A DNA stretch of 64,000 nucleotides from positions 1,941,099 through 2,005,098 of the forward strand of contig NZ_CP014862.1 of the NCBI RefSeq assembly GCF_002214585.1. The letters are read 5' to 3'. The position numbers and the translations under genes are program-made. Shown piece by piece: positions 1 to 64,000 of this stretch. This DNA is from Thermococcus profundus (GTDB taxonomy: Archaea > Methanobacteriota_B > Thermococci > Thermococcales > Thermococcaceae). Under the pieces are notes generated by a model. It was not told the DNA's origin, made no database searches, and saw only the letters and a program-made list of their open reading frames with translations. Within the stretch, counting starts at the first letter, position 1, and each line of letters opens with the position of its first letter.

Positions 1-1748
1 GACGCTATACCCGGGTTCAGTGTTGAGTTTCCCAGAAGGAGGAGGGAGCTATTGGAAGAGACCCGTCTCCCTCTCCCCCTAGAAAGGAGAGAGTTGGCCC
101 ATTCTTCGAGCCCCGCCGGTAGCGACCCAGGGACCACGCTCAAATTGTCGAAGTTCACGGAAAGAATGGGCACTTCAATGTATGGATACGGAGAGTGGCA
201 GAGGGAACCGACGCAAGCGTCCGGGGGAATGAGCCCGATATCCCCCCCAGCCGGGCGGAGGTTCACACCATAAGCCCATCCAAGGAAGGAAATAGCAAGA
301 TCATTCTCAGGAGGGGCCCCACTTTCAGCTTCATACACAAAACCCGGTCCGACTTGGGGAACAAGCTTGAGGTCATCCCCAGTCCAGTAGTATGGATAGC
401 TGTAGATCGAGGGCGGTCTGGCGACGTTAGCAATGGTGGTGACAATTCCCAGCAACAACAGCACCGCAAATGCCTTCCTCCTCCAGCCGCGGGATACAAT
501 GGCCCGGTTTATCCTGCCTGCAACTAACGGAATAGAAAAAACAACTAGATACTGATATACCCTCACCATCCAGTTGGTAAAGCCAAAGCTTCCAAATCCA
601 CTGGGCATTACAGCAGAGACCGCGAGAGCGAGGAGTCCAAGGAAAGCCAGGAGGAGAACCAGCAACACCGGCTCTCCAAACCGTTCATTCCCTAGGGCTT
701 CTACGATACTCAGAATGAGAAGGACATTGAAAACCAAGTTCCCAAACTGCATTAGAAGCAGAAAGGCGAAGTTTTCGCGGTAGACCTCACCATAGGTAGT
801 CCTACCCAGGTACACCTGAAGGACGATGGCCAGACTCATGATGATGATCCCCACGAGGACGTATAAGGAACCCCTCTTCCTGACTTCGGAGCGCACGAAC
901 GAGGAAATCCAATGGAAGATCCTCACCTTCCCTTCAAGAAGAAAGAGCAGGGGACCGGCGAGTATTAGAAGGAGGAAGCCCAGAAGGATGAAGGGAATGA
1001 AGTGCCACCCCACCATCCTGAGGGGGGACAGGCTCGAATGCTTGAGCATCCACTTCGCGGAGAAGAGGGTCATATCATACTGGGGCAGGAGCAGAACAAT
1101 AATCGGGGCTGAGGTAGAGGGAAGCATCAGAAGAAGGTAGGTCTTAATGTCCGCGCTCCTGAGGAGATCTAGAAGAGAGAGAAACCAGACCAGAGCCACA
1201 ACTATGACAAGGGAGAGAACGTGAGAAAGGGCCAGGATGATCCAGCCAACTGCCGTCATCACTAGGTACAAGTTCCGCCGAGCGGGGTTTTCCCTATCGT
1301 GGAAAATACCAGTGTAAAGAAGGAGAACCCAGAGACCAACCAAGAGCCCAATTCTCTGAGGCCTGACCTCGTTAGAAGACCAGAGGTAGTGACTGCTGAG
1401 AAGAAGGGCCAGGAAGAAGCCAACCACAGAACCTTTGTAGGTGCTGAACCTCCTGTGGAAGCCGAGGAGGAGAAACGGGTACAGGATAAAGAAAACGAAC
1501 GAAGTCAGGAGAAGGGTCCAGACAGGATTTTGAAGTACTGAATTAAGAAGCCTCAAAAGGTAGGGGGTTAGAAGTCCAGAGTAGACGCCTCCAATTTTAA
1601 CCGTTGAGATGTAGTACGCCTCGTCGAAGGTTGTGGTGATTCTCCCAAAGCTGAACCTTATGAAGAGCCAGATGAGAGCAAAGATGAGAGCAAAGATGAG
1701 AGCGAACAAAACTGAACGTATTTTATTGGAGGAGATCAAGAGCACCAC
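1..1748 (-). CDS. Polytopic membrane protein, possible GT-C-like enzyme (3' end outside window)
   Basis: The frame is open from a GTG at 1748 to the window edge, giving about 582 residues with the C-terminus missing. An in-frame TGA lies just upstream of the GTG, so the start is close to this point; a TTG at 1739 is the alternative. I count roughly 12 hydrophobic segments up to about residue 430, followed by a soluble stretch presumably outside the cell. An acidic motif FDEAYY sits in the first loop after the first membrane segment, where GT-C glycosyltransferases carry catalytic acidic residues. That and the neighbouring glycosyltransferases suggest a glycan-related role, but this is inference; no family signature was recognised. 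Confidence 0.72.
   Translation of the reverse strand, partial: MVLLISSNKIRSVLFALIFALIFALIWLFIRFSFGRITTTFDEAYYISTVKIGGVYSGLLTPYLLRLLNSVLQNPVWTLLLTSFVFFILYPFLLLGFHRRFSTYKGSVVGFFLALLLSSHYLWSSNEVRPQRIGLLVGLWVLLLYTGIFHDRENPARRNLYLVMTAVGWIILALSHVLSLVIVVALVWFLSLLDLLRSADIKTYLLLMLPSTSAPIIVLLLPQYDMTLFSAKWMLKHSSLSPLRMVGWHFIPFILLGFLLLILAGPLLFLLEGKVRIFHWISSFVRSEVRKRGSLYVLVGIIIMSLAIVLQVYLGRTTYGEVYRENFAFLLLMQFGNLVFNVLLILSIVEALGNERFGEPVLLVLLLAFLGLLALAVSAVMPSGFGSFGFTNWMVRVYQYLVVFSIPLVAGRINRAIVSRGWRRKAFAVLLLLGIVTTIANVARPPSIYSYPYYWTGDDLKLVPQVGPGFVYEAESGAPPENDLAISFLGWAYGVNLRPAGGDIGLIPPDACVGSLCHSPYPYIEVPILSVNFDNLSVVPGSLPAGLEEWANSLLSRGRGRRVSSNSSLLLLGNSTLNPGIA
1671..1702. repeat. 12-bp tandem microrepeat inside the first membrane segment
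   Basis: The unit gatgagagcaaa occurs about 2.7 times head to tail. It encodes a repeated Ala-Leu-Ile-Phe in the first membrane segment of the minus-strand membrane protein. Units are whole codons, so length changes would keep the frame. Confidence 0.7.
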
Positions 1749-1798
1749 CGGCAGAATTCAATAAAATCAATAGAAAAGAAAAGTTTGGAGAGAGGGCA

Positions 1799-4700
1799 TC
1801 AGCCCTCTATTATTACTCCAATGTTGTCGCCTGGGCTGAAGCCGTTGTTGTCGTCGCTGGCAAACTGGAGGAACGCCGGGCTGTAGATGAGGCCGTCGGT
1901 CTCCTCCCAGTAGCCAACGACGTAGTTGCCGTGGAGCTCGCTGAAGTGCTGGCTGAAGTAGTAGGCGGCAGCCCAAGTGCTGTCGGCGTCGGTACCGTAG
2001 ATCATGTAGACCGTGGCGCCGGTGTCCGGGTCAACGACCTTCTGGATGACCCAGTAGCCCTTGCTGACGTTCCACCAGACCGCCGGAGCGGTCCAGTTGG
2101 CAACGGTCTCGTTGTCGACGACGATGCTGATGGTGCCGTTCTCGGTGACCATCTTGACCGGAGCGATCTCCTGGTACTGGGCGGTTATGCTGTTGGCCTC
2201 AGGACCGCCGACCGCTATGATGACATCGCCACTCTCGATGCTGAGGGTGCTCGGAGTGTAGGTCGGCTTGACACCAACGAGGTCGAAGATGAACGACATT
2301 GCCTGGTAGTCGACTGAGGTGAGGGCGTTCTCACCAAGGACGATCTTAGCGTTGCCGGTCTGGACGTCGTGGACGAAGGCGGCGAGTCCCTGCGGGGCCT
2401 CGGTGTATCCGACGACTATGTTGGCCGGTGAGGTCTGGAACGGTGAGACTCCGACCTCCGCGAATCCAGCCGGGGTGTTGCCCATGAAGGCAACGACCCT
2501 GTAGACGCTGAGCGGCGGGAGGGCCGGTATACCGTCGATCTCGTAGTGGCCGTGGGCGTCGGTTGTAACGCTGAGCTCGTTGCCAGCGTAGTCAACGGCC
2601 GGGACCCACTCGGTTCCGTTGAAGGTGTAGACGACTACCTTGACTCCAGCGACCGGGTTGTTGTTCTCGTCCATGACGATACCAGCGACGCTACCGATTC
2701 CGCCGAACCTAACGGTCTCGACGTTGCTCATGATGCCGTCGTAGGTGGCGTAGACGTTGACGTCGCCCATGAGGGTGAGGAGTTCGTCCGGGGTCATGCC
2801 GGTCTTGGCAGCTGAGTAGACCTTGAAGGTGGCAATACCGTTCTCGTCGGTCGTGGCGTTGGTTGGCTCGACGTAGGCTATGTCGCTGTCGACGTTGAAC
2901 TGGAGGAGCTTGTTGGCGAGCGGACCGTTGGCGGCGCTGATGTTGCCGGCCATGGCGTAAATCTCGTTGATGAGGTTCTCCTTCTCATCGTCGGTGAGGA
3001 ATGTCCAGGCCTGGATCTGCGGTACTATCTTCTCCTGGAACTGCTGGTCGAACTGGTCCTTGGCGTTCTCGACATAGAGGATGGCCTTGAAGTCGAAGTA
3101 GGATCCCTCCTTGGCTGGCTGGATGTCCATGTCTGTGACGCGCTCGATCTCAAGGGTCGGGGTGAGCTGGATGATCTCGCTGAAGCCCTCGAGCGGAGTG
3201 ACCTGAGCTATCTCCTTGGTGACCTTAGTGTAGATGGCATTGCCCCAGACTGATGAGGCCTGCGGCTCGATCGGGATGGCACCCGGAGCCATGGGCGGCT
3301 TGTAGGTGTATGTGAAGGTCGTTATGTTTCCGTCGACGTTGACGGTTATGCTCCAGGTGGTCTGATCGATCTGCTCGACCTCCGGGGTGACGTTCTTGTA
3401 GATCTTGGTGACGTTCCAGGTCTTAGCGAAGGTTGAGATGTCCTCGATGACCGGCACGTCCTTGGCGATCTCAAGCGGAACGGCTATGACGTAGAGCTTG
3501 AACTCCTCGACCGGAGCGAGCGGGAAGACTGCTTCGGTGGTTCCGACGACCTGCTTGTGGTTGACGAAGTCGTAGGCCGGGACGTACGGGCCTTCCCTGT
3601 TGTTGAAGGCGACGTAGATGACGGTGGTCTCGTTCGGTGACTCAAGGCTGCCCTCCTTCTTGATGCTGGTGTAGACCCAAGCGAGCTTGCTCATGTCAGG
3701 CTCGGTGACCGGAAGCTCAAGCTCTGCGGTCTTGCCGTACTTGTCCTCGCCGGAGATGAAGTACTTTCCGATGTCCGGAGCGTAGAGCTGAATGTTGGTT
3801 GAGCCAACACCATTGGTCATCTCAACGGTGAAGCTGGTCTTGATCGGGTAGAGGTCGGTGTTGTTGAAGACGGCCTCACCGGTGAAGGTGTCGTCGATCT
3901 GGGCAGTGATTGACTCGTTCCTGTCAAGGACGGCCTTGACGGTGATGGTTATGGTCCTGAGCGTTGCGGCCGGGAAGCTGTCCGGGTCAGCACTCATGAC
4001 GAGGTGCCAGCCCTCAACGGTGATGTCCTCAGTATCGGTGACGTTGTAGACGGCGTCATAGACGGTGATGGTGTAGTTTCCAGCCTCGAGAGTGACGTCG
4101 GCAGCGTAGACTCCGTCGCCGATGTAGGTCAGCTCGGTTCCGTCAAGGGTGACGGTGATGTTCTCGTAGTCGTTGGCACCGGAGTGGACGTAGACCTTGA
4201 CCTCGGTTGGGATGCCTGCGTAGATCGTGGTGGGCTCAACCTTCACGATCTTGACGAGCTCGTCGACCGGGATCTTGACGGTCTTGGTGACGTTGTAGGC
4301 GCCGATGACCTGGACGACGGTCAGGGTGGCGTTTCCGGTCTGGTTGATGACTGTCTTGCCGAAGTCGATGGTTCCCTCACCGTTGACAACGTCGAAGGTT
4401 CCGGTGAAGTTCTGTCCGTCCGGAAGGACGAGGGTGACGTTAGCGGTTCCGGTGAACGGGACGGTGTCACCGTTCTCGTCAACATAGGTGAACGGGAAGA
4501 CCAGGCTGTTCTCGAACTGCGGGTGGACGTAGAGCGGGTGAGTGTCAACCTCGATACCCCAGTCAAGGACGTCGACGGTGTAGGTCTCGTTGTACATGAG
4601 GTACTTGTTGCCGAGGTCGCTGACGTAGTAGACAGTGACGGTGTAGTTGGTGTCCTCAGTTAGGACAACCTCCGGGAAGGACTCGGTGTAGAGCTCGCCG

Positions 4701-7700
4701 TTGACGTAGATCTCAAGGTCGTCCGGGCTGATGGCGGTGACGTTCGGGGTGGCCACGACGCTGAGGTTGACAGGGATGTACTTGTAGACCTTCTCCGGCT
4801 CGAAGGTGACGTCGACCTTCCACGGCTTGACGTTGACGGTGGCAACGCCAGCGATGGTCGGGTCGGTGAGGTCCTTGACCTCAACTGTTATCGGGCCGGT
4901 GGCGTCGAGCTTAATGCCGGTTATCGTGGCGTGGCCGTTGTTGTTGTGCATCGGGACTATCTGGCTGTAGGCGATCTCGCCGCCGACGTAGACGGTCACG
5001 TTGACCATGCTGTCGGCGTCGATCGGGTAGATGACGTTGCCGCTAACGCCCATGTACTGGAGGTCAATCGTGTAGGTGCCGGTCTGGTACTGGTAGATCT
5101 CGTCAGGGGTGACCTTGACGTCGATGTACTTCTTGTTGTACTCGATGTTCGGGAAGACCGGGATGTACTGGACGGTCTTAACGAGGCCGTCGCTACCAAC
5201 GTCGCTGACGGTTATCTTGGCGACACCAGGAACGGTTATGTCCTCACCCGGTATCTCGAAGTAGACGTCGAAGTCCTTCCTGTAGTCGCCGGTGGCCAGC
5301 TTCCAGAACTTCTGGCCGTTCGGAAGCTCGATGGTGACGTTGTAGGTCCTGTACCTAAGCCTGCTGTCGTCCGGGTAGACGCCGATGTTAACGCCGATGA
5401 TGGCATCCTGGCCGACGGTGAGGCTGTCAGGCGTGGGCTCGGCTGAGACGTACCACTTCTTAACCGGGAACTTCTCAACGCCGGCGTAGGTGAACGGGCT
5501 GATGTTGAGAGTATCGTCCCAGTAGGTTATGCTCCAGTCAACGGTGACGTAGCCGGTCTCGTTGAACTGGAGGTCCTCGAGGATCTCGTTAAACATGTCA
5601 TTGAAGTCCGGACCGTCAGAGCAGACGTCCTCGTAGGTGAATGTCTCGTTGATCCACTTGTCGTAGTTCGGACCGGTGACGTGGACGCTGAGGTTGGCGT
5701 TGACCGGGAACGGGAAGGAGTCCTCGCCGAAGACGTGGAGGTCGTCCATCACTCCGATGTAGAAGACGTTGTAGTGAACATAGGCATCAACGTTCGGCCA
5801 GTCCTGGACGAAAATGGCGTGCTTGTCGTAGCCGCTTATTGTGGTGTTGTAGGTGCTGCCGTTGGCGAAGATGAGCATGGTCCACTCAGCCTTTACATAG
5901 CCGCTCTTGTTGAACTGCATGAAGTCGCTGACGTTGAGGTGGACGTAGGAGATCGAACCGCTGGTAAGACCGCCGTTGGTGGTGTTCACATAGTACTCGA
6001 ACGGGCCGTAAACTGTTCCATCCGGGCCGGTGAAGGTGACGTTGACGTAGGCCTCGTCGATCGGGAAGTCAACCTCAATGTCGTAGGTGAGGTTGGCCGG
6101 GATGTGGTCAACGAACTGACCTGAGTTGATGTGAGTGCAGTGGGCGAGGTTGTTTCCGAGGTTGTAGACGGTGTGAGCACCGAAGTCGCTCTCAATCGGG
6201 GCGACGTAGATGTAGAAGATGTCGCTCCTTCCGTAGACGGTGTCGGTGATGGTAACCTTGACTTTTCCTTCGGCATTGAACTTGATGAGCTCGGATATGG
6301 CGTAGAGGTCAAGAACGTCCGTAACGTTGAGGAGGTAGCTCTTGGTGAAGCCCGGACCGCTGACGGTGACGTTGAGCTGGGTCTGCGGGACGAACGGGAG
6401 GTCCCCTGAAAGGTAGGTAACGTTCTTGTAACCAATAACACAGCCGCAGTCATCGTAAATGGGCACTGTGGTCACTACGGCCTTCTCAAAGTTCACCCAG
6501 AACGTGAAGTTAGCCGGTATGTCGACGTAGAAGTGGTTGGTCGCCGGAGGCTTACCGAAGGTGTAGATGTAATAATAGTCGTGCCAGGCGTTGATGCCCC
6601 AGTCGTAGACGTTGATCTTCTTGTCGCCCCACTTGGCATAGTTGTTGTCCTTAACGACGACCCTTATCTTCTTGGTGGCGTCGTGAGCAACGAAGCTGAC
6701 GTTGGTGAGGTTGACGAAGATCTGACCCTGGCCGTTAACGACCGGAACCGAGTTGTTAACCCATATGAGGTCGTCACCGTAGTAGACCTCAACGGTTGCG
6801 GTGCTGTTTATAAGAACGAGGTGACCTGGGAGGGTCGAGTTGGTGTAGTTGAACTTGACGAGCATGGTTGCTGGGATGTCCTTGTAGAATCCGTAGCCAT
6901 AGTCACTTGAGGTGAGGGTGTTCGAGGTGTTGTCGTAGATGTATATGTCAGCGTCAACGTTGATCTGCCAGTCGTAGACGTTTATGGTAACGGTCCTGCT
7001 GACGCCGTAGTCTGGCAGGCTGAATGTGACCACGAGCGGGTCGGCGGAGACGTTGTAGATCGTGGTGGTGTTGGTACCGTCGGTAAGGTTGAATGTGCCG
7101 CTCATCGGGGTCGCTTCGGATGCTCCCTCGAGCTGGAAGGTTCCAGTTGCATCGAGACCGAGTTTACCGAGGGAGCTGTTTGAGGTTATAGTGAAGGTCA
7201 CGTTGAACGGGGCAAACTTAACGACCGCGGTGTTTCCGAGGGAGTTGTCCCAGCTTCCGCTTATAGCGGAGGTAACGTTGAGCCACCAGTTGTGAACCTC
7301 AACAACCTTTCCAGTCTCGTTGAGCGGTATGGTGTAGGTAAGGCCGTGCTTGGTGTCCTCGAGGACGAGGGTCAGGTAGCTTATGTTTGTGCTCTTAACG
7401 TTCGTGAAGTTAATGAAGTAGTCGTTCGGAGAAACGGCGAGTGTGGTGTTAACTACACCAGTGGCTATCTTGTCTGAACCAGCGTAGAGGTATGCCTTGA
7501 GCTCGGTCTCGTTCGGGAGGAGTGAGCCGTAGCCAGCCACGAGGGTGTCGTTGAAGTCAACCTGCAGGGTGAGGTTGAACGGTATGTTCTTGAATGCGGC
7601 GTTGTTCTGCCAGGCGGATCCGTCCCAGTAGGGGACGCTGCTGACGATGTTGATGTCGTTGTAGTCCTCAACCGGGCTCTCCTTAACGGGGATGTGCTTG

Positions 7701-8128
7701 GTGGTCTCGTAAGCGACTGAGATCTCTCCACCAATTATTGCGATAACCTGAGCCGAAACTATGACCTCGGAGGCGTTCTTCGGGATCTCAGGGAGGGTGA
7801 GGTTAACAACCTCCCAGAGGTCGTCACCGAGGTTGATAAGGCCGCTCTGGGTCTTAAGGACGAGCTGACCTGACTCGTTGTAGTAAACAAGAACCTGGAA
7901 GTTGTAGTTGTAGTCACCGCTGACATTCACTGAGAGGTTCGCTGGATACCCCACGAAGGGGTTTGAAACCTGGTTGCTGCCAAATGCTCCCAGGTAAAAG
8001 TCAGTGCTCTCAATCTGAATTTGAGGCGCTGCGTTCACTGGCTTAAAGAACGTCCCTGGAAGCACTGAAGCCACCATTAAAAATACCAACAACAAACTAA
8101 AGGTCTGCGCTTTCCTGCGCTTATTCAT
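1799..8128 (-). CDS. Giant secreted Ig-like/S-layer-like surface protein (2109 aa)
   Basis: A signal peptide covers about residues 1-34, with cleavage likely after VNAA. The body is a long series of beta-rich units rich in N-glycosylation sequons. A V-x-x-W boundary motif recurs near residues 281, 387, 510, 777, 892, 1103, 1190 and 1374, mostly 85-125 residues apart, suggesting tandem Ig-like domains. Around 1812-1895 there is a carboxypeptidase-regulatory-like domain (GSVAGIVMDENNNPVAGVKV). Around 1920-2055 the pattern KIVLGENA...VIIAVGGPEANSIT...YGTDADSTWAAAYY resembles the Vgg-P-x-x-N and Y-G-x-D signatures of archaeal S-layer proteins. There is no C-terminal membrane anchor. The start has a GGTGA site 7-8 bases upstream. 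Role inferred: envelope or S-layer-associated protein and likely substrate of the neighbouring AglB. Confidence 0.85.
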   Translation of the reverse strand: MNKRRKAQTFSLLLVFLMVASVLPGTFFKPVNAAPQIQIESTDFYLGAFGSNQVSNPFVGYPANLSVNVSGDYNYNFQVLVYYNESGQLVLKTQSGLINLGDDLWEVVNLTLPEIPKNASEVIVSAQVIAIIGGEISVAYETTKHIPVKESPVEDYNDINIVSSVPYWDGSAWQNNAAFKNIPFNLTLQVDFNDTLVAGYGSLLPNETELKAYLYAGSDKIATGVVNTTLAVSPNDYFINFTNVKSTNISYLTLVLEDTKHGLTYTIPLNETGKVVEVHNWWLNVTSAISGSWDNSLGNTAVVKFAPFNVTFTITSNSSLGKLGLDATGTFQLEGASEATPMSGTFNLTDGTNTTTIYNVSADPLVVTFSLPDYGVSRTVTINVYDWQINVDADIYIYDNTSNTLTSSDYGYGFYKDIPATMLVKFNYTNSTLPGHLVLINSTATVEVYYGDDLIWVNNSVPVVNGQGQIFVNLTNVSFVAHDATKKIRVVVKDNNYAKWGDKKINVYDWGINAWHDYYYIYTFGKPPATNHFYVDIPANFTFWVNFEKAVVTTVPIYDDCGCVIGYKNVTYLSGDLPFVPQTQLNVTVSGPGFTKSYLLNVTDVLDLYAISELIKFNAEGKVKVTITDTVYGRSDIFYIYVAPIESDFGAHTVYNLGNNLAHCTHINSGQFVDHIPANLTYDIEVDFPIDEAYVNVTFTGPDGTVYGPFEYYVNTTNGGLTSGSISYVHLNVSDFMQFNKSGYVKAEWTMLIFANGSTYNTTISGYDKHAIFVQDWPNVDAYVHYNVFYIGVMDDLHVFGEDSFPFPVNANLSVHVTGPNYDKWINETFTYEDVCSDGPDFNDMFNEILEDLQFNETGYVTVDWSITYWDDTLNISPFTYAGVEKFPVKKWYVSAEPTPDSLTVGQDAIIGVNIGVYPDDSRLRYRTYNVTIELPNGQKFWKLATGDYRKDFDVYFEIPGEDITVPGVAKITVSDVGSDGLVKTVQYIPVFPNIEYNKKYIDVKVTPDEIYQYQTGTYTIDLQYMGVSGNVIYPIDADSMVNVTVYVGGEIAYSQIVPMHNNNGHATITGIKLDATGPITVEVKDLTDPTIAGVATVNVKPWKVDVTFEPEKVYKYIPVNLSVVATPNVTAISPDDLEIYVNGELYTESFPEVVLTEDTNYTVTVYYVSDLGNKYLMYNETYTVDVLDWGIEVDTHPLYVHPQFENSLVFPFTYVDENGDTVPFTGTANVTLVLPDGQNFTGTFDVVNGEGTIDFGKTVINQTGNATLTVVQVIGAYNVTKTVKIPVDELVKIVKVEPTTIYAGIPTEVKVYVHSGANDYENITVTLDGTELTYIGDGVYAADVTLEAGNYTITVYDAVYNVTDTEDITVEGWHLVMSADPDSFPAATLRTITITVKAVLDRNESITAQIDDTFTGEAVFNNTDLYPIKTSFTVEMTNGVGSTNIQLYAPDIGKYFISGEDKYGKTAELELPVTEPDMSKLAWVYTSIKKEGSLESPNETTVIYVAFNNREGPYVPAYDFVNHKQVVGTTEAVFPLAPVEEFKLYVIAVPLEIAKDVPVIEDISTFAKTWNVTKIYKNVTPEVEQIDQTTWSITVNVDGNITTFTYTYKPPMAPGAIPIEPQASSVWGNAIYTKVTKEIAQVTPLEGFSEIIQLTPTLEIERVTDMDIQPAKEGSYFDFKAILYVENAKDQFDQQFQEKIVPQIQAWTFLTDDEKENLINEIYAMAGNISAANGPLANKLLQFNVDSDIAYVEPTNATTDENGIATFKVYSAAKTGMTPDELLTLMGDVNVYATYDGIMSNVETVRFGGIGSVAGIVMDENNNPVAGVKVVVYTFNGTEWVPAVDYAGNELSVTTDAHGHYEIDGIPALPPLSVYRVVAFMGNTPAGFAEVGVSPFQTSPANIVVGYTEAPQGLAAFVHDVQTGNAKIVLGENALTSVDYQAMSFIFDLVGVKPTYTPSTLSIESGDVIIAVGGPEANSITAQYQEIAPVKMVTENGTISIVVDNETVANWTAPAVWWNVSKGYWVIQKVVDPDTGATVYMIYGTDADSTWAAAYYFSQHFSELHGNYVVGYWEETDGLIYSPAFLQFASDDNNGFSPGDNIGVIIEG

Positions 8129-8162
8129 ACTACTTCACCTACCTTCCTTTTTTGCCACACTT

Positions 8163-8176
8163 TGAGGCCGGCCTCA
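8163..8176. promoter_or_regulatory. 14-bp perfect palindrome in the leader of the giant surface gene
   Basis: TGAGGCCGGCCTCA reads identically on both strands. It lies 35-48 bases upstream of the ATG and downstream of the TATA box, so it is probably in the 5' leader. It could be an operator or fold as an mRNA hairpin; no regulator is known to me for this motif. Confidence 0.45.
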
Positions 8177-8204
8177 TGGAAGGCCAATACCATATAAGCA
8201 GGCG

Positions 8205-8220
8205 AAGAAATATAAACCTT
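8205..8220 (-). promoter_or_regulatory. TATA box of the giant surface protein gene
   Basis: On the minus strand the bases GAAAGGTTTATATTTC form a strong archaeal BRE/TATA element. Transcription would begin near 8187, giving a leader of about 60 bases. Confidence 0.6.
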
Positions 8221-8293
8221 TCGCCCGATTACCGAGCATTATTTAATAATTGAAGGCACAAAAGCTAATTTCATAAGAAAACGCCCATTATCT

Positions 8294-9430
8294 TCAAAAT
8301 TTTTCCAAAAGATTAGGGTCTTGAAGAAGCCTGGCCCACTTAGACCCACAGGACAGCCTTTTTAGTATGCCGTCTTTAATACTCCTCCTAAAAACCTTTT
8401 TTAAGGCTTTCGGATCAGAAAGTAGCTCGTCTAACATCGAGGAGAGTTCCGCTTTTTGTCGTAGGGTTATGAGGCCCTTTCCATCCTCCAACCCTAGAGT
8501 GGTGAAGTTGGGGGCAATGGCGGATGAAACCACCGGAACGGCATCAAAAATCAGCCCCTCAACCACGACCAACCCGAAGGACTCGAAGGAAGACGGAAGG
8601 ACAAGGATCGTGGCTTTTCCATAGATCGCGGCAAGCTCCTTTGGATCCGCCACCTGACCAAAGAAGCGAACCCTCCCCGAGATCCCAAGCCTTTCCGAGA
8701 GAGAGCGGTAGTGATCAAGCAGGTCGCCTCCGCCGACGACCCAGAGCTCCCAATCAGGATGTCTCGGGGAGACCTCGGAAAAGGCCCTCAAAAGAAGGTC
8801 GAAGTTCTTGAAGCTGTGGTATCTGGAAAGCTGGCCGACAAAAAGAATGACCTTCTCTTTTCCCATAGGATTATCCAATTTAACGAGTTTAGATTTAGGT
8901 CTGGGGAGGACCACGGTAGAGCGGAATCCCTTCTGCTGAAGGGAATCTCTAACTGCAGGCGAGACGGACACTATCCGTTTTGCCCGGGAGAGGACGAATC
9001 TCTCAAGGGTCCTCGAGTACAGAGAAGCCAGGACATCGGTTGCAGAACCCTTCTTTAGTCCAACCGTGTGATAAACAATGAGGAGGGGAACGCCAAAGAG
9101 GAGGGAAGCCAGAGCGCCGGCATCCGCAGCAGAAGGAACCGGCGTGTGGGCTATTATCAGGTCCGGATTCCACGACTTCACAGTTGAGATTACCCTGAGA
9201 ACGAACCTCAAGCTCAGGGGTGTGTTGGAGATGACAAAACCAGCTTTGACCCTTTCCACGGGAAGAACAGAGTCCCCAACGCGGACTCTCTCGCGGGAGG
9301 ATCTCCTTCTGCTCATGCAGATGATCCGGACCTCGTGCTCCTTCGAAAGATCCTCCGCCATTGCCGAAGCATAGCTTTCGAGGCCGCCGCCCTCGGGTGG
9401 AAAGTAGGGAGCCAGCAGGAGGATCCTCAA
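8294..9430 (-). CDS. GT4-family (group 1) glycosyltransferase
   Basis: The 378-residue protein begins RILLLAPYFPPEGGG, the usual N-terminal Rossmann start of GT-B enzymes with the glycine-rich loop. The second domain contains VGQLSRYHSFKNFDLLL and the E-x7-E nucleotide-sugar motif ESFGLVVVE. The start chosen is TTG at 9430 because GGAGG lies 7 bases upstream; longer readings run back into the upstream GT2 gene and add non-conserved sequence. It lies 2 bases after that gene's stop, so the two are co-transcribed. Likely transfers a sugar from a nucleotide donor onto a lipid-linked or surface glycan; donor and acceptor cannot be read from sequence. Confidence 0.9.
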   Translation of the reverse strand: MRILLLAPYFPPEGGGLESYASAMAEDLSKEHEVRIICMSRRRSSRERVRVGDSVLPVERVKAGFVISNTPLSLRFVLRVISTVKSWNPDLIIAHTPVPSAADAGALASLLFGVPLLIVYHTVGLKKGSATDVLASLYSRTLERFVLSRAKRIVSVSPAVRDSLQQKGFRSTVVLPRPKSKLVKLDNPMGKEKVILFVGQLSRYHSFKNFDLLLRAFSEVSPRHPDWELWVVGGGDLLDHYRSLSERLGISGRVRFFGQVADPKELAAIYGKATILVLPSSFESFGLVVVEGLIFDAVPVVSSAIAPNFTTLGLEDGKGLITLRQKAELSSMLDELLSDPKALKKVFRRSIKDGILKRLSCGSKWARLLQDPNLLEKF

Positions 9431-9432
9431 CC

Positions 9433-10542
9433 TCAGCCCTCCTTGAGCATGTAGACGCTTATGAAGAACGAGAAGAAGATAACCTGAAGTCCTAGGGTTA
9501 TGAGTGTAAGGATGAGCACTGCCTCCCTTATGTGGAAGAGCGCGCCGTAGCCGGTCGCCCTCCACTGGAGGAAGAGCTTAAGCCCCAAGGCGAGGCCGAT
9601 GAGGAACATCAGACCCCCAAGGAGAAGGCCCTCCTCAAGGATGGAGTAGCGCATGAAGAAGCGAGTTATCCTATCGGGCCTTTCAAAGCCCTCTTTGACG
9701 GCGTAGACCTTCGCAGAGACCCCAAAGCCGAGAATCTGGGTTCCAGAGATTACCAGAAGGGAGCCCAAGATGAGGGTGTGGAGCCTTATCGGCTCAAAGA
9801 AGTAGGTGTAGCCCATGAGAAACAGACCCAGCAGAAGGAGGAAAAGGCCCGGAAGGAAGAAGAGGTACGTTGGGGAGTAGAGGAGCATGAGGCGGAGGTG
9901 CCTCCAGCCGTCCCTAAAAGAGCTCAGCTTTGATTCACCGATCCTGCGGTGGTACCTTATCGGCACCTCCTTTATCCTGAGCCCGTGCTTCGCCGCTTCG
10001 ATCACCATCTCGCTGGCGAATTCCATGCCCCTGCATTTGAGGGGCAACTTTTCAAGGGCGTCCCTTCTTATCGCCCTCATGCCGCAGTGGGCATCGGAGA
10101 TGCCGGCTTTGAAGAAGAAGTTGAGGATCCACGTGAGAAGGGGGTTGCCGATCTTCCTGTGAAGCCACGGCATCGCCCCCTCGTCCATCTCACCCTTCAG
10201 ACGGTTGCCCATGACGAGATCGGCTTCATCCTTCAGCAGGGGTTCGAGGAGCGCAGGTATGTCCTCTGGATCGTAGCTCCCATCGGGATCCATCATGAGG
10301 ATGAACCTTCCCCTAGCGGCCCTAAAACCCTCAAGGTACGCATCGCCGTAGCCTCTGCCCCTCTGCCTTATAACAACCGCCCCGAGCTCCCTGGCGATCT
10401 GGGGAGTTTTATCGGTGCTCCTGTCAACGACTATAATCTCATACCTAAGGCCGGTTCTATCGAGCACCGCTTTTATCCGGGGCAGAACAGTTTGTATGGC
10501 CTCCTCCTCGTTCATCGTCGGCAGAACCACTGACACGTCCAT
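9433..10542 (-). CDS. GT2-family glycosyltransferase, polyprenyl-phosphate sugar synthase type
   Basis: The N-terminal GT-A domain (about residues 1-220) starts DVSVVLPTMNEEEAI and has the metal-binding MDPDGSYDPED motif and the conserved GRGYGDAYLEGF segment. It is followed by four hydrophobic segments (about 225-369), the layout of membrane-bound dolichol-phosphate mannose/glucose synthase relatives. ATG at 10542 is preferred because GGTG is 6 bases upstream; GTG at 10551 would add three residues. A TATA-like TTAAATC lies about 35 bases upstream. The enzyme likely loads dolichyl phosphate with a hexose at the cytoplasmic face, feeding the AglB or surface-glycan pathway; the particular sugar is unknown. 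Confidence 0.9.
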   Translation of the reverse strand: MDVSVVLPTMNEEEAIQTVLPRIKAVLDRTGLRYEIIVVDRSTDKTPQIARELGAVVIRQRGRGYGDAYLEGFRAARGRFILMMDPDGSYDPEDIPALLEPLLKDEADLVMGNRLKGEMDEGAMPWLHRKIGNPLLTWILNFFFKAGISDAHCGMRAIRRDALEKLPLKCRGMEFASEMVIEAAKHGLRIKEVPIRYHRRIGESKLSSFRDGWRHLRLMLLYSPTYLFFLPGLFLLLLGLFLMGYTYFFEPIRLHTLILGSLLVISGTQILGFGVSAKVYAVKEGFERPDRITRFFMRYSILEEGLLLGGLMFLIGLALGLKLFLQWRATGYGALFHIREAVLILTLITLGLQVIFFSFFISVYMLKEG

Positions 10543-10590
10543 GGGCCGCACCGGTGAAAATAGAAAAAGAGGCTTTTAGATTTAACGGAG

Positions 10591-11394
10591 CTACCCGAGC
10601 CCGGACTTCATCTGCTTCAGCATGTCTATGGCCTGGTCTATCATCGAGTCCAGTCCAAGATCGCTCGCTGTAAGGTTAACCGTGAACTCCATGTCTATGG
10701 GAACCTCAAGCTCCTCGTTTATGGGCACCTGGATGACGTCATCGAAGGGAACGTCAACCACTGTATCCACTGGAACGCTTAGGGTGTCCCTGAACGGGAC
10801 GTCAACGGTGGTGTCGATGGGAACCTCAACTGTGGTGTCGAGGGTGGTGGTGACGGGCACGGTGGTCTTGATGTGCGTCTTCACAGTAGTGTTTATGGGG
10901 ACGTCAACCCACTTATCTATAGGAACCGTGACGTTGAGGGTGAGGTTCTTTTCGGCGTTGTAGGCTGTGGTGTTGACGGTCTGTACTATGTGGACGCGGG
11001 TCACGGTGTTTATCGGCACGTCAACGACTTGATCAATGGGAACGTTGAAGCTGACCTCCTGGCTTATCGGAACGTCAACGGTGTCGGTAAGGTTCACCTT
11101 AAACGTCTTGTCCACGGAGACCTCGACCGTCTTGTTGATGTGCACTTGGAACACCTTGGAAACGTGAACGTCCACCGTCGTGTTGATGGGAACTTTGACA
11201 GTCTTGTGAACCGGAACCTTGACCTCAAAGGTCTTCCCCTTCATGTCCTCCAGGGAACTTATGGCGTCGTCAACGGCAGAGGATGCTTTTCCCTTGAGCT
11301 TCATTGCGAACATAACCGCCCCCAGATCCACGACGAGGAGCAGGATCACAAGAACAGTTAAGATGCTGAGCCACACCTTGGTTCCTTTTTCCAT
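10591..11394 (-). CDS. Membrane-anchored octapeptide-repeat protein, function unknown
   Basis: This 267-residue protein has one N-terminal membrane segment (about residues 8-30), a short helical linker, then roughly 20 consecutive repeats of about 8 residues (about 47-245) with the pattern [DKEQ]-V-[PH]-[IVF]-[NDK]-x-x-[VF], for example KVPINTTV, DVPISQEV, EVPIDTTV and DVPFDDVI. A short amphipathic C-terminal helix follows. Alternating hydrophobic and beta-branched residues suggest an extended beta-solenoid or fibre outside the cell. Several N-x-T sequons are present. ATG at 11394 is chosen because the membrane segment follows at once; further upstream sequence crosses the promoter. It is transcribed divergently from AglB. 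I recognise no family. Confidence 0.85.
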   Translation of the reverse strand: MEKGTKVWLSILTVLVILLLVVDLGAVMFAMKLKGKASSAVDDAISSLEDMKGKTFEVKVPVHKTVKVPINTTVDVHVSKVFQVHINKTVEVSVDKTFKVNLTDTVDVPISQEVSFNVPIDQVVDVPINTVTRVHIVQTVNTTAYNAEKNLTLNVTVPIDKWVDVPINTTVKTHIKTTVPVTTTLDTTVEVPIDTTVDVPFRDTLSVPVDTVVDVPFDDVIQVPINEELEVPIDMEFTVNLTASDLGLDSMIDQAIDMLKQMKSGLG

Positions 11395-11438
11395 GATCCA
11401 TCCCCCACGCTTAAACAATAAGGGATGAGGATGCCAAA

Positions 11439-11468
11439 GTATAAATCGTTTACCCTTAATATTTATAG
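11439..11468. promoter_or_regulatory. Divergent promoter pair between the octapeptide-repeat gene and aglB
   Basis: AGTATAAATCG (11439-11449) read on the minus strand is a TATA box for the repeat protein, and AATATTTATAG (11458-11468) is one for aglB. The two boxes are only 8 bases apart, so the two genes may be coordinately controlled. Confidence 0.6.
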
Positions 11469-11498
11469 GGATGAGGTTAACTCGAATGGGTGGCACAG

Positions 11499-13847
11499 AT
11501 GGGCAGAAAAAAGAAAAAGACCGATGCCGGGGATACCCCAAAAAGGATGATCAAATCACCGCAATTTCCCGGATGGAGCAAGAGGCTTATCCCGTTCCTG
11601 ATATTCCTCATGGCACTCACAATAAGGCTCATACCCTACAGACTCAAATACCTCGTCGGCTACGACCCATACTTTCACCTCGCGTACCTTGAGTACGCCT
11701 CCCAGCACGGGTGGGTCAACTACTTTCCCTACGCCCTCGGCCCGTGGGGCTTTCTGATAAACCACTTCCACCCAAAGGGAATGTGGCTGACACCCTACTC
11801 GATCTACAGGATTGGGAATCCCTTCGGCCTCTCAATCGAAGGAGCTTTCAAACTGACGCCCCCCATATTAGGAGCCCTAACTGTGCTGCTCGTCTATTAC
11901 ATGATGAAAAAACTGTACTCGTGGAAGGAGGCATCCCTCTCAGCTCTCATCCTGGCGCTCTCATTTGGTCACGTCTTCCGCTCCATGTCAAGTTACTACA
12001 GGGGAGATAACTACGCGCTCTTCTGGTACTCGGCAACCCTGGTTTTGATGGGCTACGGATTGAATGAGAAAGAAGATAGAAGAAAGGTCTTCATCTACCT
12101 GACGGCGGGACTGGTGGCAGGGTTCTCAAGTGCCTTCTGGAGCGCCTACTACGTGGTTCTCGCGCTACCCCTCTTGGTTTCAATAGCACTGGCCGCATAT
12201 TCCCTCTTCCGCGGGGGCTACTTTGGGGATTCCACGCTCACCGCGGCATCGACCGCCGTCGGTGCACTGATGGCTTCAGCGCTGGGACACGTCTTCGGCT
12301 TCGGAATGTTCTGGATCCAGAACTGGCAGGGGGAACAGCTGAGATCCATAACCGGCCTGAGCCCGGGCCCCTTAGAGGACGTCTACCTAACACTTCACCT
12401 GCTCGTTCTCGTGCCCCTAACTCTGGCCCTCACGGCTTCTCTCTGGGCGGTCAGGTCCAGGCTTCCGGAGGGAACGCGCAGAACTGGCACCATAGGGGTT
12501 GTTGCCCTGGTCACAGTCATCTTCGTGGCGATTCTCTGGAAATACGGTGGAACGATGGAGATACTCTCCGCAGGATTAAGCTCCTTCGGAAGCGCAGCCA
12601 CGGCGGAGATGTCCAGACCCGGCTGGTGGGACATCAAGATGGCCTACCATGCGTTTCTGGCGTTTCTCCCCTTCTACCTCCTCTCCTTCAGGCACTTCCG
12701 CGTCCGCGATGCGTTCATCCTGGGAGTTTCAGCTCCACTAATAGCACTGGCGTTCTACTGGACGCGATTCCTGTTCATAGGGTCCCTCGGAGTGTCGCTG
12801 GCGGCTGGAATCGGGGCGAGTGAGCTCGTTGAGTTAACAGGAAGATGGAACATGAAAAAGGCAGGGGTCGCTCTCATCATAGTCCTGGTAATCTTGGGCG
12901 GCTACCATGGGGTTAAGGCAGCGGCCGATGTCAAGCCAATAGTTGATGAAAACTGGGCCAGCGCGCTGATCTATCTTAAGGGGATCTCGAACGAGAACGA
13001 CATCGTCTTAACTTGGTGGGATCACGGCCACTGGGTCACCTACTTCGCTCACAGGGCGGCGGTGGCTCAGGGGACACCTAGCAAGCTGGTATCGAGATTC
13101 TACCTCGGGAATGCCTCCAGGGAGGAGCTGCTCGAACTGGGGGTTGACTACGTTACTGTTTCCTTTGACACGATCCTCAAATGGGGCTCCGTCAAATCGA
13201 CGGCGGGGTACACGGGAAGCGAATACGTTCTGATACCCCTGTTCCCCAGCGGGGTTTACGGGGATGCCGTGATCTTCGCCAATGGGCCGTATCAGGTGGG
13301 CGTGAGGAAGGCAGAAAACGGGACATGGAGCGTTCTTGTAAACGTGAAGGGCAACACTTTTATCCCCGAAGAGGTCTGGATAGAGAGCGGGGACAAACCT
13401 TTCCGGGCCAACGTAACCGGAAAGAAGGCCGGAAACGCGTACCTGTACGTTAATCTCAAGTACGGCTACGCGGTTCTAATGGACGGCAGGACGTTTTCAA
13501 CGCCCTTTGCTAGGCTCATGTTCACCTCAGAGTACTCCAAGGAGTACAGGCTTGTCTATTCAGACGGGGGAAGGGTGAAGATATTCCAGCTCCTCCACCC
13601 CAACGTTGTCCTCGACAGGTCCAACGGACTCGTTCTGCGCTTCACAAACGCGACCGGAGACAGACTGAGAATATACGGCTACACTGACTCGGGGAAGAGA
13701 GTATTCTACCGGGAGTACAACGTCTCAGGCCTCAGCGAGTTCCGGGTTCCAGAGACAGTACCCGGGGACGTCATAAGGTACACCTACCTAAAGGGGAGCA
13801 TCATACTCGACAGGGGTGTCTTCAGGAGGTCTGGCGGGTGGAGCTGA
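11499..13847 (+). CDS. aglB: Dolichyl-phosphooligosaccharide-protein glycotransferase (oligosaccharyltransferase)
   Basis: This is an STT3/AglB enzyme that transfers a dolichol-linked glycan to Asn of N-x-S/T sequons at the outer face of the membrane. Visible motifs are the first external-loop acidic motif YDPYFHLAY, the second YYRGDNYALFWY, the catalytic WWDHG (TWWDHGHWVTYF), and a candidate DxxK motif (FDTILKWG). About 13 membrane segments occupy the first 480 residues and a soluble C-terminal domain follows. At 782 residues it is nearer the short archaeal AglB forms than the roughly 970-residue long form. ATG 11499 has GGTGG 5 bases upstream; GTG at 11490 is possible and would be nearly leaderless. 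It overlaps the flippase gene by 10 bases. Confidence 0.95.
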   Translation: MGRKKKKTDAGDTPKRMIKSPQFPGWSKRLIPFLIFLMALTIRLIPYRLKYLVGYDPYFHLAYLEYASQHGWVNYFPYALGPWGFLINHFHPKGMWLTPYSIYRIGNPFGLSIEGAFKLTPPILGALTVLLVYYMMKKLYSWKEASLSALILALSFGHVFRSMSSYYRGDNYALFWYSATLVLMGYGLNEKEDRRKVFIYLTAGLVAGFSSAFWSAYYVVLALPLLVSIALAAYSLFRGGYFGDSTLTAASTAVGALMASALGHVFGFGMFWIQNWQGEQLRSITGLSPGPLEDVYLTLHLLVLVPLTLALTASLWAVRSRLPEGTRRTGTIGVVALVTVIFVAILWKYGGTMEILSAGLSSFGSAATAEMSRPGWWDIKMAYHAFLAFLPFYLLSFRHFRVRDAFILGVSAPLIALAFYWTRFLFIGSLGVSLAAGIGASELVELTGRWNMKKAGVALIIVLVILGGYHGVKAAADVKPIVDENWASALIYLKGISNENDIVLTWWDHGHWVTYFAHRAAVAQGTPSKLVSRFYLGNASREELLELGVDYVTVSFDTILKWGSVKSTAGYTGSEYVLIPLFPSGVYGDAVIFANGPYQVGVRKAENGTWSVLVNVKGNTFIPEEVWIESGDKPFRANVTGKKAGNAYLYVNLKYGYAVLMDGRTFSTPFARLMFTSEYSKEYRLVYSDGGRVKIFQLLHPNVVLDRSNGLVLRFTNATGDRLRIYGYTDSGKRVFYREYNVSGLSEFRVPETVPGDVIRYTYLKGSIILDRGVFRRSGGWS

Positions 13848-15007
13848 GGGACCTCGCCCGGCCCACTCTCCACCTAACCACCGCGACCCTGATAAGCGCG
13901 ATAACGGGCTTGATATTCTGGTGGGCTGCCTCAAGGTTCTACTCGGCTGGGGATATTGGAACAGCCTCAGCGGTGATATCCTTCCTGAACCTGGCCTTCG
14001 CAGTCTCGACCCTCGGCCTCAACGTTGGCCTCATCCGCTTTTACGGCGAGTTCAACGGAAGAGGAGCCGGGACGACATTAATCATAATGACCGCGCTTTC
14101 GCTCGTCCTAACAGGGGTCTACGGGATTCTGAACCCCGGCAAAGCCCTGGGGAGAGAACCGAGCTTTTTTGGGCTCCTGCTGGCAACTGCAGCAGCAGGG
14201 GCACTTTACAACGTTCTAGGATACCTCTCAGTGGCATCGGGAAAAACGAGAACTTACGTTGAGATGAGCTTAGCTTACGGACTGAGGGTTATTCCGGTTC
14301 CGCTGATGAGATCCCTAGGGGCTCCCGGCCTTTTGGGATCCTTCGGGTTCGGGCTTGTACTTGGACTCTCCCACGGATGGAGAAAGCTCAGGAGCCACAT
14401 CGTCCCGTGTCTTGATAGGGAATTCCTCAGGGCAAGCTTCGGGGTCTCCCTGAGCAACTACATCGGGAACATCGTCAACCTCCTCCCCGTTTACCTCATG
14501 CCAACAATAATCCTGGTCGAGCTTGGAAGGGAGTGGACCGGATACTACTACGTCGGATTCACCCTTGGGAACATCATCCTGGTGCCCATCACCGCCCTTA
14601 GCACGATTCTCCTCCGGGAGGAGAGAACAGGTCAAAAGTTCAGAGAGGCCCTTCTGCTGATTCTGATTTACTGGGGCGCCTCGGTGGTGGGAATATGGCT
14701 CTTTGGGAACTACGCCCTCCTGCTCTTTGGAGAGGGATACACCAGGGCCATGGACATGCTTAAAGCGGTGGCACTGGGAATAGGGCCCGCAGGGGTCACC
14801 TACGTTGGGCTGGCAAAGCTCACCGTGGAAAAGAAACCGGTTTATATCTCCATTCTCAACGTCCTCCGCGGTGGGCTCTTCCTCCTTATCGGATACCTTC
14901 TCCTGGGGAGGTACGGCATAGCAGGGGTTGGAATGGGATGGAGCCTCGCCCACACCGCAACTGGCCTTGGGATTGTTGTGCTCTGGAAAAAGCCGAAAAG
15001 TTTTTAA
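13838..15007 (+). CDS. Wzx/MATE-type polysaccharide (lipid-linked oligosaccharide) flippase
   Basis: This 389-residue integral membrane protein has about 12 hydrophobic segments and starts with an N-terminus typical of the MOP superfamily: ITGLIFWWAASRFYSAGDIG followed by GTASAVISFLNLAF. It is shorter than many Wzx proteins (about 420-500). The GTG start at 13838 lies inside the end of aglB, so the two are translationally coupled. That pairing suggests it flips the lipid-linked oligosaccharide used by AglB, or another surface polymer unit; the specific substrate is inference. Confidence 0.85.
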   Translation: MELRDLARPTLHLTTATLISAITGLIFWWAASRFYSAGDIGTASAVISFLNLAFAVSTLGLNVGLIRFYGEFNGRGAGTTLIIMTALSLVLTGVYGILNPGKALGREPSFFGLLLATAAAGALYNVLGYLSVASGKTRTYVEMSLAYGLRVIPVPLMRSLGAPGLLGSFGFGLVLGLSHGWRKLRSHIVPCLDREFLRASFGVSLSNYIGNIVNLLPVYLMPTIILVELGREWTGYYYVGFTLGNIILVPITALSTILLREERTGQKFREALLLILIYWGASVVGIWLFGNYALLLFGEGYTRAMDMLKAVALGIGPAGVTYVGLAKLTVEKKPVYISILNVLRGGLFLLIGYLLLGRYGIAGVGMGWSLAHTATGLGIVVLWKKPKSF

Positions 15008-15035
15008 ACCCTCCCCACTCCCTAATTTCGGACGC

Positions 15036-15113
15036 GCCCCGGTGGTGTAGCCCGGCCAATCATGCGGGACTCTCGATCCCGCGACCCGGGTTCAAATCCC
15101 GGCCGGGGCACCA
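15036..15113 (+). tRNA. tRNA-Glu (CTC)
   Basis: A complete cloverleaf: acceptor GCCCCGG pairs with CCGGGGC, the anticodon stem CGGGA/TCCCG closes the loop CTCTCGA with anticodon CTC, and the T arm CGGG-TTCAAAT-CCCG is standard. CCA is encoded at 15111-15113. It lies 13 bases before tRNA-Ile and is probably co-transcribed with it. Confidence 0.95.
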
Positions 15114-15126
15114 GAACCTTTCTCGC

Positions 15127-15204
15127 GGGCCCGTGGCTCAGCCTGGTCAGAGCGCCCGCCTGATAAGCGGGAGGTCCGGGGTTCGAAGCCCCGCGGGCCC
15201 ACCA
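15127..15204 (+). tRNA. tRNA-Ile (GAT)
   Basis: Acceptor GGGCCCG pairs with CGGGCCC. The anticodon stem CCGCC region closes the loop CTGATAA with anticodon GAT, and the T arm contains GGTTCGAAGCC. CCA is encoded at 15202-15204. Confidence 0.95.
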
Positions 15205-15649
15205 CAGAAACTTTGCCTTCGCAAAGTTTCATCAAAGTTTGTAGCTCTTTCTAAAAGGCAAATTCAATGTGATTTTCTCATTGACGGGGCCACTTGAATG
15301 TGAGAACTCTTAAAGTGCTCCCTTGGGGCAGTTTAACTCTAAAAATCGACGCCCTGAGGGCGTCAAAGAATGATAAACTTTTTTCAGGAGTCCAGATTTA
15401 ACGTGTTCTCCTCTGAAAATGGGCACTTATAGTGTAAAATCCCCGTATACAGCTTTTTTTCTTAGGGGAGCTACAAACTTTTGGTCAAGCTTTTGGAAAA
15501 AGCTTCCTCTAAAATTCTCGAAGTAGCCCGGTCCCATAACCCTGTTTTTCTTAAAACTATCGGGGAACCAGCGCCCCACACTCCAAAATTATCTGTGTGA
15601 CATTAAGGGTAAGCTTTAACGTACGGGACGATAGTCCCGTTGAGTTTGA
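15205..15649. other. Hairpin-rich AT-rich non-coding tract after the tRNA pair
   Basis: No plausible gene is seen in this 445-base stretch. It holds four inverted repeats: 15207-15230 (10-bp stem, CTTC loop, directly after tRNA-Ile and possibly its terminator), 15348-15364 (7-bp stem GACGCCC, TGA loop), 15487-15505 (8-bp stem AAGCTTTT) and 15623-15640 (7-bp stem ACGGGAC, GATA loop). Bases 15477-15494 are identical to 52953-52970. The tract looks like repeat-derived or decayed sequence. Confidence 0.55.
15623..15640. terminator. Inverted repeat just past the EamA transporter stop
   Basis: ACGGGAC-GATA-GTCCCGT is a perfect 7-bp stem with a 4-base loop, 10 bases downstream of the minus-strand transporter stop. 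It may stabilise or end that mRNA; archaeal termination does not require such a hairpin. Confidence 0.35.
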
Positions 15650-16513
15650 TCAAAGTTCATGGTCCCGTCTAGCAGGCCCTCTCCCGTTTTCCCGCCCGAT
15701 GATTATCCCACCAACTATCATCGCCAGCCCCAGAACGGTAGCTGGGACTATCCTCTCCCCGACGACTATAGAGATGAAGAGGAGGCTCAGAAAGGGAACG
15801 AGGTATGCTAAATTAGAGGCGAAGGCCATGTCACCCTCTACTGCCCGGTACCAGAGGAGGAAAGTGACGCCCATCTCAAAGAGGCCGACATAAATAGCAC
15901 CGGCAAGACCCTCAAGGGGAGGAACGACGAATTCGCCCGAAAATAAGAGGAGACCGGAGACGCAGGCGAACCCGAAGAGGAAGTTCCAGAACATCTTCTC
16001 TACGAGCGGCCTTTCGTCCCTGAGGTTGAGGAGCCAGTAAGAGGCCCATATCACTGCACTTCCGAGGCCAAGGATCACACCGAGGGGGTCGGAGAAGTTC
16101 AAACCAGTCAGGTTTCCCTTGGTGGCCACGACTATAGCTCCGAGGAAGCCTATGAAAAGGCCCAGCACTGTTCTCATCCTTGGTTTTCTCCCGAGAAGGG
16201 GGATTGAGAGGAGGACGAGCATGAGGGGCCACGTGTAGTTTAAAGCCTGCGCTTCCTGGGCCGGAAGGCGGTCGTAGGCCGAGAAGAGAACAGTGTAGTA
16301 GAGGAAGGGGTTTATCAGGCCAAGGTAGGCCGAGCGGAGGTTCTCTTTTCTGGGGGAGAACTCGCGAGAGTACAGAACCCCGAACAGGATGAGTGAAGTC
16401 AGGGAAGCGTAGAATAGAAGCTGGAATGGGGTTAAATATCTAAGCGAGACCTTGAAGGCAGAGGCAACCGTTGACCAGAGGAGTACCGCACCAACGGCGT
16501 GCTTCTTGGACAT
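15650..16513 (-). CDS. EamA/DMT-family transporter
   Basis: This 287-residue protein has ten hydrophobic segments arranged as two five-segment EamA repeats, the form of drug/metabolite exporters such as RhaT/YdcZ relatives. Segments such as AQALNYTWPLMLVLLSIPLL and LAYLVPFLSLLFISIVVGER are typical of the first and second repeat. ATG at 16513 is chosen because a TATA box (GTTTTTAAGC, about 16534-16543) lies about 25 bases upstream, pointing to a leaderless mRNA; an 11-residue extension would lie upstream of the expected transcript start. The substrate is unknown. Two further EamA transporters lie in this window. Confidence 0.88.
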   Translation of the reverse strand: MSKKHAVGAVLLWSTVASAFKVSLRYLTPFQLLFYASLTSLILFGVLYSREFSPRKENLRSAYLGLINPFLYYTVLFSAYDRLPAQEAQALNYTWPLMLVLLSIPLLGRKPRMRTVLGLFIGFLGAIVVATKGNLTGLNFSDPLGVILGLGSAVIWASYWLLNLRDERPLVEKMFWNFLFGFACVSGLLLFSGEFVVPPLEGLAGAIYVGLFEMGVTFLLWYRAVEGDMAFASNLAYLVPFLSLLFISIVVGERIVPATVLGLAMIVGGIIIGRENGRGPARRDHEL

Positions 16514-16646
16514 GGAGACTGAAGGGAGCCGCGGCTTAAAAACCAATTGTTTGAGTCCCCAAATAAAATTTGGTTATGCCCCCGTTACCAAGTAACGCCC
16601 CCATTACCTCGGGAATTGAGTTATAGAGAGAAAGAAAAAGGGGAAC

Positions 16647-17843
16647 TCACTCCTCCCTGAAGGCGCCGTACTTCTTGGGGTCATAGAAGGGCGGCGCAAC
16701 GGTAACGGCCTTCTTGGACTTGCCCCTTATCTCGACCTCTATCTCGACGCCCGGCTTGGCGTATTCCGGCTTAACGAAGGCTATTCCGATACCTATGCCG
16801 AGGAGCGGTGAGAGGGTTCCGCTGGTAACCTCACCGATGAGCTCACCGTTGGCATAGACCTTGTAGCCCTCCCTCGGGATGCCCTTGTCAACCATCTTGA
16901 AGTGCACCATCTTGCTGGGCAGTCCGCGCTCCCTCTGCTTCAGCAAAGCTTCCTTGCCTATGAACTCCTTGTCCCAGAAGAGGGCGAAGTCGAGGTTGGC
17001 CTGGAGCGGTGTCACCTCGTCGATGTCCGTGCTGAGGAGCTGCTTCTCCTTGGTCTCGTTGCCGTAGAGGGTGTAGCCGGCCTCAAGCCTGAGGGTGTCT
17101 CTAGCCCCAAGTCCGGCCGGCTTTATGCCGTACTTTTCGCCGGCCTCAAGGATGGTCTCCCAGACGTGGAGGGCCTTCTCAGGCTTTCCGCGCTTGCTCT
17201 CATCCGGGTGGTAGGGGTTGGCATCCTCAAAGTAAACCTCCCAGCCGTTCTCGCCGGTATAGCCGCTCCTTGAGAGGAGCATCTTTATGCCGTCGAGCTC
17301 GACCTCCTTGGCCTGGAACCACCAGAGGTCGTTGATGTCGATTCCAAAGAGCTCCTTGGCTAAATCTCTAGCCTTCGGTCCCTGGATTGAGAACATCGCC
17401 ATGTCGTAGGTCTTGTTCTCTATCTCAAGGTCGAGGTCGCCGAACTTCTCTATTCCGCCTTTGATGGCGTTGAACCAGGCCTCGAGCTTCTCAAATGCAT
17501 CGCTGTCGCAGACCATCATGTAGGTGTCGTTACCCATGTTGAAGACGAGGGTCTCGTCCTTTACGGCACCCCTCTCGTTGAGAACTAGTGTGTAGGTTCC
17601 GCTTATCGCGGGCGGCTTGCTTATGTCGTTGGTTGTTACATACTGGAGGAACTCAAGGGCGTCCTTACCGCGGAAGATGAACTCTCCCATGTGGGAGACG
17701 TCGAAGATTCCGACGCCGTTCCTAACCGCTAAATGCTCCTCCTTTATGCTGGAGTACCATATGGGCATCTCCCAGCCGGCGAACTCCTCAACCTTCTTAG
17801 CGTGCTCCTTATGCCAGTCGAATATGTGAACCCTCTTAACCAT
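16647..17843 (-). CDS. gcvT: Aminomethyltransferase, glycine cleavage system T protein
   Basis: GcvT releases ammonia from the aminomethyl-lipoyl H protein and passes the methylene to tetrahydrofolate (or the archaeal pterin). The sequence has the family N-terminus [20 protein letters not shown] and the conserved segments [19 protein letters not shown] and [11 protein letters not shown]. Length of 398 residues is normal. ATG 17843 follows GGTGAT; ATG 17849 or GTG 17852 are possible, and a TATA box (GGATTATAAC near 17874-17881) could make either leaderless. Other glycine cleavage genes are not adjacent. A lipoate ligase elsewhere in the window would serve the H protein. Confidence 0.95.
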
Positions 17844-17944
17844 TGACATCACCGATAAAACTCCGGCCTGAGCGTTATAATCCTTTCCAATTCATGGGCA
17901 ACTATAATAAACACTGGAGTACAAACTAATACTGGGGTGATCAC

Positions 17945-18796
17945 ATGTTTGGAAAGATCCTATACCCTACCGACTTTTCCGACGTCTCACTTCATGCACT
18001 AAGGAACTGCATATCCGACGTGCTGCGTCTGGGGGTCAGAGAGCTTCACCTCGTTCACGTGATAGACATCACAGCCCTCGACTTTGAGGCGTTCTCGGTT
18101 CAAGAGATATACCGGGAAAAGATCTCCGAGCTCGCAGAGGAGCTGAGGAAGAGCGCTGGAGGGGAAGTTGAGATAGTAACGGACGTTCCGATAGGGATAC
18201 CCTCAGTGGAGATAGCGGAGTACGCGAACAGGGAAAACGTCGATCTCATCATCATTCCAAGCGCCGGGGAAAACATCTGGAGGAGAATGTTCATGGGGAG
18301 CACGGCATCCAACCTGGCCAGAACCTCAAAGAAGCCGGTCCTCATCCTCAAGTACAAGGAGAAGGGAGATGGAAAGTTTGAGCCTGCCTTTGGCCCCTGC
18401 GGGGAGATATTCAAAAGGCCCGTTATCGCCCTGGACTTCTCGAAGTGCTCCCTTCGGATCGTTCGGGAGATCAAGAAATTTGAAGAGGCCGTAGAAAGCG
18501 GGCTTCTCATTCACTCCGTCGACTACGGGAAGATAGATGAGCTCGAGCACAACATAGAGCTGGCCAAAGAAAACCTCAGAAAAACATCAAAGGCCTTCTC
18601 GAAGCCCCTGGAGATAGAGGTAACAGTAGGCACCGCTAGCCAGGCGATAATCGGAATGGCCCTTGCAAAGAAGGCCACGCTCATCGTCATGGGCAAGAAG
18701 GGAAGGAGCTTCATCAAAGACCTCCTCCTTGGGAGCACCGCCGAAAGGGTCATGAGGGACGCGAAAATGCCGGTGCTTTTAATCCCATGTGAGTGA
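17945..18796 (+). CDS. Tandem universal stress protein (UspA family)
   Basis: The 283 residues hold two Usp domains, about 1-140 and 158-283. The second has the complete ATP-binding pattern G-x2-G-x9-G-S-T (GKKG, then GST in LLLGSTAERVM). The first is degenerate: MGSTASN is kept, but the first glycine pair is GENIW, so only one site may bind nucleotide. The ATG is preceded by GGTGATCAC. Usp proteins are cytosolic stress or signalling proteins; a specific partner is not suggested by the neighbours. Confidence 0.9.
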   Translation: MFGKILYPTDFSDVSLHALRNCISDVLRLGVRELHLVHVIDITALDFEAFSVQEIYREKISELAEELRKSAGGEVEIVTDVPIGIPSVEIAEYANRENVDLIIIPSAGENIWRRMFMGSTASNLARTSKKPVLILKYKEKGDGKFEPAFGPCGEIFKRPVIALDFSKCSLRIVREIKKFEEAVESGLLIHSVDYGKIDELEHNIELAKENLRKTSKAFSKPLEIEVTVGTASQAIIGMALAKKATLIVMGKKGRSFIKDLLLGSTAERVMRDAKMPVLLIPCE

Positions 18797-18857
18797 GCTC
18801 AGACTGGAACGGCTTCCACATCAACTTCGGTAGCTACCCTGTTGCCATCATCGCTCA
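18793..18857 (-). ncRNA. Predicted C/D box sRNA (rRNA/tRNA 2'-O-methylation guide)
   Basis: Read on the minus strand the order is: C box ATGATGG (18851-18845), a guide, D'-like CCGA, C'-like TTGATGT, a second guide ending CCGTTCCAGT, and D box CTGA (18802-18799). TGAGC before the C box pairs with GCTCA after the D box, giving a 5-bp terminal stem that would form the K-turn bound by L7Ae. A clear TATA box lies about 23 bases upstream with no protein gene to serve. The C and D' boxes deviate by one base each. The 3' end overlaps the last bases of the convergent Usp gene. Targets were not identified. Confidence 0.72.
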
Positions 18858-18875
18858 AGAACCGTACTCTTCCAA

Positions 18876-18884
18876 TTTTATAAA
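18876..18884 (-). promoter_or_regulatory. TATA box of the C/D sRNA
   Basis: The minus strand reads TTTATAAAA, between the DUF99 stop and the predicted sRNA, about 23 bases before the sRNA 5' end. Confidence 0.6.
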
Positions 18885-18885
18885 G

Positions 18886-19473
18886 CTACTCCCTCGTGCT
18901 CTCCCCCCTCATGACGGCACTCGCGATCATGTGTGCCAATCGGAGAGGCTCGGGGATCAGCCCGGTTCTTGTGGTAACCCGGACTATCTCCGCGGCAGTT
19001 CTCTCGTCGATCCCAACCGCCTGAAGGTAAAGTCTGTCAGGAATGATCTCAACAAGGGGCGGGGCACTTCTGAGGAGGCGCATCCTACCCTCCGCGTCGG
19101 GAAAGTGCTTCCTAAGCGCCCTCTCCATTGCCGCCAGATCCGGCTTCTTCCTAACGACGACGACCACGGGGAGCCCGGTTTCCTCATGAAGCCTCTCAAG
19201 ATCGACGACGTTGAAGCCGCCGTAGGTTATTCCCTTGAGCATTAACACGCGAAGATCCTTAAAACGGGAAGAGACCACTGCATCCACCATCGCATCTGTA
19301 ACATCGGTTCCATCGACGGTTATCCAGCGCGAGAGAACCCCGACTACCTCCTGAGAACCCTTCATGAGGACGCCTATGAGGATCGTCTTTTCACGGCCGA
19401 GCTTGGAGGAAAAAGAAAACGTGCCGTCATCAAAGCCGAGGACGCGGATCTGAGGTTTGACCTTCCGGATCAT
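18886..19473 (-). CDS. DUF99 (UPF0215) family protein
   Basis: The 195-residue protein begins [20 protein letters not shown], the signature of the archaeal DUF99 family, and contains [17 protein letters not shown] and [12 protein letters not shown]. The family is related to the endonuclease V fold; its activity is not established. ATG 19473 overlaps the upstream cutA stop in an ATGA arrangement, so the two are co-translated; an eight-residue upstream extension lies within cutA and is unlikely. Confidence 0.9.
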
Positions 19474-19784
19474 TCGAAGAGCACCTTCCCCATCCATTCC
19501 GAGTACTCCCTGTTGAGTTTGTCAAGGTCTATCCTCGCTATCACTGGCACCTCGTAGGGGTGGAGCTCCTTTATGGCCTCCCTGAGTTCCTTCCACTTGC
19601 TCACCTCAGTCTTGAGGATGGCGCCCACCTCTTTGCCCTCCTCGATCTTTCCTTCCCACCAGTACATTGCCTCGTGTTCACGCATGTTGGCGCAGACTAT
19701 TAGCTTTCTCTGAAGAAGCTCCCTAACTATCCTCCTCGCGCTCTCCCAGTCGGGAAACGTTGTATAGACGAACACCGCCTCCAT
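19470..19784 (-). CDS. cutA: Divalent-cation tolerance protein CutA
   Basis: CutA1 is a small trimeric cytosolic protein associated with copper and other divalent metals. The sequence shows the family features [20 protein letters not shown], an internal [10 protein letters not shown] (Trp-Trp-x-Gly) and the C-terminal [12 protein letters not shown]. At 104 residues the length is normal. ATG 19784 follows GGTGGGAGC. A TATA-like TTTAAGC lies about 30 bases upstream. It is the first gene of a two-gene operon with DUF99. Confidence 0.95.
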
Positions 19785-19853
19785 GCTCCCACCATCCAAG
19801 GATCGATGGATAAGCTTAAATCGGTTGCGGGAGTAATAACAGGGGGATGAGAG

Positions 19854-20129
19854 ATGGAGAGGATAAGGGCCCACCTTAAAATCTACGGCCGCGTTCAGGG
19901 GGTTGGCTTCAGATGGAGCATGCAGAGAGAGGCAAGAAAGCTGGGGGTAAGCGGATGGGTTCGGAATCTGCCGGACGGAACCGTTGAAGCTGTGGTAGAA
20001 GGGGACGAGGAGAGGGTGGAAGCCCTAATAGGGTGGGCGCACCAGGGGCCGTCTTCGGCCAGGGTAACGAGGGTGGAGATAAAGTGGGAGGAACCGGAGG
20101 GGCTTGAGGGCTTCAGAGTCGTTGGCTGA
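19854..20129 (+). CDS. acyP: Acylphosphatase
   Basis: A 91-residue enzyme that hydrolyses carboxyl-phosphate bonds of acylphosphates. It shows the phosphate-cradle motif [16 protein letters not shown], including the catalytic Arg, and [17 protein letters not shown] with the catalytic Asn. The start has GGGGATGAG just upstream. Its 3' end overlaps the convergent ACT-domain gene by 17 bases. Confidence 0.96.
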
Positions 20130-20706
20130 GGCGCTCGATGAGAACCCTCTTGGGGCAGTACTCTACCTCACAGTACTCGCACACGTACTTCTTTTTGTCC
20201 TTCTCCGGTGTGCGTATTATCAGCTTTCTAAAGCCCTCCGCTTCCTTGATCCTCACGAAGGCCTCAACCGGTAGCGTGCCGTCTATGACGATGTAGAGCT
20301 TGCTGGGCTCATCCCGGAGGTTCCTGCTGAAGACTTCCATGACGGGAACGCTGTGCTCGTGGAGGAGCTGGAGAACCCTGTGGAAGCCCTTCAGGTAGGA
20401 ATCCTTGTCGAGCTCTATCTCCAGCACTTCCCAGCCCATCAGGGGGGCGACGTCTATGAGGCTTGGAAGGGGATTCAGCCTCTCGAAGATGAGCTTGAGT
20501 GGATAGGTTTTCTCTATGTACTCGATTGTGTGATAGATTATCTTCCTGTTGACCCCTATGACCCGCGCAAGCTCGCTGATTGGCACCTCCACATCACGGA
20601 GGTATATCTTGCCGTTTTTAACCGAGAGACCGTTCTCAAAGAGAAACTCAGCCACCTTCCTCCTGGCCGGGTAATTTTTGAAGTACTCCTCAAGGATCAG
20701 CATCAT
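20113..20706 (-). CDS. ACT-domain regulator of amino acid metabolism (COG2150 type)
   Basis: The 197-residue protein has an N-terminal segment with a predicted helix-turn-helix ([22 protein letters not shown]), a central ACT-like region ([20 protein letters not shown]... [12 protein letters not shown]) and a C-terminal cysteine cluster with the order C-x2-C-x4-C in [17 protein letters not shown]. This matches the archaeal proteins annotated as predicted ACT-domain amino acid regulators. ATG 20706 follows AGGTGG with a 6-base spacer; longer readings are antisense to priL. A TATA box (GCTTAAATATC) lies near 20742-20752. The ligand is unknown. Confidence 0.85.
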
Positions 20707-20809
20707 TTTTGTCCACCTCTTACTCAAAGATGGGTAGAAATGGATATTTAAGCTTTTCCCCGAAAGTGTTTTATCCGGTTTCCACAACATCACCCAGGTG
20801 TACCTCGGA

Positions 20810-22012
20810 ATGCTCGACCCGTTCGGCAGGAAGGCCCGGGAAACAATAAGCGAGTTCGGTGGAATCGAGGACTTCCTCCTTAAAATCCCCGAGTACATTG
20901 ATATTGAGGAAGCCCTCCAGAGGGTCAGCTGGAAAGATGAACCCCCGGAAGACGTCTTAAATATGGAGGACTGGAAAGACCTCATGACGTTCTATGCCCT
21001 CCTTGGAGCACTCTCGATTTCCCCCTACGGATTTGAGATGGAGCTGGTAAGGGACAGAAACGTCGAGATCTACCTAAGACGGATCAGGGATAGCCAGAGC
21101 CTCGAGGAGCTCTCCCTCAACGTAAAGCGGGTGGATGAAAAGGAGATCCCTGAGAGGGACAGACTGATCCTGGAAAAGCTCGGGCACATGGAACTGGGGG
21201 ATGAGGAGAGGGAGAAGTTAAGGATAGCGTACAAGATGTGGCTCAGACACTTTCTCCCCCTCTGGGACGGCAACTTGAAGGGGATCTACATAAAGAACAG
21301 CTGGGCGTACCTGCGGAGAGACGACGTCCTGAGCCTCTGGAGAAAGGCTTTCGAGAGGAACATCGAGAGGGCCGTGAACCTCCTCTACGACCTGAGGGAC
21401 GATTTACCGGGTTTCTACTCGGAGCTCCACGAACGGCTGAGCGAACTGGCGAGGGAGCAGTTCAAGGAGAGGATAGAGGCGATTGGGTCCGTGGGTGCCG
21501 AGCCGCTCCGCTTTGACCTGTTCCCTCCCTGTGTTAGAAGGGCCCTGTCCGGCGTTGGAAGCGGGCTGAGAAACTACGCGATAACCGTGCTCTTAACGAG
21601 CTTCCTGAGCTACGCTAGGATCTGTCCAAACCCACCGAGAAGAAACGTTAGGATAAAGGATTGCGTGAAGGATCTAAGCGTCATCGAGAGGGAGATTCTT
21701 CCGCTAATAATAGAGGCCGGGAACCGCTGCTCACCGCCTCTGTTCGAAGACCAGCCGAACGAGATAAAGAACATCTGGTACCACCTAGGCTTCGGCTTCA
21801 CTGAAAAGCCGAGCATAGAGGACAGCGGGAACACTACATGGTACTTCCCCCCGAACTGCGATAAGATACGGGCCAACGCACCGGAGCTTTGCAGGCCAGA
21901 TCGGTTCTGCAGGGGGATAAAGAACCCGCTGACGTACTACCTCAAGAGGCTCTATATCGAGCGCAGGAAAGGCGAGGGAAAGAAAGAAGGAAAAGGTGAG
22001 GAAAATGAGTGA
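20810..22012 (+). CDS. priL: DNA primase large subunit PriL
   Basis: PriL partners PriS to make RNA/DNA primers at the replication fork. The start MLDPFGRKARETISEFGG matches the archaeal family. The C-terminal domain has the four iron-sulfur cluster cysteines: FPPCVRRAL, the RCSPPLF cysteine, NCDKIR and the LCRPDRFCRG pair. Length 400 is normal. ATG 20810 is preferred over GTG 20798 because it gives the conserved N-terminus. The last 8 bases overlap priS. Confidence 0.95.
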   Translation: MLDPFGRKARETISEFGGIEDFLLKIPEYIDIEEALQRVSWKDEPPEDVLNMEDWKDLMTFYALLGALSISPYGFEMELVRDRNVEIYLRRIRDSQSLEELSLNVKRVDEKEIPERDRLILEKLGHMELGDEEREKLRIAYKMWLRHFLPLWDGNLKGIYIKNSWAYLRRDDVLSLWRKAFERNIERAVNLLYDLRDDLPGFYSELHERLSELAREQFKERIEAIGSVGAEPLRFDLFPPCVRRALSGVGSGLRNYAITVLLTSFLSYARICPNPPRRNVRIKDCVKDLSVIEREILPLIIEAGNRCSPPLFEDQPNEIKNIWYHLGFGFTEKPSIEDSGNTTWYFPPNCDKIRANAPELCRPDRFCRGIKNPLTYYLKRLYIERRKGEGKKEGKGEENE

Positions 22013-23045
22013 ACTCTTCAGGGAGGCGAGGCCAGAGGAACGGCGGGAGTACTACCGGAGGGAATGGAGCGCCAAAAGGCTCCCGGATTTCATCCTCGAA
22101 ACCCTTGAGAACAGGGAGTTTGGCTTTGACCACACCGGTGAGGGACCGAGCGACAGGAAGAACGAGTTCCACGACATCAGAGATCTTGAGGACTACGTAA
22201 AGGCCACCGCCCCCTACGCCATCTTCTCAAGCGTCGCCCTCTACGAGAACCCCCGGGAGATGAGCGGATGGCTGGGAGCCGAGCTGGTCTTCGACATAGA
22301 CGCAAAGGACCTGCCCCTGAGGCGCTGTCAGGGAGAACATCCCAGCGGGCAGGTGTGCCCCATCTGCCTTGAGGACGCGAAGGAGCTCGCGCGCGATACC
22401 CTGATCGTTTTAAAGGAGGACTTCGGCTTTGAAGACGTCCATGTGGTATATTCGGGAAGGGGGTATCACATCAGGGTTCTAGACGACTGGGCCCTCGACC
22501 TGGACGCAAAGGCGAGGGAAAAAATCCTCTCCTACGTAAGCGCCGCTGAGGAGGTAACATTCGACGACCTCAGGGAGAGAAAGGTGATGCTCTCATCCGG
22601 CTACTTCCGGGTTTTCAGACTCCGCTTTGGGTACTTCATAAAGAGGGCAAGCCCCAACCACCTCCTCAACATCGGCCTCAAAAAGGGTCAGGCCGAGAGG
22701 ATAATCGAAAAAAAGGAGGAGATATACGAGGGCTTCGTCAGAAACGCCCTCCTCACAGCTTTTCCCCAGGGCGTAGGATATAAAACACTGATCAAGCTGT
22801 TTGCCCTCTCCAGTACTTTCTCGAAGGCGTACTTCGACGGCAAAGTTACGATAGACGTGAAGAGGATCCTTAGGGTTCCATCGAGCCTCCATTCCAAAGT
22901 TGGACTGGTGACCACGTACATAGGTCCGGACGAGCGGAAACTGAAGCGCTTCAACCCGTTTGAGGACGCGGTTCCAGAGTTCAGGCACAGGGAAGTGAAG
23001 GAAGCCTACCAGCTGTGGCTAGAAGAGCACGGGGATGAAACATGA
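22005..23045 (+). CDS. priS: DNA primase catalytic small subunit PriS
   Basis: This is the catalytic subunit of archaeal primase. The metal-binding D-x-D is in ELVFDIDAKDL and the third acidic residue is probably in FNPFEDAVPEF. The zinc knuckle is C-x4-H-x6-C-x2-C (RRCQGEHPSGQVCPICL). The SGRGYHIRV segment is the conserved nucleotide-binding S-G-x-G-x-H motif. ATG 22005 follows AGGTGA; GTG 21996 would add three residues. The stop overlaps the next gene's ATG (ATGA), so priL, priS and the transporter form one operon. Confidence 0.96.
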   Translation: MSELFREARPEERREYYRREWSAKRLPDFILETLENREFGFDHTGEGPSDRKNEFHDIRDLEDYVKATAPYAIFSSVALYENPREMSGWLGAELVFDIDAKDLPLRRCQGEHPSGQVCPICLEDAKELARDTLIVLKEDFGFEDVHVVYSGRGYHIRVLDDWALDLDAKAREKILSYVSAAEEVTFDDLRERKVMLSSGYFRVFRLRFGYFIKRASPNHLLNIGLKKGQAERIIEKKEEIYEGFVRNALLTAFPQGVGYKTLIKLFALSSTFSKAYFDGKVTIDVKRILRVPSSLHSKVGLVTTYIGPDERKLKRFNPFEDAVPEFRHREVKEAYQLWLEEHGDET

Positions 23046-23899
23046 ACGGTCGAGCTAAAATAGCGGTTTCCATGCTCATATGGGGTAGTGTAGGAATTTT
23101 TGGAAGATTTTCAGGCCTGTCAGGTCTGGGAGTGGCCTTCGCAAGAGTTTCCCTTGGAGCCCTCGTCCTCGTCGGGATAATAGAAATCTTAGAGAGAAAC
23201 AAACTCCCTGATCTCCTCACACTCTTCAGAAGGCGGTGGAAATCCCTCCTGGCCCTTGGAGCGGCTTTAGGCCTTAACTGGGCGTTTCTCTTCACAGCCT
23301 TCAACTACACGACCATAGCTAATGCCGTCCTCGTGTATTACACGGCCCCAGTTATAGCGACACTAATTTCGTGGCGCTTCCTTGGTGAGGAGATGAACGC
23401 GAAGAGGTGGGGGCTGATCGGCCTAGCCTTCCTCGGGCTGGTACTCATAATGAGCGGCCAGGAGGTAAATCTGGGCAATAGGGACTTTACCGGAATAGTT
23501 CTGGCTCTCATCGCGGCCTTCTTCTACGCCCTCATTCCGAACTTCGGCAGATCCCTAAGGGACGTCGATGGGAAGGTTTTAACCCTCCTCCAGCTGGCTA
23601 TAGCTTCCATCGTCCTCGCACCGTTCGTGGCCGTTCAGAATACGGGAAATCCAGTCTGGTGGGCGATTCTCGTCCTCGTGCTGGTTCACACGGTCCTGGC
23701 GTTGTTCCTCTACATGGACGGGCTAAAAGAGGTTGAGGTGAACGAGGCAGCTTTGCTGAGCTACCTAGACCCAATGAGCGCCGTCGTCTATGCTTTTTTA
23801 GTCTTTGGCGAGGTTCCGGGGATTAGAACCGTCTTGGGCGGGGGACTCATACTTCTCGCTTCTGCGCTCGATGTTGTGAATAGGGCGAGGGGGCCGTAG
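23042..23899 (+). CDS. EamA/DMT-family transporter
   Basis: A 285-residue protein with ten hydrophobic segments in two EamA repeats. The first repeat contains NYTTIANAVLVYYTAPVIA and the second EVEVNEAALLSYLDPMSAVV, which are family hallmarks. Its ATG overlaps the priS stop. The last 17 bases overlap the 3' strand of the P1 helix of the convergently transcribed RNase P RNA. The substrate is unknown; the link with primase appears to be only operonic. Confidence 0.88.
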   Translation: MNGRAKIAVSMLIWGSVGIFGRFSGLSGLGVAFARVSLGALVLVGIIEILERNKLPDLLTLFRRRWKSLLALGAALGLNWAFLFTAFNYTTIANAVLVYYTAPVIATLISWRFLGEEMNAKRWGLIGLAFLGLVLIMSGQEVNLGNRDFTGIVLALIAAFFYALIPNFGRSLRDVDGKVLTLLQLAIASIVLAPFVAVQNTGNPVWWAILVLVLVHTVLALFLYMDGLKEVEVNEAALLSYLDPMSAVVYAFLVFGEVPGIRTVLGGGLILLASALDVVNRARGP

Positions 23900-24209
23900 C
23901 CCGCCTTCTGTATCAAGGGGGCATTCGACTGAGCGGCCTACCACGGGGCTCACACCGGGAACTCATCGCCCCTTCCTCGGCCTTGCACCCCGCGGGACGG
24001 CCGTTTCACCGCATCCCCCGGGATCGTCTGCGGGTTAGCTCGGGCGCCGTCGCCGGGCCCTTCGCCGCTTTCATCCACATCCCCCGGAGGCCGTGTCGTT
24101 TCTGCGCCGTTGCCCCGCCTCTCGGCGGGTGCCTTGCGGCACCGCGGCCCCGGTGCGGTGGGCGGAACTTCCTCGGGAGCACCCCGAGGGCCCCCGACCC
24201 CCTCGCCTG
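23883..24209 (-). ncRNA. rnpB: RNase P RNA (archaeal type)
   Basis: Read on the minus strand this GC-rich stretch has the conserved RNase P blocks: GAGGAAGTTCCGCCCACC near the 5' side, CAGAAACGACACGGCC, GGTGAAACGGCCGTCCC, and the universal ACAGAAGGCGGGCTAC near the 3' end. The P1 helix is exact: GGCGAGGGGG (24207-24198) pairs with CCCCCTCGCC (23893-23884). A TATA box at 24231-24239 places the start near 24209. The RNA cleaves the 5' leader from pre-tRNAs with the Rpp proteins. The exact ends are inferred. Confidence 0.94.
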
Positions 24210-24230
24210 ACGGAAGTTAGAAGAAGAGGG

Positions 24231-24239
24231 ATAAAAAGG
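24231..24239 (-). promoter_or_regulatory. rnpB: TATA box of RNase P RNA
   Basis: The minus strand reads CCTTTTTAT, about 25 bases before the P1 helix and just after the upstream surface-protein stop, so rnpB has its own promoter. Confidence 0.6.
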
Positions 24240-24244
24240 TTTGG

Positions 24245-25927
24245 TCACTTCTTTTTCTTCCTCGTCTTTGCAACGGGCCTTCTCCTGAACTTCCTTGGGA
24301 GCTCGCGGTTCTCAATGAACTTCGGGAGCTTTGGCCTCTTGAACCTGCCGAGTGGAGAGCGGCGTTTGGGCTTCGGCTTCGTTCTGGGCTTTCTAGCCCG
24401 CTCCCACGGGCTTACATAGCCCTCCTCTCCACGGGAACCGAGGAAGAGGCCAGCCAGTATAACAGCGATGATAAAGATCAGACCTGCTACAAGGACAGCC
24501 TTTTCGTCATTCCCACCCCCTCCTCCTTCAACCGCTTCCCCGCTAGTATTCACGGGAGAAGACGAAGGCGATGGCTGTGCGGCGGGAGGTACAAACAGAG
24601 AACCCGAACGCCTGTCGAACTCAGTTCCATCCTCACCGAGCAGGAGGAAGGTATAGCTTACTGTGGTATTCCTGGGAACTTTGAACTCGAATTCTTTCTC
24701 TTCTTCGCCCGGATCAACAACAATAGATTCAGAGTCAGAGTACAAAATGGCGTTCCCCCCGCTCATGTTGTAGTAGAGGCGGAGGTCGAAGGGCAGGGAA
24801 TTTGGATTCACTATCGAGACGTTCACCTGGAGCGTGTCCCCCCTGGGTGAGGCAGAGATCTTCTCAAAGTACGGGTACTCAAGAACGGTGTACTCTGCTG
24901 TGGAGCTAGCGAGGACCCTTCGGCCGTAGGAGATGCTAGCCTTCAGGGTGATCTCACCGGAAACGTTCGTTGGAAGGTTCAGCTCAAAAACGTTGGTGCC
25001 CGGCTTAATAAGCAGGGGGTTTTTGTAGCTCCAGATTTCGGAGCCCTCTTTCAGAGCCGAGACGGAGAGATTGAGATCAATGCTCCTCTCAGAGATTATG
25101 GTGGCATATCCTTTGAGGGGCTTCCCCTTGATAACGGAGTCGTGGGCAATGGAGACGTTCATGTAGTCAATCCCAGTGGAGAGGCCTATAACCTTCCAAA
25201 AGCCCTCGGAGCCCCTTAGGGATTCTACCGTGAGGCTGAGGTTGTATTTCCCAGAAGGCCAGTCCCATCCAAAGGGCACCCTGAACTCCACATCCCCTGG
25301 TCCCGGGGGCATAACAAGGTTCGTGGAGTTTTGGAAGACAGCTGCACCACTCTCAAGTGAGGTGAGGTTTAATGAAACCAAGACGCCTTCCGGGTGTCTT
25401 CCTATGTTCTTCACATGGGCGATGACCAAAAGGGTCTCCCCGTTGAATGGATTGAGCCCCGACTTCGGCCTCTCAAGAACGCGAAGTTCAACGGACTTGA
25501 GAACCACAGGGTTGAGGCTCACCCTCACGGGAACCTCAAGGGACAGGGTGTGGATAGACCCATCCTCAGCCATGGCCCTGAAGTTCAGAATCAGTGTGTA
25601 GATCCCGGGAGAAACCTCGGGAGAGAGGGAAACGTTGAACGGTATCTCCTGGACCTCCCCGGCCTTCCAGTCCTTGAAGATCGTGTAAGCGGGCGTGAAG
25701 TTCAGGGATCCCACCGGAAGCCCCCCTGTCGAGTAGCCGGTGTAAACCACCGCGGTGAAGTTTAAACCTGCGAGGTTCAGCGCACTTATGGTGTCCGACG
25801 TTTCCTCCCCAGGAAGCAATATGAGGACGTCACTGGTTTTAAGTCCCGGGGACTGGGAAGCAGAAGAGACGTGGGGAATGAGAAGAACCGAAACGATGAT
25901 TACGGAAAGAATTACAGCCTTCTTCAT
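24245..25927 (-). CDS. Secreted, C-terminally membrane-anchored surface protein with a basic tail
   Basis: The 560-residue protein has a signal peptide (about residues 1-23, ending HVSSAS), an external beta-rich region with NPVVLKSVELRVLERP and similar NEW3/CARDB-like beta-sandwich segments, a Pro/Ser and Gly linker (about 455-480), one membrane segment (AVLVAGLIFIIAVILAGLFL) and an unusual cytoplasmic tail of about 65 residues that is very rich in Arg, Lys and Pro and ends KTRKKKK. Many N-x-S/T sequons occur. ATG 25927 follows GGTGGTG; a TATA box (ATTTTTAAG) lies near 25975-25985. No enzyme motif is seen. The tail could bind nucleic acid, ribosomes or lipid head groups; that is speculation. 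Confidence 0.82.
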   Translation of the reverse strand: MKKAVILSVIIVSVLLIPHVSSASQSPGLKTSDVLILLPGEETSDTISALNLAGLNFTAVVYTGYSTGGLPVGSLNFTPAYTIFKDWKAGEVQEIPFNVSLSPEVSPGIYTLILNFRAMAEDGSIHTLSLEVPVRVSLNPVVLKSVELRVLERPKSGLNPFNGETLLVIAHVKNIGRHPEGVLVSLNLTSLESGAAVFQNSTNLVMPPGPGDVEFRVPFGWDWPSGKYNLSLTVESLRGSEGFWKVIGLSTGIDYMNVSIAHDSVIKGKPLKGYATIISERSIDLNLSVSALKEGSEIWSYKNPLLIKPGTNVFELNLPTNVSGEITLKASISYGRRVLASSTAEYTVLEYPYFEKISASPRGDTLQVNVSIVNPNSLPFDLRLYYNMSGGNAILYSDSESIVVDPGEEEKEFEFKVPRNTTVSYTFLLLGEDGTEFDRRSGSLFVPPAAQPSPSSSPVNTSGEAVEGGGGGNDEKAVLVAGLIFIIAVILAGLFLGSRGEEGYVSPWERARKPRTKPKPKRRSPLGRFKRPKLPKFIENRELPRKFRRRPVAKTRKKKK

Positions 25928-26017
25928 ACGTAGCACCACCGGGTTGTTCTGAATCATGATAATAAGAGGCCCACAACTTAAAAATATTTCGAGAGGCCCC
26001 TGAGAAGTATAAACAAG

Positions 26018-26293
26018 CTAGAGAGAGGAATAAATCAAAAACACGCCGACCAGCATCAGTAGAATCGATCCAAAAAGCCCAAGGCGGTATATCCAGTTAG
26101 AGCGAAACTGGGGATAGACAATAGCGTGAACGATTAAAAGCATCAACCCGTAGAGTGCCGAAAACACCCCCAGTGCGAGGGTGATGCTTATCCTTAGAAC
26201 GAAGAGGAGCCCCAGAACGGCCCCCACAAACACCGAGATATGGGGAATCGTGAAAGTGTAGTAATCCCGAAGGATTCTCGTTTTCTCGTCCAT
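26018..26293 (-). CDS. Small three-segment membrane protein, function unknown
   Basis: A 91-residue protein with a soluble N-terminus (MDEKTRILRDYYTF) and three hydrophobic segments (about residues 15-35, 38-58 and 67-90). ATG 26293 has GGAG 8 bases upstream; ATG 26299 would touch the preceding stop. It is translationally linked to the upstream DUF61 gene. Family not recognised. Confidence 0.7.
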   Translation of the reverse strand: MDEKTRILRDYYTFTIPHISVFVGAVLGLLFVLRISITLALGVFSALYGLMLLIVHAIVYPQFRSNWIYRLGLFGSILLMLVGVFLIYSSL

Positions 26294-26298
26294 TCCCA

Positions 26299-26721
26299 TC
26301 ACTCCGATATGAAAGCGTAAGTTGTGGCAGTGGGGAGGATCCTCCGTATCCTTGGAAGGAGGTATCGGGGGTACCTCCCCTCTTCCCTCTCGTTAAGGGG
26401 GTCGAACTGCTCAAAAATTTTGTCCACAACCTTGACCGCGAGCCTGCCCCGAACCCTAAAGTACCCCCTGTCAACAGTGCTTATCTCCAGAACTATGGGT
26501 AACCTCAGCCTGTCCGCCTCCCCTGGATCGAGAAGCGAAGCAAGATATTGGAGCTCCGACCTTTTAAAATAGTGCCTGCTACCGTCCCTCAGCAAGACAC
26601 TCGGATCGTCCATACCCAGAAGCTCAGAAAGGCTGACCCTCTCCCTCGGGAGGTGGAGGTTTATCCTGAAGATCTCCCTCTTCAATACATCCTCAGCGGT
26701 CGGCATGGGCGCACTTCTCAT
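26299..26721 (-). CDS. DUF61 (UPF0216) family protein
   Basis: The 140-residue soluble protein has the family core LKREIFRINLHLPRERVSLS, then LRDGSRHYFKRSELQYLASLL. Its function is not established. The start at 26721 could instead be ATG 26706 (MPTAEDVLKR), which begins nearer the conserved region. The AT-rich upstream sequence contains TTTTTTAAAATG-like promoter elements and separates it from divergent glnA. Confidence 0.85.
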   Translation of the reverse strand: MRSAPMPTAEDVLKREIFRINLHLPRERVSLSELLGMDDPSVLLRDGSRHYFKRSELQYLASLLDPGEADRLRLPIVLEISTVDRGYFRVRGRLAVKVVDKIFEQFDPLNEREEGRYPRYLLPRIRRILPTATTYAFISE

Positions 26722-26849
26722 TCATCCCTGAAAAACCTTGGTTGACATGTTTATGACTATTTTATCATTTTAAAAAAGAACTTTAAACATTTTTAAATTA
26801 AAGAGCGATGGGAGGATGACCTGTTGACGATCCGACAAAAAATCAAACA

Positions 26850-26894
26850 AAAGCGTTAAATAACAGTTATCGTTCATAAAAAAGCGTTATTTAC
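26850..26894. promoter_or_regulatory. Direct repeats in the glnA control region
   Basis: AAAGCGTTAAATAAC (26850-26864) and AAGCGTTATTTAC (26882-26894) form an imperfect direct repeat with starts 32 bases apart, about three helical turns, in a very AT-rich upstream region. One copy may include the TATA box and the other an operator. Nitrogen-responsive regulation would be expected for glnA; no regulator can be named. Confidence 0.4.
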
Positions 26895-26924
26895 TGATCA
26901 ATAGTTCATTAAGGTGATGAAAAA

Positions 26925-28256
26925 ATGAACGACATTAAAACAGTCGGGACTTCCCTCAACGGAAGCAGCGAGAAGCCCAGGTTCCTGCAGCTGGTTTTTG
27001 TCGATATCAACGGTGCCTCAAAGGGCATGGAGATCCCAATGGAGAGGTACGAGGAGGCCATAAACGAAGGGATAGCATTCGACGGCTCCTCCATACCCGG
27101 GTTCCAGGGAATAGAGGACAGCGACCTCGTGTTTAAGGCAGACCCCTCAACCTATGCAGAAGTGCCGTGGGAGGGAATAGGGAGGGTTTACGGCTACGTA
27201 TACAAAGGCGGAAAACCCTACGGGGCGGATCCCAGGGGAGTCCTCAGGGAGGTGTTAGAGGATCTCGAGAAGAGGGGGTTCAAAGCATACATCGGTCCAG
27301 AACCAGAGTTCTATCTCTTCAAGAAGAACGGCACCTGGAAGTTCGATATTCCTGACGGCGGCGGTTACTTCGACCTCGTAACCCTCGACAAAGCTAGGAA
27401 CGTCAGAAGGGAGATAGCGCTCTACATGCCTTCCTTCGGCCTGATTCCAGAGGTTCTCCACCATGAAGTAGGAAGGAGTCAGCACGAGATAGACTTCCGA
27501 TACGATGAGGCCCTGAGAACGGCGGACAACGTAGTGAGCTTTAAGTACATTGTTAAGGCAGTGGCGGAGATGAACGGTCTCCACGCCACGTTCATGCCCA
27601 AACCTATCCACGACTTCCCCGGCAATGGAATGCACCTTCACATAAGCCTGTGGGGGGAAGGGGAAAACGTTTTCATCGGCGAAGAAGGGCTCAGCGAGAC
27701 GGCCCTCCACTTCGTAGGGGGAATCCTTAAGCATGCGAAGGCCCTTGCCGCGGTCACGAACCCAACGGTCAACAGCTACAAGCGTCTGGTTCCCGGCTAT
27801 GAAGCCCCGGTCTACGTGAGCTGGGGATATCGGAACAGGAGTACTTTGATCCGCGTTCCAACGTTCTGGGGCAATGCTGCCAGGATAGAATACCGCTGTC
27901 CGGACCCCAGTGCAAACCCGTACCTGGCATTTGCGGCGGTTCTCACCGCGGGACTCGACGGGATAAGGAAAAAGATCGAACCGTCGGCTTACGTTGAGGA
28001 GAACGTTTATGAAATGGGCGAAGCGGAGAGGACCGAGCTCGGTATAGAGACCCTCCCTTCGAATCTCGGAGAGGCCCTCGAAGAATTGAAGAGGGACAGA
28101 GTCATCAGGGATGCCCTCAGCGGGATATACAGGAACTTCATTGAGTACAAGGAGAGGGAATGGGAGAACTACGTCGAGTTCCTCAGCTCTCGGGAACTGC
28201 CACTGGAGACGAAGGAAGTAACCGAGTGGGAGCTGGAGAGGTATTTCTACATTTGA
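26925..28256 (+). CDS. glnA: Glutamine synthetase, type I
   Basis: GlnA joins ammonia to glutamate with ATP. The 443-residue protein has the family blocks AFDGSSIPGFQGIEDSDLVF, EPEFYLF, HHEVGRSQHEIDF, GNGMHLHISLW and SYKRLVPGYEAPVYVSWGYR, with ARIEYRCPDPSANPYLAF further on. No adenylylation-site tyrosine loop of the enterobacterial kind is evident, so direct feedback control is likely. AGGTGATG lies upstream of the ATG. Confidence 0.97.
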   Translation: MNDIKTVGTSLNGSSEKPRFLQLVFVDINGASKGMEIPMERYEEAINEGIAFDGSSIPGFQGIEDSDLVFKADPSTYAEVPWEGIGRVYGYVYKGGKPYGADPRGVLREVLEDLEKRGFKAYIGPEPEFYLFKKNGTWKFDIPDGGGYFDLVTLDKARNVRREIALYMPSFGLIPEVLHHEVGRSQHEIDFRYDEALRTADNVVSFKYIVKAVAEMNGLHATFMPKPIHDFPGNGMHLHISLWGEGENVFIGEEGLSETALHFVGGILKHAKALAAVTNPTVNSYKRLVPGYEAPVYVSWGYRNRSTLIRVPTFWGNAARIEYRCPDPSANPYLAFAAVLTAGLDGIRKKIEPSAYVEENVYEMGEAERTELGIETLPSNLGEALEELKRDRVIRDALSGIYRNFIEYKEREWENYVEFLSSRELPLETKEVTEWELERYFYI

Positions 28257-28317
28257 CCCTTCATTTTCTCCTGCGGGATGCGTAGAGGTCAGCCAGAGGG
28301 CGGGAGTGGCCCCACGT

Positions 28318-29190
28318 CTAATGGGCCTCCTCAAGGACGGCCCCTTCCGGCTCTTCTTTCCCGCCTATGTGGACGAGGATGGAGCCCCCGATTATCATGG
28401 CGGCACCGACGAGCTGTTTTGGTGTCAGCCTCTCCCCAAAGAGGAGAAAAGCCAGGAGTATTGCCACGACAGGCTCTATTGTTGCTATTATACTCGCCCT
28501 GCTAACCTCAACCTCTTTGAGGGCGTGGTTGTAGAGAATGTATCCAAAGAACGTCGGAAACAGGGCCAGTGCAAACAAGTAAGGAACTGCACCAAAGGGA
28601 ACCTTGAAGTCGGTGAAGGGCACCAGGAAAAACAGGCCGAACAGAAGGGTGTAGAACAGCGCTTTCTCAGGTTCTTCCTTCCTCACCGCGAACTTGGCCA
28701 GCACCCCGTATAGGGCATAGGTGAATCCGGTGAGGAGGCCGAAGATAAGGGCTCTGGTAGAGAAACCGTTTCCAGCGCCGTTGACGAGCACAACTCCAAC
28801 CATCACGAGGAGGAGGGCAAAAAGCTTCTCTGAAGTGAGTTCCTCTCCAAATATCAATCTCCCCAGGATTATAGAGTACACCGGCGCGGTGTAGAGGAGG
28901 AGAACAGCAAAGGAAACGGAGGATATCGTGACCGTGTAGAAGTAGAGGGTATAGAAGAGGAATATGCTGAAGAAGCCGTAGAGGGCGTAGAACTTGAGCC
29001 TGGAGCGGTCAATTGAAAAGCCGATGCCCCTAACGCTGAGATACGCCGCCAGAAGGATTATGGCAAACAGAACCCTGTAGAAGACCATCGTGAAGGTACT
29101 CAGTCCAAAGCCGTTGAGGTACTTGGCGAATATGCCGAGGGTCCCCCACATGCTCGCGGCCAGAAAAACGAAGAGGTAACCGCGCCTCAT
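28318..29190 (-). CDS. EamA/DMT-family transporter
   Basis: A 290-residue protein with ten hydrophobic segments in two EamA repeats; FAVLLLYTAPVYSIILGRLI and EVEVSRASIIATIEPVVAIL are typical repeat-end motifs. The ATG follows AGAGGTGAGCC. It starts 5 bases after a small membrane protein gene and is probably the last gene of that unit. Substrate unknown. Confidence 0.88.
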   Translation of the reverse strand: MRRGYLFVFLAASMWGTLGIFAKYLNGFGLSTFTMVFYRVLFAIILLAAYLSVRGIGFSIDRSRLKFYALYGFFSIFLFYTLYFYTVTISSVSFAVLLLYTAPVYSIILGRLIFGEELTSEKLFALLLVMVGVVLVNGAGNGFSTRALIFGLLTGFTYALYGVLAKFAVRKEEPEKALFYTLLFGLFFLVPFTDFKVPFGAVPYLFALALFPTFFGYILYNHALKEVEVSRASIIATIEPVVAILLAFLLFGERLTPKQLVGAAMIIGGSILVHIGGKEEPEGAVLEEAH

Positions 29191-29194
29191 TGGC

Positions 29195-29665
29195 TCACCT
29201 CTTTCGGGAGGATCTTATGTCACCTATCATACGGATGTAGCCCTGAACGGCCAAGACCAGGCCAACTATGAAGAACAGGAACGCGAGGAGGGAGAGGTAC
29301 GCAAGCGGGTAATCTGTAGCCCTAACCGTGTAGTCGTAGCTGACGTTCCCAGATAAAACCTCAACACTGGGGCGAAGGGAGGGGGTCACGTTAACCAGGC
29401 CGGTAACCGAGTAGGTGACGTTGTTAACTGAGACGCTGGCGTTAGTCGAGTTCAGAAGGAGAACCCTTTTGTAGGTGTAGTAGGCTCTCTCAAAGTGATC
29501 GTCACCAATAACGTGGAGTCCGGGGCCCAGATGGCCGCTCTCATGGTAATTCTTCTCGATCCCGTACATGCTCGCCAGGGAGAGAACGAGCGCAAGGACC
29601 AGAAGGAGAAAGCCCACCTTTATCAGGGCGTACTTAAAAGCCAACCTTAGGGGTTCGAGAACCAT
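29195..29665 (-). CDS. Membrane protein with external domain, function unknown
   Basis: The 156-residue protein has an N-terminal membrane segment (about residues 12-34), an external region of about 85 residues with several N-x-T/S sequons (for example NSTNASVSVNNVTYSVTGLV) and a second membrane segment near 125-145. ATG 29665 follows GGTGGTGG; TTG or GTG starts just upstream are less likely. It lies 31 bases past the ABC ATPase stop and may be co-transcribed with the ABC operon. Confidence 0.72.
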   Translation of the reverse strand: MVLEPLRLAFKYALIKVGFLLLVLALVLSLASMYGIEKNYHESGHLGPGLHVIGDDHFERAYYTYKRVLLLNSTNASVSVNNVTYSVTGLVNVTPSLRPSVEVLSGNVSYDYTVRATDYPLAYLSLLAFLFFIVGLVLAVQGYIRMIGDIRSSRKR

Positions 29666-29695
29666 TTCCACCACCAAAATAAAAGTTGAGAAAGG

Positions 29696-30703
29696 TCAGA
29701 ACTTGCCGACCAGGTGGCACTCCGCGAAGTGGTTGTGCTCGTATTCTATCAGCTTGGGGTGCTCCACGTCGCAGAGACCCTTCTGGGCGTAGATGCACCT
29801 CGGGTGGAAGCGGCATCCGGGCGGCACGTTGGCGGCGCTAGGAACCTCACCCTTGATCGGAAGCTCCTTGATGACGTTCCTCCTCTCGGGCTTCGGCTCT
29901 GGAACTGCAGCGAGCAGGGCCCTGGTGTACGGGTGGAGCGGGTTGTCAATGACGCGCTTTGCCGGTCCCATCTCAACGATCCTTCCGAGGTACATGACAG
30001 CCATCCAGTCCGCGAAGTACCTTGCCGTGGACATGTCGTGGGTGATGTAGAGGTAGGTGACGCCCATCTTCTCCTTGAGCTCCTTCATGAGCTCGAGAAC
30101 CTCTGCACGGATCGACACGTCGAGCATCGAAACCGGCTCGTCGGCGACGATGAACGTAGGATTGAGGATCAGCGCACGGGCGATGGCAACACGCTGCCTC
30201 TGACCACCTGAGAGCATGTGCGGGAACCTTCCGACGTAGTCCTCTGGCGGCGTTATCTTGACCATCTCAAGGGCCTTGTAGATGAGCTCCTCGCGCTCCG
30301 CCCTGGTCTCACCGATGCCGTGTATGAGGAGCGGCTCCTCGAGGATGTCGAATATCCTGAACCTCGGGTTCATTGAACTGAATGGATCCTGGAATATTAT
30401 CTGGACCTTCCTCCTGTAGGCCAGGACGTCCTCCTTGGACCTTATGTCGGTGACGTCCTGCCCCTCGAGGTATATCCTGCCGTCTGTCGGCTCCAGGAGC
30501 TTGACTATTAGCTTTCCAGTTGTGGACTTACCACAGCCGCTCTCACCCACGAGGGCAAAGACCTGCTGTTTCTCAATCTCAAAGTTTATGCCATCGACGG
30601 CCTTGACGTACCTCTGCGGAGCACCCTTGAGAGTGTCCATGAACGTCCTCTTAATGGGGAAGTACTTCTTAAGGTTCTCAACTTTAAGTACCGGCTCGGC
30701 CAT
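29696..30703 (-). CDS. Opp/Dpp-type ABC transporter ATPase, F-type
   Basis: The 335-residue nucleotide-binding subunit has Walker [11 protein letters not shown]-loop IIFQDPFSSMNPRF, signature LSGGQRQRVAIARAL, Walker B FIVADEPVSMLD and the His switch YITHD. The C-terminal oligopeptide-ABC extension contains [17 protein letters not shown] with the cysteine cluster seen in this family. It is the last of four genes for permeases and ATPases, and pairs with the D-type ATPase 10 bases upstream. Confidence 0.95.
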   Translation of the reverse strand: MAEPVLKVENLKKYFPIKRTFMDTLKGAPQRYVKAVDGINFEIEKQQVFALVGESGCGKSTTGKLIVKLLEPTDGRIYLEGQDVTDIRSKEDVLAYRRKVQIIFQDPFSSMNPRFRIFDILEEPLLIHGIGETRAEREELIYKALEMVKITPPEDYVGRFPHMLSGGQRQRVAIARALILNPTFIVADEPVSMLDVSIRAEVLELMKELKEKMGVTYLYITHDMSTARYFADWMAVMYLGRIVEMGPAKRVIDNPLHPYTRALLAAVPEPKPERRNVIKELPIKGEVPSAANVPPGCRFHPRCIYAQKGLCDVEHPKLIEYEHNHFAECHLVGKF

Positions 30704-30713
30704 TTCTCACACC

Positions 30714-31673
30714 TCACAGCAACCAGCATGCGGCGTAGTGGTCCTTATCAATCTCCTTCAGCTCGGGGATCTGCTCCCTGCAGACGTCCATGGCGTAGGG
30801 GCACCTCGGGTGGAAGCGGCATCCGCTCGGCGGGTGGATGAGGTTGGGCGGCTGTCCGGGGATGAACTCGAGTTTGTCAACGTCTTCGTGAAGCCTCGGA
30901 ATGGAAGCCAGGAGCTTCTGGGTGTACGGGTGGGCCGGCTCGTAGTAGATCTTCTCACTGTCGCCAATCTCGACTATCTTTCCGGCGTACATGATGGCAA
31001 CGCGGTCGCTGATCTCGGCGAGGATGCTGAGGTCGTGGGTGATGAAGATCATCGAGAGGCCCAGATCCTTCTTGAGCTTCTTCAGGAGGTTTATGATCTG
31101 AGCCTGAACGACGACGTCGAGGGCAGTGGTTGGCTCATCCGCTATAACGACGTCCGGCTCAAGAAGGAGCGCCGAAGCTATGACGACACGCTGCTTCATA
31201 CCACCCGAGAGCTCGTGGGGATAGCGGTAGACGATGTCCGGATCGAGACCGACGAGCTCGAGGTACTTCTGAGCCCTGTCGATAGCCTCGTCCTTGCTCA
31301 TGTCGGTGTGGAGCAACAGCGGCTCTATCATCTGATAGCCAACTGTGTAAACTGGGTTAAGGGCGTTCATGGCACCCTGGAAGATCATGGCTATCTTCTG
31401 CCAGCGTATCTCCCTTCTCAGTACGTCCTCGGGGAGGCCAACTATCTCCCTTCCATCGATCTTAATGCTGCCGTCGACTATCTTTCCCGGAGGGGTCGGC
31501 ATGCCCAAAAGGGTGAAGCCGAGGGAGGACTTGCCGCATCCGCTCTCGCCGGCAAGTCCAAGGACCTCACCCTTCTTGAGGTTGAAGGTCAGGTCGTCAA
31601 CGGCCCTAACGACACCCTTACTCGTGAAGTAATACATTTTGAGGTTCCTAACTTCAAGGACGTTCCTTGCCAT
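30714..31673 (-). CDS. Opp/Dpp-type ABC transporter ATPase, D-type
   Basis: The 319-residue ATPase has Walker [11 protein letters not shown]-loop [13 protein letters not shown], signature [16 protein letters not shown], Walker [13 protein letters not shown] and the switch FITHD. The C-terminus has [15 protein letters not shown], the family cysteine motif. A heterodimer with the neighbouring F-type ATPase would drive uptake. Confidence 0.95.
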
Positions 31674-31683
31674 TCAAACCACC

Positions 31684-33168
31684 TCACAGCCTCCTGAGCC
31701 TCGGGTTGAGTATCCTATCCAGGGCCGTACCTATGAGGACGAACGTAAGTCCGACGACCGCAATTCCAAGTCCAGGTGGAAGAACCCACCACCAGTATCC
31801 CTTAGTGGCCGCGGACTGCACCTCTGCATCGTGGAGTATCTGGCCCCATGTAACTGAGGTCGGATCACCGAGACCGAGGAAGCTCAGGGAAGCTTCACTG
31901 ATAACCGCGATTGGAACGTTGAGGGCTATAACTGCGAAAGCGTACGGGAGGAGCTGCGGGAGCATGTGCTTGAATATGATCCTTCCCGTTCCGGCACCAA
32001 GGGCCCTTGCAGCCTCAACGTAGGTCTGCTCCTTGATCTGAAGGGCCATACTCCTCGATATCCTCGCTATTCCCATCCATCCGAAGACGACGAGCAGGAG
32101 GACTATCATGCTGAGGGGAATGTGTCCCATGGTGGCTCCTATGAGGATCAGGATCGGGAGCGAGGGAATTGAGCTGAAGAGCTCGTTTATACGCATGAGC
32201 ACTTCATCCGCGTTTCCTCCAAGGTAGGCGCTGGTAACACCGTAGACTATTCCTATGATAGTGCTGAGGAGCGAGACCGTGATACCGATAACGAGGGAGA
32301 CCCTGCTTCCCCAGATGATGGCCGCCCAGAGATCCCTGCCCTGATAGTCGGTACCCATGCTTCCATAGACGCGGCCGAGGAAGGTTACGTGCAGGTTGTC
32401 AACTTTCACGTCAGTTCTGAATGGTTTGGTGATAGTAACCTTTAGAGTGTAGGTACCGTGAAGGGTCTGCGGGTTGCTGATTATCTCATCCACGAGCCCA
32501 GTGGCGTTCTTGGAGCTGTATGCGCTGGGATCCACAACGGCGAAGAGGGGCCTGACCATATCCCTGATGAGGACGACCTCAACCGGAACGTCATCGGGGC
32601 TGATGGTCTTGCCGGTGACCTCCTTGTAGAGCCAGATGTAGGTGGCCTTCTTGATGTTTCCGTCCCTTCCTATGGCTATTGACATACCCGAGCTGAGAGG
32701 CTTTTTCTCCACGAGGGGCACGGTCCTCCCATCCGGCCTCTCAAGGTAAACGCTTATTTTGGGCTGGAACGGTGATCCAGGTGGGACTGTAACGTTGAAG
32801 CCCTTGATCAGTATACCCTTCGGCCCGTAGTAGTAATCATCGGAGAGGTTGTACTGGACCTCTATCGTCATGCTCCTCTTCTGGTTGTCAACGTGGACGT
32901 TGGGGGAATCAACAGTGTAAACCTGCTGGGGCACGAGATCCTTACTCGTGAACATGTTGTACCAGGTTGGCGGAACGGTCTGGGGGTAGGCCTCCCAGTA
33001 CTGGGGGTCCCTCCACTTGTCCGGGAAGTTGGGCTCGGTTATTATCGGGGCGGCGGCCGCCACGACCACGAGCAGGATAAGCAATATCAGACCCAGCATT
33101 CCAGTCTTCTCTCGTTTGAACTCGTTAGCGAACTCTGATAGGCTCTCCTTAAAGTCAACCCATCTCAT
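31684..33168 (-). CDS. Opp/Dpp-type ABC permease, C-type, with large external insertion
   Basis: The C-terminal half (about residues 255-494) is a normal DppC-like membrane domain with the EAA motif region (YVEAARALGAGTGRIIFKHMLPQ). It is preceded by an N-terminal membrane segment (about 22-45) and an external region of about 210 residues that is absent from ordinary 280-310-residue DppC proteins. That insert contains YNLSDDYYYGPKGILIKGFN and other beta-rich stretches. It could dock the binding protein or act as an extra substrate-binding platform. The SD is GGTAAGG-like with an 11-base gap from the B-type permease. Confidence 0.92.
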   Translation of the reverse strand: MRWVDFKESLSEFANEFKREKTGMLGLILLILLVVVAAAAPIITEPNFPDKWRDPQYWEAYPQTVPPTWYNMFTSKDLVPQQVYTVDSPNVHVDNQKRSMTIEVQYNLSDDYYYGPKGILIKGFNVTVPPGSPFQPKISVYLERPDGRTVPLVEKKPLSSGMSIAIGRDGNIKKATYIWLYKEVTGKTISPDDVPVEVVLIRDMVRPLFAVVDPSAYSSKNATGLVDEIISNPQTLHGTYTLKVTITKPFRTDVKVDNLHVTFLGRVYGSMGTDYQGRDLWAAIIWGSRVSLVIGITVSLLSTIIGIVYGVTSAYLGGNADEVLMRINELFSSIPSLPILILIGATMGHIPLSMIVLLLVVFGWMGIARISRSMALQIKEQTYVEAARALGAGTGRIIFKHMLPQLLPYAFAVIALNVPIAVISEASLSFLGLGDPTSVTWGQILHDAEVQSAATKGYWWWVLPPGLGIAVVGLTFVLIGTALDRILNPRLRRL

Positions 33169-33179
33169 TCCTTACCACC

Positions 33180-34223
33180 TCACATCTTGGCTGAGGCACC
33201 GACCTTGACACGCGGGTCGAGGAATCCGTAGATCATGTCCGCAAGCACGACGCCGCTGAGGTACAGAACCACCGAGAAGTAGGTAAGACCTATGACGATG
33301 TTGGTCTCACCCTGGTTGAGCGCCATCCAGTAGAGCATTCCCATTCCCGGGTAGCTGAAGACCTGCTCGCTGATTATTGCTCCACCAAGGGATCCGAGGA
33401 GGGAGAATATGACCATTGTCACTATCGGGGGAGCTGCTGCACGGAGGGCGTGGCCGTAGATGACCTTCCTCTCGGGGAGACCCTTGGCCCTGGCGGCCAT
33501 GATGAAGTCCTCCTGGAGGGTTCCTATCATGATGTTCCTAGTAGTCCATGCCCATCCACCGAAGGCCACGAATACGAACGTCAACACGGGGAGGGCGAGC
33601 TTGTGTATCTTATCAAGTATCGTGTCAGTTGGGAGGAAGTTGGACTGAAGCGGGAACCAGCCGAGCTTGTAGGCGAATATGAGGATGAACATCATTCCTG
33701 TCCACCATGTTGGAAGACTGTACGTCAGGAGGGCGAATATTGAGAGGCTTCTGTCAAAGACGCTTCCAGGCATGTTAGCGGCCCTGACTCCAAGGTAGAT
33801 ACCAAGGATCATTGTGATGATCGTTGCCGTGGTGAACAGCACTATGCTCCTCGGGAGGTACATGAAAACTATGTCGCGGACGTTGTTCGTTCCACCAATT
33901 GAAACGGTGCTCTGTCCAAAATCCCACATCAAGGATCGTTTGGTTTTTTCAATGACCTGTCCCCAGAAGGATTTGTCCAGGTTGTACTTCTTTCTGAGGT
34001 TCTGCTCTTCTATAGCACGCTGCCTCCAGTATTCTTCCTCACCAAGAGACTGTTTTATCTTTTTACCTTCCGTCTGATCCCAAGATCTAAGCTCCTCAAA
34101 CAGTTTGGACTTGTTGTCCTCCCTAGCGACTTTAACGAAGAGGGCGGACATAATAAGGGTGGCGATCACCAGAACCAAAAGCGCGTTGAGGATTCTAAAC
34201 ACGAGGTACTTGCCGTATCCCAT
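33180..34223 (-). CDS. Opp/Dpp-type ABC permease, B-type
   Basis: The 347-residue permease has a membrane segment at the N-terminus, an extended soluble linker (about residues 30-100, charged, probably external) and five further membrane segments. The EAA loop is MAARAKGLPERKVIYGHALR. The start follows GGAGGTGACC. A TATA box (GGTATTTAAAG near 34285-34295) lies just upstream, so the permease and ATPase genes have a promoter separate from that of the binding protein. Confidence 0.93.
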   Translation of the reverse strand: MGYGKYLVFRILNALLVLVIATLIMSALFVKVAREDNKSKLFEELRSWDQTEGKKIKQSLGEEEYWRQRAIEEQNLRKKYNLDKSFWGQVIEKTKRSLMWDFGQSTVSIGGTNNVRDIVFMYLPRSIVLFTTATIITMILGIYLGVRAANMPGSVFDRSLSIFALLTYSLPTWWTGMMFILIFAYKLGWFPLQSNFLPTDTILDKIHKLALPVLTFVFVAFGGWAWTTRNIMIGTLQEDFIMAARAKGLPERKVIYGHALRAAAPPIVTMVIFSLLGSLGGAIISEQVFSYPGMGMLYWMALNQGETNIVIGLTYFSVVLYLSGVVLADMIYGFLDPRVKVGASAKM

Positions 34224-34284
34224 CTAGGTCACCTCCAAGTTTCTCGGAGTTCCTGAGCGATCTTTTTCGGCTTTGTAAAACTGC

Positions 34285-34295
34285 CTTTAAATACC
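34285..34295 (-). promoter_or_regulatory. TATA box upstream of the ABC permease and ATPase genes
   Basis: The minus strand reads GGTATTTAAAG about 65 bases before the B-type permease start. The region between the binding-protein stop (34393) and this point has no gene. Confidence 0.5.
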
Positions 34296-34392
34296 TTACT
34301 GAACAGAAATGAGCATAGCAATCAAACATGTACATCAAAAACGTGCTCGATATCTGGATAAACGCAACGAACAAAAGAAAGAAGGGAAGGGA

Positions 34393-36912
34393 TCACTTCC
34401 TCCTCCTGAGGAGGAGCGGTATTATTGCCAGGCCGACGAGAGCGGCCGGACCGCAGATTCCTCCACCACCCTGCTTGCTGGTAGTGGTGGTCTTGCTCGG
34501 TGATGAGCTGGTGGGCTTGCTGGTTGTGGTCGGCTTGCTGGTTGTCGTGGGCTTGCTGGTAGTAGTCTGCTGGCTGGTAGTGGTGGTTGGCTTGCTGGTT
34601 GTGGTCGTGGTCTCTTCGGAGGAGGTGGTCGTGGTGGTCTCGGCCGGACCAACGAGCTCGCCGACGAACTTGAGGAACTCCCTCACCGTAACGGTGTTCC
34701 TGTGGCCGTGGTCAACACCCATACCGTTCGGGGTGTATCCGTACCAGTTGGTGTAGAAGAACGCCATGTAACCGTCAACCCACTGGGTCGGGAGACCGCT
34801 GGTACCCCAGCCGCCGGTGTAGAGGTTCCACTTGTAGTTGGCCGGGTCCTCAGCAAAGACGACGCTACCGGTCTTCTTCCTGTCCCACAGGTACTTCTCG
34901 ACCTTGAAGCCGACCTTGGTCTCAAGGAGCCTGGCTATGTAGAGACCGATCTCCTTCCTCTCGTCCTCGGTACGGATGAGGAACTTGATGGAAACCGGCT
35001 TTCCGTCGAAGTACCAGTAACCGTCGCTTCTCTTCTCAAGGGTGTGGCCGTACTTGGCGACCTGCTCCTTGGCCTTCTCCATGCCCTGCTCGATGAGGTA
35101 GAGGGCATAGTCCTCGTTGCCGCTGGTGGTCATTCCAAGGGTGTCGTAAACGATCTGGAAGTACTTGTTGGCCGGGTGGCTGGGCCTGATGCAGCCGAGC
35201 ATTGGGGCACCGCTACCCTGGTAGATGTTCTGGACGATGTAGTCCCTGCTGATGAGCCAGTTCATAGCGTACCTGACCTCCCTGATGGCGAACGGGTTGA
35301 AGTAAACGCTGTCACCAACGGTGACTATCGGGGCATCCTTGTCCGGGTCGTGCCAGTCGTTGATGGTCAGCTCGTTGTAGGAGCTGGCGCTCTTGAAGAG
35401 CTTGAGGTTGTTGAGGACGTCCTCACCAAGGCCCTGGAACTTGCCGGCCGGGAACGCGTAGGAGAGGATGTCGTAGTCGCCCTTGGCAACTGAGAGAATG
35501 GCGGTATCCTGACCCTGGACACCCACGTACTCGATCTCGTCAGGCACACCGTCGATCGGAAGCCCGCTGTCGGTGCCGAGGACGTGCCTCTCGCCGGTGA
35601 ACTTCTTGAGCTTGAGGTAGAGGGCGTTCGGGTCATACTTAACGAGCATGTAAGGACCGTTGCTTATAAAGAGGTGGTTGTACTGGTTGAAGAAGTTGAT
35701 GTCAGCCTGGAACCTGTCCTTGGCGGCGCTCCAGTCGATTCCCGGGAAGTTGTCCTTGGCGTTGCCGTTCATTATCTCCTGCATGATCTTGACGACGTCA
35801 GCGGCGTGCTCCTTGGTGATGAGGTCGAGCCAGAGGATTCCCTCGCCAGAGCTGCTGAAGGAGTAGGTCTTGTCGATGCCGTACTTCTTAGCGTTGGCGA
35901 CGAGCTCGCCCATGGCCCAGTAGAGCTCCCACGGAACGCTCGGGTACATGCTGTAGTAAGCAGCGATCTGATCGTCCGCAAGCGGGTGGGTGTACTTACC
36001 GTAGACGGTGAAGCCGTCGTCAGTGAACTCGTAACCGAGGATGTTCTTGAGGTAGGCACCAGTTGAGGAGAGGCCAGAGTCGTAGTACGGGTCGTTCGGG
36101 TAGTCCTCGTATGCCCAGGTGTAGTAGAAGGCGATGTAGTTCTTTATGTCGTTGATGTCGCCCTTAACGCCGTTGTGCCACTCGCCGATGTCGCAGTGGA
36201 AGGTAACCTTGGCCTTATAGTCCTCGCCTGCGTGGGCGGCTATCCATCCCTGGGTCTGGTTGTAGATGACGGCATCATCTGGAACCTTACCAGGGGTCTT
36301 GTCGATTTCCCAGGTGCACCTGTATGGGGAGTAGATACCGTCGAAGTTGGTGGCTCCACCGTAGTCAGTTATGAGGGTGGAGACCCTAACGCTGTAAACG
36401 TCGGTGAGGCCGCCGACCGGGTTGAACGGGCTCATGAACATGGCACCGGTTGAGGCGAACTGGGCGATTTTGAGCTTTCCGTCAGGGGTCTTGGCGGTCA
36501 TTGGGCTCCAGCGGGTTGCAAGACCAACGTTCGGGTCGGCAACGATGTCCTGGATCCTGTTCTTGTTGGCCGGGAAGAAGGTCCAGGTCTCGACGATGAA
36601 GACGCGCGGGCTCTCGAAGATACCGAGACCCATATTGATCTTCGCGAGATCCCAGAACTGGTCTGGGTTGGTAACCTCAATGGTCTTGTTGTGGAACTCG
36701 GCGGTGAAGTATGCAGTCAGCTCCGTGGAGTTGTCAAGGGTCATGTCGAGGATGTCTCCAAGATCCTCGGCCGTCTTGTAGTACTTCGTTTCAAACGCCT
36801 GAAGGGCTGCATTGATGTATGCATTCTCATCCTCTGCAGCCGCTGGCTGGACAAAGAAAACACTAAACACCATCAAACCTATTATAAACAAACTGAAAAC
36901 TTTCCTGCTCAT
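34393..36912 (-). CDS. ABC transporter substrate-binding protein (SBP_bac_5 type) with CGP-CTERM
   Basis: The 839-residue secreted protein has a signal peptide (about 1-26, ending QPAAA), a large SBP_bac_5 region, a Thr/Ser/Lys stalk of about 60 residues and a C-terminal sorting signal: ICGPAALVGLAIIPLLLRRRK, a CGP motif, hydrophobic helix and basic tail. This CGP-CTERM signal is a Thermococcales surface-anchoring signal. The protein captures oligopeptides or oligosaccharides for the adjacent permeases and ATPases; family members are known with either substrate, so the assignment to peptides is only likely. A GGAGG site and a TATA box lie upstream. Confidence 0.93.
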   Translation of the reverse strand: MSRKVFSLFIIGLMVFSVFFVQPAAAEDENAYINAALQAFETKYYKTAEDLGDILDMTLDNSTELTAYFTAEFHNKTIEVTNPDQFWDLAKINMGLGIFESPRVFIVETWTFFPANKNRIQDIVADPNVGLATRWSPMTAKTPDGKLKIAQFASTGAMFMSPFNPVGGLTDVYSVRVSTLITDYGGATNFDGIYSPYRCTWEIDKTPGKVPDDAVIYNQTQGWIAAHAGEDYKAKVTFHCDIGEWHNGVKGDINDIKNYIAFYYTWAYEDYPNDPYYDSGLSSTGAYLKNILGYEFTDDGFTVYGKYTHPLADDQIAAYYSMYPSVPWELYWAMGELVANAKKYGIDKTYSFSSSGEGILWLDLITKEHAADVVKIMQEIMNGNAKDNFPGIDWSAAKDRFQADINFFNQYNHLFISNGPYMLVKYDPNALYLKLKKFTGERHVLGTDSGLPIDGVPDEIEYVGVQGQDTAILSVAKGDYDILSYAFPAGKFQGLGEDVLNNLKLFKSASSYNELTINDWHDPDKDAPIVTVGDSVYFNPFAIREVRYAMNWLISRDYIVQNIYQGSGAPMLGCIRPSHPANKYFQIVYDTLGMTTSGNEDYALYLIEQGMEKAKEQVAKYGHTLEKRSDGYWYFDGKPVSIKFLIRTEDERKEIGLYIARLLETKVGFKVEKYLWDRKKTGSVVFAEDPANYKWNLYTGGWGTSGLPTQWVDGYMAFFYTNWYGYTPNGMGVDHGHRNTVTVREFLKFVGELVGPAETTTTTSSEETTTTTSKPTTTTSQQTTTSKPTTTSKPTTTSKPTSSSPSKTTTTSKQGGGGICGPAALVGLAIIPLLLRRRK

Positions 36913-36970
36913 ATTTCACTGCCTCCTTTCAGTTTTGGCACGTCTGCCTTCTATAGGCTATGGCAGCATT

Positions 36971-36980
36971 AGTTTATACA
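36971..36980 (-). promoter_or_regulatory. TATA box of the substrate-binding protein gene
   Basis: The minus strand reads TGTATAAACT, about 60 bases before the ATG, predicting a leader of about 35 bases that contains the GGAGG ribosome site. Confidence 0.6.
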
Positions 36981-37015
36981 TCCGATCCCTTTTAAGGATT
37001 ACGATACTCAGGAGG

Positions 37016-37034
37016 TTATCCCCGTTAGGGATAA
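37016..37034. promoter_or_regulatory. Inverted repeat between the ABC operon and pyrC promoters
   Basis: TTATCCC-CGTTA-GGGATAA is a perfect 7-bp stem with a 5-base loop, centred in the intergenic region of the divergent binding-protein and pyrC genes. It could be an operator or a small hairpin; it is not next to a gene end. Confidence 0.35.
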
Positions 37035-37128
37035 AGCTCTGTGGCGTCGATCAACGAAAAGGAGGAAGATCTTAGTCGAAATCCAAAAGCTTTTTTAAAG
37101 ACAACCCCCAAACGTCTTGCGGGCTCTC

Positions 37129-38346
37129 ATGCACGAGCTTGTGATCGCGGGAAAATTCGTAACTGAAGAGGGCATCTTTAGAGGGAGCGTTGGAATCGAC
37201 GATGGAAAGATTCGGGCTATCTCCACAGGCCTTCTAAGGGGAGAGGAAGTTCTGAACCTTGGGGAGGACCTTATCCTTCCAGGATTAATAGACGTCCACG
37301 TCCACCTCAGAGATTTTGAAGAGAAGCACAAGGAAACAATCGAAAGCGGGACGAAAGCGGCAATACACGGGGGCATAACCACAGTTTTTGATATGCCAAA
37401 CACGAGACCGCCGATAATGGACCTGAAAACCTTTGAGAGAAGGGAGCACACTTTCAGGGGACGAGCTTATTCCGACTACGCAATGGGTTTTCTGGTCTCC
37501 AACAACTGTGAAGACGCCAAGATGAGCGGTGCTGACTTCTTCAAGGTGTTCATGGGCGCGTCCACTGGGGGGATTTATTCTAAGGACTTCGAGAGTGACT
37601 ACTCCTGTGCGCCGGGTGTTGTGAGCGTCCATGCCGAAGATGCGAGGACAATTCAAAAAAGGCCGGAGAGGCCGCCAGAGGCAGAGATAAAGGCAGTGGA
37701 GCGAGTACTGCTGGCGGCAGAGAAGCTGAGAAAGCCCCTTAACATCTGCCATGTATCAACCGGAGGGGCGATAAAAGCTGTTACACGCTCAAACCTGCCA
37801 TGGGTCAGCTTTGAGGTGACTCCCCATCACCTATTCCTCAGCAGGGGGGATTATGAGAGGAACGGGCTCCTGAAGGTTTATCCCCCTCTCAGAGGGGAAG
37901 ATGACATAAGGACGCTGTGGGAGAACTTCCGCAGAATACCCATAATAGCGAGCGACCATGCCCCACACACCATCGAAGACAAGAAAGAAGGAGCCGCGGG
38001 GATCCCGGGTCTGGAGACAGAAGTGGCCCTTCTTCTTGATGGGGTAAACAGGGGCCTGTTGAGCATAACAGACATAGTGAAAAAGATGCACCTCAACCCA
38101 ATTAGGGTATTTGGGATAAGGAACAAAGGGTTCAGGCTCGGCGCAGATGCAGACTTCACGGTAGTCGATCTAAAGAGGGAGTGGATCGTGAAGCCCGAGG
38201 AGTTCTACACAAAGGCGAAATGGAGCCCATGGGAAGGGAAGAGGCTCAGGGGGAAGGCCGTAATGACCCTGCTTCGTGGTGAAGTCGTCATGGAAGAGGA
38301 TGAGATAACTGGAAAGCCACGGGGGGTTAGGATAGATGTACGCTAA
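37129..38346 (+). CDS. pyrC: Dihydroorotase
   Basis: PyrC closes carbamoyl aspartate to dihydroorotate in pyrimidine synthesis. The metal-binding DVHVHLRD motif, the likely carboxylated Lys in FFKVFMGAS, HVST and SDHAPH are present. The 405-residue length is normal. ATG 37129 is chosen because a TATA box (CTTTTTTAAAG, 37090-37100) sits about 30 bases upstream, favouring a very short leader; TTG 37117 would add four residues. It overlaps pyrK by 11 bases. Confidence 0.96.
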   Translation: MHELVIAGKFVTEEGIFRGSVGIDDGKIRAISTGLLRGEEVLNLGEDLILPGLIDVHVHLRDFEEKHKETIESGTKAAIHGGITTVFDMPNTRPPIMDLKTFERREHTFRGRAYSDYAMGFLVSNNCEDAKMSGADFFKVFMGASTGGIYSKDFESDYSCAPGVVSVHAEDARTIQKRPERPPEAEIKAVERVLLAAEKLRKPLNICHVSTGGAIKAVTRSNLPWVSFEVTPHHLFLSRGDYERNGLLKVYPPLRGEDDIRTLWENFRRIPIIASDHAPHTIEDKKEGAAGIPGLETEVALLLDGVNRGLLSITDIVKKMHLNPIRVFGIRNKGFRLGADADFTVVDLKREWIVKPEEFYTKAKWSPWEGKRLRGKAVMTLLRGEVVMEEDEITGKPRGVRIDVR

Positions 38347-39037
38347 GGTGCTCATCAATGAGGTATTTGAAGCGGCAGATAGCGTCAGAGTCTTCAAGTT
38401 TGATAGAGGATTCCAGTTCGAGCCGGGACAGTTCGTTATGGTGTGGCTACCAGGAGCAGGAGAGAAGCCGTTCAGCTTGGCAGATCGGGATACCCTCATC
38501 GTCAAAAAGGTGGGGCCGTTCACTTCCAGACTCTTCGAACTGAAGGAGGGGGACTCCCTCTGGGTACGGGGCCCTTACGGGAAGGGTTTTGAACCGGTTG
38601 GAGAAAGGGTAGCTCTCGTCGCAGGGGGGATAGGGATCCCACCTATATACGCCCTGGCAAAGCTCTGGGGAGACAGATTCAAAGAAAAGATACTTCTCTA
38701 TGGGGCAAGAACTTCCGATGAACTAGCCCTCCTTGACATAGAGAACTACGTCGATGAGATAGTCATTTTCACCGACGACGGATCCACTGGCAGAAGGGGT
38801 TATCCAACGGACGGTCTTAGGGAAATAAAAGGTGAAGTCGAACAGGTCTATGCCTGCGGACCGGAGCCCATGCTGAAAGCCGTCCTTGAAGTAATGAACT
38901 ACGAGAGGGTGCAGGTGTCTATGGAGAGGTATATGAAGTGCGGCATCGGTGTGTGCGGGAGCTGTAACCTCGGGAAGTACCTGGTGTGCAGGGACGGTCC
39001 AGTCTTCAGGGGGGAGCTCCTCAGGGGAGTTATATAA
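38336..39037 (+). CDS. pyrK: Dihydroorotate dehydrogenase electron transfer subunit
   Basis: PyrK passes electrons between the FMN of PyrD and NAD via FAD and a 2Fe-2S cluster. The FAD motif GEKPFSLAD lies near residue 40, the pyridine-nucleotide region VALVAGGIGIPPIYALAKLW near 90, and the C-terminal cluster cysteines in KCGIGVCGSCNLGKYLVCRD. PyrD is not in this window. The gene is translationally coupled to pyrC. Confidence 0.93.
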   Translation: MYAKVLINEVFEAADSVRVFKFDRGFQFEPGQFVMVWLPGAGEKPFSLADRDTLIVKKVGPFTSRLFELKEGDSLWVRGPYGKGFEPVGERVALVAGGIGIPPIYALAKLWGDRFKEKILLYGARTSDELALLDIENYVDEIVIFTDDGSTGRRGYPTDGLREIKGEVEQVYACGPEPMLKAVLEVMNYERVQVSMERYMKCGIGVCGSCNLGKYLVCRDGPVFRGELLRGVI

Positions 39038-39080
39038 ACCAAAGACTTAAATCAAAAAGCACCGTAGGCTTAAATTAGGG

Positions 39081-40595
39081 ATGGTCATGGGTAGGGAGGA
39101 GATAATACTCGATAAGGATGGCATTCGGCGGGATTTAATGGCATGGAACATTAAAGAAGTCGTGAATCTCGCGGGAACTTACGACAAAGCGTTCCAAATT
39201 CTTCTAGATCTGCTCCACGATAAAAATCCAATGGTGAGAACCAACGCCCTGCAGGTGATCAAAGAGCTACTCAAGGCAAATTCGCTAAATCCAGAGAGAA
39301 TCTCCCTCGTCGTCGATGACCTGGTGGAGCTGGCCAGGGATAAAAACGAGAGAGTGTCCCTAAAGGCCCTGGAAGTCCTGAACCTCCTCCTTGAGACGGG
39401 TGGGATAAGCGAAGAGGATTACGACAAGATAACGGACGCACTCGTTGAGATAATCAAGAGGGGAGCACCCATACTCAGCGAATACGCCTCAGAGGGCCTA
39501 GGAAAAGCGGGTGCAAAGGTAGTGAGGATAGCCAAGAAGCTTATAGGGTGGCTCTTCTCCCTCATCCGCTCCTCAGAGGATAGACAAGTTCAGAGCGCTG
39601 CGATAACGGCCCTGACAGAGATGGCATACAGAACGGAGGATTCAAAGGTGTTCAATGAAATATTTGACAAGATGGTAGATCTGGTAGATCACGTTGACCC
39701 GTACATTCAGGAGAGGGCGCTCCTCTCGATAGACAGAATGCTCTCAAGGCCGGAGATGCTGACGAAGAGGAACAAGATAAAAGCAGTAAAAAAGATAAGT
39801 AAGATAAAAAACAGCGTCCGATTGGCCTCCAAGGCCAGCCTTCTGCTGGAGAAGCTCGAGAAAGTAAGCGGTGAAGAAGAGGAGACCCTAACTCCCGAGG
39901 AAGTCAAGAAGAAGCTTGAGATAAGCGAGTACGGGCCTGAGGACGTTGAAAAACTGCTCGATGCAGGAAAGACGGATATAGTGGCGGAACTTGCAAAAAT
40001 CGATCCCATAGTCATGTCAATGATAATAGACATGCTGAACTCCGACGATCCAACAAGGCGAATGGATGCACTTTGGGTCCTCTCGAAGACTGCATCCCAG
40101 CTCACCCCCACCGACGCATACTCGGTGCTTCCTGTTCTGGGGGAGTTCCTGAAGAGCAGGAACCCCTGGGCCAGGAGCACCGCCGCTGAAACCCTCGCCG
40201 AAATATACTCCCTCTACCCAGGAACGGCCCAGTTCTTCACCTCCCTCCTCGACGTTCTCCTGAAGTCGAACAGGGAACCTGACATAGAGGGGGCCCTTGA
40301 GCTGATCCAGGCACTTCAGAAGCGTATGCCAACGCCGGAGTTCCAAATGGCTATAGTAAACATTTTAGAGGGCCTCCTACGGAGGAAGGAATCGCGTGCT
40401 ACGACACTCCGCTTCATGGCACGGGAAGCACAGAGCTTGATAGACCTGGACTACGAGACCCTGGTACGGCTGGAAAACGTGCTGAAGGAGATCTACGGGG
40501 AGGAGGGAGGGAAGTACGACAACATAATAGCATCACTCATAGACCTGATCGATGACCTCATCCGGATGAAGGGAGGAGAAACGGAAAGCGACTAA
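39081..40595 (+). CDS. HEAT-repeat protein, function unknown
   Basis: A soluble 504-residue all-helical protein. Paired-helix repeats of about 37-40 residues run through most of its length, for example [20 protein letters not shown], then [19 protein letters not shown], and later [17 protein letters not shown] and [20 protein letters not shown] charged linker ([16 protein letters not shown]) lies near residue 270. Such scaffolds bind other proteins. It follows pyrK by 43 bases with its own TATA-like element, so co-function with pyrimidine synthesis is not implied. Its last 4 bases overlap the convergent NAC gene. Confidence 0.85.
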
Positions 40596-40930
40596 GACTC
40601 TTCCGCGAGCTTCAGAATTGCCTCTGCAAGGTCTCCCTTTGCCTCCTCCAGGGCCTTCTTCGCCGCTTCATAGTCAACTCCTGCCTGCTCCATGACGAGC
40701 TTTATATCCTCCTCTGGTATCTCTAGAACCTCACGGACTTCCTCGCTTCCGGGAACTATCTGATAGCTTTTTTCGCCGTGAGCCGTGATGACCGTTATCG
40801 CGGGATCCCTGAGAACTATCTCCTTTCCTCGCATTCTGATAACTACCTCCTCAACGCCCTCAAGCTCCTCCATCTTGATGCCCATCTGCTTCATGAGCTT
40901 CCTCATCTGCCTTGGGTTCATCCCCATCAT
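40592..40930 (-). CDS. nac: Nascent polypeptide-associated complex protein (archaeal alpha-NAC)
   Basis: A ribosome-bound chaperone that forms homodimers in archaea. The 112-residue protein starts [20 protein letters not shown], has the NAC domain with [15 protein letters not shown] and ends in a UBA domain ([20 protein letters not shown]). ATG 40930 follows AGGTGAT; a GTG three residues upstream is within that site. A TATA box TTTTTAAAAT lies about 33 bases upstream. Confidence 0.96.
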
Positions 40931-41069
40931 AACTATCACCTGGAAGAAATTGGAGGAGGATTTTAAAAAGGTTGGTAGATTGCGTTGCCCGGCATTTAAC
41001 GGGCCTTTTCGAACAGTTTAAATAGATGAATGTCACATTATACCCCAAGCGAGGGACGGGGGGTCTAGA

Positions 41070-41825
41070 GTGAAGGCCCAGATCTTCAGGGAGCCATTAT
41101 CACCTGGGTCAATAGTGAGCATAATCTACGACGGCTACTCATCGGCGTGGATGATGGGATTCGCAATACTCAAGAGGGAGATCCAGGAGGGAGGTTTCGC
41201 GGTCATATCCAACTACAACCTCCCAATTCCGGGACTCTGCAGATCGGCAAGACAGGTCGGGTTGGAGATAGAGAAGGAGCTCAGCGAGGACAATCTAGCC
41301 ATAATAGACGTCTTTGGATCAAAGTACAGCGCCAGATACGATAAGAAAAACGTGTTCTACGTGGACAACGTTTCCCCCGAAACAATAAACCCAAAGATAG
41401 ACCTGATATACCGGGATCACATAATGCCACTCATAAAGAACAGAAAAACCGTGAGGCTCATAAACACTCTTGACGGGGCCGCTTTGATGTTTGGAGAGAT
41501 GGAAACCCTAAAGCTACTGAACCAGACCATAGCCGGCCGCTCAAAGGACGTACCGGACTCGGTTCTAATACTCCCGATAAACAGGGACGTTGTCTCAGCT
41601 AAATTTACTGGATGGATCGCGGGAATAAGCGACTACGTCATAATATCCTCGACCCAGATGGGGGAGGATATAGAGGAGAAGATCTACCTCGTGAAATCCC
41701 CAGAGGAAGGCTTCACCTCCGCGGTCTACCGCCTCTGGATAACGGAGGAGAAGAGCCCCGAGAGGATAAAGGTAAAGAGAATAGGGGGAAGCAGAAAAGC
41801 CAGCTCCGGCTCCTCCTTCCGATGA
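41070..41825 (+). CDS. Degenerate RecA/KaiC-like protein (possibly DUF257 family)
   Basis: The 251-residue protein resembles the RecA/KaiC core: PGSIVSIIYDGYSSAWMMGF stands where the Walker A loop would be, but the G-x4-GK-T/S residues are absent, so ATP binding by the usual loop is unlikely. Later strands (NLAIIDVFGSKY, SVLILPINRD, DYVIISSTQM) fit the core order. A basic Ser-rich C-terminus follows. GTG at 41070 has GGGGGTC just upstream. Thermococcales have many such proteins of unknown role; assignment to DUF257 is from memory of that family and not certain. Confidence 0.75.
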   Translation: MKAQIFREPLSPGSIVSIIYDGYSSAWMMGFAILKREIQEGGFAVISNYNLPIPGLCRSARQVGLEIEKELSEDNLAIIDVFGSKYSARYDKKNVFYVDNVSPETINPKIDLIYRDHIMPLIKNRKTVRLINTLDGAALMFGEMETLKLLNQTIAGRSKDVPDSVLILPINRDVVSAKFTGWIAGISDYVIISSTQMGEDIEEKIYLVKSPEEGFTSAVYRLWITEEKSPERIKVKRIGGSRKASSGSSFR

Positions 41826-42007
41826 CTTCTCAATCAGAGGGATGATAGGATTGGCCCCTCTGGCAGTTCTCCCCCAAGACCCCTTCGAAATGGAGAGGAG
41901 ATATGCAGAGCGGAATGAAAGAGAACCTCAGGAGAAGTAAAAGAACTTGAAGATGAAGGCAAGGTTTACTGACGCCCACACCATCCTAATTTCCAAAAGG
42001 CACTTGA

Positions 42008-42032
42008 ATGGTAAAACCTTAGCTTTTACCAT
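42008..42032. promoter_or_regulatory. Inverted repeat over the vapB start: candidate autoregulatory operator
   Basis: ATGGTAAAA (42008-42016) and TTTTACCAT (42024-42032) are perfect 9-bp inverted arms with a 7-base spacer. The right arm includes the first two bases of the vapB start codon. Antitoxin-toxin complexes commonly bind such repeats and repress their own operon; that use here is inference. Confidence 0.5.
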
Positions 42033-42272
42033 GAGCACTGAAGTTGTCAGACTGGATGAAAACGGCAGGCTGTATCTCCGGCCTCCCTGCGAAAGAAGCT
42101 GAAGGTGAAGGAGTTCTACGTTGAGGAGAGAAACGGGGAGATAGTTCTCATTCCCGTCAGGAAAAAGATCGAGAAGTACTGGGGCATCGTGAAGGGGGAG
42201 AAGCTGAACGCCGAGGAGATTGACAGGGTGATTGAGAAAGAGACGGAAAAGCTCCTGAGGGATGAGCTTTGA
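42031..42272 (+). pseudogene. VapB-type antitoxin gene broken by a one-base deletion
   Basis: From ATG 42031 the frame reads MSTEVVRLDENGRLYL and then leaves it, stopping at TGA 42100-42102. The next frame continues without interruption as SLRKKLKVKEFYVEERNGE to TGA 42270-42272. Adding one C in the CC run at 42078-42079 restores a normal 80-residue AbrB/SpoVT-fold antitoxin with LYLPASLRKKL at the junction. The stop overlaps the toxin's TTG start. Either a true frameshift or an assembly error in a short C run. Confidence 0.8.
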
Positions 42273-42634
42273 AGGTTTACGTAGATGTCAACGTGATTTA
42301 CTACATTCTCACAGCCAACGAGCAGTTCGGCCCGAGGGCGAAGGAACTGGTTGAGGAGCACTACGGCAGGATGATAACCTCGGCACTGACCGTCTGGAAG
42401 CTCTACATCCTCCTCCTGCATTCGGGAGCTAAGCTTAGGACAAGTCAGGTTTTGGAAGATTTGGGAGTAAAAGTCGTCGCCTTAACTCCTAAGATTATCA
42501 AAATGGCTGAGGAATGCGAGAAGCTCGACTTCGACGATGCCATACACTACGCCACGATGAAGGCACACGGGGTAGGGGTTATCCTCTCAAACGACAGGGA
42601 CTTCGATAAAGTTGACGTGAAAAGGGTGTTTTAG
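42269..42634 (+). CDS. VapC-type PIN-domain toxin, possibly inactive
   Basis: The 121-residue PIN protein is a predicted RNase. Acidic residues are visible at D6 (YVDVNVIYY), D89/D90 (LDFDDAIHYA) and D109/D111 (SNDRDFDKV). The position that often holds a glutamate in the second motif is TVWKL, with Lys44; it would need one base change from GAG. Some related archaeal PIN proteins may lack this acid, so loss of activity is uncertain. TTG 42269 overlaps the vapB stop (TTGA), typical of a vapBC operon. Confidence 0.88.
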   Translation: MKVYVDVNVIYYILTANEQFGPRAKELVEEHYGRMITSALTVWKLYILLLHSGAKLRTSQVLEDLGVKVVALTPKIIKMAEECEKLDFDDAIHYATMKAHGVGVILSNDRDFDKVDVKRVF

Positions 42635-42668
42635 ATTCAAATAAAGGGAGGTAGAAAACGGAGCAAAC

Positions 42669-43700
42669 TCACTCCTTCTTCTCTTCCTCCGGGAACTTCG
42701 AGGTCTCCTCGTTCGCCTTCATGATCTTCTGCCTGTACTCCTCGTACTTCTTCCTGGCCTCTTCCGCCTTCTCCTTCTCGCCAAGGTACTCGTATGCCTC
42801 AGCAACGTGCTTCCACCACATCGGGTCTTCCTCAGCTTCCTTCAGGCAGTACTCGAGGAACTTCTGATACGCTTCCCTGGCGAGGTCTTCCATACCGAGC
42901 TTTCTAGCTATGTTCCCAACGTCCTCCCAGAATACTCCTTCCTCCTGGGCCTCGCCCTTGTAGTACTCAAGGGATTTCTCCCATGCTTCCCTCGCCTTCT
43001 CCTCGTTTCCGAGCTCCTCGTAGAGCTTAGCTACGTCCTCCCAGAACCAGGGTTCTTCCTCTGCATAGCGCTCAAGGGCCTTCGCTGCCCTCTCCATATC
43101 GCCAGCCTTCTTCCAGTACTCGTGGGCCTCCTTGAGGTAGTATGTGTCCTTCTCCTTCTCATATAGCTGCTCGTATATTTCGGCGGCCTTCGCGTACTCT
43201 CCGGCCTTCTCGTAGGCCCAGGCGGCGCTCTCCATCCAGCCGAGCTTCAGATACATCTCCGCGGCCTTGAGATAGTTGCCAGCCTTCTCGTACTTTCTGG
43301 CTGCCTGCTTGTACTTCCCGGCCTTTTCAAGGCTCTCGGCGCTCTTGAAGCGGTCGACTAAGCCGAGGTCGGGCTCGCTGATGTACCAGATGCCGAAGGC
43401 AACCACCGCTATGAAGAAGACGATTATCCCAGCAACCACTTCGAGGTTCTTCCAGACCCAGCTGAGATAGAGGCCGTAGCCGCTTATCACTGTGAAAACC
43501 GCCAGTATCGCCCCGTACTTCCAGCTCTCGGCGTAGAACGTCAGCCCCGTGAAGAACAGCAACATTAGGGTAACACCGAGGAAGCCGAGCACTAGAATGA
43601 CTTGCAGCAGAAGCTTCCAGCCGCCGTACCAGACTATTCCAGCCGCTATGGCTATTACCGCTATTAAAAAGCCTATTAGGTAAGCTTTGAGTTTGTCCAT
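42669..43700 (-). CDS. Membrane-anchored TPR-like repeat protein
   Basis: The 343-residue protein has four hydrophobic segments at about 7-25, 31-52, 61-80 and 85-105, then a cytoplasmic region of about 230 residues with TPR/SEL-like helix pairs: KAGKYKQAARKYEKAGNYLK, then KAGEYAKAAEIYEQLYE, YEELGNEEKAREAWEKSLEYY and YEYLGEKEKAEEARKKYEEY. The charged C-terminal tail ends EEKKE. GGGGGTGA lies upstream. The start overlaps the end of ogt by 25 bases, so they are co-transcribed. A protein-interaction scaffold at the membrane is likely; partners are unknown. Confidence 0.85.
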   Translation of the reverse strand: MDKLKAYLIGFLIAVIAIAAGIVWYGGWKLLLQVILVLGFLGVTLMLLFFTGLTFYAESWKYGAILAVFTVISGYGLYLSWVWKNLEVVAGIIVFFIAVVAFGIWYISEPDLGLVDRFKSAESLEKAGKYKQAARKYEKAGNYLKAAEMYLKLGWMESAAWAYEKAGEYAKAAEIYEQLYEKEKDTYYLKEAHEYWKKAGDMERAAKALERYAEEEPWFWEDVAKLYEELGNEEKAREAWEKSLEYYKGEAQEEGVFWEDVGNIARKLGMEDLAREAYQKFLEYCLKEAEEDPMWWKHVAEAYEYLGEKEKAEEARKKYEEYRQKIMKANEETSKFPEEEKKE

Positions 43701-44212
43701 CTTTTCACCCCCTCTATTTCCAGCAGGAACACTTTTTCATCAAGCCTTGGGGTGTAGTAGCCGATTCCGTCCCTAGCCACTACCCTGTGACATGGAACTA
43801 CTATAGGATACGGGTTCCGCTTCATGGCCCCTCCGACGGCCCGCGGTGACGTGCCGAGGGCTCCGGCAAGGCTACCGTAGGTTATAACATTACCTCTTTT
43901 AACGTTTTTCGTGAGCCATTCGTAAACGCGCCTCTCGAACGGTGTAACGCCCTCGAATGACAGCTCGGGAAGAACCTCTGAGTTATCTATCCGTCCAATG
44001 ACGACGTCGCGGACTAAGCTCGGATAATCAGACGCCTTTTGGGTTAGATCCACCTTCACTCCCCGCCTCTTCAAAAAAGCCGCAACGCGCTCTATGTTCC
44101 TCTCGAACTGCTCCTCATCGAGAGCGAAAGTTATCCCCTGGATTCTCTCCCTCCAAAGGACAGCTATCCAGACGCTCCTTCCAGCGATCTCAAATCTTTC
44201 AACGCTCAGCAT
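43676..44212 (-). CDS. ogt: Methylated-DNA-protein-cysteine methyltransferase
   Basis: Removes O6-alkyl groups from guanine by transferring them to its own cysteine. The active site PCHRVV is in NPYPIVVPCHRVVARDG and the DNA-binding helix in TYGSLAGALGTSPRAVGGAM. The 178-residue length and N-terminus MLSVERFEIAG match Thermococcales enzymes. It overlaps the methyltransferase gene upstream by 14 bases. Confidence 0.97.
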   Translation of the reverse strand: MLSVERFEIAGRSVWIAVLWRERIQGITFALDEEQFERNIERVAAFLKRRGVKVDLTQKASDYPSLVRDVVIGRIDNSEVLPELSFEGVTPFERRVYEWLTKNVKRGNVITYGSLAGALGTSPRAVGGAMKRNPYPIVVPCHRVVARDGIGYYTPRLDEKVFLLEIEGVKRWTNSKLT

Positions 44213-44918
44213 TGTGGCATTCCTCCAGCTTAATCCGTGCCTTCCTCAGAGGCCCCATCAACGTGTGAACCTCCCTTCCGTAGAGGACGGCCCTTCCAAC
44301 GAACCGCCTGAAGACCCTGATGAAGACCTCCCTACGTTCAGCGTCCTTAGGATAGTTGAGGGCCCTAAGAAGCCCCGCCCAGGTTTCAACCAGCTTCTCT
44401 TTCTCCTTCCTGGTGGCGGGTTTTAGCGCCTCAACTGCCGGCTCAGGTTTCCTCTTGAACAGCTCGTATAGGATCACCGCGACGGACTGGGCGAGGTTCA
44501 TGATTGGGTAAGCCTCGCTCGTCGGCACGGTCACCGTGAGATCCATTTTCGCCAGCTCCTCGTTCTTCAGCCCTATGCTCTCCCTGCCGAAGAAGAGGCC
44601 CACCCTTCCGGAGTAGCCTTCGAGGGTTTCCCTCAGCTCCCAGGGCATTATAGGGGCTCTGTCAGGAATGTAGTTCTTCCCGGGCTTTCCGGTGGTTCCG
44701 ACGGCAAGGTCGAAGAGTTCGAGGGCATCCTCGAAGCTATCCAGGATAACGGCGCTATCGAGCACGTCCTTTGCATGGACGGCATAGGCGTAGCTCTCCT
44801 CCGTAAGGTTGGGATTGACGAGGACTAACTGGGAGAATCCAAAGTTCTTCATAGTCCTCGCAACCATGCCAACGTTTGCAGGTCCCTCTGGCTCCACCAG
44901 AACTACCGCGGCGTTCAT
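44199..44918 (-). CDS. TrmH/SpoU-family RNA 2'-O-methyltransferase (TrmJ-like)
   Basis: This 239-residue SPOUT methyltransferase has motif 1 EPEGPANVGMVARTMKNFGF, motif 2 GLFFGRESIGLKNEEL and motif 3 YPIMNLAQSVAVILYELFK. The fold ties a trefoil knot that binds AdoMet. TrmJ-type proteins methylate tRNA position 32, but position here is inferred only from family likeness. ATG 44918 is preferred; a TATA box ATTTAATC about 28 bases upstream suggests a leaderless mRNA, while 25 more residues upstream are not conserved. Confidence 0.93.
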   Translation of the reverse strand: MNAAVVLVEPEGPANVGMVARTMKNFGFSQLVLVNPNLTEESYAYAVHAKDVLDSAVILDSFEDALELFDLAVGTTGKPGKNYIPDRAPIMPWELRETLEGYSGRVGLFFGRESIGLKNEELAKMDLTVTVPTSEAYPIMNLAQSVAVILYELFKRKPEPAVEALKPATRKEKEKLVETWAGLLRALNYPKDAERREVFIRVFRRFVGRAVLYGREVHTLMGPLRKARIKLEECHNAER

Positions 44919-44965
44919 ACGAATAAAATATAAGGGAAGACGATTAAATGGCTTCCGGTGGAAGG

Positions 44966-45502
44966 ATGGGCAAAAGACCCGAACTGATTCCATTCACACT
45001 CGGACTTTTGATAATGGCCTATCTGCTCACATGGATCCCGAGGGACAAGGTGATCTACGTCCTCCCCTACGGCGTTCTTTCCCTTGCCGCGCTCAGGAGA
45101 AGGGGATTCTCTTACGGTGCGGCGTCGCTCTTTGGGGGATCTTTTGTTGAGTGGATCCTGACTGGAAGTTACCTGGCGCTGGTAGGAATGGCGGCGGCTT
45201 TTCTGGCGATGCCAGTGAGGGTGGAAAAACAACCCGTAAAGCTGTGGGAAAGGGCTTTAAATGCGGTTGCCGCGGGAGCAGTTGCCTACGCCTCCATCCT
45301 ATCCCCCAGACTTGATTTTAAGGTTGTGGGGCTCCTGGTCGCCCTGGGGATACTATCAAGCAACAGAGGGATTTCAGGAGGGGGGCTCCTCGTGGCCTCT
45401 GCCGTTTTCATGGCAACAGGCGAAGGGCCCGAGACGTCCAGCTGGGCGGCCCTGGCGCTGATGCTATACTCCCTCCACCACCTTAGAAAGCTCCTGAGGT
45501 GA
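44966..45502 (+). CDS. Multi-pass membrane protein, function unknown
   Basis: The 178-residue protein has six or so hydrophobic segments over its whole length ([47 protein letters not shown] and others). ATG 44966 follows GGTGGAAGG; ATG 44948 would begin upstream of the start of transcription predicted from the TATA box near 44925-44933. It precedes panE by 4 bases. Family not recognised. Confidence 0.72.
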
Positions 45503-45506
45503 TCGT

Positions 45507-46436
45507 GTGAAGGTCTACGTCCTCGGTGCCGGATCCATAGGCTCTCTCCTGGGGGCACTGCTCACTAGGGGAGGCCATGAGGTAACGTTGATAGGAAGGG
45601 AGGAGCACGTAAAGGCAGTGAAAGAAAAAGGCCTCCTGGTTACCGGGATGGAAGAATTCAGGGTATACCCAAAGGCAACGACCCTGGCCCCCAAGGAACC
45701 CCCGGACCTTCTTCTTCTGACCGTCAAATCTTACTCAACCAAAACCGCACTCGAGTGCGCAAAGCACTGCATAGGACGAGAAACGTGGATAATGAGCCTC
45801 CAGAACGGGCTGGGAAACGAGGAGCTGGCCTTAAAGTACACCGACAGGGTCATCGGGGGGATAACGACCAACGGAGCAATGCTGACGGATTGGGGAAAAG
45901 TTCGGTGGACTGGAAAGGGAATAACCGTAATAGGAAAGTACCCCACGGGGATCGACCCCTTCATAGAGGAGGTTGCTGAGGCCTTCAACCGTGCAGGGAT
46001 AGAGACCCACACCACAGAGAACGCCGTCGGCTGGAAGTGGGCAAAGGCCATAGTGAACTCGGTCATAAACGGGCTAGGGACCGTCCTGGAGGTCAGAAAC
46101 GGCTTCCTGAAGGACAACCCATACCTGGAGGGGATATCAGTTGAAGTAGCCAGGGAGGGGTGTATAACCGCCCAACAGCTTGGGATAGAGTTTGAGGTAC
46201 ATCCACTTGAGCTCCTCTGGGACACCATCGAGAGGACGCGGGAGAACTACAACTCAACCCTCCAGGACATAATGCGGGGAAGGAAAACAGAGATCGACTA
46301 CATAAACGGCAAGATAGTGGAATACGCCCAATTGGTGGGCCTCGAAGCCCCCAGAAACGAGCTCATCTGGGCCCTTGTCAAGGCCAAGGAGGCAAAAATA
46401 GATAAACCCGAAGCAAGAAACACTGACGGGGGATGA
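45507..46436 (+). CDS. panE: 2-dehydropantoate 2-reductase (ketopantoate reductase)
   Basis: Reduces ketopantoate to pantoate with NAD(P)H for coenzyme A synthesis. The Rossmann motif [15 protein letters not shown] is at the N-terminus. The catalytic Lys is in [17 protein letters not shown] and the substrate-binding motif is at [20 protein letters not shown], which holds the conserved Asn/Ser and Asp residues. GTG 45507 follows AGGTGATC. Length 309 is normal for Thermococcales. Confidence 0.95.
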
Positions 46437-46438
46437 AA

Positions 46439-47086
46439 ATGGGGATATTCGGAGGAAAGGAAAACGACGTCTTCAACACCCTGGAGGATCACCTGAACGT
46501 TGTTAGAGAGACCCTAACCGCCTTCCGGGCCCTAGTGGAGAGTTATATAGATGGGAAAGTAAGCGAGGCCGAGAAATTTGAGAACGAGGTCAATGAGCTC
46601 GAGACGAAAGCCGATGGGCTCAGAAGGAGCATAGAGATGATGCTCTACGAGGGGGCTTTTCTGCCCGCAAACAGGGGGGACTACGTAAGGCTGAGCGAGC
46701 TCGTGGATCAGGTCGCGGACGCCGCCGAGAGCGCGGCCCACACTATAATCCTAGCAAGGCCAAAGGTGCCTGCGGAGCTGAGGGAGGAGTTCATGGAGCT
46801 CATCGACGCCGGAATAAAAACCTACGAAATTCTGATGGATGCCGTGAAGGCCCTCAACACTGACGTGGATCAAGCTATGGAACTAGCCAAAGCCGTGGAA
46901 GATGCAGAAGAGGCAGCGGATAAGATTGAGTACGAGCTCAAGAGGAAGGTTTTTGAGAGCGAGGAGATAAGCACTTACGCGAAGCTGATATGGAACCAGA
47001 TCCTCACGAAGATCGGCGACATAGCCGACCGCGCCGAGGATGCATCCGACCAGGTACTGCTCATGTCCGTCAAAAGAAGGGGATGA
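46439..47086 (+). CDS. DUF47 family PhoU-like protein
   Basis: A 215-residue all-helical protein with the PhoU/DUF47 pattern: ETLTAFRALVESYIDGKVSE, then NEVNELETKADGLRR with the metal-binding E-x3-D arrangement, and IGDIADRAEDASDQVLL at the C-terminus. Such proteins are often linked to phosphate permeases (Pit) or cluster with transporters; no Pit gene is adjacent here. ATG 46439 has GGGGGAT upstream; ATG 46433 would overlap the panE stop as ATGA. Confidence 0.9.
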   Translation: MGIFGGKENDVFNTLEDHLNVVRETLTAFRALVESYIDGKVSEAEKFENEVNELETKADGLRRSIEMMLYEGAFLPANRGDYVRLSELVDQVADAAESAAHTIILARPKVPAELREEFMELIDAGIKTYEILMDAVKALNTDVDQAMELAKAVEDAEEAADKIEYELKRKVFESEEISTYAKLIWNQILTKIGDIADRAEDASDQVLLMSVKRRG

Positions 47087-47097
47087 GGTGGTAGAAG

Positions 47098-48012
47098 ATG
47101 AAGGTTCTTGTTGCGGCGCCGCTGCACGAAAAGGCGATAGAGGTTCTGAAAGAAGCAGGTCTTGAGATCGTTTATGAGGAGTACCCCGATGAAGAGAGGC
47201 TCGTTCAGCTCGTCGGGGACGTAGATGCCATAATAGTCAGGAGCAAGCCCAAGGTGACCAGAAAGGTCATCGAAGCCGCTCCGAAGCTCAAGGTCATCGG
47301 GAGGGCCGGCGTCGGGCTGGACAACATAGACCTCGACGCCGCCAAGGAGAGGGGCATCAAAGTAGTCAACAGCCCCGGCGCTTCGAGCAGGAGTGTCGCC
47401 GAGCTCGCGATAGCGCTGACCTTCAACGTGGCAAGGAAGATCGCCTTCGCCGACAGGAAGATGAGGGAAGGCGTCTGGGCCAAGAAGCAGGCTATGGGAA
47501 TCGAGCTCGAGGGCAAGACGATCGGAATCGTCGGCTTCGGAAGAATAGGATACCAGGTGGCAAAGATCGCAAACGCCCTTGGTATGAAAGTCCTCCTCTA
47601 CGACCCCTACCCGAACGAGGAGAGGGCGAAGGAAGTTGGAGGGAGGTTCGCCGACCTCGAGACGCTCCTGAAGGAGAGCGACGTCGTTACGCTCCACGTC
47701 CCGCTCATCGATGCGACCTACCACCTAATCAATGAGGAGAGGCTCAAGCTCATGAAGCCCACCGCGATACTCATCAACGCGGCAAGGGGTGCAGTCGTTG
47801 ACACCAACGCCCTCGTAAAGGCCCTCCAGGAGGGCTGGATCGCAGGCGCCGGCCTCGACGTCTACGAGGAGGAGCCGCTCCCTGCAGACCACCCGCTAAC
47901 CAAGCTCGACAACGTCGTTCTAACTCCACACATAGGGGCCTCAACGGTTGAGGCCCAGATGAGGGCCGGCGTCCAGGTTGCCGAGCAGATAGTAGAGATT
48001 CTCAAGGGCTGA
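47098..48012 (+). CDS. serA: D-3-phosphoglycerate dehydrogenase
   Basis: Oxidises 3-phosphoglycerate to phosphohydroxypyruvate, the first step of serine synthesis. The 304-residue short form lacks the C-terminal ACT domain. NAD motif GIVGFGRIGYQVAKIANALG, catalytic Arg/Glu region VINAARGAVVD-like LINAARGAVVDTNAL, and catalytic His in TPHIGAST are present. GAGGTGGTAG lies upstream. The related family of glyoxylate/hydroxypyruvate reductases is an alternative, but SerA fits best. Confidence 0.93.
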   Translation: MKVLVAAPLHEKAIEVLKEAGLEIVYEEYPDEERLVQLVGDVDAIIVRSKPKVTRKVIEAAPKLKVIGRAGVGLDNIDLDAAKERGIKVVNSPGASSRSVAELAIALTFNVARKIAFADRKMREGVWAKKQAMGIELEGKTIGIVGFGRIGYQVAKIANALGMKVLLYDPYPNEERAKEVGGRFADLETLLKESDVVTLHVPLIDATYHLINEERLKLMKPTAILINAARGAVVDTNALVKALQEGWIAGAGLDVYEEEPLPADHPLTKLDNVVLTPHIGASTVEAQMRAGVQVAEQIVEILKG

Positions 48013-48058
48013 TCCCCTCTTTTTCAATTTATCAGTATAGTGAGGAACTTTTAATGGA

Positions 48059-48112
48059 AAGTTTATATAATGGTGAAGATCGTTGCGCTTCTAATGGCAA
48101 ACTATTTTAAAT
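48059..48112 (+). promoter_or_regulatory. Two candidate TATA boxes before the fumarase genes
   Basis: AAGTTTATATAATGG (about 48059-48072) and CTATTTTAAATCC (about 48101-48113) both precede the TTG start at 48144. The second is correctly placed for a short leader; the first would give a leader of about 50 bases or a regulated start. Confidence 0.45.
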
Positions 48113-48143
48113 CCATCATGAATTTTTAACAGGTGAGTGTCCA

Positions 48144-49004
48144 TTGGAAGCCCTCGTTCATCCCATCGTTGAGGCCATCAAACTCGCGGTTACGAGGATT
48201 CCGGACGATACCGTTTCCGCCCTGAGGCGGGCCTACGAAAGCGAGGAGAGCAAAGTAGCGAGGTTCAACCTCGGCAACATCCTCATGGCAATCGAGATCG
48301 GGAGGGACCGCTCGATACCGGTCTGCCAGGACACTGGAACCATGACCTTCTTCGTGAGGGCCGGCGTTGAAAGCCCCCACCTCGGAAAAATCGAGGCCGC
48401 CGTTCTGGAGGCAGTGAAGAAGGCCACCATAGAAGTGCCGCTCAGACCTAACTCGGTGGACGTTCTAACTGGCAGAAACTCCGGCGACAACACGGGAAAG
48501 GAGGTTCCCATAATCCACTGGGAGCTGACTAGAGGGGACGAGGTCGAGGTGGCGGTCTTCCCCAAGGGAGGGGGAAGCGAGAACTGCTCCGCTTTAGCTA
48601 TGCTGACTCCAGCCGAAGGCTGGGAGGGCGTGAAGCGCTTCGTCCTTGAGAGGGTTATGGAGTGCGGCGGGAAGCCCTGCCCGCCGGTTGTCCTGGGTGT
48701 TGGCGTCGGCGGAAGCGCCGACCACTCGCTCAAGCTGGCCAAAAAGGCCCTGCTGAGAAGGATCGGCGAGAGGAACTCAGATGACAGAATAGCCGAGCTG
48801 GAGGAGGAGCTGCTCGAAGAGGTCAACTCCCTCGGAATAGGCCCCATGGGCATGGGCGGAAAGACGACAGCGCTCGACGTTAAAATCGAGGTCGCCCACA
48901 GGCATCCGGCGAGCTTTCCAGTAGGTCTGGCTGTCCAGTGCTGGGCCAACAGGAGGGCGTTCATCAGGATAAAAGCCGACGGGAGGGTCGAGCTTTGGCA
49001 GTGA
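48144..49004 (+). CDS. fumA: Fumarate hydratase, alpha (N-terminal) subunit
   Basis: Class I iron-sulfur fumarase subunit that with FumB converts fumarate to malate. The cluster cysteines are at VCQDTG (near residue 61), [10 protein letters not shown] and [17 protein letters not shown] 48144 is the start because AGGTGAG lies 6 bases upstream and no ATG is available. The reading of 286 residues ends at a stop overlapped by fumB (GTGA). Confidence 0.95.
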
Positions 49005-49516
49005 AGCTGAAGACACCGCTGAGGGTGGAAGACGTCTTAAACCTCAGGGCCGGTGAGGTCGTTTACCTCTCCGGGCCCATCTACACGGCCAGGGACTCCG
49101 CCCACAGGAAGATTCTCCGACTGGCAGAAAAGGGGGAGCTCCCGTTTAACATTGAGGGGGCCGTCATCTACCACTGCGGGCCGGTCGTCAGGAGAAAGGA
49201 TGAAGACTGGGGGATAGTTTCAGCAGGCCCGACCACGAGTGCGAGGATGAACCCCTACCTCGATGATATCTTGTCCCTGGGTGTTAGAGGGATAATCGGA
49301 AAGGGCGGCATGGAGGTTGAACCTTTCAAAGGCCGCGCCGTTTACCTGGCCTTCACCGGAGGGGCGGGCTCTCTGGCCGCGGAGAGCGTAAAGAGGGTGG
49401 TCGATGTCTACTGGCTCGAGGAACTCGGAATTCCTGAGGCGGTATGGGTTCTCGAGGTGGAGGACTTCCCGCTGCTTGTGGCCATAGACTCTAGGGGGAA
49501 CTCCCTCTACCGCTAA
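49001..49516 (+). CDS. fumB: Fumarate hydratase, beta (C-terminal) subunit
   Basis: The 171-residue second subunit has the motifs [35 protein letters not shown] and GKGGM. GTG 49001 is proposed because it overlaps the alpha stop; TTG 48995, with GGAGG 8 bases upstream, is equally possible. Its 3' end overlaps the convergent malic enzyme gene by 26 bases. Confidence 0.93.
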
Positions 49517-50795
49517 AGGCCTTTCTTTTCTCGTTCAATGGCTCGATGAACGCTGAATAGAACTCCCTCCACCTTCTCAGATTCTCTTCCACTTCCTTCC
49601 CCTTGACCTTCCTCCTGGCTACTCCCTCCCTCATGGCCTCCTCCGCAACGGCCCTAGCCACCTTCGGGTGAACCTCCGGGTGGAACGGGGAAGGCACTAT
49701 CTCCTCCTCGCTCGGCTCCACCAAGGAAGCCATCGCCTTTGAAGCCGCGATTATCATCCCGTCGGTTATCGTTCTGGCCCTAACGTCGAGCGCCCCCCTG
49801 AATATAGCTGGAAAGCCGAGGAGGTTGTTCACCTGGTTGGGGTAGTCGCTTCTTCCGGTGGCGACTATCCTCGCCCCGGCCTTTTTGGCCTCCTCTGGTA
49901 GTATCTCGGGGGTTGGGTTAGCCAGGGGGAAGACCACGGCATCGTCGGCCATCCCCTCCACCCACTCGGGCTTTATGACCCCCGGTCCCGGCCTGGTGAA
50001 TGATATGAGGACGTCGGCATCTTTCAACGCTTCCTCGGGGCCGCCGCTGAGCCCCTCCCCGTTGGTCTTCTCCAAGAGGTAACCCCTGTAGGGGAAGAGC
50101 TCCTCGAGGGGCAGGTCAGGCGTCAAAATCCTTGGCTTTCCCTCAACCAGCTCGACGACGCGGACGTTTTCAGGCCTTACTCCAGCCTTCGTGATGAGCC
50201 TTAACACCGCGAACCCGGCGGCCCCCGCTCCGAAGAGGGCAACCGTTACCTCGCCGAGCCTCTTGCCAACGAACTTCAGGGCGTTCATCAGGGCCGCCAG
50301 AACGACGCTGGCCGTTCCCTGCTGGTCGTCGTGGAAAACCGGAATGTCAAGCTCCTTCCTCAGCCTCTCCAGGATGTAGAAGCACTTGGGGGAGGCTATG
50401 TCCTCGAGGTTTATCCCGCCGAAGGAGGGGGAGACCGCCTTTACGGCCTCAATGAACTTATCATGGTCTTTCTCCGCCAGGACTAGGGGAAAGGCATCGA
50501 CGCCGCCGAAGGCCTTGAAAAGGAGAGCTTTTCCCTCCATCACGGGGAGGGCCCCGAGGGGTCCGATGTCGCCAAGACCGAGGACTCTCGTCCCGTCGCT
50601 GACGACCGCCACGGTGTTGCCTCTGTTGGTGTAGTCAAAGACTTCATTCGGGTTCTCAGCTATTCTCCGGGAGACCTCGGCGACGCCTGGAGTGTAGGCG
50701 AGTGATAGCGTTTCATCCGTGAGCGGGATCTTGGGGATGACTTCAATCTTCCCGTTGCCGGGGAAGTTGTTCCTGTGAAGGTCGAGCGGCTTCAT
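49491..50795 (-). CDS. NAD(P)-dependent malic enzyme
   Basis: Decarboxylates malate to pyruvate. The 434-residue protein has the conserved [17 protein letters not shown], the metal and substrate segment [21 protein letters not shown] and the Rossmann motif [12 protein letters not shown]. It is the short prokaryotic type without a phosphotransacetylase extension. Start ATG follows GGTGATGTC. It lies beside fumarase and so sits at a malate branch point of C4 metabolism. Confidence 0.95.
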
Positions 50796-50840
50796 GACAT
50801 CACCGGAGTGACTTGACTGGTATGAGTTAAAAGCTCTCCG

Positions 50841-50853
50841 TTTCCAGTGGAAA
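50841..50853. promoter_or_regulatory. Near-palindrome TTTCCAGTGGAAA between malic enzyme and phosphoesterase genes
   Basis: Six-base arms TTTCCA and TGGAAA flank one central base in the divergent intergenic region. It lies upstream of the malic enzyme promoter and is a possible operator; the motif is short and could be chance. Confidence 0.25.
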
Positions 50854-50930
50854 ATAAACTCAAATTTGTTCAGAGAGGCACATGCAAAAGTACTTTAAGC
50901 TGGGGCGGTACTCCAGGAAAGGTGAAGTCC

Positions 50931-52550
50931 ATGAAAAGGGTGCTCCTTTCGATCCTGCTCGCCTTTATTGTTGCAACCGCGGGATGTATGGGCTCTCAAA
51001 GCGAATCATCCAAAAGCCCAACCACCTCCAGCCCCCAAACCGGAGGAATAGACTTCAACGCATACGGAAAGGGCCAGGTGCTCGAAAAGTGGGCCGAGCT
51101 GGCGGATACTTCAAAGGTGTACGTGAGCAGTGGATACGAAGACCTAGCAAAACACTACTTCCCAAATGCGCAGATCCTTCCGGTTAGCGAGTACAAGGGG
51201 GGAGTGGCGGTACTCTCACCCCAGGACGCCCGCCCGCTCATGAGGGGCCGGCCGATAGTCATGACGGTAAGGGACTACTTCGGGTACATCGTTTACACCT
51301 CAAGCGTCAAGTTCGTGGGCCCGGATAAGGGAGTATTCGCCGTGTTCAACAGCGATGGGAAGTCGTACTTCGTCTTCACTGGAACCAGCAAGGCCGGTGC
51401 AGGGGCGGCCATCGAATACGCAATGAAGCTGAAGGAAGGAAAGGAGAAACCCGAAAACGTCTTCAGAGACCGCGAGTTCGAAGGGGTTGTCCTGAAGGTG
51501 ATAGGGGACAACGACTGGGACGGAATTCAGGAGGAAGGCGAGAGCTGGTACCTCACAACCCTCAAGTTCACAGAGCCCTTCATCTACTACTGGCGCGTCG
51601 TCGATGGGGAGAACGTCACCGTTAAGGGCGGCTTCATAAGGCTCGTCAACGGCTCTACCATTTACATCCACGCCCTCGGCTTCAACGTCAGTGTGGAGGT
51701 CAAGAACTCAACCGGGGCAAAACTCACGTACGTCATTGAGAACACCAACCCAGAGGTGCTCCAGCTCCCAGAAGGGGCCGAAAAGGGGGACACGTGGGTT
51801 AAGTTCACAACTTCCAACGCATCCTTCAGGGTGGAGGCAAAGCCCATTGAAAACTACAGGATACTCGCATTCGGCGACCACAGGCCGGGCGGGGGAACGA
51901 AGCCTCCAGCGGTGTTCCTCAAGATAAGGGATAGGATGAACTCCGACGAGGGAATTTTCATCATCGACGGCGGCGACCTCGTCTACACCGGGGAGCTGGA
52001 CGAGTGGGTCGACCTCATGAAGGAGTGGAAGTGGAACAGGCCGATATTCGTGGCACCAGGAAACCACGAGTACAACGGTGAGGGGATAAACATCTTCCAC
52101 ATGCTCTTTGGACCGGACAACTACGCCTTCTCCCTCGGAAATTACCGCTACATAATCCTCAACGACGTGGAGGAGAACTACGGCCTCAGCGAGAAGACCT
52201 TCCAGTGGCTTGAGGATCAGATGAAGCTCGCCGTCTCGAAAGGGCAGAGGCCGGTTGTAATACTCCACGCCCCGCCGATAGACCCGAGGCCGAACGGACA
52301 CCACGCGATGAACCCCAAGGACGGTCAGAAACTCCTCAGCTTGATGAAGGAATACAACGCCTTTGGGATCTTCAGCCACATCCACATCTACTGGTACGGC
52401 GAAGAGGACGGGGTTCAGATGCTCATAACCGGCGGAGGAGGGGCTCCCCTCTACGCGTCGGAGGATCAGGGGGGCTTCTACCACTACGTAAGGCTCGACA
52501 TGGGGGCCAACGGGACGATAAGCGTAGAACCCGTCAAGGTGGAACCGTGA
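50931..52550 (+). CDS. Secreted calcineurin-like metallophosphoesterase lipoprotein
   Basis: The N-terminus is a lipoprotein signal: LLAFIVATAGCMGS with a likely lipid-modified Cys near residue 19. A Ser/Thr stretch follows, then an uncharacterised domain (about 40-290). The metallophosphoesterase domain (about 300-539) has the metal motifs FGDHRPGG, DGGDLVY, APGNHEY, VVILHAPPID and SHIHIYW. ATG 50931 follows AGGTGAAGTCC and starts the signal peptide; the upstream sequence is not conserved. It probably hydrolyses phosphate esters or phosphorylated surface compounds at the outer face. Confidence 0.93.
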   Translation: MKRVLLSILLAFIVATAGCMGSQSESSKSPTTSSPQTGGIDFNAYGKGQVLEKWAELADTSKVYVSSGYEDLAKHYFPNAQILPVSEYKGGVAVLSPQDARPLMRGRPIVMTVRDYFGYIVYTSSVKFVGPDKGVFAVFNSDGKSYFVFTGTSKAGAGAAIEYAMKLKEGKEKPENVFRDREFEGVVLKVIGDNDWDGIQEEGESWYLTTLKFTEPFIYYWRVVDGENVTVKGGFIRLVNGSTIYIHALGFNVSVEVKNSTGAKLTYVIENTNPEVLQLPEGAEKGDTWVKFTTSNASFRVEAKPIENYRILAFGDHRPGGGTKPPAVFLKIRDRMNSDEGIFIIDGGDLVYTGELDEWVDLMKEWKWNRPIFVAPGNHEYNGEGINIFHMLFGPDNYAFSLGNYRYIILNDVEENYGLSEKTFQWLEDQMKLAVSKGQRPVVILHAPPIDPRPNGHHAMNPKDGQKLLSLMKEYNAFGIFSHIHIYWYGEEDGVQMLITGGGGAPLYASEDQGGFYHYVRLDMGANGTISVEPVKVEP

Positions 52551-52634
52551 AAACCCCCTTGGCTTTTTGTTTTTAACCCCTGTGCCCATACCAAAACTTT
52601 TTAAAGCTCGGGCGGGTTCACTAATACCGGGTGC

Positions 52635-52712
52635 GGGCCGGTAGCTCAGCCTGGTATGAGCGCCGCCCTCGCAAGGCGGAGGCCGCGGGTTCAAATCCCG
52701 CCCGGTCCACCA
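52635..52712 (+). tRNA. tRNA-Ala (CGC)
   Basis: Acceptor GGGCCGG pairs with CCGGTCC and includes the G3-U70 pair that marks tRNA-Ala. The anticodon stem CCGCC/GGCGG closes the loop CTCGCAA (anticodon CGC). CCA is encoded at 52710-52712. A TATA box ACTTTTTAAAGC lies about 38 bases upstream. Confidence 0.96.
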
Positions 52713-53111
52713 CAACAGCCCTTTCTTACGAAAGCACTGACAGAAAGTTGGTATGCTTTTGAAAATGCCTTTTCTTCGGGGGTTACTTGTAAATTTGTCA
52801 TTCTTTGCGATTTCCTCACAATATAGTGCCCGAAAGGCACTAAAAAGAAAGTTAAAATCACAATTAATGAGAAAGTTTGAGATTAAACCCGCGCGAGCTT
52901 GCCTTCTGAGCGAGCATACATTCACCAAGGAGCAAATTCAAAAGAAGGGCACACTTTTGGTCAAGCTTTTTCCAAAAGTTTGATTAAGGTCATGGTTTCT
53001 TCTAGAATCGCTATCCTATGCGGAGTTTCACAACACACAATCCAAAATGTATGAATTTCACCTAACATTGCCCATTAACAAGCTTCAAAACAAGAGGACA
53101 ATGGACGAAAG
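52713..53111. other. AT-rich gene-poor tract after tRNA-Ala
   Basis: No supported gene. The first bases (AACAGCCCTTTCT..ACG..) resemble those after tRNA-His. Bases 52953-52970 match 15477-15494 exactly, and ACTTTTGG/CCAAAAGT at 52953-52979 form an 8-bp inverted repeat. Stop codons and composition argue against coding; likely repeat-derived. Confidence 0.5.
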
Positions 53112-53169
53112 CCGCTCAGTGGTGACCGCTCTCATCACCCCTCAGGAGGGCTTGGGCCTCATCATCGCT
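53112..53169 (-). ncRNA. Predicted C/D box sRNA (2'-O-methylation guide)
   Basis: On the minus strand all four boxes are canonical: C box ATGATGA (53165-53159), 13-base guide, D' CTGA, 3-base spacer, C' GTGATGA, 12-base guide GAGCGGTCACCA, D box CTGA (53119-53116). The spacing is that of archaeal C/D guides, which use L7Ae, Nop5 and fibrillarin to methylate rRNA or tRNA. A TATA-like GTTAAAAAC lies about 25 bases upstream. Targets were not identified. Confidence 0.8.
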
Positions 53170-53189
53170 GGACTTAAAAGCACCCGGGA

Positions 53190-53200
53190 GTTTTTAACCC
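53190..53200. promoter_or_regulatory. Promoter element shared by lplA and the C/D sRNA
   Basis: GTTTTTAACCC is near-symmetrical and lies about 25 bases before both the lplA ATG (plus) and the sRNA 5' end (minus), so it may act as a bidirectional TATA box. Confidence 0.45.
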
Positions 53201-53214
53201 TGGTGGTCAAGGTG

Positions 53215-53964
53215 ATGCGATTCATTCCCCTCATAGTCGCTAGGCCTGAAGTCCAGATGGCAATAGACGAGGCTATAATGAGGGCGAGGATCGAGGGGGA
53301 GGTCCCCGATACGATTCGACTGTACGCCTTCTCGCCCAGCTCAGTTACTATAGGCCGCTTCCAGAGCGTCGTCCACGATGTCAACCTCGACGAGGCAAAG
53401 AAGCTTGGAATTCCAATAGTCAGGAGGATAACCGGTGGGGGAAGCGTATTCCACGATGAGTTCGGCGAGATAACTTACTCCGTCGTAGCCGGCGAAGACC
53501 TTCACCCGGCCCTGAGGAACGTGGAGGAGAGCTACCGCTACCTTGCCGGCCCCCTCGTGGATGCGCTCAAGGAGCTCGGCCTCGATGCTGGATTCTCCGG
53601 TTTAAACGACATCGTTGCGAACGGGAAGAAGATAAGCGGCTCAGCTCAAACGAGAAGGAAGGGGGTTATCCTCCAGCACGGCACGTTCATGTACGCGACA
53701 AGGGTGGAGGTGCTCGGAAAGGTTCTCAGAGTTTCAAAGGAGAAGCTGAAGGATAAGGGAGTTTCAAGCATCTGGGAGCGCGTCACAACCCTGGAGCGCG
53801 AGGGGATAAAGCTAACCCGCTGGGAGGCCTACGAACTCCTAAAAAACAGCTTTGCCAATGCCTTTGAACTTGAGGATGGCCAACTGACGGACTACGAGCT
53901 CGAACTGGCAGAAAAGCTGGTGGAGGAGAAGTACGGAAATAGGGAATGGAACGAGATGCGTTAG
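53215..53964 (+). CDS. lplA: Lipoate-protein ligase A
   Basis: Activates lipoate or octanoate and transfers it to lipoyl domains such as the glycine cleavage H protein. The motif RRITGGGSVFHDEFGEITYS carries the R-R-x-x-G-G-G signature, NDIVANGKKISGSAQTRRKG supplies the catalytic Lys, and HGTFMY follows. ATG 53215 is preferred: TATA spacing favours a near-leaderless start, and the reading upstream runs over the sRNA and a non-conserved tract. At 249 residues it is short, so a partner such as LplB could be needed. Confidence 0.92.
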   Translation: MRFIPLIVARPEVQMAIDEAIMRARIEGEVPDTIRLYAFSPSSVTIGRFQSVVHDVNLDEAKKLGIPIVRRITGGGSVFHDEFGEITYSVVAGEDLHPALRNVEESYRYLAGPLVDALKELGLDAGFSGLNDIVANGKKISGSAQTRRKGVILQHGTFMYATRVEVLGKVLRVSKEKLKDKGVSSIWERVTTLEREGIKLTRWEAYELLKNSFANAFELEDGQLTDYELELAEKLVEEKYGNREWNEMR

Positions 53965-54599
53965 GGGAGCTTCCAGTTTTCTCCAATTTTATACTCCTCC
54001 GCAAGCTCGTAGAAAAGCTCGTCCGTTCCAAGCTCTTCCCTCAGCTTTCGGAAGTTCTTCTCAAGGCGCGGAAGCCTTCCCTTTGAGCGCTTCAGCATGT
54101 CGTTGCCCAGCTCAACCGCGAAGCGGAGGTACTCGTCGTCCACGAGGATTCTTCCGTCCTTGCCCAGAGGGGCCGTGAGGTACTCAGTGGCGTTTATCTC
54201 GACGAGGTAGCGCTTTGAGATAACCTTGAAGGTCGTGTACTTGAAGCCTGAGGCGAGGCCGAGTTCGTGGAGCTTTTTGGCCCTTTCAAGATCCTCGGCG
54301 ACAATGTGAAAAATAGGCGGCTGGCTCTTTAGGAAGATAAGGCCCTCTCTTGCGTTTTCCAGGGCTTCCTTGGCTTCTTCAAATTCAATGAGCCTGTGAA
54401 CCTTTATCAGCCAGCGGGAGAGGGGCTTCGCGCCGAGGGCTGGTTCCTCGATGATGCCGATCCTCCCAGAGCAGGAGGAGGTCGTGTATATTCCTTTGAT
54501 TGAGTTGATGAGCAGGAGAAGGTCTATTATGTCCTCGTCAACTTTTCCCTCTTTCATAGCCGTGAACAGACTTTGAAGGGCTTCTCGCTTGGCTTTCAT
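53961..54599 (-). CDS. taw3: tRNA wybutosine-synthesising protein Taw3
   Basis: AdoMet-dependent methyltransferase acting on the tricyclic wyosine base at G37 of tRNA-Phe. The 212-residue protein has the TYW3 core TSSCSGRIGIIEE, then PPIFHIVAEDLERAKKLHEL and the C-terminal GRILVDDEYLRFAVELGN. The start follows GGGGGTTG. It ends convergently, overlapping lplA by 4 bases. Confidence 0.94.
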   Translation of the reverse strand: MKAKREALQSLFTAMKEGKVDEDIIDLLLLINSIKGIYTTSSCSGRIGIIEEPALGAKPLSRWLIKVHRLIEFEEAKEALENAREGLIFLKSQPPIFHIVAEDLERAKKLHELGLASGFKYTTFKVISKRYLVEINATEYLTAPLGKDGRILVDDEYLRFAVELGNDMLKRSKGRLPRLEKNFRKLREELGTDELFYELAEEYKIGENWKLP

Positions 54600-54737
54600 A
54601 TTACAACCCCCTGACGGTTTCCAATTGCCCTGAAATCATCCTCAGAGCTGGAGTGTAGCAGGTAAAAGGCATCTCCTCCCTCTTTCAGCCCGTTGTGTCG
54701 AAAACTTTATAAAGCTAACCCAAAAGGTTTTAGCGAT

Positions 54738-54815
54738 GGCCGGGGTGGTGTAGCCTGGTCAGCACAGGGGACTGTGGATCCCCTAGCCCGGGTTCAAATC
54801 CCGGCCCCGGCCCCA
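54738..54815 (+). tRNA. tRNA-His (GTG)
   Basis: Acceptor GCCGGGG pairs with CCCCGGC, and the extra G at position -1 (54738) faces C73, as required for tRNA-His. The anticodon stem GGGGA/TCCCC closes CTGTGGA with anticodon GTG. CCA is encoded at 54813-54815. A TATA box CTTTATAAAG lies about 30 bases upstream. Confidence 0.96.
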
Positions 54816-55141
54816 GAACAGTCCTTTCTGACGGATGTTGTGACAGAGCCTCAACACCTTTGGGAAACCTCGCTTCTCAAGGAGCGCTGGCGGAAAAAAT
54901 ATGCGCTTCAACAAGCCCAGGAGTTGCTCATTGATCCGCTCAATTCTGATGGTTCCCACAACAACCCTTTGGGTTCTAAAAGAAAGTTGAATTTCCTAAA
55001 AGAGAGAAGTGAAAGCCCCAACTTCTTATGCCCTTATGCACTTTATCGACAAGACCATATGACTATGAAATTTCAATGTTCTAAGGTAGAAGATTTAATT
55101 CCCAGTAAATCTTTTAAGGCCGTGTACCCAATAATGCCCTG
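54816..55141. other. AT-rich gene-poor tract after tRNA-His
   Basis: No supported gene in about 325 bases. A long open frame passes through the tRNA and this tract, but it has no family features. AACAGTCCTTTCTGACG at the start resembles the sequence after tRNA-Ala, and CTAAAAGAAAGTT near 54976 resembles CTAAAAAGAAAGTT near 52840. Probably decayed or repeat-derived DNA. Confidence 0.5.
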
Positions 55142-55150
55142 GTGGTCATA

Positions 55151-55714
55151 GTGGGACTGCGGGGCCTATCATATGAAGATAAAACAAAGGTTTTTATAGT
55201 GCTCGGATTCTCAGTTGTATTCCTCGGGATTCTGGGGGCGTTGATCTATCCCATCATGAGCCACGGCACCAACATCTTCGAGGTCGCCTCCCCAAAGGGC
55301 CAGCCCCTCCTCATCCGCAATCTCACAGTAGGGGACGTTTCATACAAAGACGTTGTTGCCCTGAATCCGTACTACAACAATCTGATAATCCACTCAAGCA
55401 AGGAGGGAGCCGGAAACGTTACGATAACCCTCGAGACTCCCGGATGGTGTGTGGATCTCTGGATCTGGGGTGGAAAAGAGAAGGGCTGGGTCCTAAAGAG
55501 CAACTGCTCAAGGTCAGTGTCCCTGAGCTACTACTCCTTCGATGTGAGGCCAGCACACGAGAGCGGCGAGCTCTACTGGTACCTAGGAGCCGGTAGCATG
55601 CTGGTCTTCCACAAGGAGGGGAAGATAGATAACTACGAGAAGGTAGCGTTTAAGGTAAAGTACAAGGGCAAAGAGGATGAAGGGTCGTTCCTGGTCTCCC
55701 TCGGAAGAAGGTGA
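55151..55714 (+). CDS. Membrane-anchored external protein, function unknown
   Basis: The 187-residue protein has one N-terminal membrane segment (KVFIVLGFSVVFLGILGALI, near residues 12-31) and a beta-rich external domain with two cysteines (PGWCVDLW and KSNCSRSV) that could form a disulfide. GTG 55151 is chosen because GGTGGTC is just upstream; GTG 55142 lies within that site. It lies after the tRNA-His tract. Family not recognised. Confidence 0.72.
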   Translation: MGLRGLSYEDKTKVFIVLGFSVVFLGILGALIYPIMSHGTNIFEVASPKGQPLLIRNLTVGDVSYKDVVALNPYYNNLIIHSSKEGAGNVTITLETPGWCVDLWIWGGKEKGWVLKSNCSRSVSLSYYSFDVRPAHESGELYWYLGAGSMLVFHKEGKIDNYEKVAFKVKYKGKEDEGSFLVSLGRR

Positions 55715-55893
55715 GGCTTTTTGACCCCCAATTTTTATCCGTGCGCTTCAAACCAAAACCTCCACTGAGACATTTTGGCTATCCTGGAAGGCACTTTATC
55801 AGAATGTCGGGACATGAAACCCAAACTAGAGGAACCCCCACAATGCGCTGAAGATAAAAAGAGAAGAACGACTATGGAGCGAATTATCGGTAT

Positions 55894-56457
55894 TCAATGC
55901 ATTATCGCCCGCGTCCCTGCGTCGCGTTCCGTTTTGGCGGCTAAAGCTATCGCGATGTAGTTGGCACCGGCCAGTATCATATCCGTCGAGATGAACAGGC
56001 CAACGGCCCAGAGGCTTGACCACGGCCACTGAAGAACTATCATCAGACCGAGGAAGACGGTCAGGATCCCTGAAAGGCTCATAAGGGCCCACTGGGATAC
56101 ATCCCTGTTCTGGAATGCCACGGCAATCCTGAGGAAGCCGATGAAGATGAGAGCCAGCCCCAGGAAGAGCGCGTATATTGCGGTGGCGAGTACGGGATTT
56201 ATCACGGCGAATATGCCGCCAAGGACGTAGATGGCCCCCATAACGATGTGCAGGGTTCTGCTCTTCCACTCCTTGGCTTTAGTGATTCCCTGTACTGTCT
56301 GCAGAATTCCGCCGGCTATCATGAACGCTCCGAACACAGCCACACTGGTGATGCTGAGGAGCGGGAGGATCATTAATCCGGCGGTTCCTAAGGTTATGAA
56401 TATCAACCCGAGACCGAGCATCCAGACCCAGTTCTTTTCAACTTCTCCGTACTTCAT
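55894..56457 (-). CDS. HdeD/DUF308 family membrane protein
   Basis: The 187-residue protein has six membrane segments in repeated pairs (MLGLGLIFITLGTAGLMIL, AVFGAFMIAGGILQTVQGI, GAIYVLGGIFAVINPVLATAI, LILVFIGFLRIA-type and ILAGANYIAIALA). This is the HdeD/DUF308 pattern, small membrane proteins associated with acid stress in bacteria but with no established archaeal role. GGGGGTGATACA lies before the ATG. Confidence 0.88.
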   Translation of the reverse strand: MKYGEVEKNWVWMLGLGLIFITLGTAGLMILPLLSITSVAVFGAFMIAGGILQTVQGITKAKEWKSRTLHIVMGAIYVLGGIFAVINPVLATAIYALFLGLALIFIGFLRIAVAFQNRDVSQWALMSLSGILTVFLGLMIVLQWPWSSLWAVGLFISTDMILAGANYIAIALAAKTERDAGTRAIMH

Positions 56458-56576
56458 TGTATCACCCCCTTATTTTCACCATTGGTAAGTTTAAAGGCTT
56501 AAAAGTTTTTCTGTATTTTTGTTATTAAATTTCCTCTTACCGAGCTATTTATAAACTCCCCTGAGGAGCGCGGAAT

Positions 56577-57104
56577 ATGCGCTTCAAGCCCAAACCCTTC
56601 ACAGATCCGGTTCCATTCAGGTGCCTCTACTGCCTCGACTGCTGCAGGGGGAGGCACATCTACCTGACGCTCGAGGACATAGAGAGGATAGCGAGGGCCG
56701 GCCACGATCCGCAGGACTTCGTGACGTTCTCAGTTGAGGGAGACAAAATCCGCTTCGTTCTCGCTGTGAGGGAGTGGGATTTGGGATGCGTCTTCCACGA
56801 CCCGGAGACTGGGAAGTGTACAATCCACGAGGTCAATCCTATCATCTGCCGCATCTACCCCTTCATGGTGTCGAGAAAGCCGCTGGGTGTGGAGGGGGAA
56901 GAGCCCTTCGAGTACAGAGGTGAGAAGCTCTGGCTCTACTATGACGAGAGCTGTCCGGGGATAAACGCCGAAGAACCGGAAACAACAATAACGCCGGAAG
57001 AGATAGCGGAGCTTGGCCTGGAGTTCGAGAGGGAGTTTGAAAAGACGGATATGGACGGCTTTGTCGAGCTGATTGGGAGGCTCGATGGTGAGGGAAATGG
57101 ATGA
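56577..57104 (+). CDS. YkgJ-type cysteine-cluster protein
   Basis: The 175-residue protein has the YkgJ/CxxCxxCC arrangement: [12 protein letters not shown] at the N-terminus, [27 protein letters not shown] and DESCPG. These cysteines probably bind a metal or an iron-sulfur cluster. A TATA box (GCTATTTATAAAC) about 25 bases upstream makes the mRNA leaderless. It overlaps the Nip7 gene by 8 bases. Activity unknown. Confidence 0.88.
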
Positions 57105-57600
57105 GCTCCGCCATCGAAGGGCGTCATCATGGGAGTACGACCTCATCCTGCGAGAGGCGGAAAAGTACGGCGAGCTAAGGCATCATACCTTCGCCATTGT
57201 TGAAGGGAAGTTCCGCGACGTCTACGCGGTTAACGAGAGGGTCTGGACCGAGATAGAGGGGCTCAAAATGAAGCCCTACGCATATGGAACCTTCGTCGGC
57301 ACCATAAAGGTCGATAAAAACCTTGTCGAGAAGTTCTACCCCAACGTCGAGTTCTTCTACTTCGTTGACGTCCAGAAGAACTATGCGATACTAAGCCCCA
57401 AGGCCGGATTTCTGTTCACGACCGGAAAGGACGTGCCGAGGAGCGGCGTGCGCTCTTATAACTGGCAGGGCACCAAAAAGCTCGTAATCTACGATGAAAA
57501 CGGGATAATCCTCGGAATCGGAAGGATAAATCCCGGGAGCAGAAACAAGTTCATCCTAAACGTGACAGACATCGGTGCGTTCATCAGGAGGAGGCGCTGA
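57097..57600 (+). CDS. Nip7-like ribosome biogenesis protein (PUA domain)
   Basis: The 167-residue protein starts [20 protein letters not shown] and has the C-terminal PUA domain ([34 protein letters not shown]-like end IGAFIRRRR). It matches archaeal Nip7, an RNA-binding protein involved in ribosomal subunit assembly. ATG 57097 follows GGTGAGGGAA; an eight-residue upstream reading overlaps the preceding gene further. Confidence 0.93.
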
Positions 57601-57684
57601 CTTTTCTTACCAGACGTAATCTTTTTAAGCCCTTCTTCGCAGGAACTTAATGATAACAAAAAGTTAGTTTAAGGGGTGGTCGCG

Positions 57685-58431
57685 ATGACCCGGATGGTGA
57701 AGACAGGCATCCCGGGGATGGACGAGATACTCCACGGAGGAATACCCGAGAGGAACGTCGTCCTGCTCAGTGGTGGGCCTGGAACCGGAAAGTCAATCTT
57801 CTCACAGCAGTTCATCTGGAACGGTCTCCAAATGGGCGAGCCCGGAATCTACGTGGCACTCGAGGAGCACCCGGTTCAGGTAAGGCAAAACATGGCCGGG
57901 TTCGGCTGGGACGTCAGGAAGTACGAGGATGAAGGGTTATTCGCGATGGTAGATGCCTTCACCGCTGGAATCGGCAAGAGCAAGGAGTACGAGAGGTACA
58001 TCGTCCACGATTTAACCGACATCAGGGAGTTCATAGACGTCCTCAGGACAGCTGTTAAGGACATTGGAGCCAAGAGGCTGGTGGTTGACTCCGTCACGAC
58101 GCTCTACATCAACAAGCCCGCGATGGCGAGGAGCATCGTGATGCAGCTCAAGAGGGTTCTGGCCGGTCTTGGCGTTACCAGCATCTTCGTCAGCCAGATA
58201 AGCGTCGGCGAGAGGGGTTTCGGCGGCCCCGGTGTCGAGCACGGCGTCGACGGCATAATCCGCCTCGACCTCGATGAGATCGACGGCGAGCTGAAGCGCT
58301 CCCTGATAGTCTGGAAGATGCGCGGAACGAGCCACAGCATGAGGAGGCACCCGTTTGACATCATCGACACCGGAATAGTCGTCTATCCTGACAAAGTCCT
58401 CAAGAGGAAGGCCGTTGTTGAGCTTGAGTGA
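57685..58431 (+). CDS. KaiC-like RecA-superfamily ATPase
   Basis: The 248-residue single KaiC domain has Walker A GGPGTGKS, the catalytic Glu pair in [11 protein letters not shown] and Walker [12 protein letters not shown]. The arginine-bearing C-terminal strand [16 protein letters not shown] is typical of archaeal KaiC-domain proteins. ATG 57685 follows GGGGTGG. It is followed by an HTH protein 23 bases downstream. Such pairs are predicted to act in signalling or regulation; the ligand is unknown. Confidence 0.94.
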
Positions 58432-58454
58432 AAACTGAGGGGAGGTGATGCGAG

Positions 58455-58982
58455 ATGGTGGAGGTTCCGCTGAACCCGATCGGAAGGGAGGAGATACACA
58501 GGCTCGAGAGCGTTCTCCTCTTCGCGACGCTATTCAGGCCCGAGGTCATAGAGCTGATAAAGGATCCAGCCGAGAGGCTCACCTGGGTTGACAGCCTTGC
58601 AGTAGCTGCCGGAGCGATAGCCAGGGAGAAGGCTGGAATGACGGTCAGCGAAATCGCCGAGGAGCTCGGAAGAACGGAGCAGACGATAAGGAAGCACCTC
58701 AAGGGCGAGACCAAGGCAGGACAGCTCGTCAGGGAGACCTACGAACTTATCAAGCAGGGCAAGCTCGACGAGCTCGTGAAGAACATCGAAGTCCTCTCCA
58801 AGGGTGGCCAGGTGGTTGCGCTGGAGGAGTACGAGAAGCTCAAGAGGGAGAAGGAAGAGCTTGAAGCCAGGGTAAAGGAGCTTGAGGAGGAGAACCACCA
58901 GCTTAAGGCGAAGCTTGAGAACATCAGAAAAGTTCTCAACGATGCTCTGGAGAGAGTAAAGGAGATAGAGAAGCTCCTCTGA
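58455..58982 (+). CDS. HTH coiled-coil protein paired with the KaiC-like ATPase
   Basis: The 175-residue protein has an N-terminal helical part, a helix-turn-helix (MTVSEIAEELGRTEQTIRKH, near residues 62-81), then a long coiled coil (about 120-175) rich in Glu, Lys and Leu. Proteins of this type recur next to archaeal KaiC genes (near-KaiC domain in my memory of the TIGRFAM set). A DNA-binding partner controlled by the ATPase is the likely role. It stops 5 bases before the convergent speH. Confidence 0.88.
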   Translation: MVEVPLNPIGREEIHRLESVLLFATLFRPEVIELIKDPAERLTWVDSLAVAAGAIAREKAGMTVSEIAEELGRTEQTIRKHLKGETKAGQLVRETYELIKQGKLDELVKNIEVLSKGGQVVALEEYEKLKREKEELEARVKELEEENHQLKAKLENIRKVLNDALERVKEIEKLL

Positions 58983-58987
58983 GCCTC

Positions 58988-59419
58988 TTAACCCCTTCCG
59001 TTTCCGTCTTTTCTGAGGCTCTCCTCCCAAGTCATAATCATGTGGGTGTAGGTGTCGTCGTCTTCCTCAATGCCCCTCTTTATCTCTGAGACGTGGGCGT
59101 ACCTGGCCTTGAACTGCTCCAGGATGTAGTCGACGGCCTTCTCGGGGTCGGCCTTGGTGCCGCAGGTGTAGACGTCGAGGGCGGCATAACCTCTCTCCGG
59201 CCAAGTGTGGACTGAGATGTGGCTCTCAGCGACGATGACGACTCCGCTGACGCCGGTTGGCGAGAACTTGAAGAAGTAGCTGGACTTAACCTCCATGTTG
59301 CTTATCTTCGCCGCGTTGAGGAATATCTCCCTTATCCTATCAGCGTTACCGAGGACTTCAGGATCGCAACCGGCGGCCTCAACAACGTAGTGAAACCCTA
59401 TCGTCTCGATCTCGCTCAT
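58988..59419 (-). CDS. speH: S-adenosylmethionine decarboxylase proenzyme
   Basis: A pyruvoyl enzyme that makes decarboxylated AdoMet for polyamines. Self-cleavage occurs between Glu and Ser in VAESHISVHTWPERGYAALD, and the proton donor Cys is in DVYTCG. At 143 residues it is the short archaeal/bacterial class. ATG 59419 follows GGGTGAGAGCC. A TATA box (TTTAAAAAGG-like) lies about 30 bases upstream. Confidence 0.96.
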   Translation of the reverse strand: MSEIETIGFHYVVEAAGCDPEVLGNADRIREIFLNAAKISNMEVKSSYFFKFSPTGVSGVVIVAESHISVHTWPERGYAALDVYTCGTKADPEKAVDYILEQFKARYAHVSEIKRGIEEDDDTYTHMIMTWEESLRKDGNGRG

Positions 59420-59767
59420 GGCTCTCACCCGTCTTCCTACTGTGGACTTCCCTTTTTAAAGTTAATCCTAAATCAAAGAGCTCTGAACGGGCTTTTTAGA
59501 TTTTAACCGGAAGATACTGGGCCGGTAACGGATTAAGCTGTTATCTTTCAGCCGTTTTTTGAATTTCGCGGAAGTTTCTGAATATCAGCGAATATTCCCC
59601 CCAGCAACGCTCCAATCTAGGTTTTGCCCCCTCCTCCACCTTAAAATTGAAACTTTTTTATGGCGTTTTCATGAAAGACCACTAATTTTAAAACCCGGGC
59701 CCTTCATTATCGATAGTGGTTCAGTGAATGATCACCAGTACGTATAAAAGTGCAGCGGGGTGTTGTT
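59420..59767. other. Intergenic region between divergent speH and secF
   Basis: About 350 bases with AT-rich character and no plausible gene. It contains the speH promoter near 59448-59460 and the secF TATA box GTATAAAAG near 59738-59746. Several ATTTTAAAA- and TTTTTTATGG-like elements in the middle (59640-59700) could be further promoter parts. No C/D box pattern was found. Confidence 0.5.
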
Positions 59768-60706
59768 ATGGCATCTAAGAAAAAAGGGAAGGCCCCATCG
59801 AGGCCCGCGGATGGAATACTCGAGAGCAAGAGGAGGAGGCTTTCCTTCCTCGTTAGAATGGAACCCAAAAAAATGATACTCTACCCACTGGTGGTTTTTG
59901 TAATAGCCGCCCTCCTTCTCGCGGTTCACCCGCCGGAGAAGGGCATAGACCTCAAGGGTGGTGTGGTAGTAACCGTCTACCACATCTCGGCCACCCCAGA
60001 TGAACTCGCCAAATACGTCAAGGACAAAACCGGGATTAACGTCAGGGCCGAGAAGTTCAGCGACCCCATAACCGGGCTCTCAGGGATCAGGCTCTACGCC
60101 CCGGCGGGAACGAATCCCGACGAAATCTCAAACGCCATCCAGCTTAAATACAAGAACGCGGACATAACCCCCAGGGTCGTGGATCCAACCTTCGGTAAAA
60201 TAGCCCAGAAGCAGGGAATAAAGGCGGTTATATACGCCTTCATCGGAATGGCAATAGTGGTCTTCCTGTTCTTCAGGGATCCGATTCCATCGGGCACAAT
60301 AATATTCTCGGCATTCTCGGACATGGTAATAGCCCTCGCCGTCATGGGCCTGCTTGGAATAAACCTCACAACTGCCACAATAGCCGCTCTCCTCATGCTC
60401 ATAGGTTACACAGTAGACAGCAACATCCTCCTCACCACCAGACTCCTCAGGAGGAAGGAGGACACGGCCGAGGATGCGTACCTGTCGGCGGTTTCAACCG
60501 GGTTCACCATGAGCACCACAACCTTAGGCGCCCTCCTTATCCTCTGGCTCGTCTCCACGTCCGACGTGATAGACAGCATAACCATCGTCCTCATCTTCGG
60601 CCTGTTGGCGGACTTCATGAACACCTGGATCTTCAACGCCGGTGTGCTGAGGTGGTACGTGGCAAGCCCGTTCAAGTTCACACTCAAGCTCAGGAGGGGT
60701 AGCTGA
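59768..60706 (+). CDS. secF: Protein-export membrane protein SecF
   Basis: Subunit of the SecDF complex that assists protein export through SecYEG. The 312-residue protein has a membrane segment, the periplasmic-side domain starting GIDLKGGVVVTVYHI, and five further membrane segments with the conserved LGINLTTATIAALLMLIGYT and VDSNILLTTRLLRR. The leader region has GGGGTG and a TATA box at the right distance for a short leader. The stop overlaps the secD ATG (TGATG). Confidence 0.95.
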   Translation: MASKKKGKAPSRPADGILESKRRRLSFLVRMEPKKMILYPLVVFVIAALLLAVHPPEKGIDLKGGVVVTVYHISATPDELAKYVKDKTGINVRAEKFSDPITGLSGIRLYAPAGTNPDEISNAIQLKYKNADITPRVVDPTFGKIAQKQGIKAVIYAFIGMAIVVFLFFRDPIPSGTIIFSAFSDMVIALAVMGLLGINLTTATIAALLMLIGYTVDSNILLTTRLLRRKEDTAEDAYLSAVSTGFTMSTTTLGALLILWLVSTSDVIDSITIVLIFGLLADFMNTWIFNAGVLRWYVASPFKFTLKLRRGS

Positions 60707-62286
60707 TGGCCAGAAGAAAGGGAATCAAAGCCCTCCTGCTCAACTGGAGGGTTCTCCTGCTCATAATCTTCCTCGTGGGGTCCCTGGCCGCTATCGCGGC
60801 CAACGGTCTGACCTACGGTATCGACATCGGCGGTGGGGTAGCCCTCATCGCAAAGCCAGAAAAACCCGTGAGCGGCGATACTGTCAACGGCATAATAACC
60901 TCCCTCCAGAACAGGCTCAACACCTTCGGCGTCAAGGACATCACCATAGAGTCACAGCGCGACCCCGAAACCGGGGAGAGCCTGATAGTCGTCAAGGTGG
61001 CCAACATTACCCTCGACGAGGCCAAGCAGATAAAGAACCTCATAGAGAGCCAGGGTGTACTCTACATGGAGTTCAACGGCGTTATCTTTGCCACCGGAGC
61101 GGACGTTACGGTTCACTCGAGTGACTGGGGCCTCAACCCGAGGGATTGCTCAACCTGCTGGTACGTGGGCTTCCAGCTTTCAGGCAAGGCCCAGGACAAC
61201 TTCAAGAAAGTCGCAAGCGGCAAAACGGGCTGGCCCGTTGACATATTCCTCGACCCGCCGACCAACTCCCTCCTAGTGGTCTCATCCAGGGTCTATCAGG
61301 AGCTCCAGAACCCTGCCGATTTCAACGGGAAAGCTGGCACTCAAGCTCCAACGCTCCTTGAGAGGATCGAGAAGGCCTTCAACATCACCGTCGTCGAGTA
61401 CAACAACCAGACCGCGGAGGAGATCATAGCTAACGCCACTAACCTAGGAAAGAAGAGCATAATAATCGCGGATCTCCCGGAAAGCCTCTACAACCAGGTC
61501 AAGGATGCCCTCCTCCAGGCAGGATCTAAGATCCGTGTCTCTTACTTCACCCCCCAACCAAACGAGGATATGAGGGACTTCGTCAAGAGAATTCTCAACC
61601 TCTACGGCCCCTACACCCTCAAGTTCGATCCAGCGCAGGGCAACTCCGACAGGCTTCAGCTCAGCGGAAGCGCCGCCACCAAAGAGGAAGCCCTCCAGGA
61701 GGCGAAGAGGATATACAGCGTCCTCAGGAGCGGTTCCCTCGCGGTCAAGCTCCACGTCATAAGCGAGGAGTACATATCCCCAACCCTCGGAGCAGGCTTC
61801 AAGAAGCAGGCTGGTATAGCTGGAATAGGCGCACTCATAGCTGTGCTCCTCATAGTCTACTACCACTACCGCAGGTGGAAGATAGCCATCCCGGTCGCGA
61901 GCACGAGCCTGTTTGAGGTCACGATAATCCTCGGAATAGCCGCACTGATACGCTGGAACCTCGACCTCCCGAGTATAGCAGGTATCATAGCGGCCATAGG
62001 TACGGGTGTGGACCAGCAGATAGTCATAACCGACGAGCTCCTCGGAGGATCCCCAAGCGGTAAGGTTGCCAGGAGGATGGGACTCATCAAGAGAATGGCT
62101 AGGGCGTTCTTCGTCATCCTGGCTTCAGCAACGACCACGATAGTCGCAATGAGCTTCCTCCTCATGTACTTCGTCGGAACACTTAAGGGCTTCGCATTCA
62201 CAACTATACTCGGTGTGCTCATTGGAGTCCTCGTCACCAGACCGGCCTACGCGGAGATAGCCAAGCACCTCCTCTCGCTCGACTGA
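60706..62286 (+). CDS. secD: Protein-export membrane protein SecD
   Basis: The 526-residue partner of SecF. The N-terminus has YGIDIGGGVALIAKPEKPVS, the D-x-G-G-G hallmark, a large external domain (about 40-360) and C-terminal membrane segments with LPSIAGIIAAIGTGVDQQIV and ATTTIVAMSFLLMYFVGTL. Overlap with secF indicates co-translation. It uses the proton gradient to promote export. Confidence 0.95.
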   Translation: MARRKGIKALLLNWRVLLLIIFLVGSLAAIAANGLTYGIDIGGGVALIAKPEKPVSGDTVNGIITSLQNRLNTFGVKDITIESQRDPETGESLIVVKVANITLDEAKQIKNLIESQGVLYMEFNGVIFATGADVTVHSSDWGLNPRDCSTCWYVGFQLSGKAQDNFKKVASGKTGWPVDIFLDPPTNSLLVVSSRVYQELQNPADFNGKAGTQAPTLLERIEKAFNITVVEYNNQTAEEIIANATNLGKKSIIIADLPESLYNQVKDALLQAGSKIRVSYFTPQPNEDMRDFVKRILNLYGPYTLKFDPAQGNSDRLQLSGSAATKEEALQEAKRIYSVLRSGSLAVKLHVISEEYISPTLGAGFKKQAGIAGIGALIAVLLIVYYHYRRWKIAIPVASTSLFEVTIILGIAALIRWNLDLPSIAGIIAAIGTGVDQQIVITDELLGGSPSGKVARRMGLIKRMARAFFVILASATTTIVAMSFLLMYFVGTLKGFAFTTILGVLIGVLVTRPAYAEIAKHLLSLD

Positions 62287-62321
62287 CCTTTCTTTTCCAT
62301 TCAATTTTCGGTGGTGGTAGG

Positions 62322-63008
62322 ATGTTCGTGATAATAATGGGTGCGGGCAGGGTTGGTTATTTAGTGGCCAAGATGCTCGAGGAGGACGGCCACGATGTAA
62401 CCGTTATAGAACAGGACGGGGAGCGGGCGAAGGAACTGTCCCTCGAAATAAACGGCCTCGTCATCGAGGGAGACGCAACCGACCCCAAGACCCTTGAAGA
62501 GGCAAACATAAAACAGGCCCACGCCTTCGCGGCCCTGACCGGAAAGGACGACGCCAACATACTAGCCTGCATCCTCGCAAAGAACCTCAACCCAAGTATC
62601 TACACGGCCCTGAGGATAAGCAACCCCAAGAACAAGAGGATATTCGAGAGGGTCGAGGATCTCAAAAAGTACTTCAACTTCACGATCTCCCCAGAGGAGA
62701 TAGCGGCGGAGTACATATCCAGGAACCTCTCAACCCCTGGCTTTGATAGGGTTCTCTTCCCCAAGGAAGGGGCTGAGATAGTCCGTTTTGAGATAACCCC
62801 CGACAGCTGGGTTGCCGGAAAGACCGTGAAGGAGCTCGGCCTTCCCAAGGATGCCCTCATCGTTGCAGTATACGACAGGAGGGGGAACCTGATAATCCCC
62901 TCAGGAGACACCAAACTGCCAGAGGAGGGCTCGCTGATAGTCTTCGCCAAAACCGGAGTGCTCGATGATGTGAAGGACATATTCGAAAAGATGAACGAGG
63001 GGAGGTAG
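62322..63008 (+). CDS. TrkA-type RCK protein (K+ transport regulator)
   Basis: The 228-residue protein has an RCK_N domain with Rossmann motif IIMGAGRVGYLVAKMLEEDG and an acidic end of strand two (VTVIEQD), and an RCK_C domain (about 140-220, FEITPDSWVAGKTVKELGLP). Such proteins bind NAD(H) and gate TrkH/KtrB channels. No channel gene is adjacent. GGTGGTAGG precedes the ATG. It ends 3 bases before the convergent synthetase gene. Confidence 0.93.
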   Translation: MFVIIMGAGRVGYLVAKMLEEDGHDVTVIEQDGERAKELSLEINGLVIEGDATDPKTLEEANIKQAHAFAALTGKDDANILACILAKNLNPSIYTALRISNPKNKRIFERVEDLKKYFNFTISPEEIAAEYISRNLSTPGFDRVLFPKEGAEIVRFEITPDSWVAGKTVKELGLPKDALIVAVYDRRGNLIIPSGDTKLPEEGSLIVFAKTGVLDDVKDIFEKMNEGR

Positions 63009-63011
63009 CCC

Positions 63012-64000
63012 TCAGCGCCGGGAGAGCCAGAACAGGGCTCTAGCGGCCCTCTCAGGGGTGGGGAAGTTCTTCATCCCAGCATTTTCCAGCAGTTCAACGC
63101 CGCCTTTAACGAGCTCCCCGGCCATGAAGTTGGCTACGATGGGTTTGCCGCAGTCGGCTTCAACAACCGCCCTCGCTATATCCTCGCTCGGGATGAATAT
63201 CGGGGGCACGCAGATAACAAGGATTGAATCGACGTTCCCATCCCTGCAGACAGCCTCGACAGTCCTCTTGTAGCGCTCGTAGTCTGCATCGGCTATGAGG
63301 TCTATCGGGTTCTTCACGGAGCACTGGGGCGGGAGGAAGGATTTGAGGGCTTCAACTGTTCCCTCATCGAGCCTCGCGATTTCGAGCCCGAGCCTCTCCA
63401 GTTTGTCCGTGGCGAGAACGCCCGGCCCACCCGAGTTCGTGATAACGGCCACGCGCTTTCCGGCTTTGGGGTACATCTCGAAGGCCTTCGCCGCATCAAA
63501 GACCTCCTCCATCTCCTCAACCTCTATGGCACCAGCCTGCTTGAATGCCGCGCGGTAGATTTCATAGCTTCCGGCCAGAGAACCCGTGTGGGATGCGGCC
63601 GCTTTTGCCCCGCTCGTGCTCTTCCCCGCCTTCAGGATTATGACAGGCTTCTTGGAGGTAGCGTAGCGAAGGGCCTTCATAAAGCGCATCCCATCCTTAA
63701 CACCCTCGATGTAAAGGGCTATCGCCCTCGTGTTCTCATCGTCGGCGAAGTACTCAAGAAAGTCACTCTCGTTCAGATCGGAGGCGTTCCCGTAGGAGAC
63801 GAAGGCAGAGAAGCCTATCCCCTCGTCGTTGCCCATGGCCAGTGCCGCACCACCGAAGGCGCCGCTTTGACTGATTAAAGCTAATCCTCCAGGTTTAACG
63901 CGAACCTCGAAGGAGCCAAAGAACTTTCCGTGGACGCCGAAGATTCCAGCACAGTTGGGACCGATTAACCTTACCCCGTGTTTTCTGGCCGCTTCAACGA
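63012..64000 (-). CDS. ADP-forming acyl/acetyl-CoA synthetase alpha chain (N-terminus outside window)
   Basis: Open to the right edge with 329 visible residues, so the start is missing. The visible part has RLIGPNCAGIFGV and GLALISQSGAFGGA of the succinyl-CoA-ligase-like fold, the phospho-His motif SHTGSLAGSYEIYRAAF, and the C-terminal VAVITNSGGPGVLATDKLER. This enzyme makes ATP from acyl-CoA in Thermococcales peptide and sugar fermentation. Several isoforms exist; the acyl specificity cannot be read. Confidence 0.93.
   Translation of the reverse strand, partial: VEAARKHGVRLIGPNCAGIFGVHGKFFGSFEVRVKPGGLALISQSGAFGGAALAMGNDEGIGFSAFVSYGNASDLNESDFLEYFADDENTRAIALYIEGVKDGMRFMKALRYATSKKPVIILKAGKSTSGAKAAASHTGSLAGSYEIYRAAFKQAGAIEVEEMEEVFDAAKAFEMYPKAGKRVAVITNSGGPGVLATDKLERLGLEIARLDEGTVEALKSFLPPQCSVKNPIDLIADADYERYKRTVEAVCRDGNVDSILVICVPPIFIPSEDIARAVVEADCGKPIVANFMAGELVKGGVELLENAGMKNFPTPERAARALFWLSRR

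What the first reader, a model, noticed from the sequence alone, without database searches (positions are those of the whole stretch)
10591..11394. Octapeptide-repeat membrane protein beside the oligosaccharyltransferase
About 20 near-continuous 8-residue units with alternating hydrophobic positions (for example KVPINTTV, DVPISQEV, EVPIDTTV) form most of a membrane-tethered external protein. The unit length and regularity are unlike any common repeat I recognise. It shares a control region with aglB, carries N-glycosylation sequons and may be a structural partner or substrate of surface glycosylation.
Basis: partly seen in the sequence, partly recalled or inferred. Interest (0 to 1): 0.72.

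Follow-up and report, generated by a model that had tools for sequence, protein, structure and literature searches.

The report
Giant membrane-anchored beta-hairpin surface stalk
A gene in a heat-loving archaeon encodes a repeat protein that matched no named protein family and is predicted to fold into one enormous membrane-anchored hairpin; the relatives measured in archaea and bacteria keep the two halves nearly equal in length however long they are, so it is likely a surface stalk.

Summary
The gene and its octapeptides are real: 267 aa, minus strand 10591-11394, conserved and under purifying selection. What defines the family is not the octapeptide (other rows mostly use 6-residue spacing). 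It is a membrane helix, two alternating hydrophobic/polar arms joined by a turn, and a C-terminal amphipathic helix. AlphaFold2 strand positions imply one hairpin, with arms of 44 residues in a database relative and 92 here (about 30 nm if fully extended). Three sequence tests agree: arm lengths stay matched from 26 to 94 residues (141 rows, r=0.996; 84 further proteins, r=0.992); covariation peaks at or within 2 of the predicted pairing diagonal; all 14 arm prolines lie on the polar face. I read it as a membrane-anchored, self-associating surface stalk, probably glycosylated in Thermococcus; the fold is well supported, the stalk role inferred. Linkage to aglB holds in 8 of 61 genus genomes; elsewhere the gene sits in other glycan, secreted-protein or unrelated loci. 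Exporter fusions keep a hydrophobic-conduit role open.

The parts
10591..11394 (-). CDS of the hairpin protein, 267 aa, ATG start
   Evidence: seven syntenic orthologues 68-76% identical, dN/dS 0.05-0.15
11302..11376 (-). N-terminal membrane-spanning helix, about residues 7-31
   Evidence: AF2 helix 3-53; hydrophobic stretch read directly; flanking charges N-in/C-out
11236..11301 (-). Juxtamembrane amphipathic helix, residues 32-53
   Evidence: AF2; in the short-arm family rows the hydrophobicity power of the matching helix peaks at period 3.5-3.6, which shows an amphipathic helix but does not by itself prove a coiled coil
10957..11232 (-). Beta arm 1, residues 55-146; hydrophobic residues on even positions (32 of 37), all 5 prolines on odd positions
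   Evidence: AF2 strands 55-90 and 101-146; parity counts
10945..10956 (-). Hairpin turn, residues 147-150 (AEKN)
   Evidence: AF2 strand ends satisfy i+j=297; arm lengths matched either side
10669..10944 (-). Beta arm 2, residues 151-242; hydrophobic residues on odd positions (35 of 38), all 9 prolines on even positions
   Evidence: AF2 strands 151-196 and 207-242; parity counts
10597..10650 (-). C-terminal amphipathic helix, residues 249-266
   Evidence: AF2; hydrophobicity power of the matching helix in short-arm rows peaks at period 3.5
11395..11498 (.). 104-bp region shared with the divergent aglB
   Evidence: Direct reading; divergent arrangement kept in 8 of 8 syntenic genomes, although the sequence itself is poorly conserved
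11499..13847 (+). Oligosaccharyltransferase AglB/STT3 (neighbour)
   Evidence: Pfam STT3 36.3 bits, over its cut-off of 24.5
9433..10551 (-). GT2 glycosyltransferase, AglJ-like (neighbour)
   Evidence: Glycos_transf_2 113 bits; TIGR04182 197 bits, below its cut-off of 325
8294..9565 (-). GT4 glycosyltransferase (neighbour; true start probably later than the ORF start)
   Evidence: Glycos_transf_1 86.7 bits
1799..8128 (-). 2109-aa secreted-looking surface protein (neighbour); the PF05124 S-layer family matches elsewhere in the genome, and only weakly here (14.5 bits, cut-off 23.9)

Best explanation
The gene encodes a protein predicted to be membrane-anchored and to form one giant beta-hairpin (two arms of about 92 residues; arms stay length-matched across the relatives measured) that likely self-associates into a stalk standing on the outside of the cell. 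How it would work: the N-terminal helix anchors it, N-terminus inside. The juxtamembrane and C-terminal amphipathic helices would form a bundle at the membrane surface. The two arms run out and back as one amphipathic ribbon up to about 30 nm long. Each arm has a V/I face and a P/D/N/T/K face; the hydrophobic face would be buried by packing two or three hairpins together, and the prolines and glycans on the polar face would stop further sheet growth. The stalk would act as a spacer or tether between the membrane and the surface layers, and its reach would be set by arm length. Shown by sequence: alternation, matched arms, covariation near the hairpin register, conservation, sequon enrichment. 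Predicted: the fold and the topology. Inferred: the pairing of the arms from strand positions, glycosylation, the oligomer and the stalk role.
For: AF2: database relative P0037 H6-51, E54-97, E100-143, H148-166, pLDDT 85. Window protein E55-90, E101-146, E151-196, E207-242; every strand end pairs with another to the sum 297, which implies one hairpin. Arm lengths: 141 rows, arm 1 26-94 and arm 2 27-97 residues, r=0.996, slope 1.02, difference 3.7 +/- 1.3 (range 0-8); 26 distinct pairs r=0.995. A later set of 84 of 88 proteins: r=0.992, slope 1.02, difference 1.9 +/- 1.5. Two genomes of another genus: 68/72 and 68/72. Covariation in 89 sequences: mean APC-MI highest at i+j=197 (z 2.8, reduced alphabet) and at 195, 199, 197 (finer alphabet). 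Parity: 32 of 37 hydrophobics on one face of arm 1, 35 of 38 on the mirrored face of arm 2; 14 of 14 arm prolines on the other face. N-in/C-out charges. Sequon enrichment in Thermococcus; five sequons in 8 of 8 orthologues. Surface or glycan loci: aglB and glycosyltransferases in 8 genomes, with a relative of the 2109-aa protein found in all 8; sugar-nucleotide genes near the copies of G047, G052, G053 and G048; an 837-aa secreted-looking protein beside that of G043.
Against: No oligomer could be modelled, so burial of the hydrophobic face is inferred. The structure tool returns strands, not pairings; the hairpin is read from strand positions. The window model is only moderately confident (pLDDT 72.8, pTM 0.45; residues 91-100 and 197-206 lowest), and P0037's pTM is 0.42. 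AF2 used much the same sequences as my covariation test, where the unrelated sum 175 also ranks third in one alphabet. Four database rows (P0006, P0016, P0023, P0032) show the repeat without an obvious turn and were left out of the arm count. Neighbours on bacterial contigs are varied (LuxC/LuxE, polyketide/sulfotransferase, unknown) and do not point to a surface layer. In-frame fusions to EmrB-like exporter segments suggest a transport link in one lineage. Patchy presence, 18 of 61 genus genomes (17 with the archaeal profile), argues against an essential structural role. The PF05124 S-layer gene is not in the window, and relatives of the 2109-aa protein also occur in G009, G017 and G047, whose aglB slots lack the hairpin gene.
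Confidence: 0.5

Rival explanations
1. Hydrophobic conduit or wick: several hairpins line up as an upright barrel or trough whose hydrophobic face carries lipid-like or hydrophobic cargo away from the membrane, working with exporters and flippases.
For: In-frame fusion behind EmrB-like MFS exporter segments in database relatives: P0117 over the MFS_1 cut-off, P0124, P0079 and P0118 below it; P0125, P0012 and P0087 look similar by eye but have no Pfam hit. Some neighbours make or move hydrophobic molecules: LuxC/LuxE, polyketide-like genes, a flippase-like gene. Many of the weak Foldseek rows are subunits of hairpin-built barrels: lysenin, aerolysin, FliF collar.
Against: Fold matches are weak (TM-score 0.25 or lower in the rows listed) and may reflect only 'long hairpin'. 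Neighbourhoods are not consistent. No cargo or partner is known, and the fusion proteins seen hold only part of an exporter.
Confidence: 0.22
2. T4 gp5-like trimeric octapeptide beta-helix: three chains wind round each other, each octapeptide being one short strand, with no hairpin.
For: Octad with hydrophobics at three alternate positions and N/D before the fourth, as recalled for gp5; weak subthreshold Pfam hit to Gp5_trimer_C (12.5 bits, cut-off 30.9).
Against: The octad is not a family trait: proline spacing in the non-archaeal rows is 6 in 703 of 1356 and 8 in 351 of 1356 cases. Matched arm lengths and a central turn are unexplained by it. AF2 predicts long strands.
Confidence: 0.04
3. 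A dedicated partner or subunit of the oligosaccharyltransferase AglB.
For: Divergent neighbour of aglB in 8 genomes; sequon enrichment.
Against: AglB-like matches occur in 61 of 61 genus genomes, this gene in 18 of 61. It occurs away from aglB in several genomes and in bacteria.
Confidence: 0.05
4. Surface adhesin or amyloid-like fibre that polymerises edge to edge between cells rather than standing as a fixed-length stalk.
For: Beta-branched, strictly alternating, Thr-rich strands (direct reading).
Against: Prolines at polar-face positions and possible glycans disfavour open-ended sheets; matched arms and capping helices suggest a closed unit (inference).
Confidence: 0.1

Closest known systems
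Sulfolobus SlaB (S-layer stalk)
   Same: Membrane-anchored, glycosylated surface stalk; [quoted passage not shown]
   Different: SlaB is described with a coiled coil plus beta-sandwich domains; here the reach would be made by two length-matched beta arms. No direct sequence comparison with SlaB was made.
Staphylothermus tetrabrachion
   Same: Long surface stalk in a hyperthermophilic archaeon; 70 nm (PMC5744192, passages read).
   Different: Tetrameric right-handed coiled coil with undecad repeats, not a beta-hairpin.
FliF / SpoIIIAG beta-collar
   Same: Membrane proteins whose long antiparallel strands stand upright (68-stranded collar of FliF; PMC8092281, passages read); FliF appears among the weak fold hits.
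   Different: Ring-building globular domains and rings of 30-34 subunits; no such domain is seen in the models here.
Pore-forming proteins with stem hairpins (aerolysin, lysenin)
   Same: Long amphipathic hairpins; weak fold hits.
T4 gp5 C-terminal beta-helix
   Same: Octapeptide repeat (passages in PMC3004832; residue-level pattern recalled).
   Different: Intertwined trimer; octad not conserved in the present family.
HlyD/EmrA-type adaptors
   Same: Single membrane helix plus long hairpin used with exporters (recalled); EmrB-like segments are fused to some relatives.
   Different: Alpha-helical hairpin with lipoyl and barrel domains (recalled); beta arms here.

Membership tests
T4 gp5 octapeptide triple beta-helix | Octapeptide spacing throughout the family | tested here: not met
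   Proline spacing 8 in 62 of 102 (aglB-linked) but 6 in 703 of 1356 and 8 in 351 of 1356 in the non-archaeal rows
T4 gp5 octapeptide triple beta-helix | Sequence match to the Pfam model | tested here: not met
   Gp5_trimer_C 12.5 bits against a cut-off of 30.9
T4 gp5 octapeptide triple beta-helix | Intertwined trimer | not testable with these tools
   No multimer prediction available
SlaB-type S-layer stalk | Single membrane helix and outward stalk | tested here: inconclusive
   Helix and N-in/C-out charges found; outward location not measured
SlaB-type S-layer stalk | Beta-sandwich domains carried on a coiled coil | tested here: not met
   AF2 shows helix, beta arms, helix only
SlaB-type S-layer stalk | Binds a lattice protein | not testable with these tools
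   A relative of the 2109-aa protein is found in all 8 genomes with the aglB-linked form; in G054 the hit is on another contig, and no binding data exist
FliF/SpoIIIAG ring proteins | Ring-building-motif domain | tested here: not met
   No such Pfam/NCBIfam hit; predicted models have no globular domain
FliF/SpoIIIAG ring proteins | Same fold of the collar | tested here: inconclusive
Aerolysin/lysenin-type pore formers | Receptor-binding domain plus stem hairpin | tested here: inconclusive
   Only weak alignments, mostly to stem hairpins; no further domain in the models
Oligosaccharyltransferase accessory subunit | Always linked to aglB | tested here: not met
   8 of 61 genus genomes, plus one broken copy downstream of an aglB

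The most novel reading that the evidence does not exclude
A previously unnamed family, spread across Archaea and Bacteria, builds molecular rulers from a single amphipathic beta-hairpin whose two arms are kept length-matched by evolution from 26 to 94 residues. Side by side, these hairpins form hydrophobic-cored columns that carry lipid-like cargo or surface layers tens of nanometres away from the membrane, a fibre architecture with no described precedent.
Probability: 0.25. Interest if true: 0.85.

Novelty: new variant of a known kind. Interest (0 to 1): 0.62.

Why it matters
If right, this is a beta-sheet counterpart of coiled-coil stalks and alpha-hairpin adaptors. A single hairpin about 30 nm long would be far longer than any natural beta-hairpin I know of (recalled, not searched exhaustively). 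Its matched arms give a clean evolutionary signature of cross-strand pairing and a built-in length scale. It also gives a testable candidate for what holds Thermococcus surface layers off the membrane; a double layer with a 10-12 nm gap has been reported in T. stetteri (PMC5744192, passages read). And it draws attention to a widespread family without a name or model, several of whose few named members are Chloroflexota.

Tried and rejected

Automatic turn detection by the parity flip: over all 143 rows it failed (r -0.54, 92 rows off by more than 8), mainly because in many rows the alternation does not flip at the turn, so there is nothing to detect. In the 59 of 141 rows judged flip-detectable, 57 gave matched arms (difference -4 to 10, r 0.992); with the other 2, the T. 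gorgonarius protein counted twice (G043, P0002), r falls to 0.52. The main arm count therefore rests on an aligned turn column, and for 22 rows on a turn motif that I set after seeing that MAFFT had misplaced the column in most of them. The 141 rows include near-identical relatives and that protein twice. Rows dropped before that count: 14 of 132 database proteins (exporter fusions or related N-terminal extensions, partial, atypical or near-duplicate: P0006, P0012, P0016, P0022, P0023, P0032, P0079, P0087, P0103, P0108, P0117, P0118, P0124, P0125); of the named contigs, L072 (same protein as P0056) and L076 were not added. Of the later set, 4 of 88 were dropped (no N-terminal half). P0006, P0016, P0023 and P0032 show the repeat without an obvious turn and may not obey the rule. 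Intergenic sequence is poorly conserved, so no shared promoter element is claimed.

Literature (open-licence PMC only): no paper found for octapeptide repeat + Thermococcus, long beta-hairpin + Chloroflexi, or octad repeat + beta-hairpin + transmembrane. Searches gave one and two papers that I judged unrelated from the listing. Searches were used to pick papers; passages were read in PMC5744192, PMC6911244, PMC3004832, PMC8092281 and PMC12175726, no paper in full.

Full report
WHAT IS THERE. The minus-strand gene at 10591-11394 encodes 267 aa: a short basic N-terminus, one membrane-spanning helix, a juxtamembrane helix, about 190 residues of alternating hydrophobic/polar sequence with 14 prolines in the arms, and a C-terminal amphipathic helix. 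The octapeptide is real: lag-8 identity is 0.300 against 0.114 shuffled, and within arms 0.315 against 0.168 +/- 0.025 when alternation is kept. It is strict only in residues 59-114 and 190-237.

WHO HAS IT. One protein search gave 34 relatives, an alignment search 260 (best 120 listed) and a second alignment search 367 (best 120 listed). Most rows carry no name. Given names include Chloroflexi, Anaerolineales, Ardenticatenales, Kouleothrix, Acidimicrobiia, a Cellvibrionaceae MAG, Methanomicrobia and four Thermococcus species; named contigs add Patescibacteria/Parcubacteria. Among genomes: 18 of 61 in the genus with a mixed profile, 17 of 61 with an archaeal one. The difference is G055 (E 4.8e-4, no matching ORF), which I take as chance. 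In the order 20 of 94, in the phylum 24 of 115. No named family covers it.

THE FOLD. AlphaFold2 on 81 database sequences headed by P0037 gave helix 6-51, strand 54-97, strand 100-143, helix 148-166, pLDDT 85, pTM 0.42. On 121 sequences headed by the window protein it gave strands 55-90, 101-146, 151-196 and 207-242, pLDDT 73, pTM 0.45. In the second model every strand boundary pairs with another to the same sum (55+242, 90+207, 101+196, 146+151 = 297). It is therefore read as a single hairpin too, with a weakly predicted stretch at 91-100 against 197-206. The tool lists strands and not their pairing, so pairing is my inference from these positions.

THE KEY TEST. If the arms pair, their lengths must stay equal while the protein grows or shrinks. 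Measured from an anchor at the start of arm 1 to the turn, and from the turn to an anchor at the C-terminal helix, 141 rows give arms of 26-94 and 27-97 residues, r=0.996, slope 1.02, difference 3.7 +/- 1.3; the 26 distinct arm pairs give r=0.995. Proteins found afterwards (84 of 88; 4 lacked the N-terminal half) give r=0.992, slope 1.02, difference 1.9 +/- 1.5 (turn taken one residue later, at the glycine, hence the smaller offset). Two proteins of another genus gave 68/72 each. The turn was placed by an aligned column, or by motif in 22 rows. A motif-free method worked in 57 of the 59 rows where it could work and is described, with its failure elsewhere, under Tried and rejected. Sequences are related, so the correlation is not 141 independent events, but the length classes span two domains of life.

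TWO MORE SEQUENCE TESTS. In 89 short-arm sequences (effective number 57) the mean corrected mutual information between arms is highest on the anti-diagonal i+j=197 in a reduced alphabet (z 2.8), and on 195, 199 and 197 in a finer one. Sum 175 also ranks third in the first alphabet, so this is supportive rather than conclusive. Hydrophobic residues sit on even positions in arm 1 (32 of 37) and odd positions in arm 2 (35 of 38) of the window protein, as a turn with an even number of residues requires, and all 14 arm prolines lie on the opposite face. In the non-archaeal rows the proline spacing is mostly 6, not 8, so the octad is a Thermococcales version of a more general alternating arm.

TOPOLOGY AND GLYCOSYLATION. 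Flanking charges favour N-in/C-out. In some database relatives the hairpin follows, in frame, a segment like the end of an EmrB-type exporter: four of the seven scanned have a Pfam hit, one of them (P0117) over the cut-off. If those exporters end in the cytoplasm, as is usual (recalled), the hairpin would face outward. In the eight aglB-linked orthologues, Asn at polar positions is followed by S/T at +2 in 80 of 114 cases against 54 of 255 for other polar residues; in the other rows (mostly bacterial where named) the figures are 184 of 446 and 578 of 2005; four representative archaeal proteins give 15 of 30 against 22 of 111. Sequons at 101, 141, 150, 154 and 240 are present in 8 of 8 orthologues. 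This supports, but does not show, N-glycosylation.

NEIGHBOURHOOD. In 8 of 61 genus genomes the gene is divergent from aglB and followed by the same GT2 gene and a GT4 gene. A relative of the 2109-aa protein is found in all 8, on the same contig in 7 (in G054 on another), and also in G009, G017 and G047. At six other aglB loci (G001, G009, G012, G017, G047, G057) one GT4 family, 63-92% identical to that of G012, fills the slot in 6 of 6 and no hairpin sequence is found there. Elsewhere the gene sits by an 837-aa secreted-looking protein (G043), near nucleotide-sugar genes (G047, G052, G053, G048) or between DUF1616 and HAD genes (G015, G059). The PF05124 S-layer family matches about 61 kb before the window. 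In-silico S-layer models of two Thermococcus species are mentioned in PMC12175726 (passage read); I could not compare them. Neighbours on bacterial contigs are mixed: LuxC/LuxE, polyketide-like and sulfotransferase genes, and an unnamed 775-777-aa protein upstream in two Chloroflexi.

HOW IT PROBABLY WORKS. I commit to a membrane-anchored surface stalk: paired arms as an amphipathic ribbon, hydrophobic faces packed together in a small oligomer, helices bundled at the membrane, glycans and prolines on the outside. [quoted passage not shown] Fold confidence about 0.85; stalk role about 0.45; overall 0.5. The main rival is a hydrophobic conduit, raised by exporter fusions and by some neighbours that handle hydrophobic molecules.

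KNOWN OR NEW. Fibrous membrane-anchored stalks are a known kind. A stalk made from one hairpin with evolutionarily length-matched arms is, as far as my searches and recall go, not described. I file it as a new variant of a known kind, and put the bolder reading in the section on the most novel reading.

Noticed in passing
window 1799-8128 (-), residues 1961-2109: The last about 147 residues of the 2109-aa protein are shared, at 44-48% identity, with several otherwise different reading frames of 206-2112 aa in other Thermococcus genomes, like a common C-terminal attachment module.
   Followed up: partly
L055, L056, L057, L058, L059, L060: At six other Thermococcus aglB loci the slot between aglB and the GT2 gene holds a GT4 glycosyltransferase instead of the hairpin gene.
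   Followed up: yes
   Followed up: partly
G000:C1:1925072-1927408: A second AglB-like protein (40% identical) lies about 14 kb before the window in the same genome.
   Followed up: no
L072:3667-5994, L073:3619-5952: Two Chloroflexi contigs have an unannotated 775-777-aa protein (no Pfam hit) directly upstream of the hairpin gene; its N-terminal part looks methyltransferase-like by eye only.
   Followed up: partly
P0117, P0124, P0079, P0118 (database proteins): Hairpin domains in frame behind EmrB-like MFS exporter segments; possibly fusions, possibly coupled genes with an internal start.
   Followed up: partly
L022, L023, L024, L112: Archaea of the same class (two of the contigs are named Methanomicrobia) carry a miniature form of 119-136 aa; arms of 26-27 residues were measured in three of these four, the shortest hairpin seen.
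   Followed up: yes
window 13838-15007 (+): Membrane protein after aglB with no Pfam hit; a 34% identical relative next to the hairpin in G053 matches Polysacc_synt below its cut-off, so possibly a Wzx-like flippase.
   Followed up: partly
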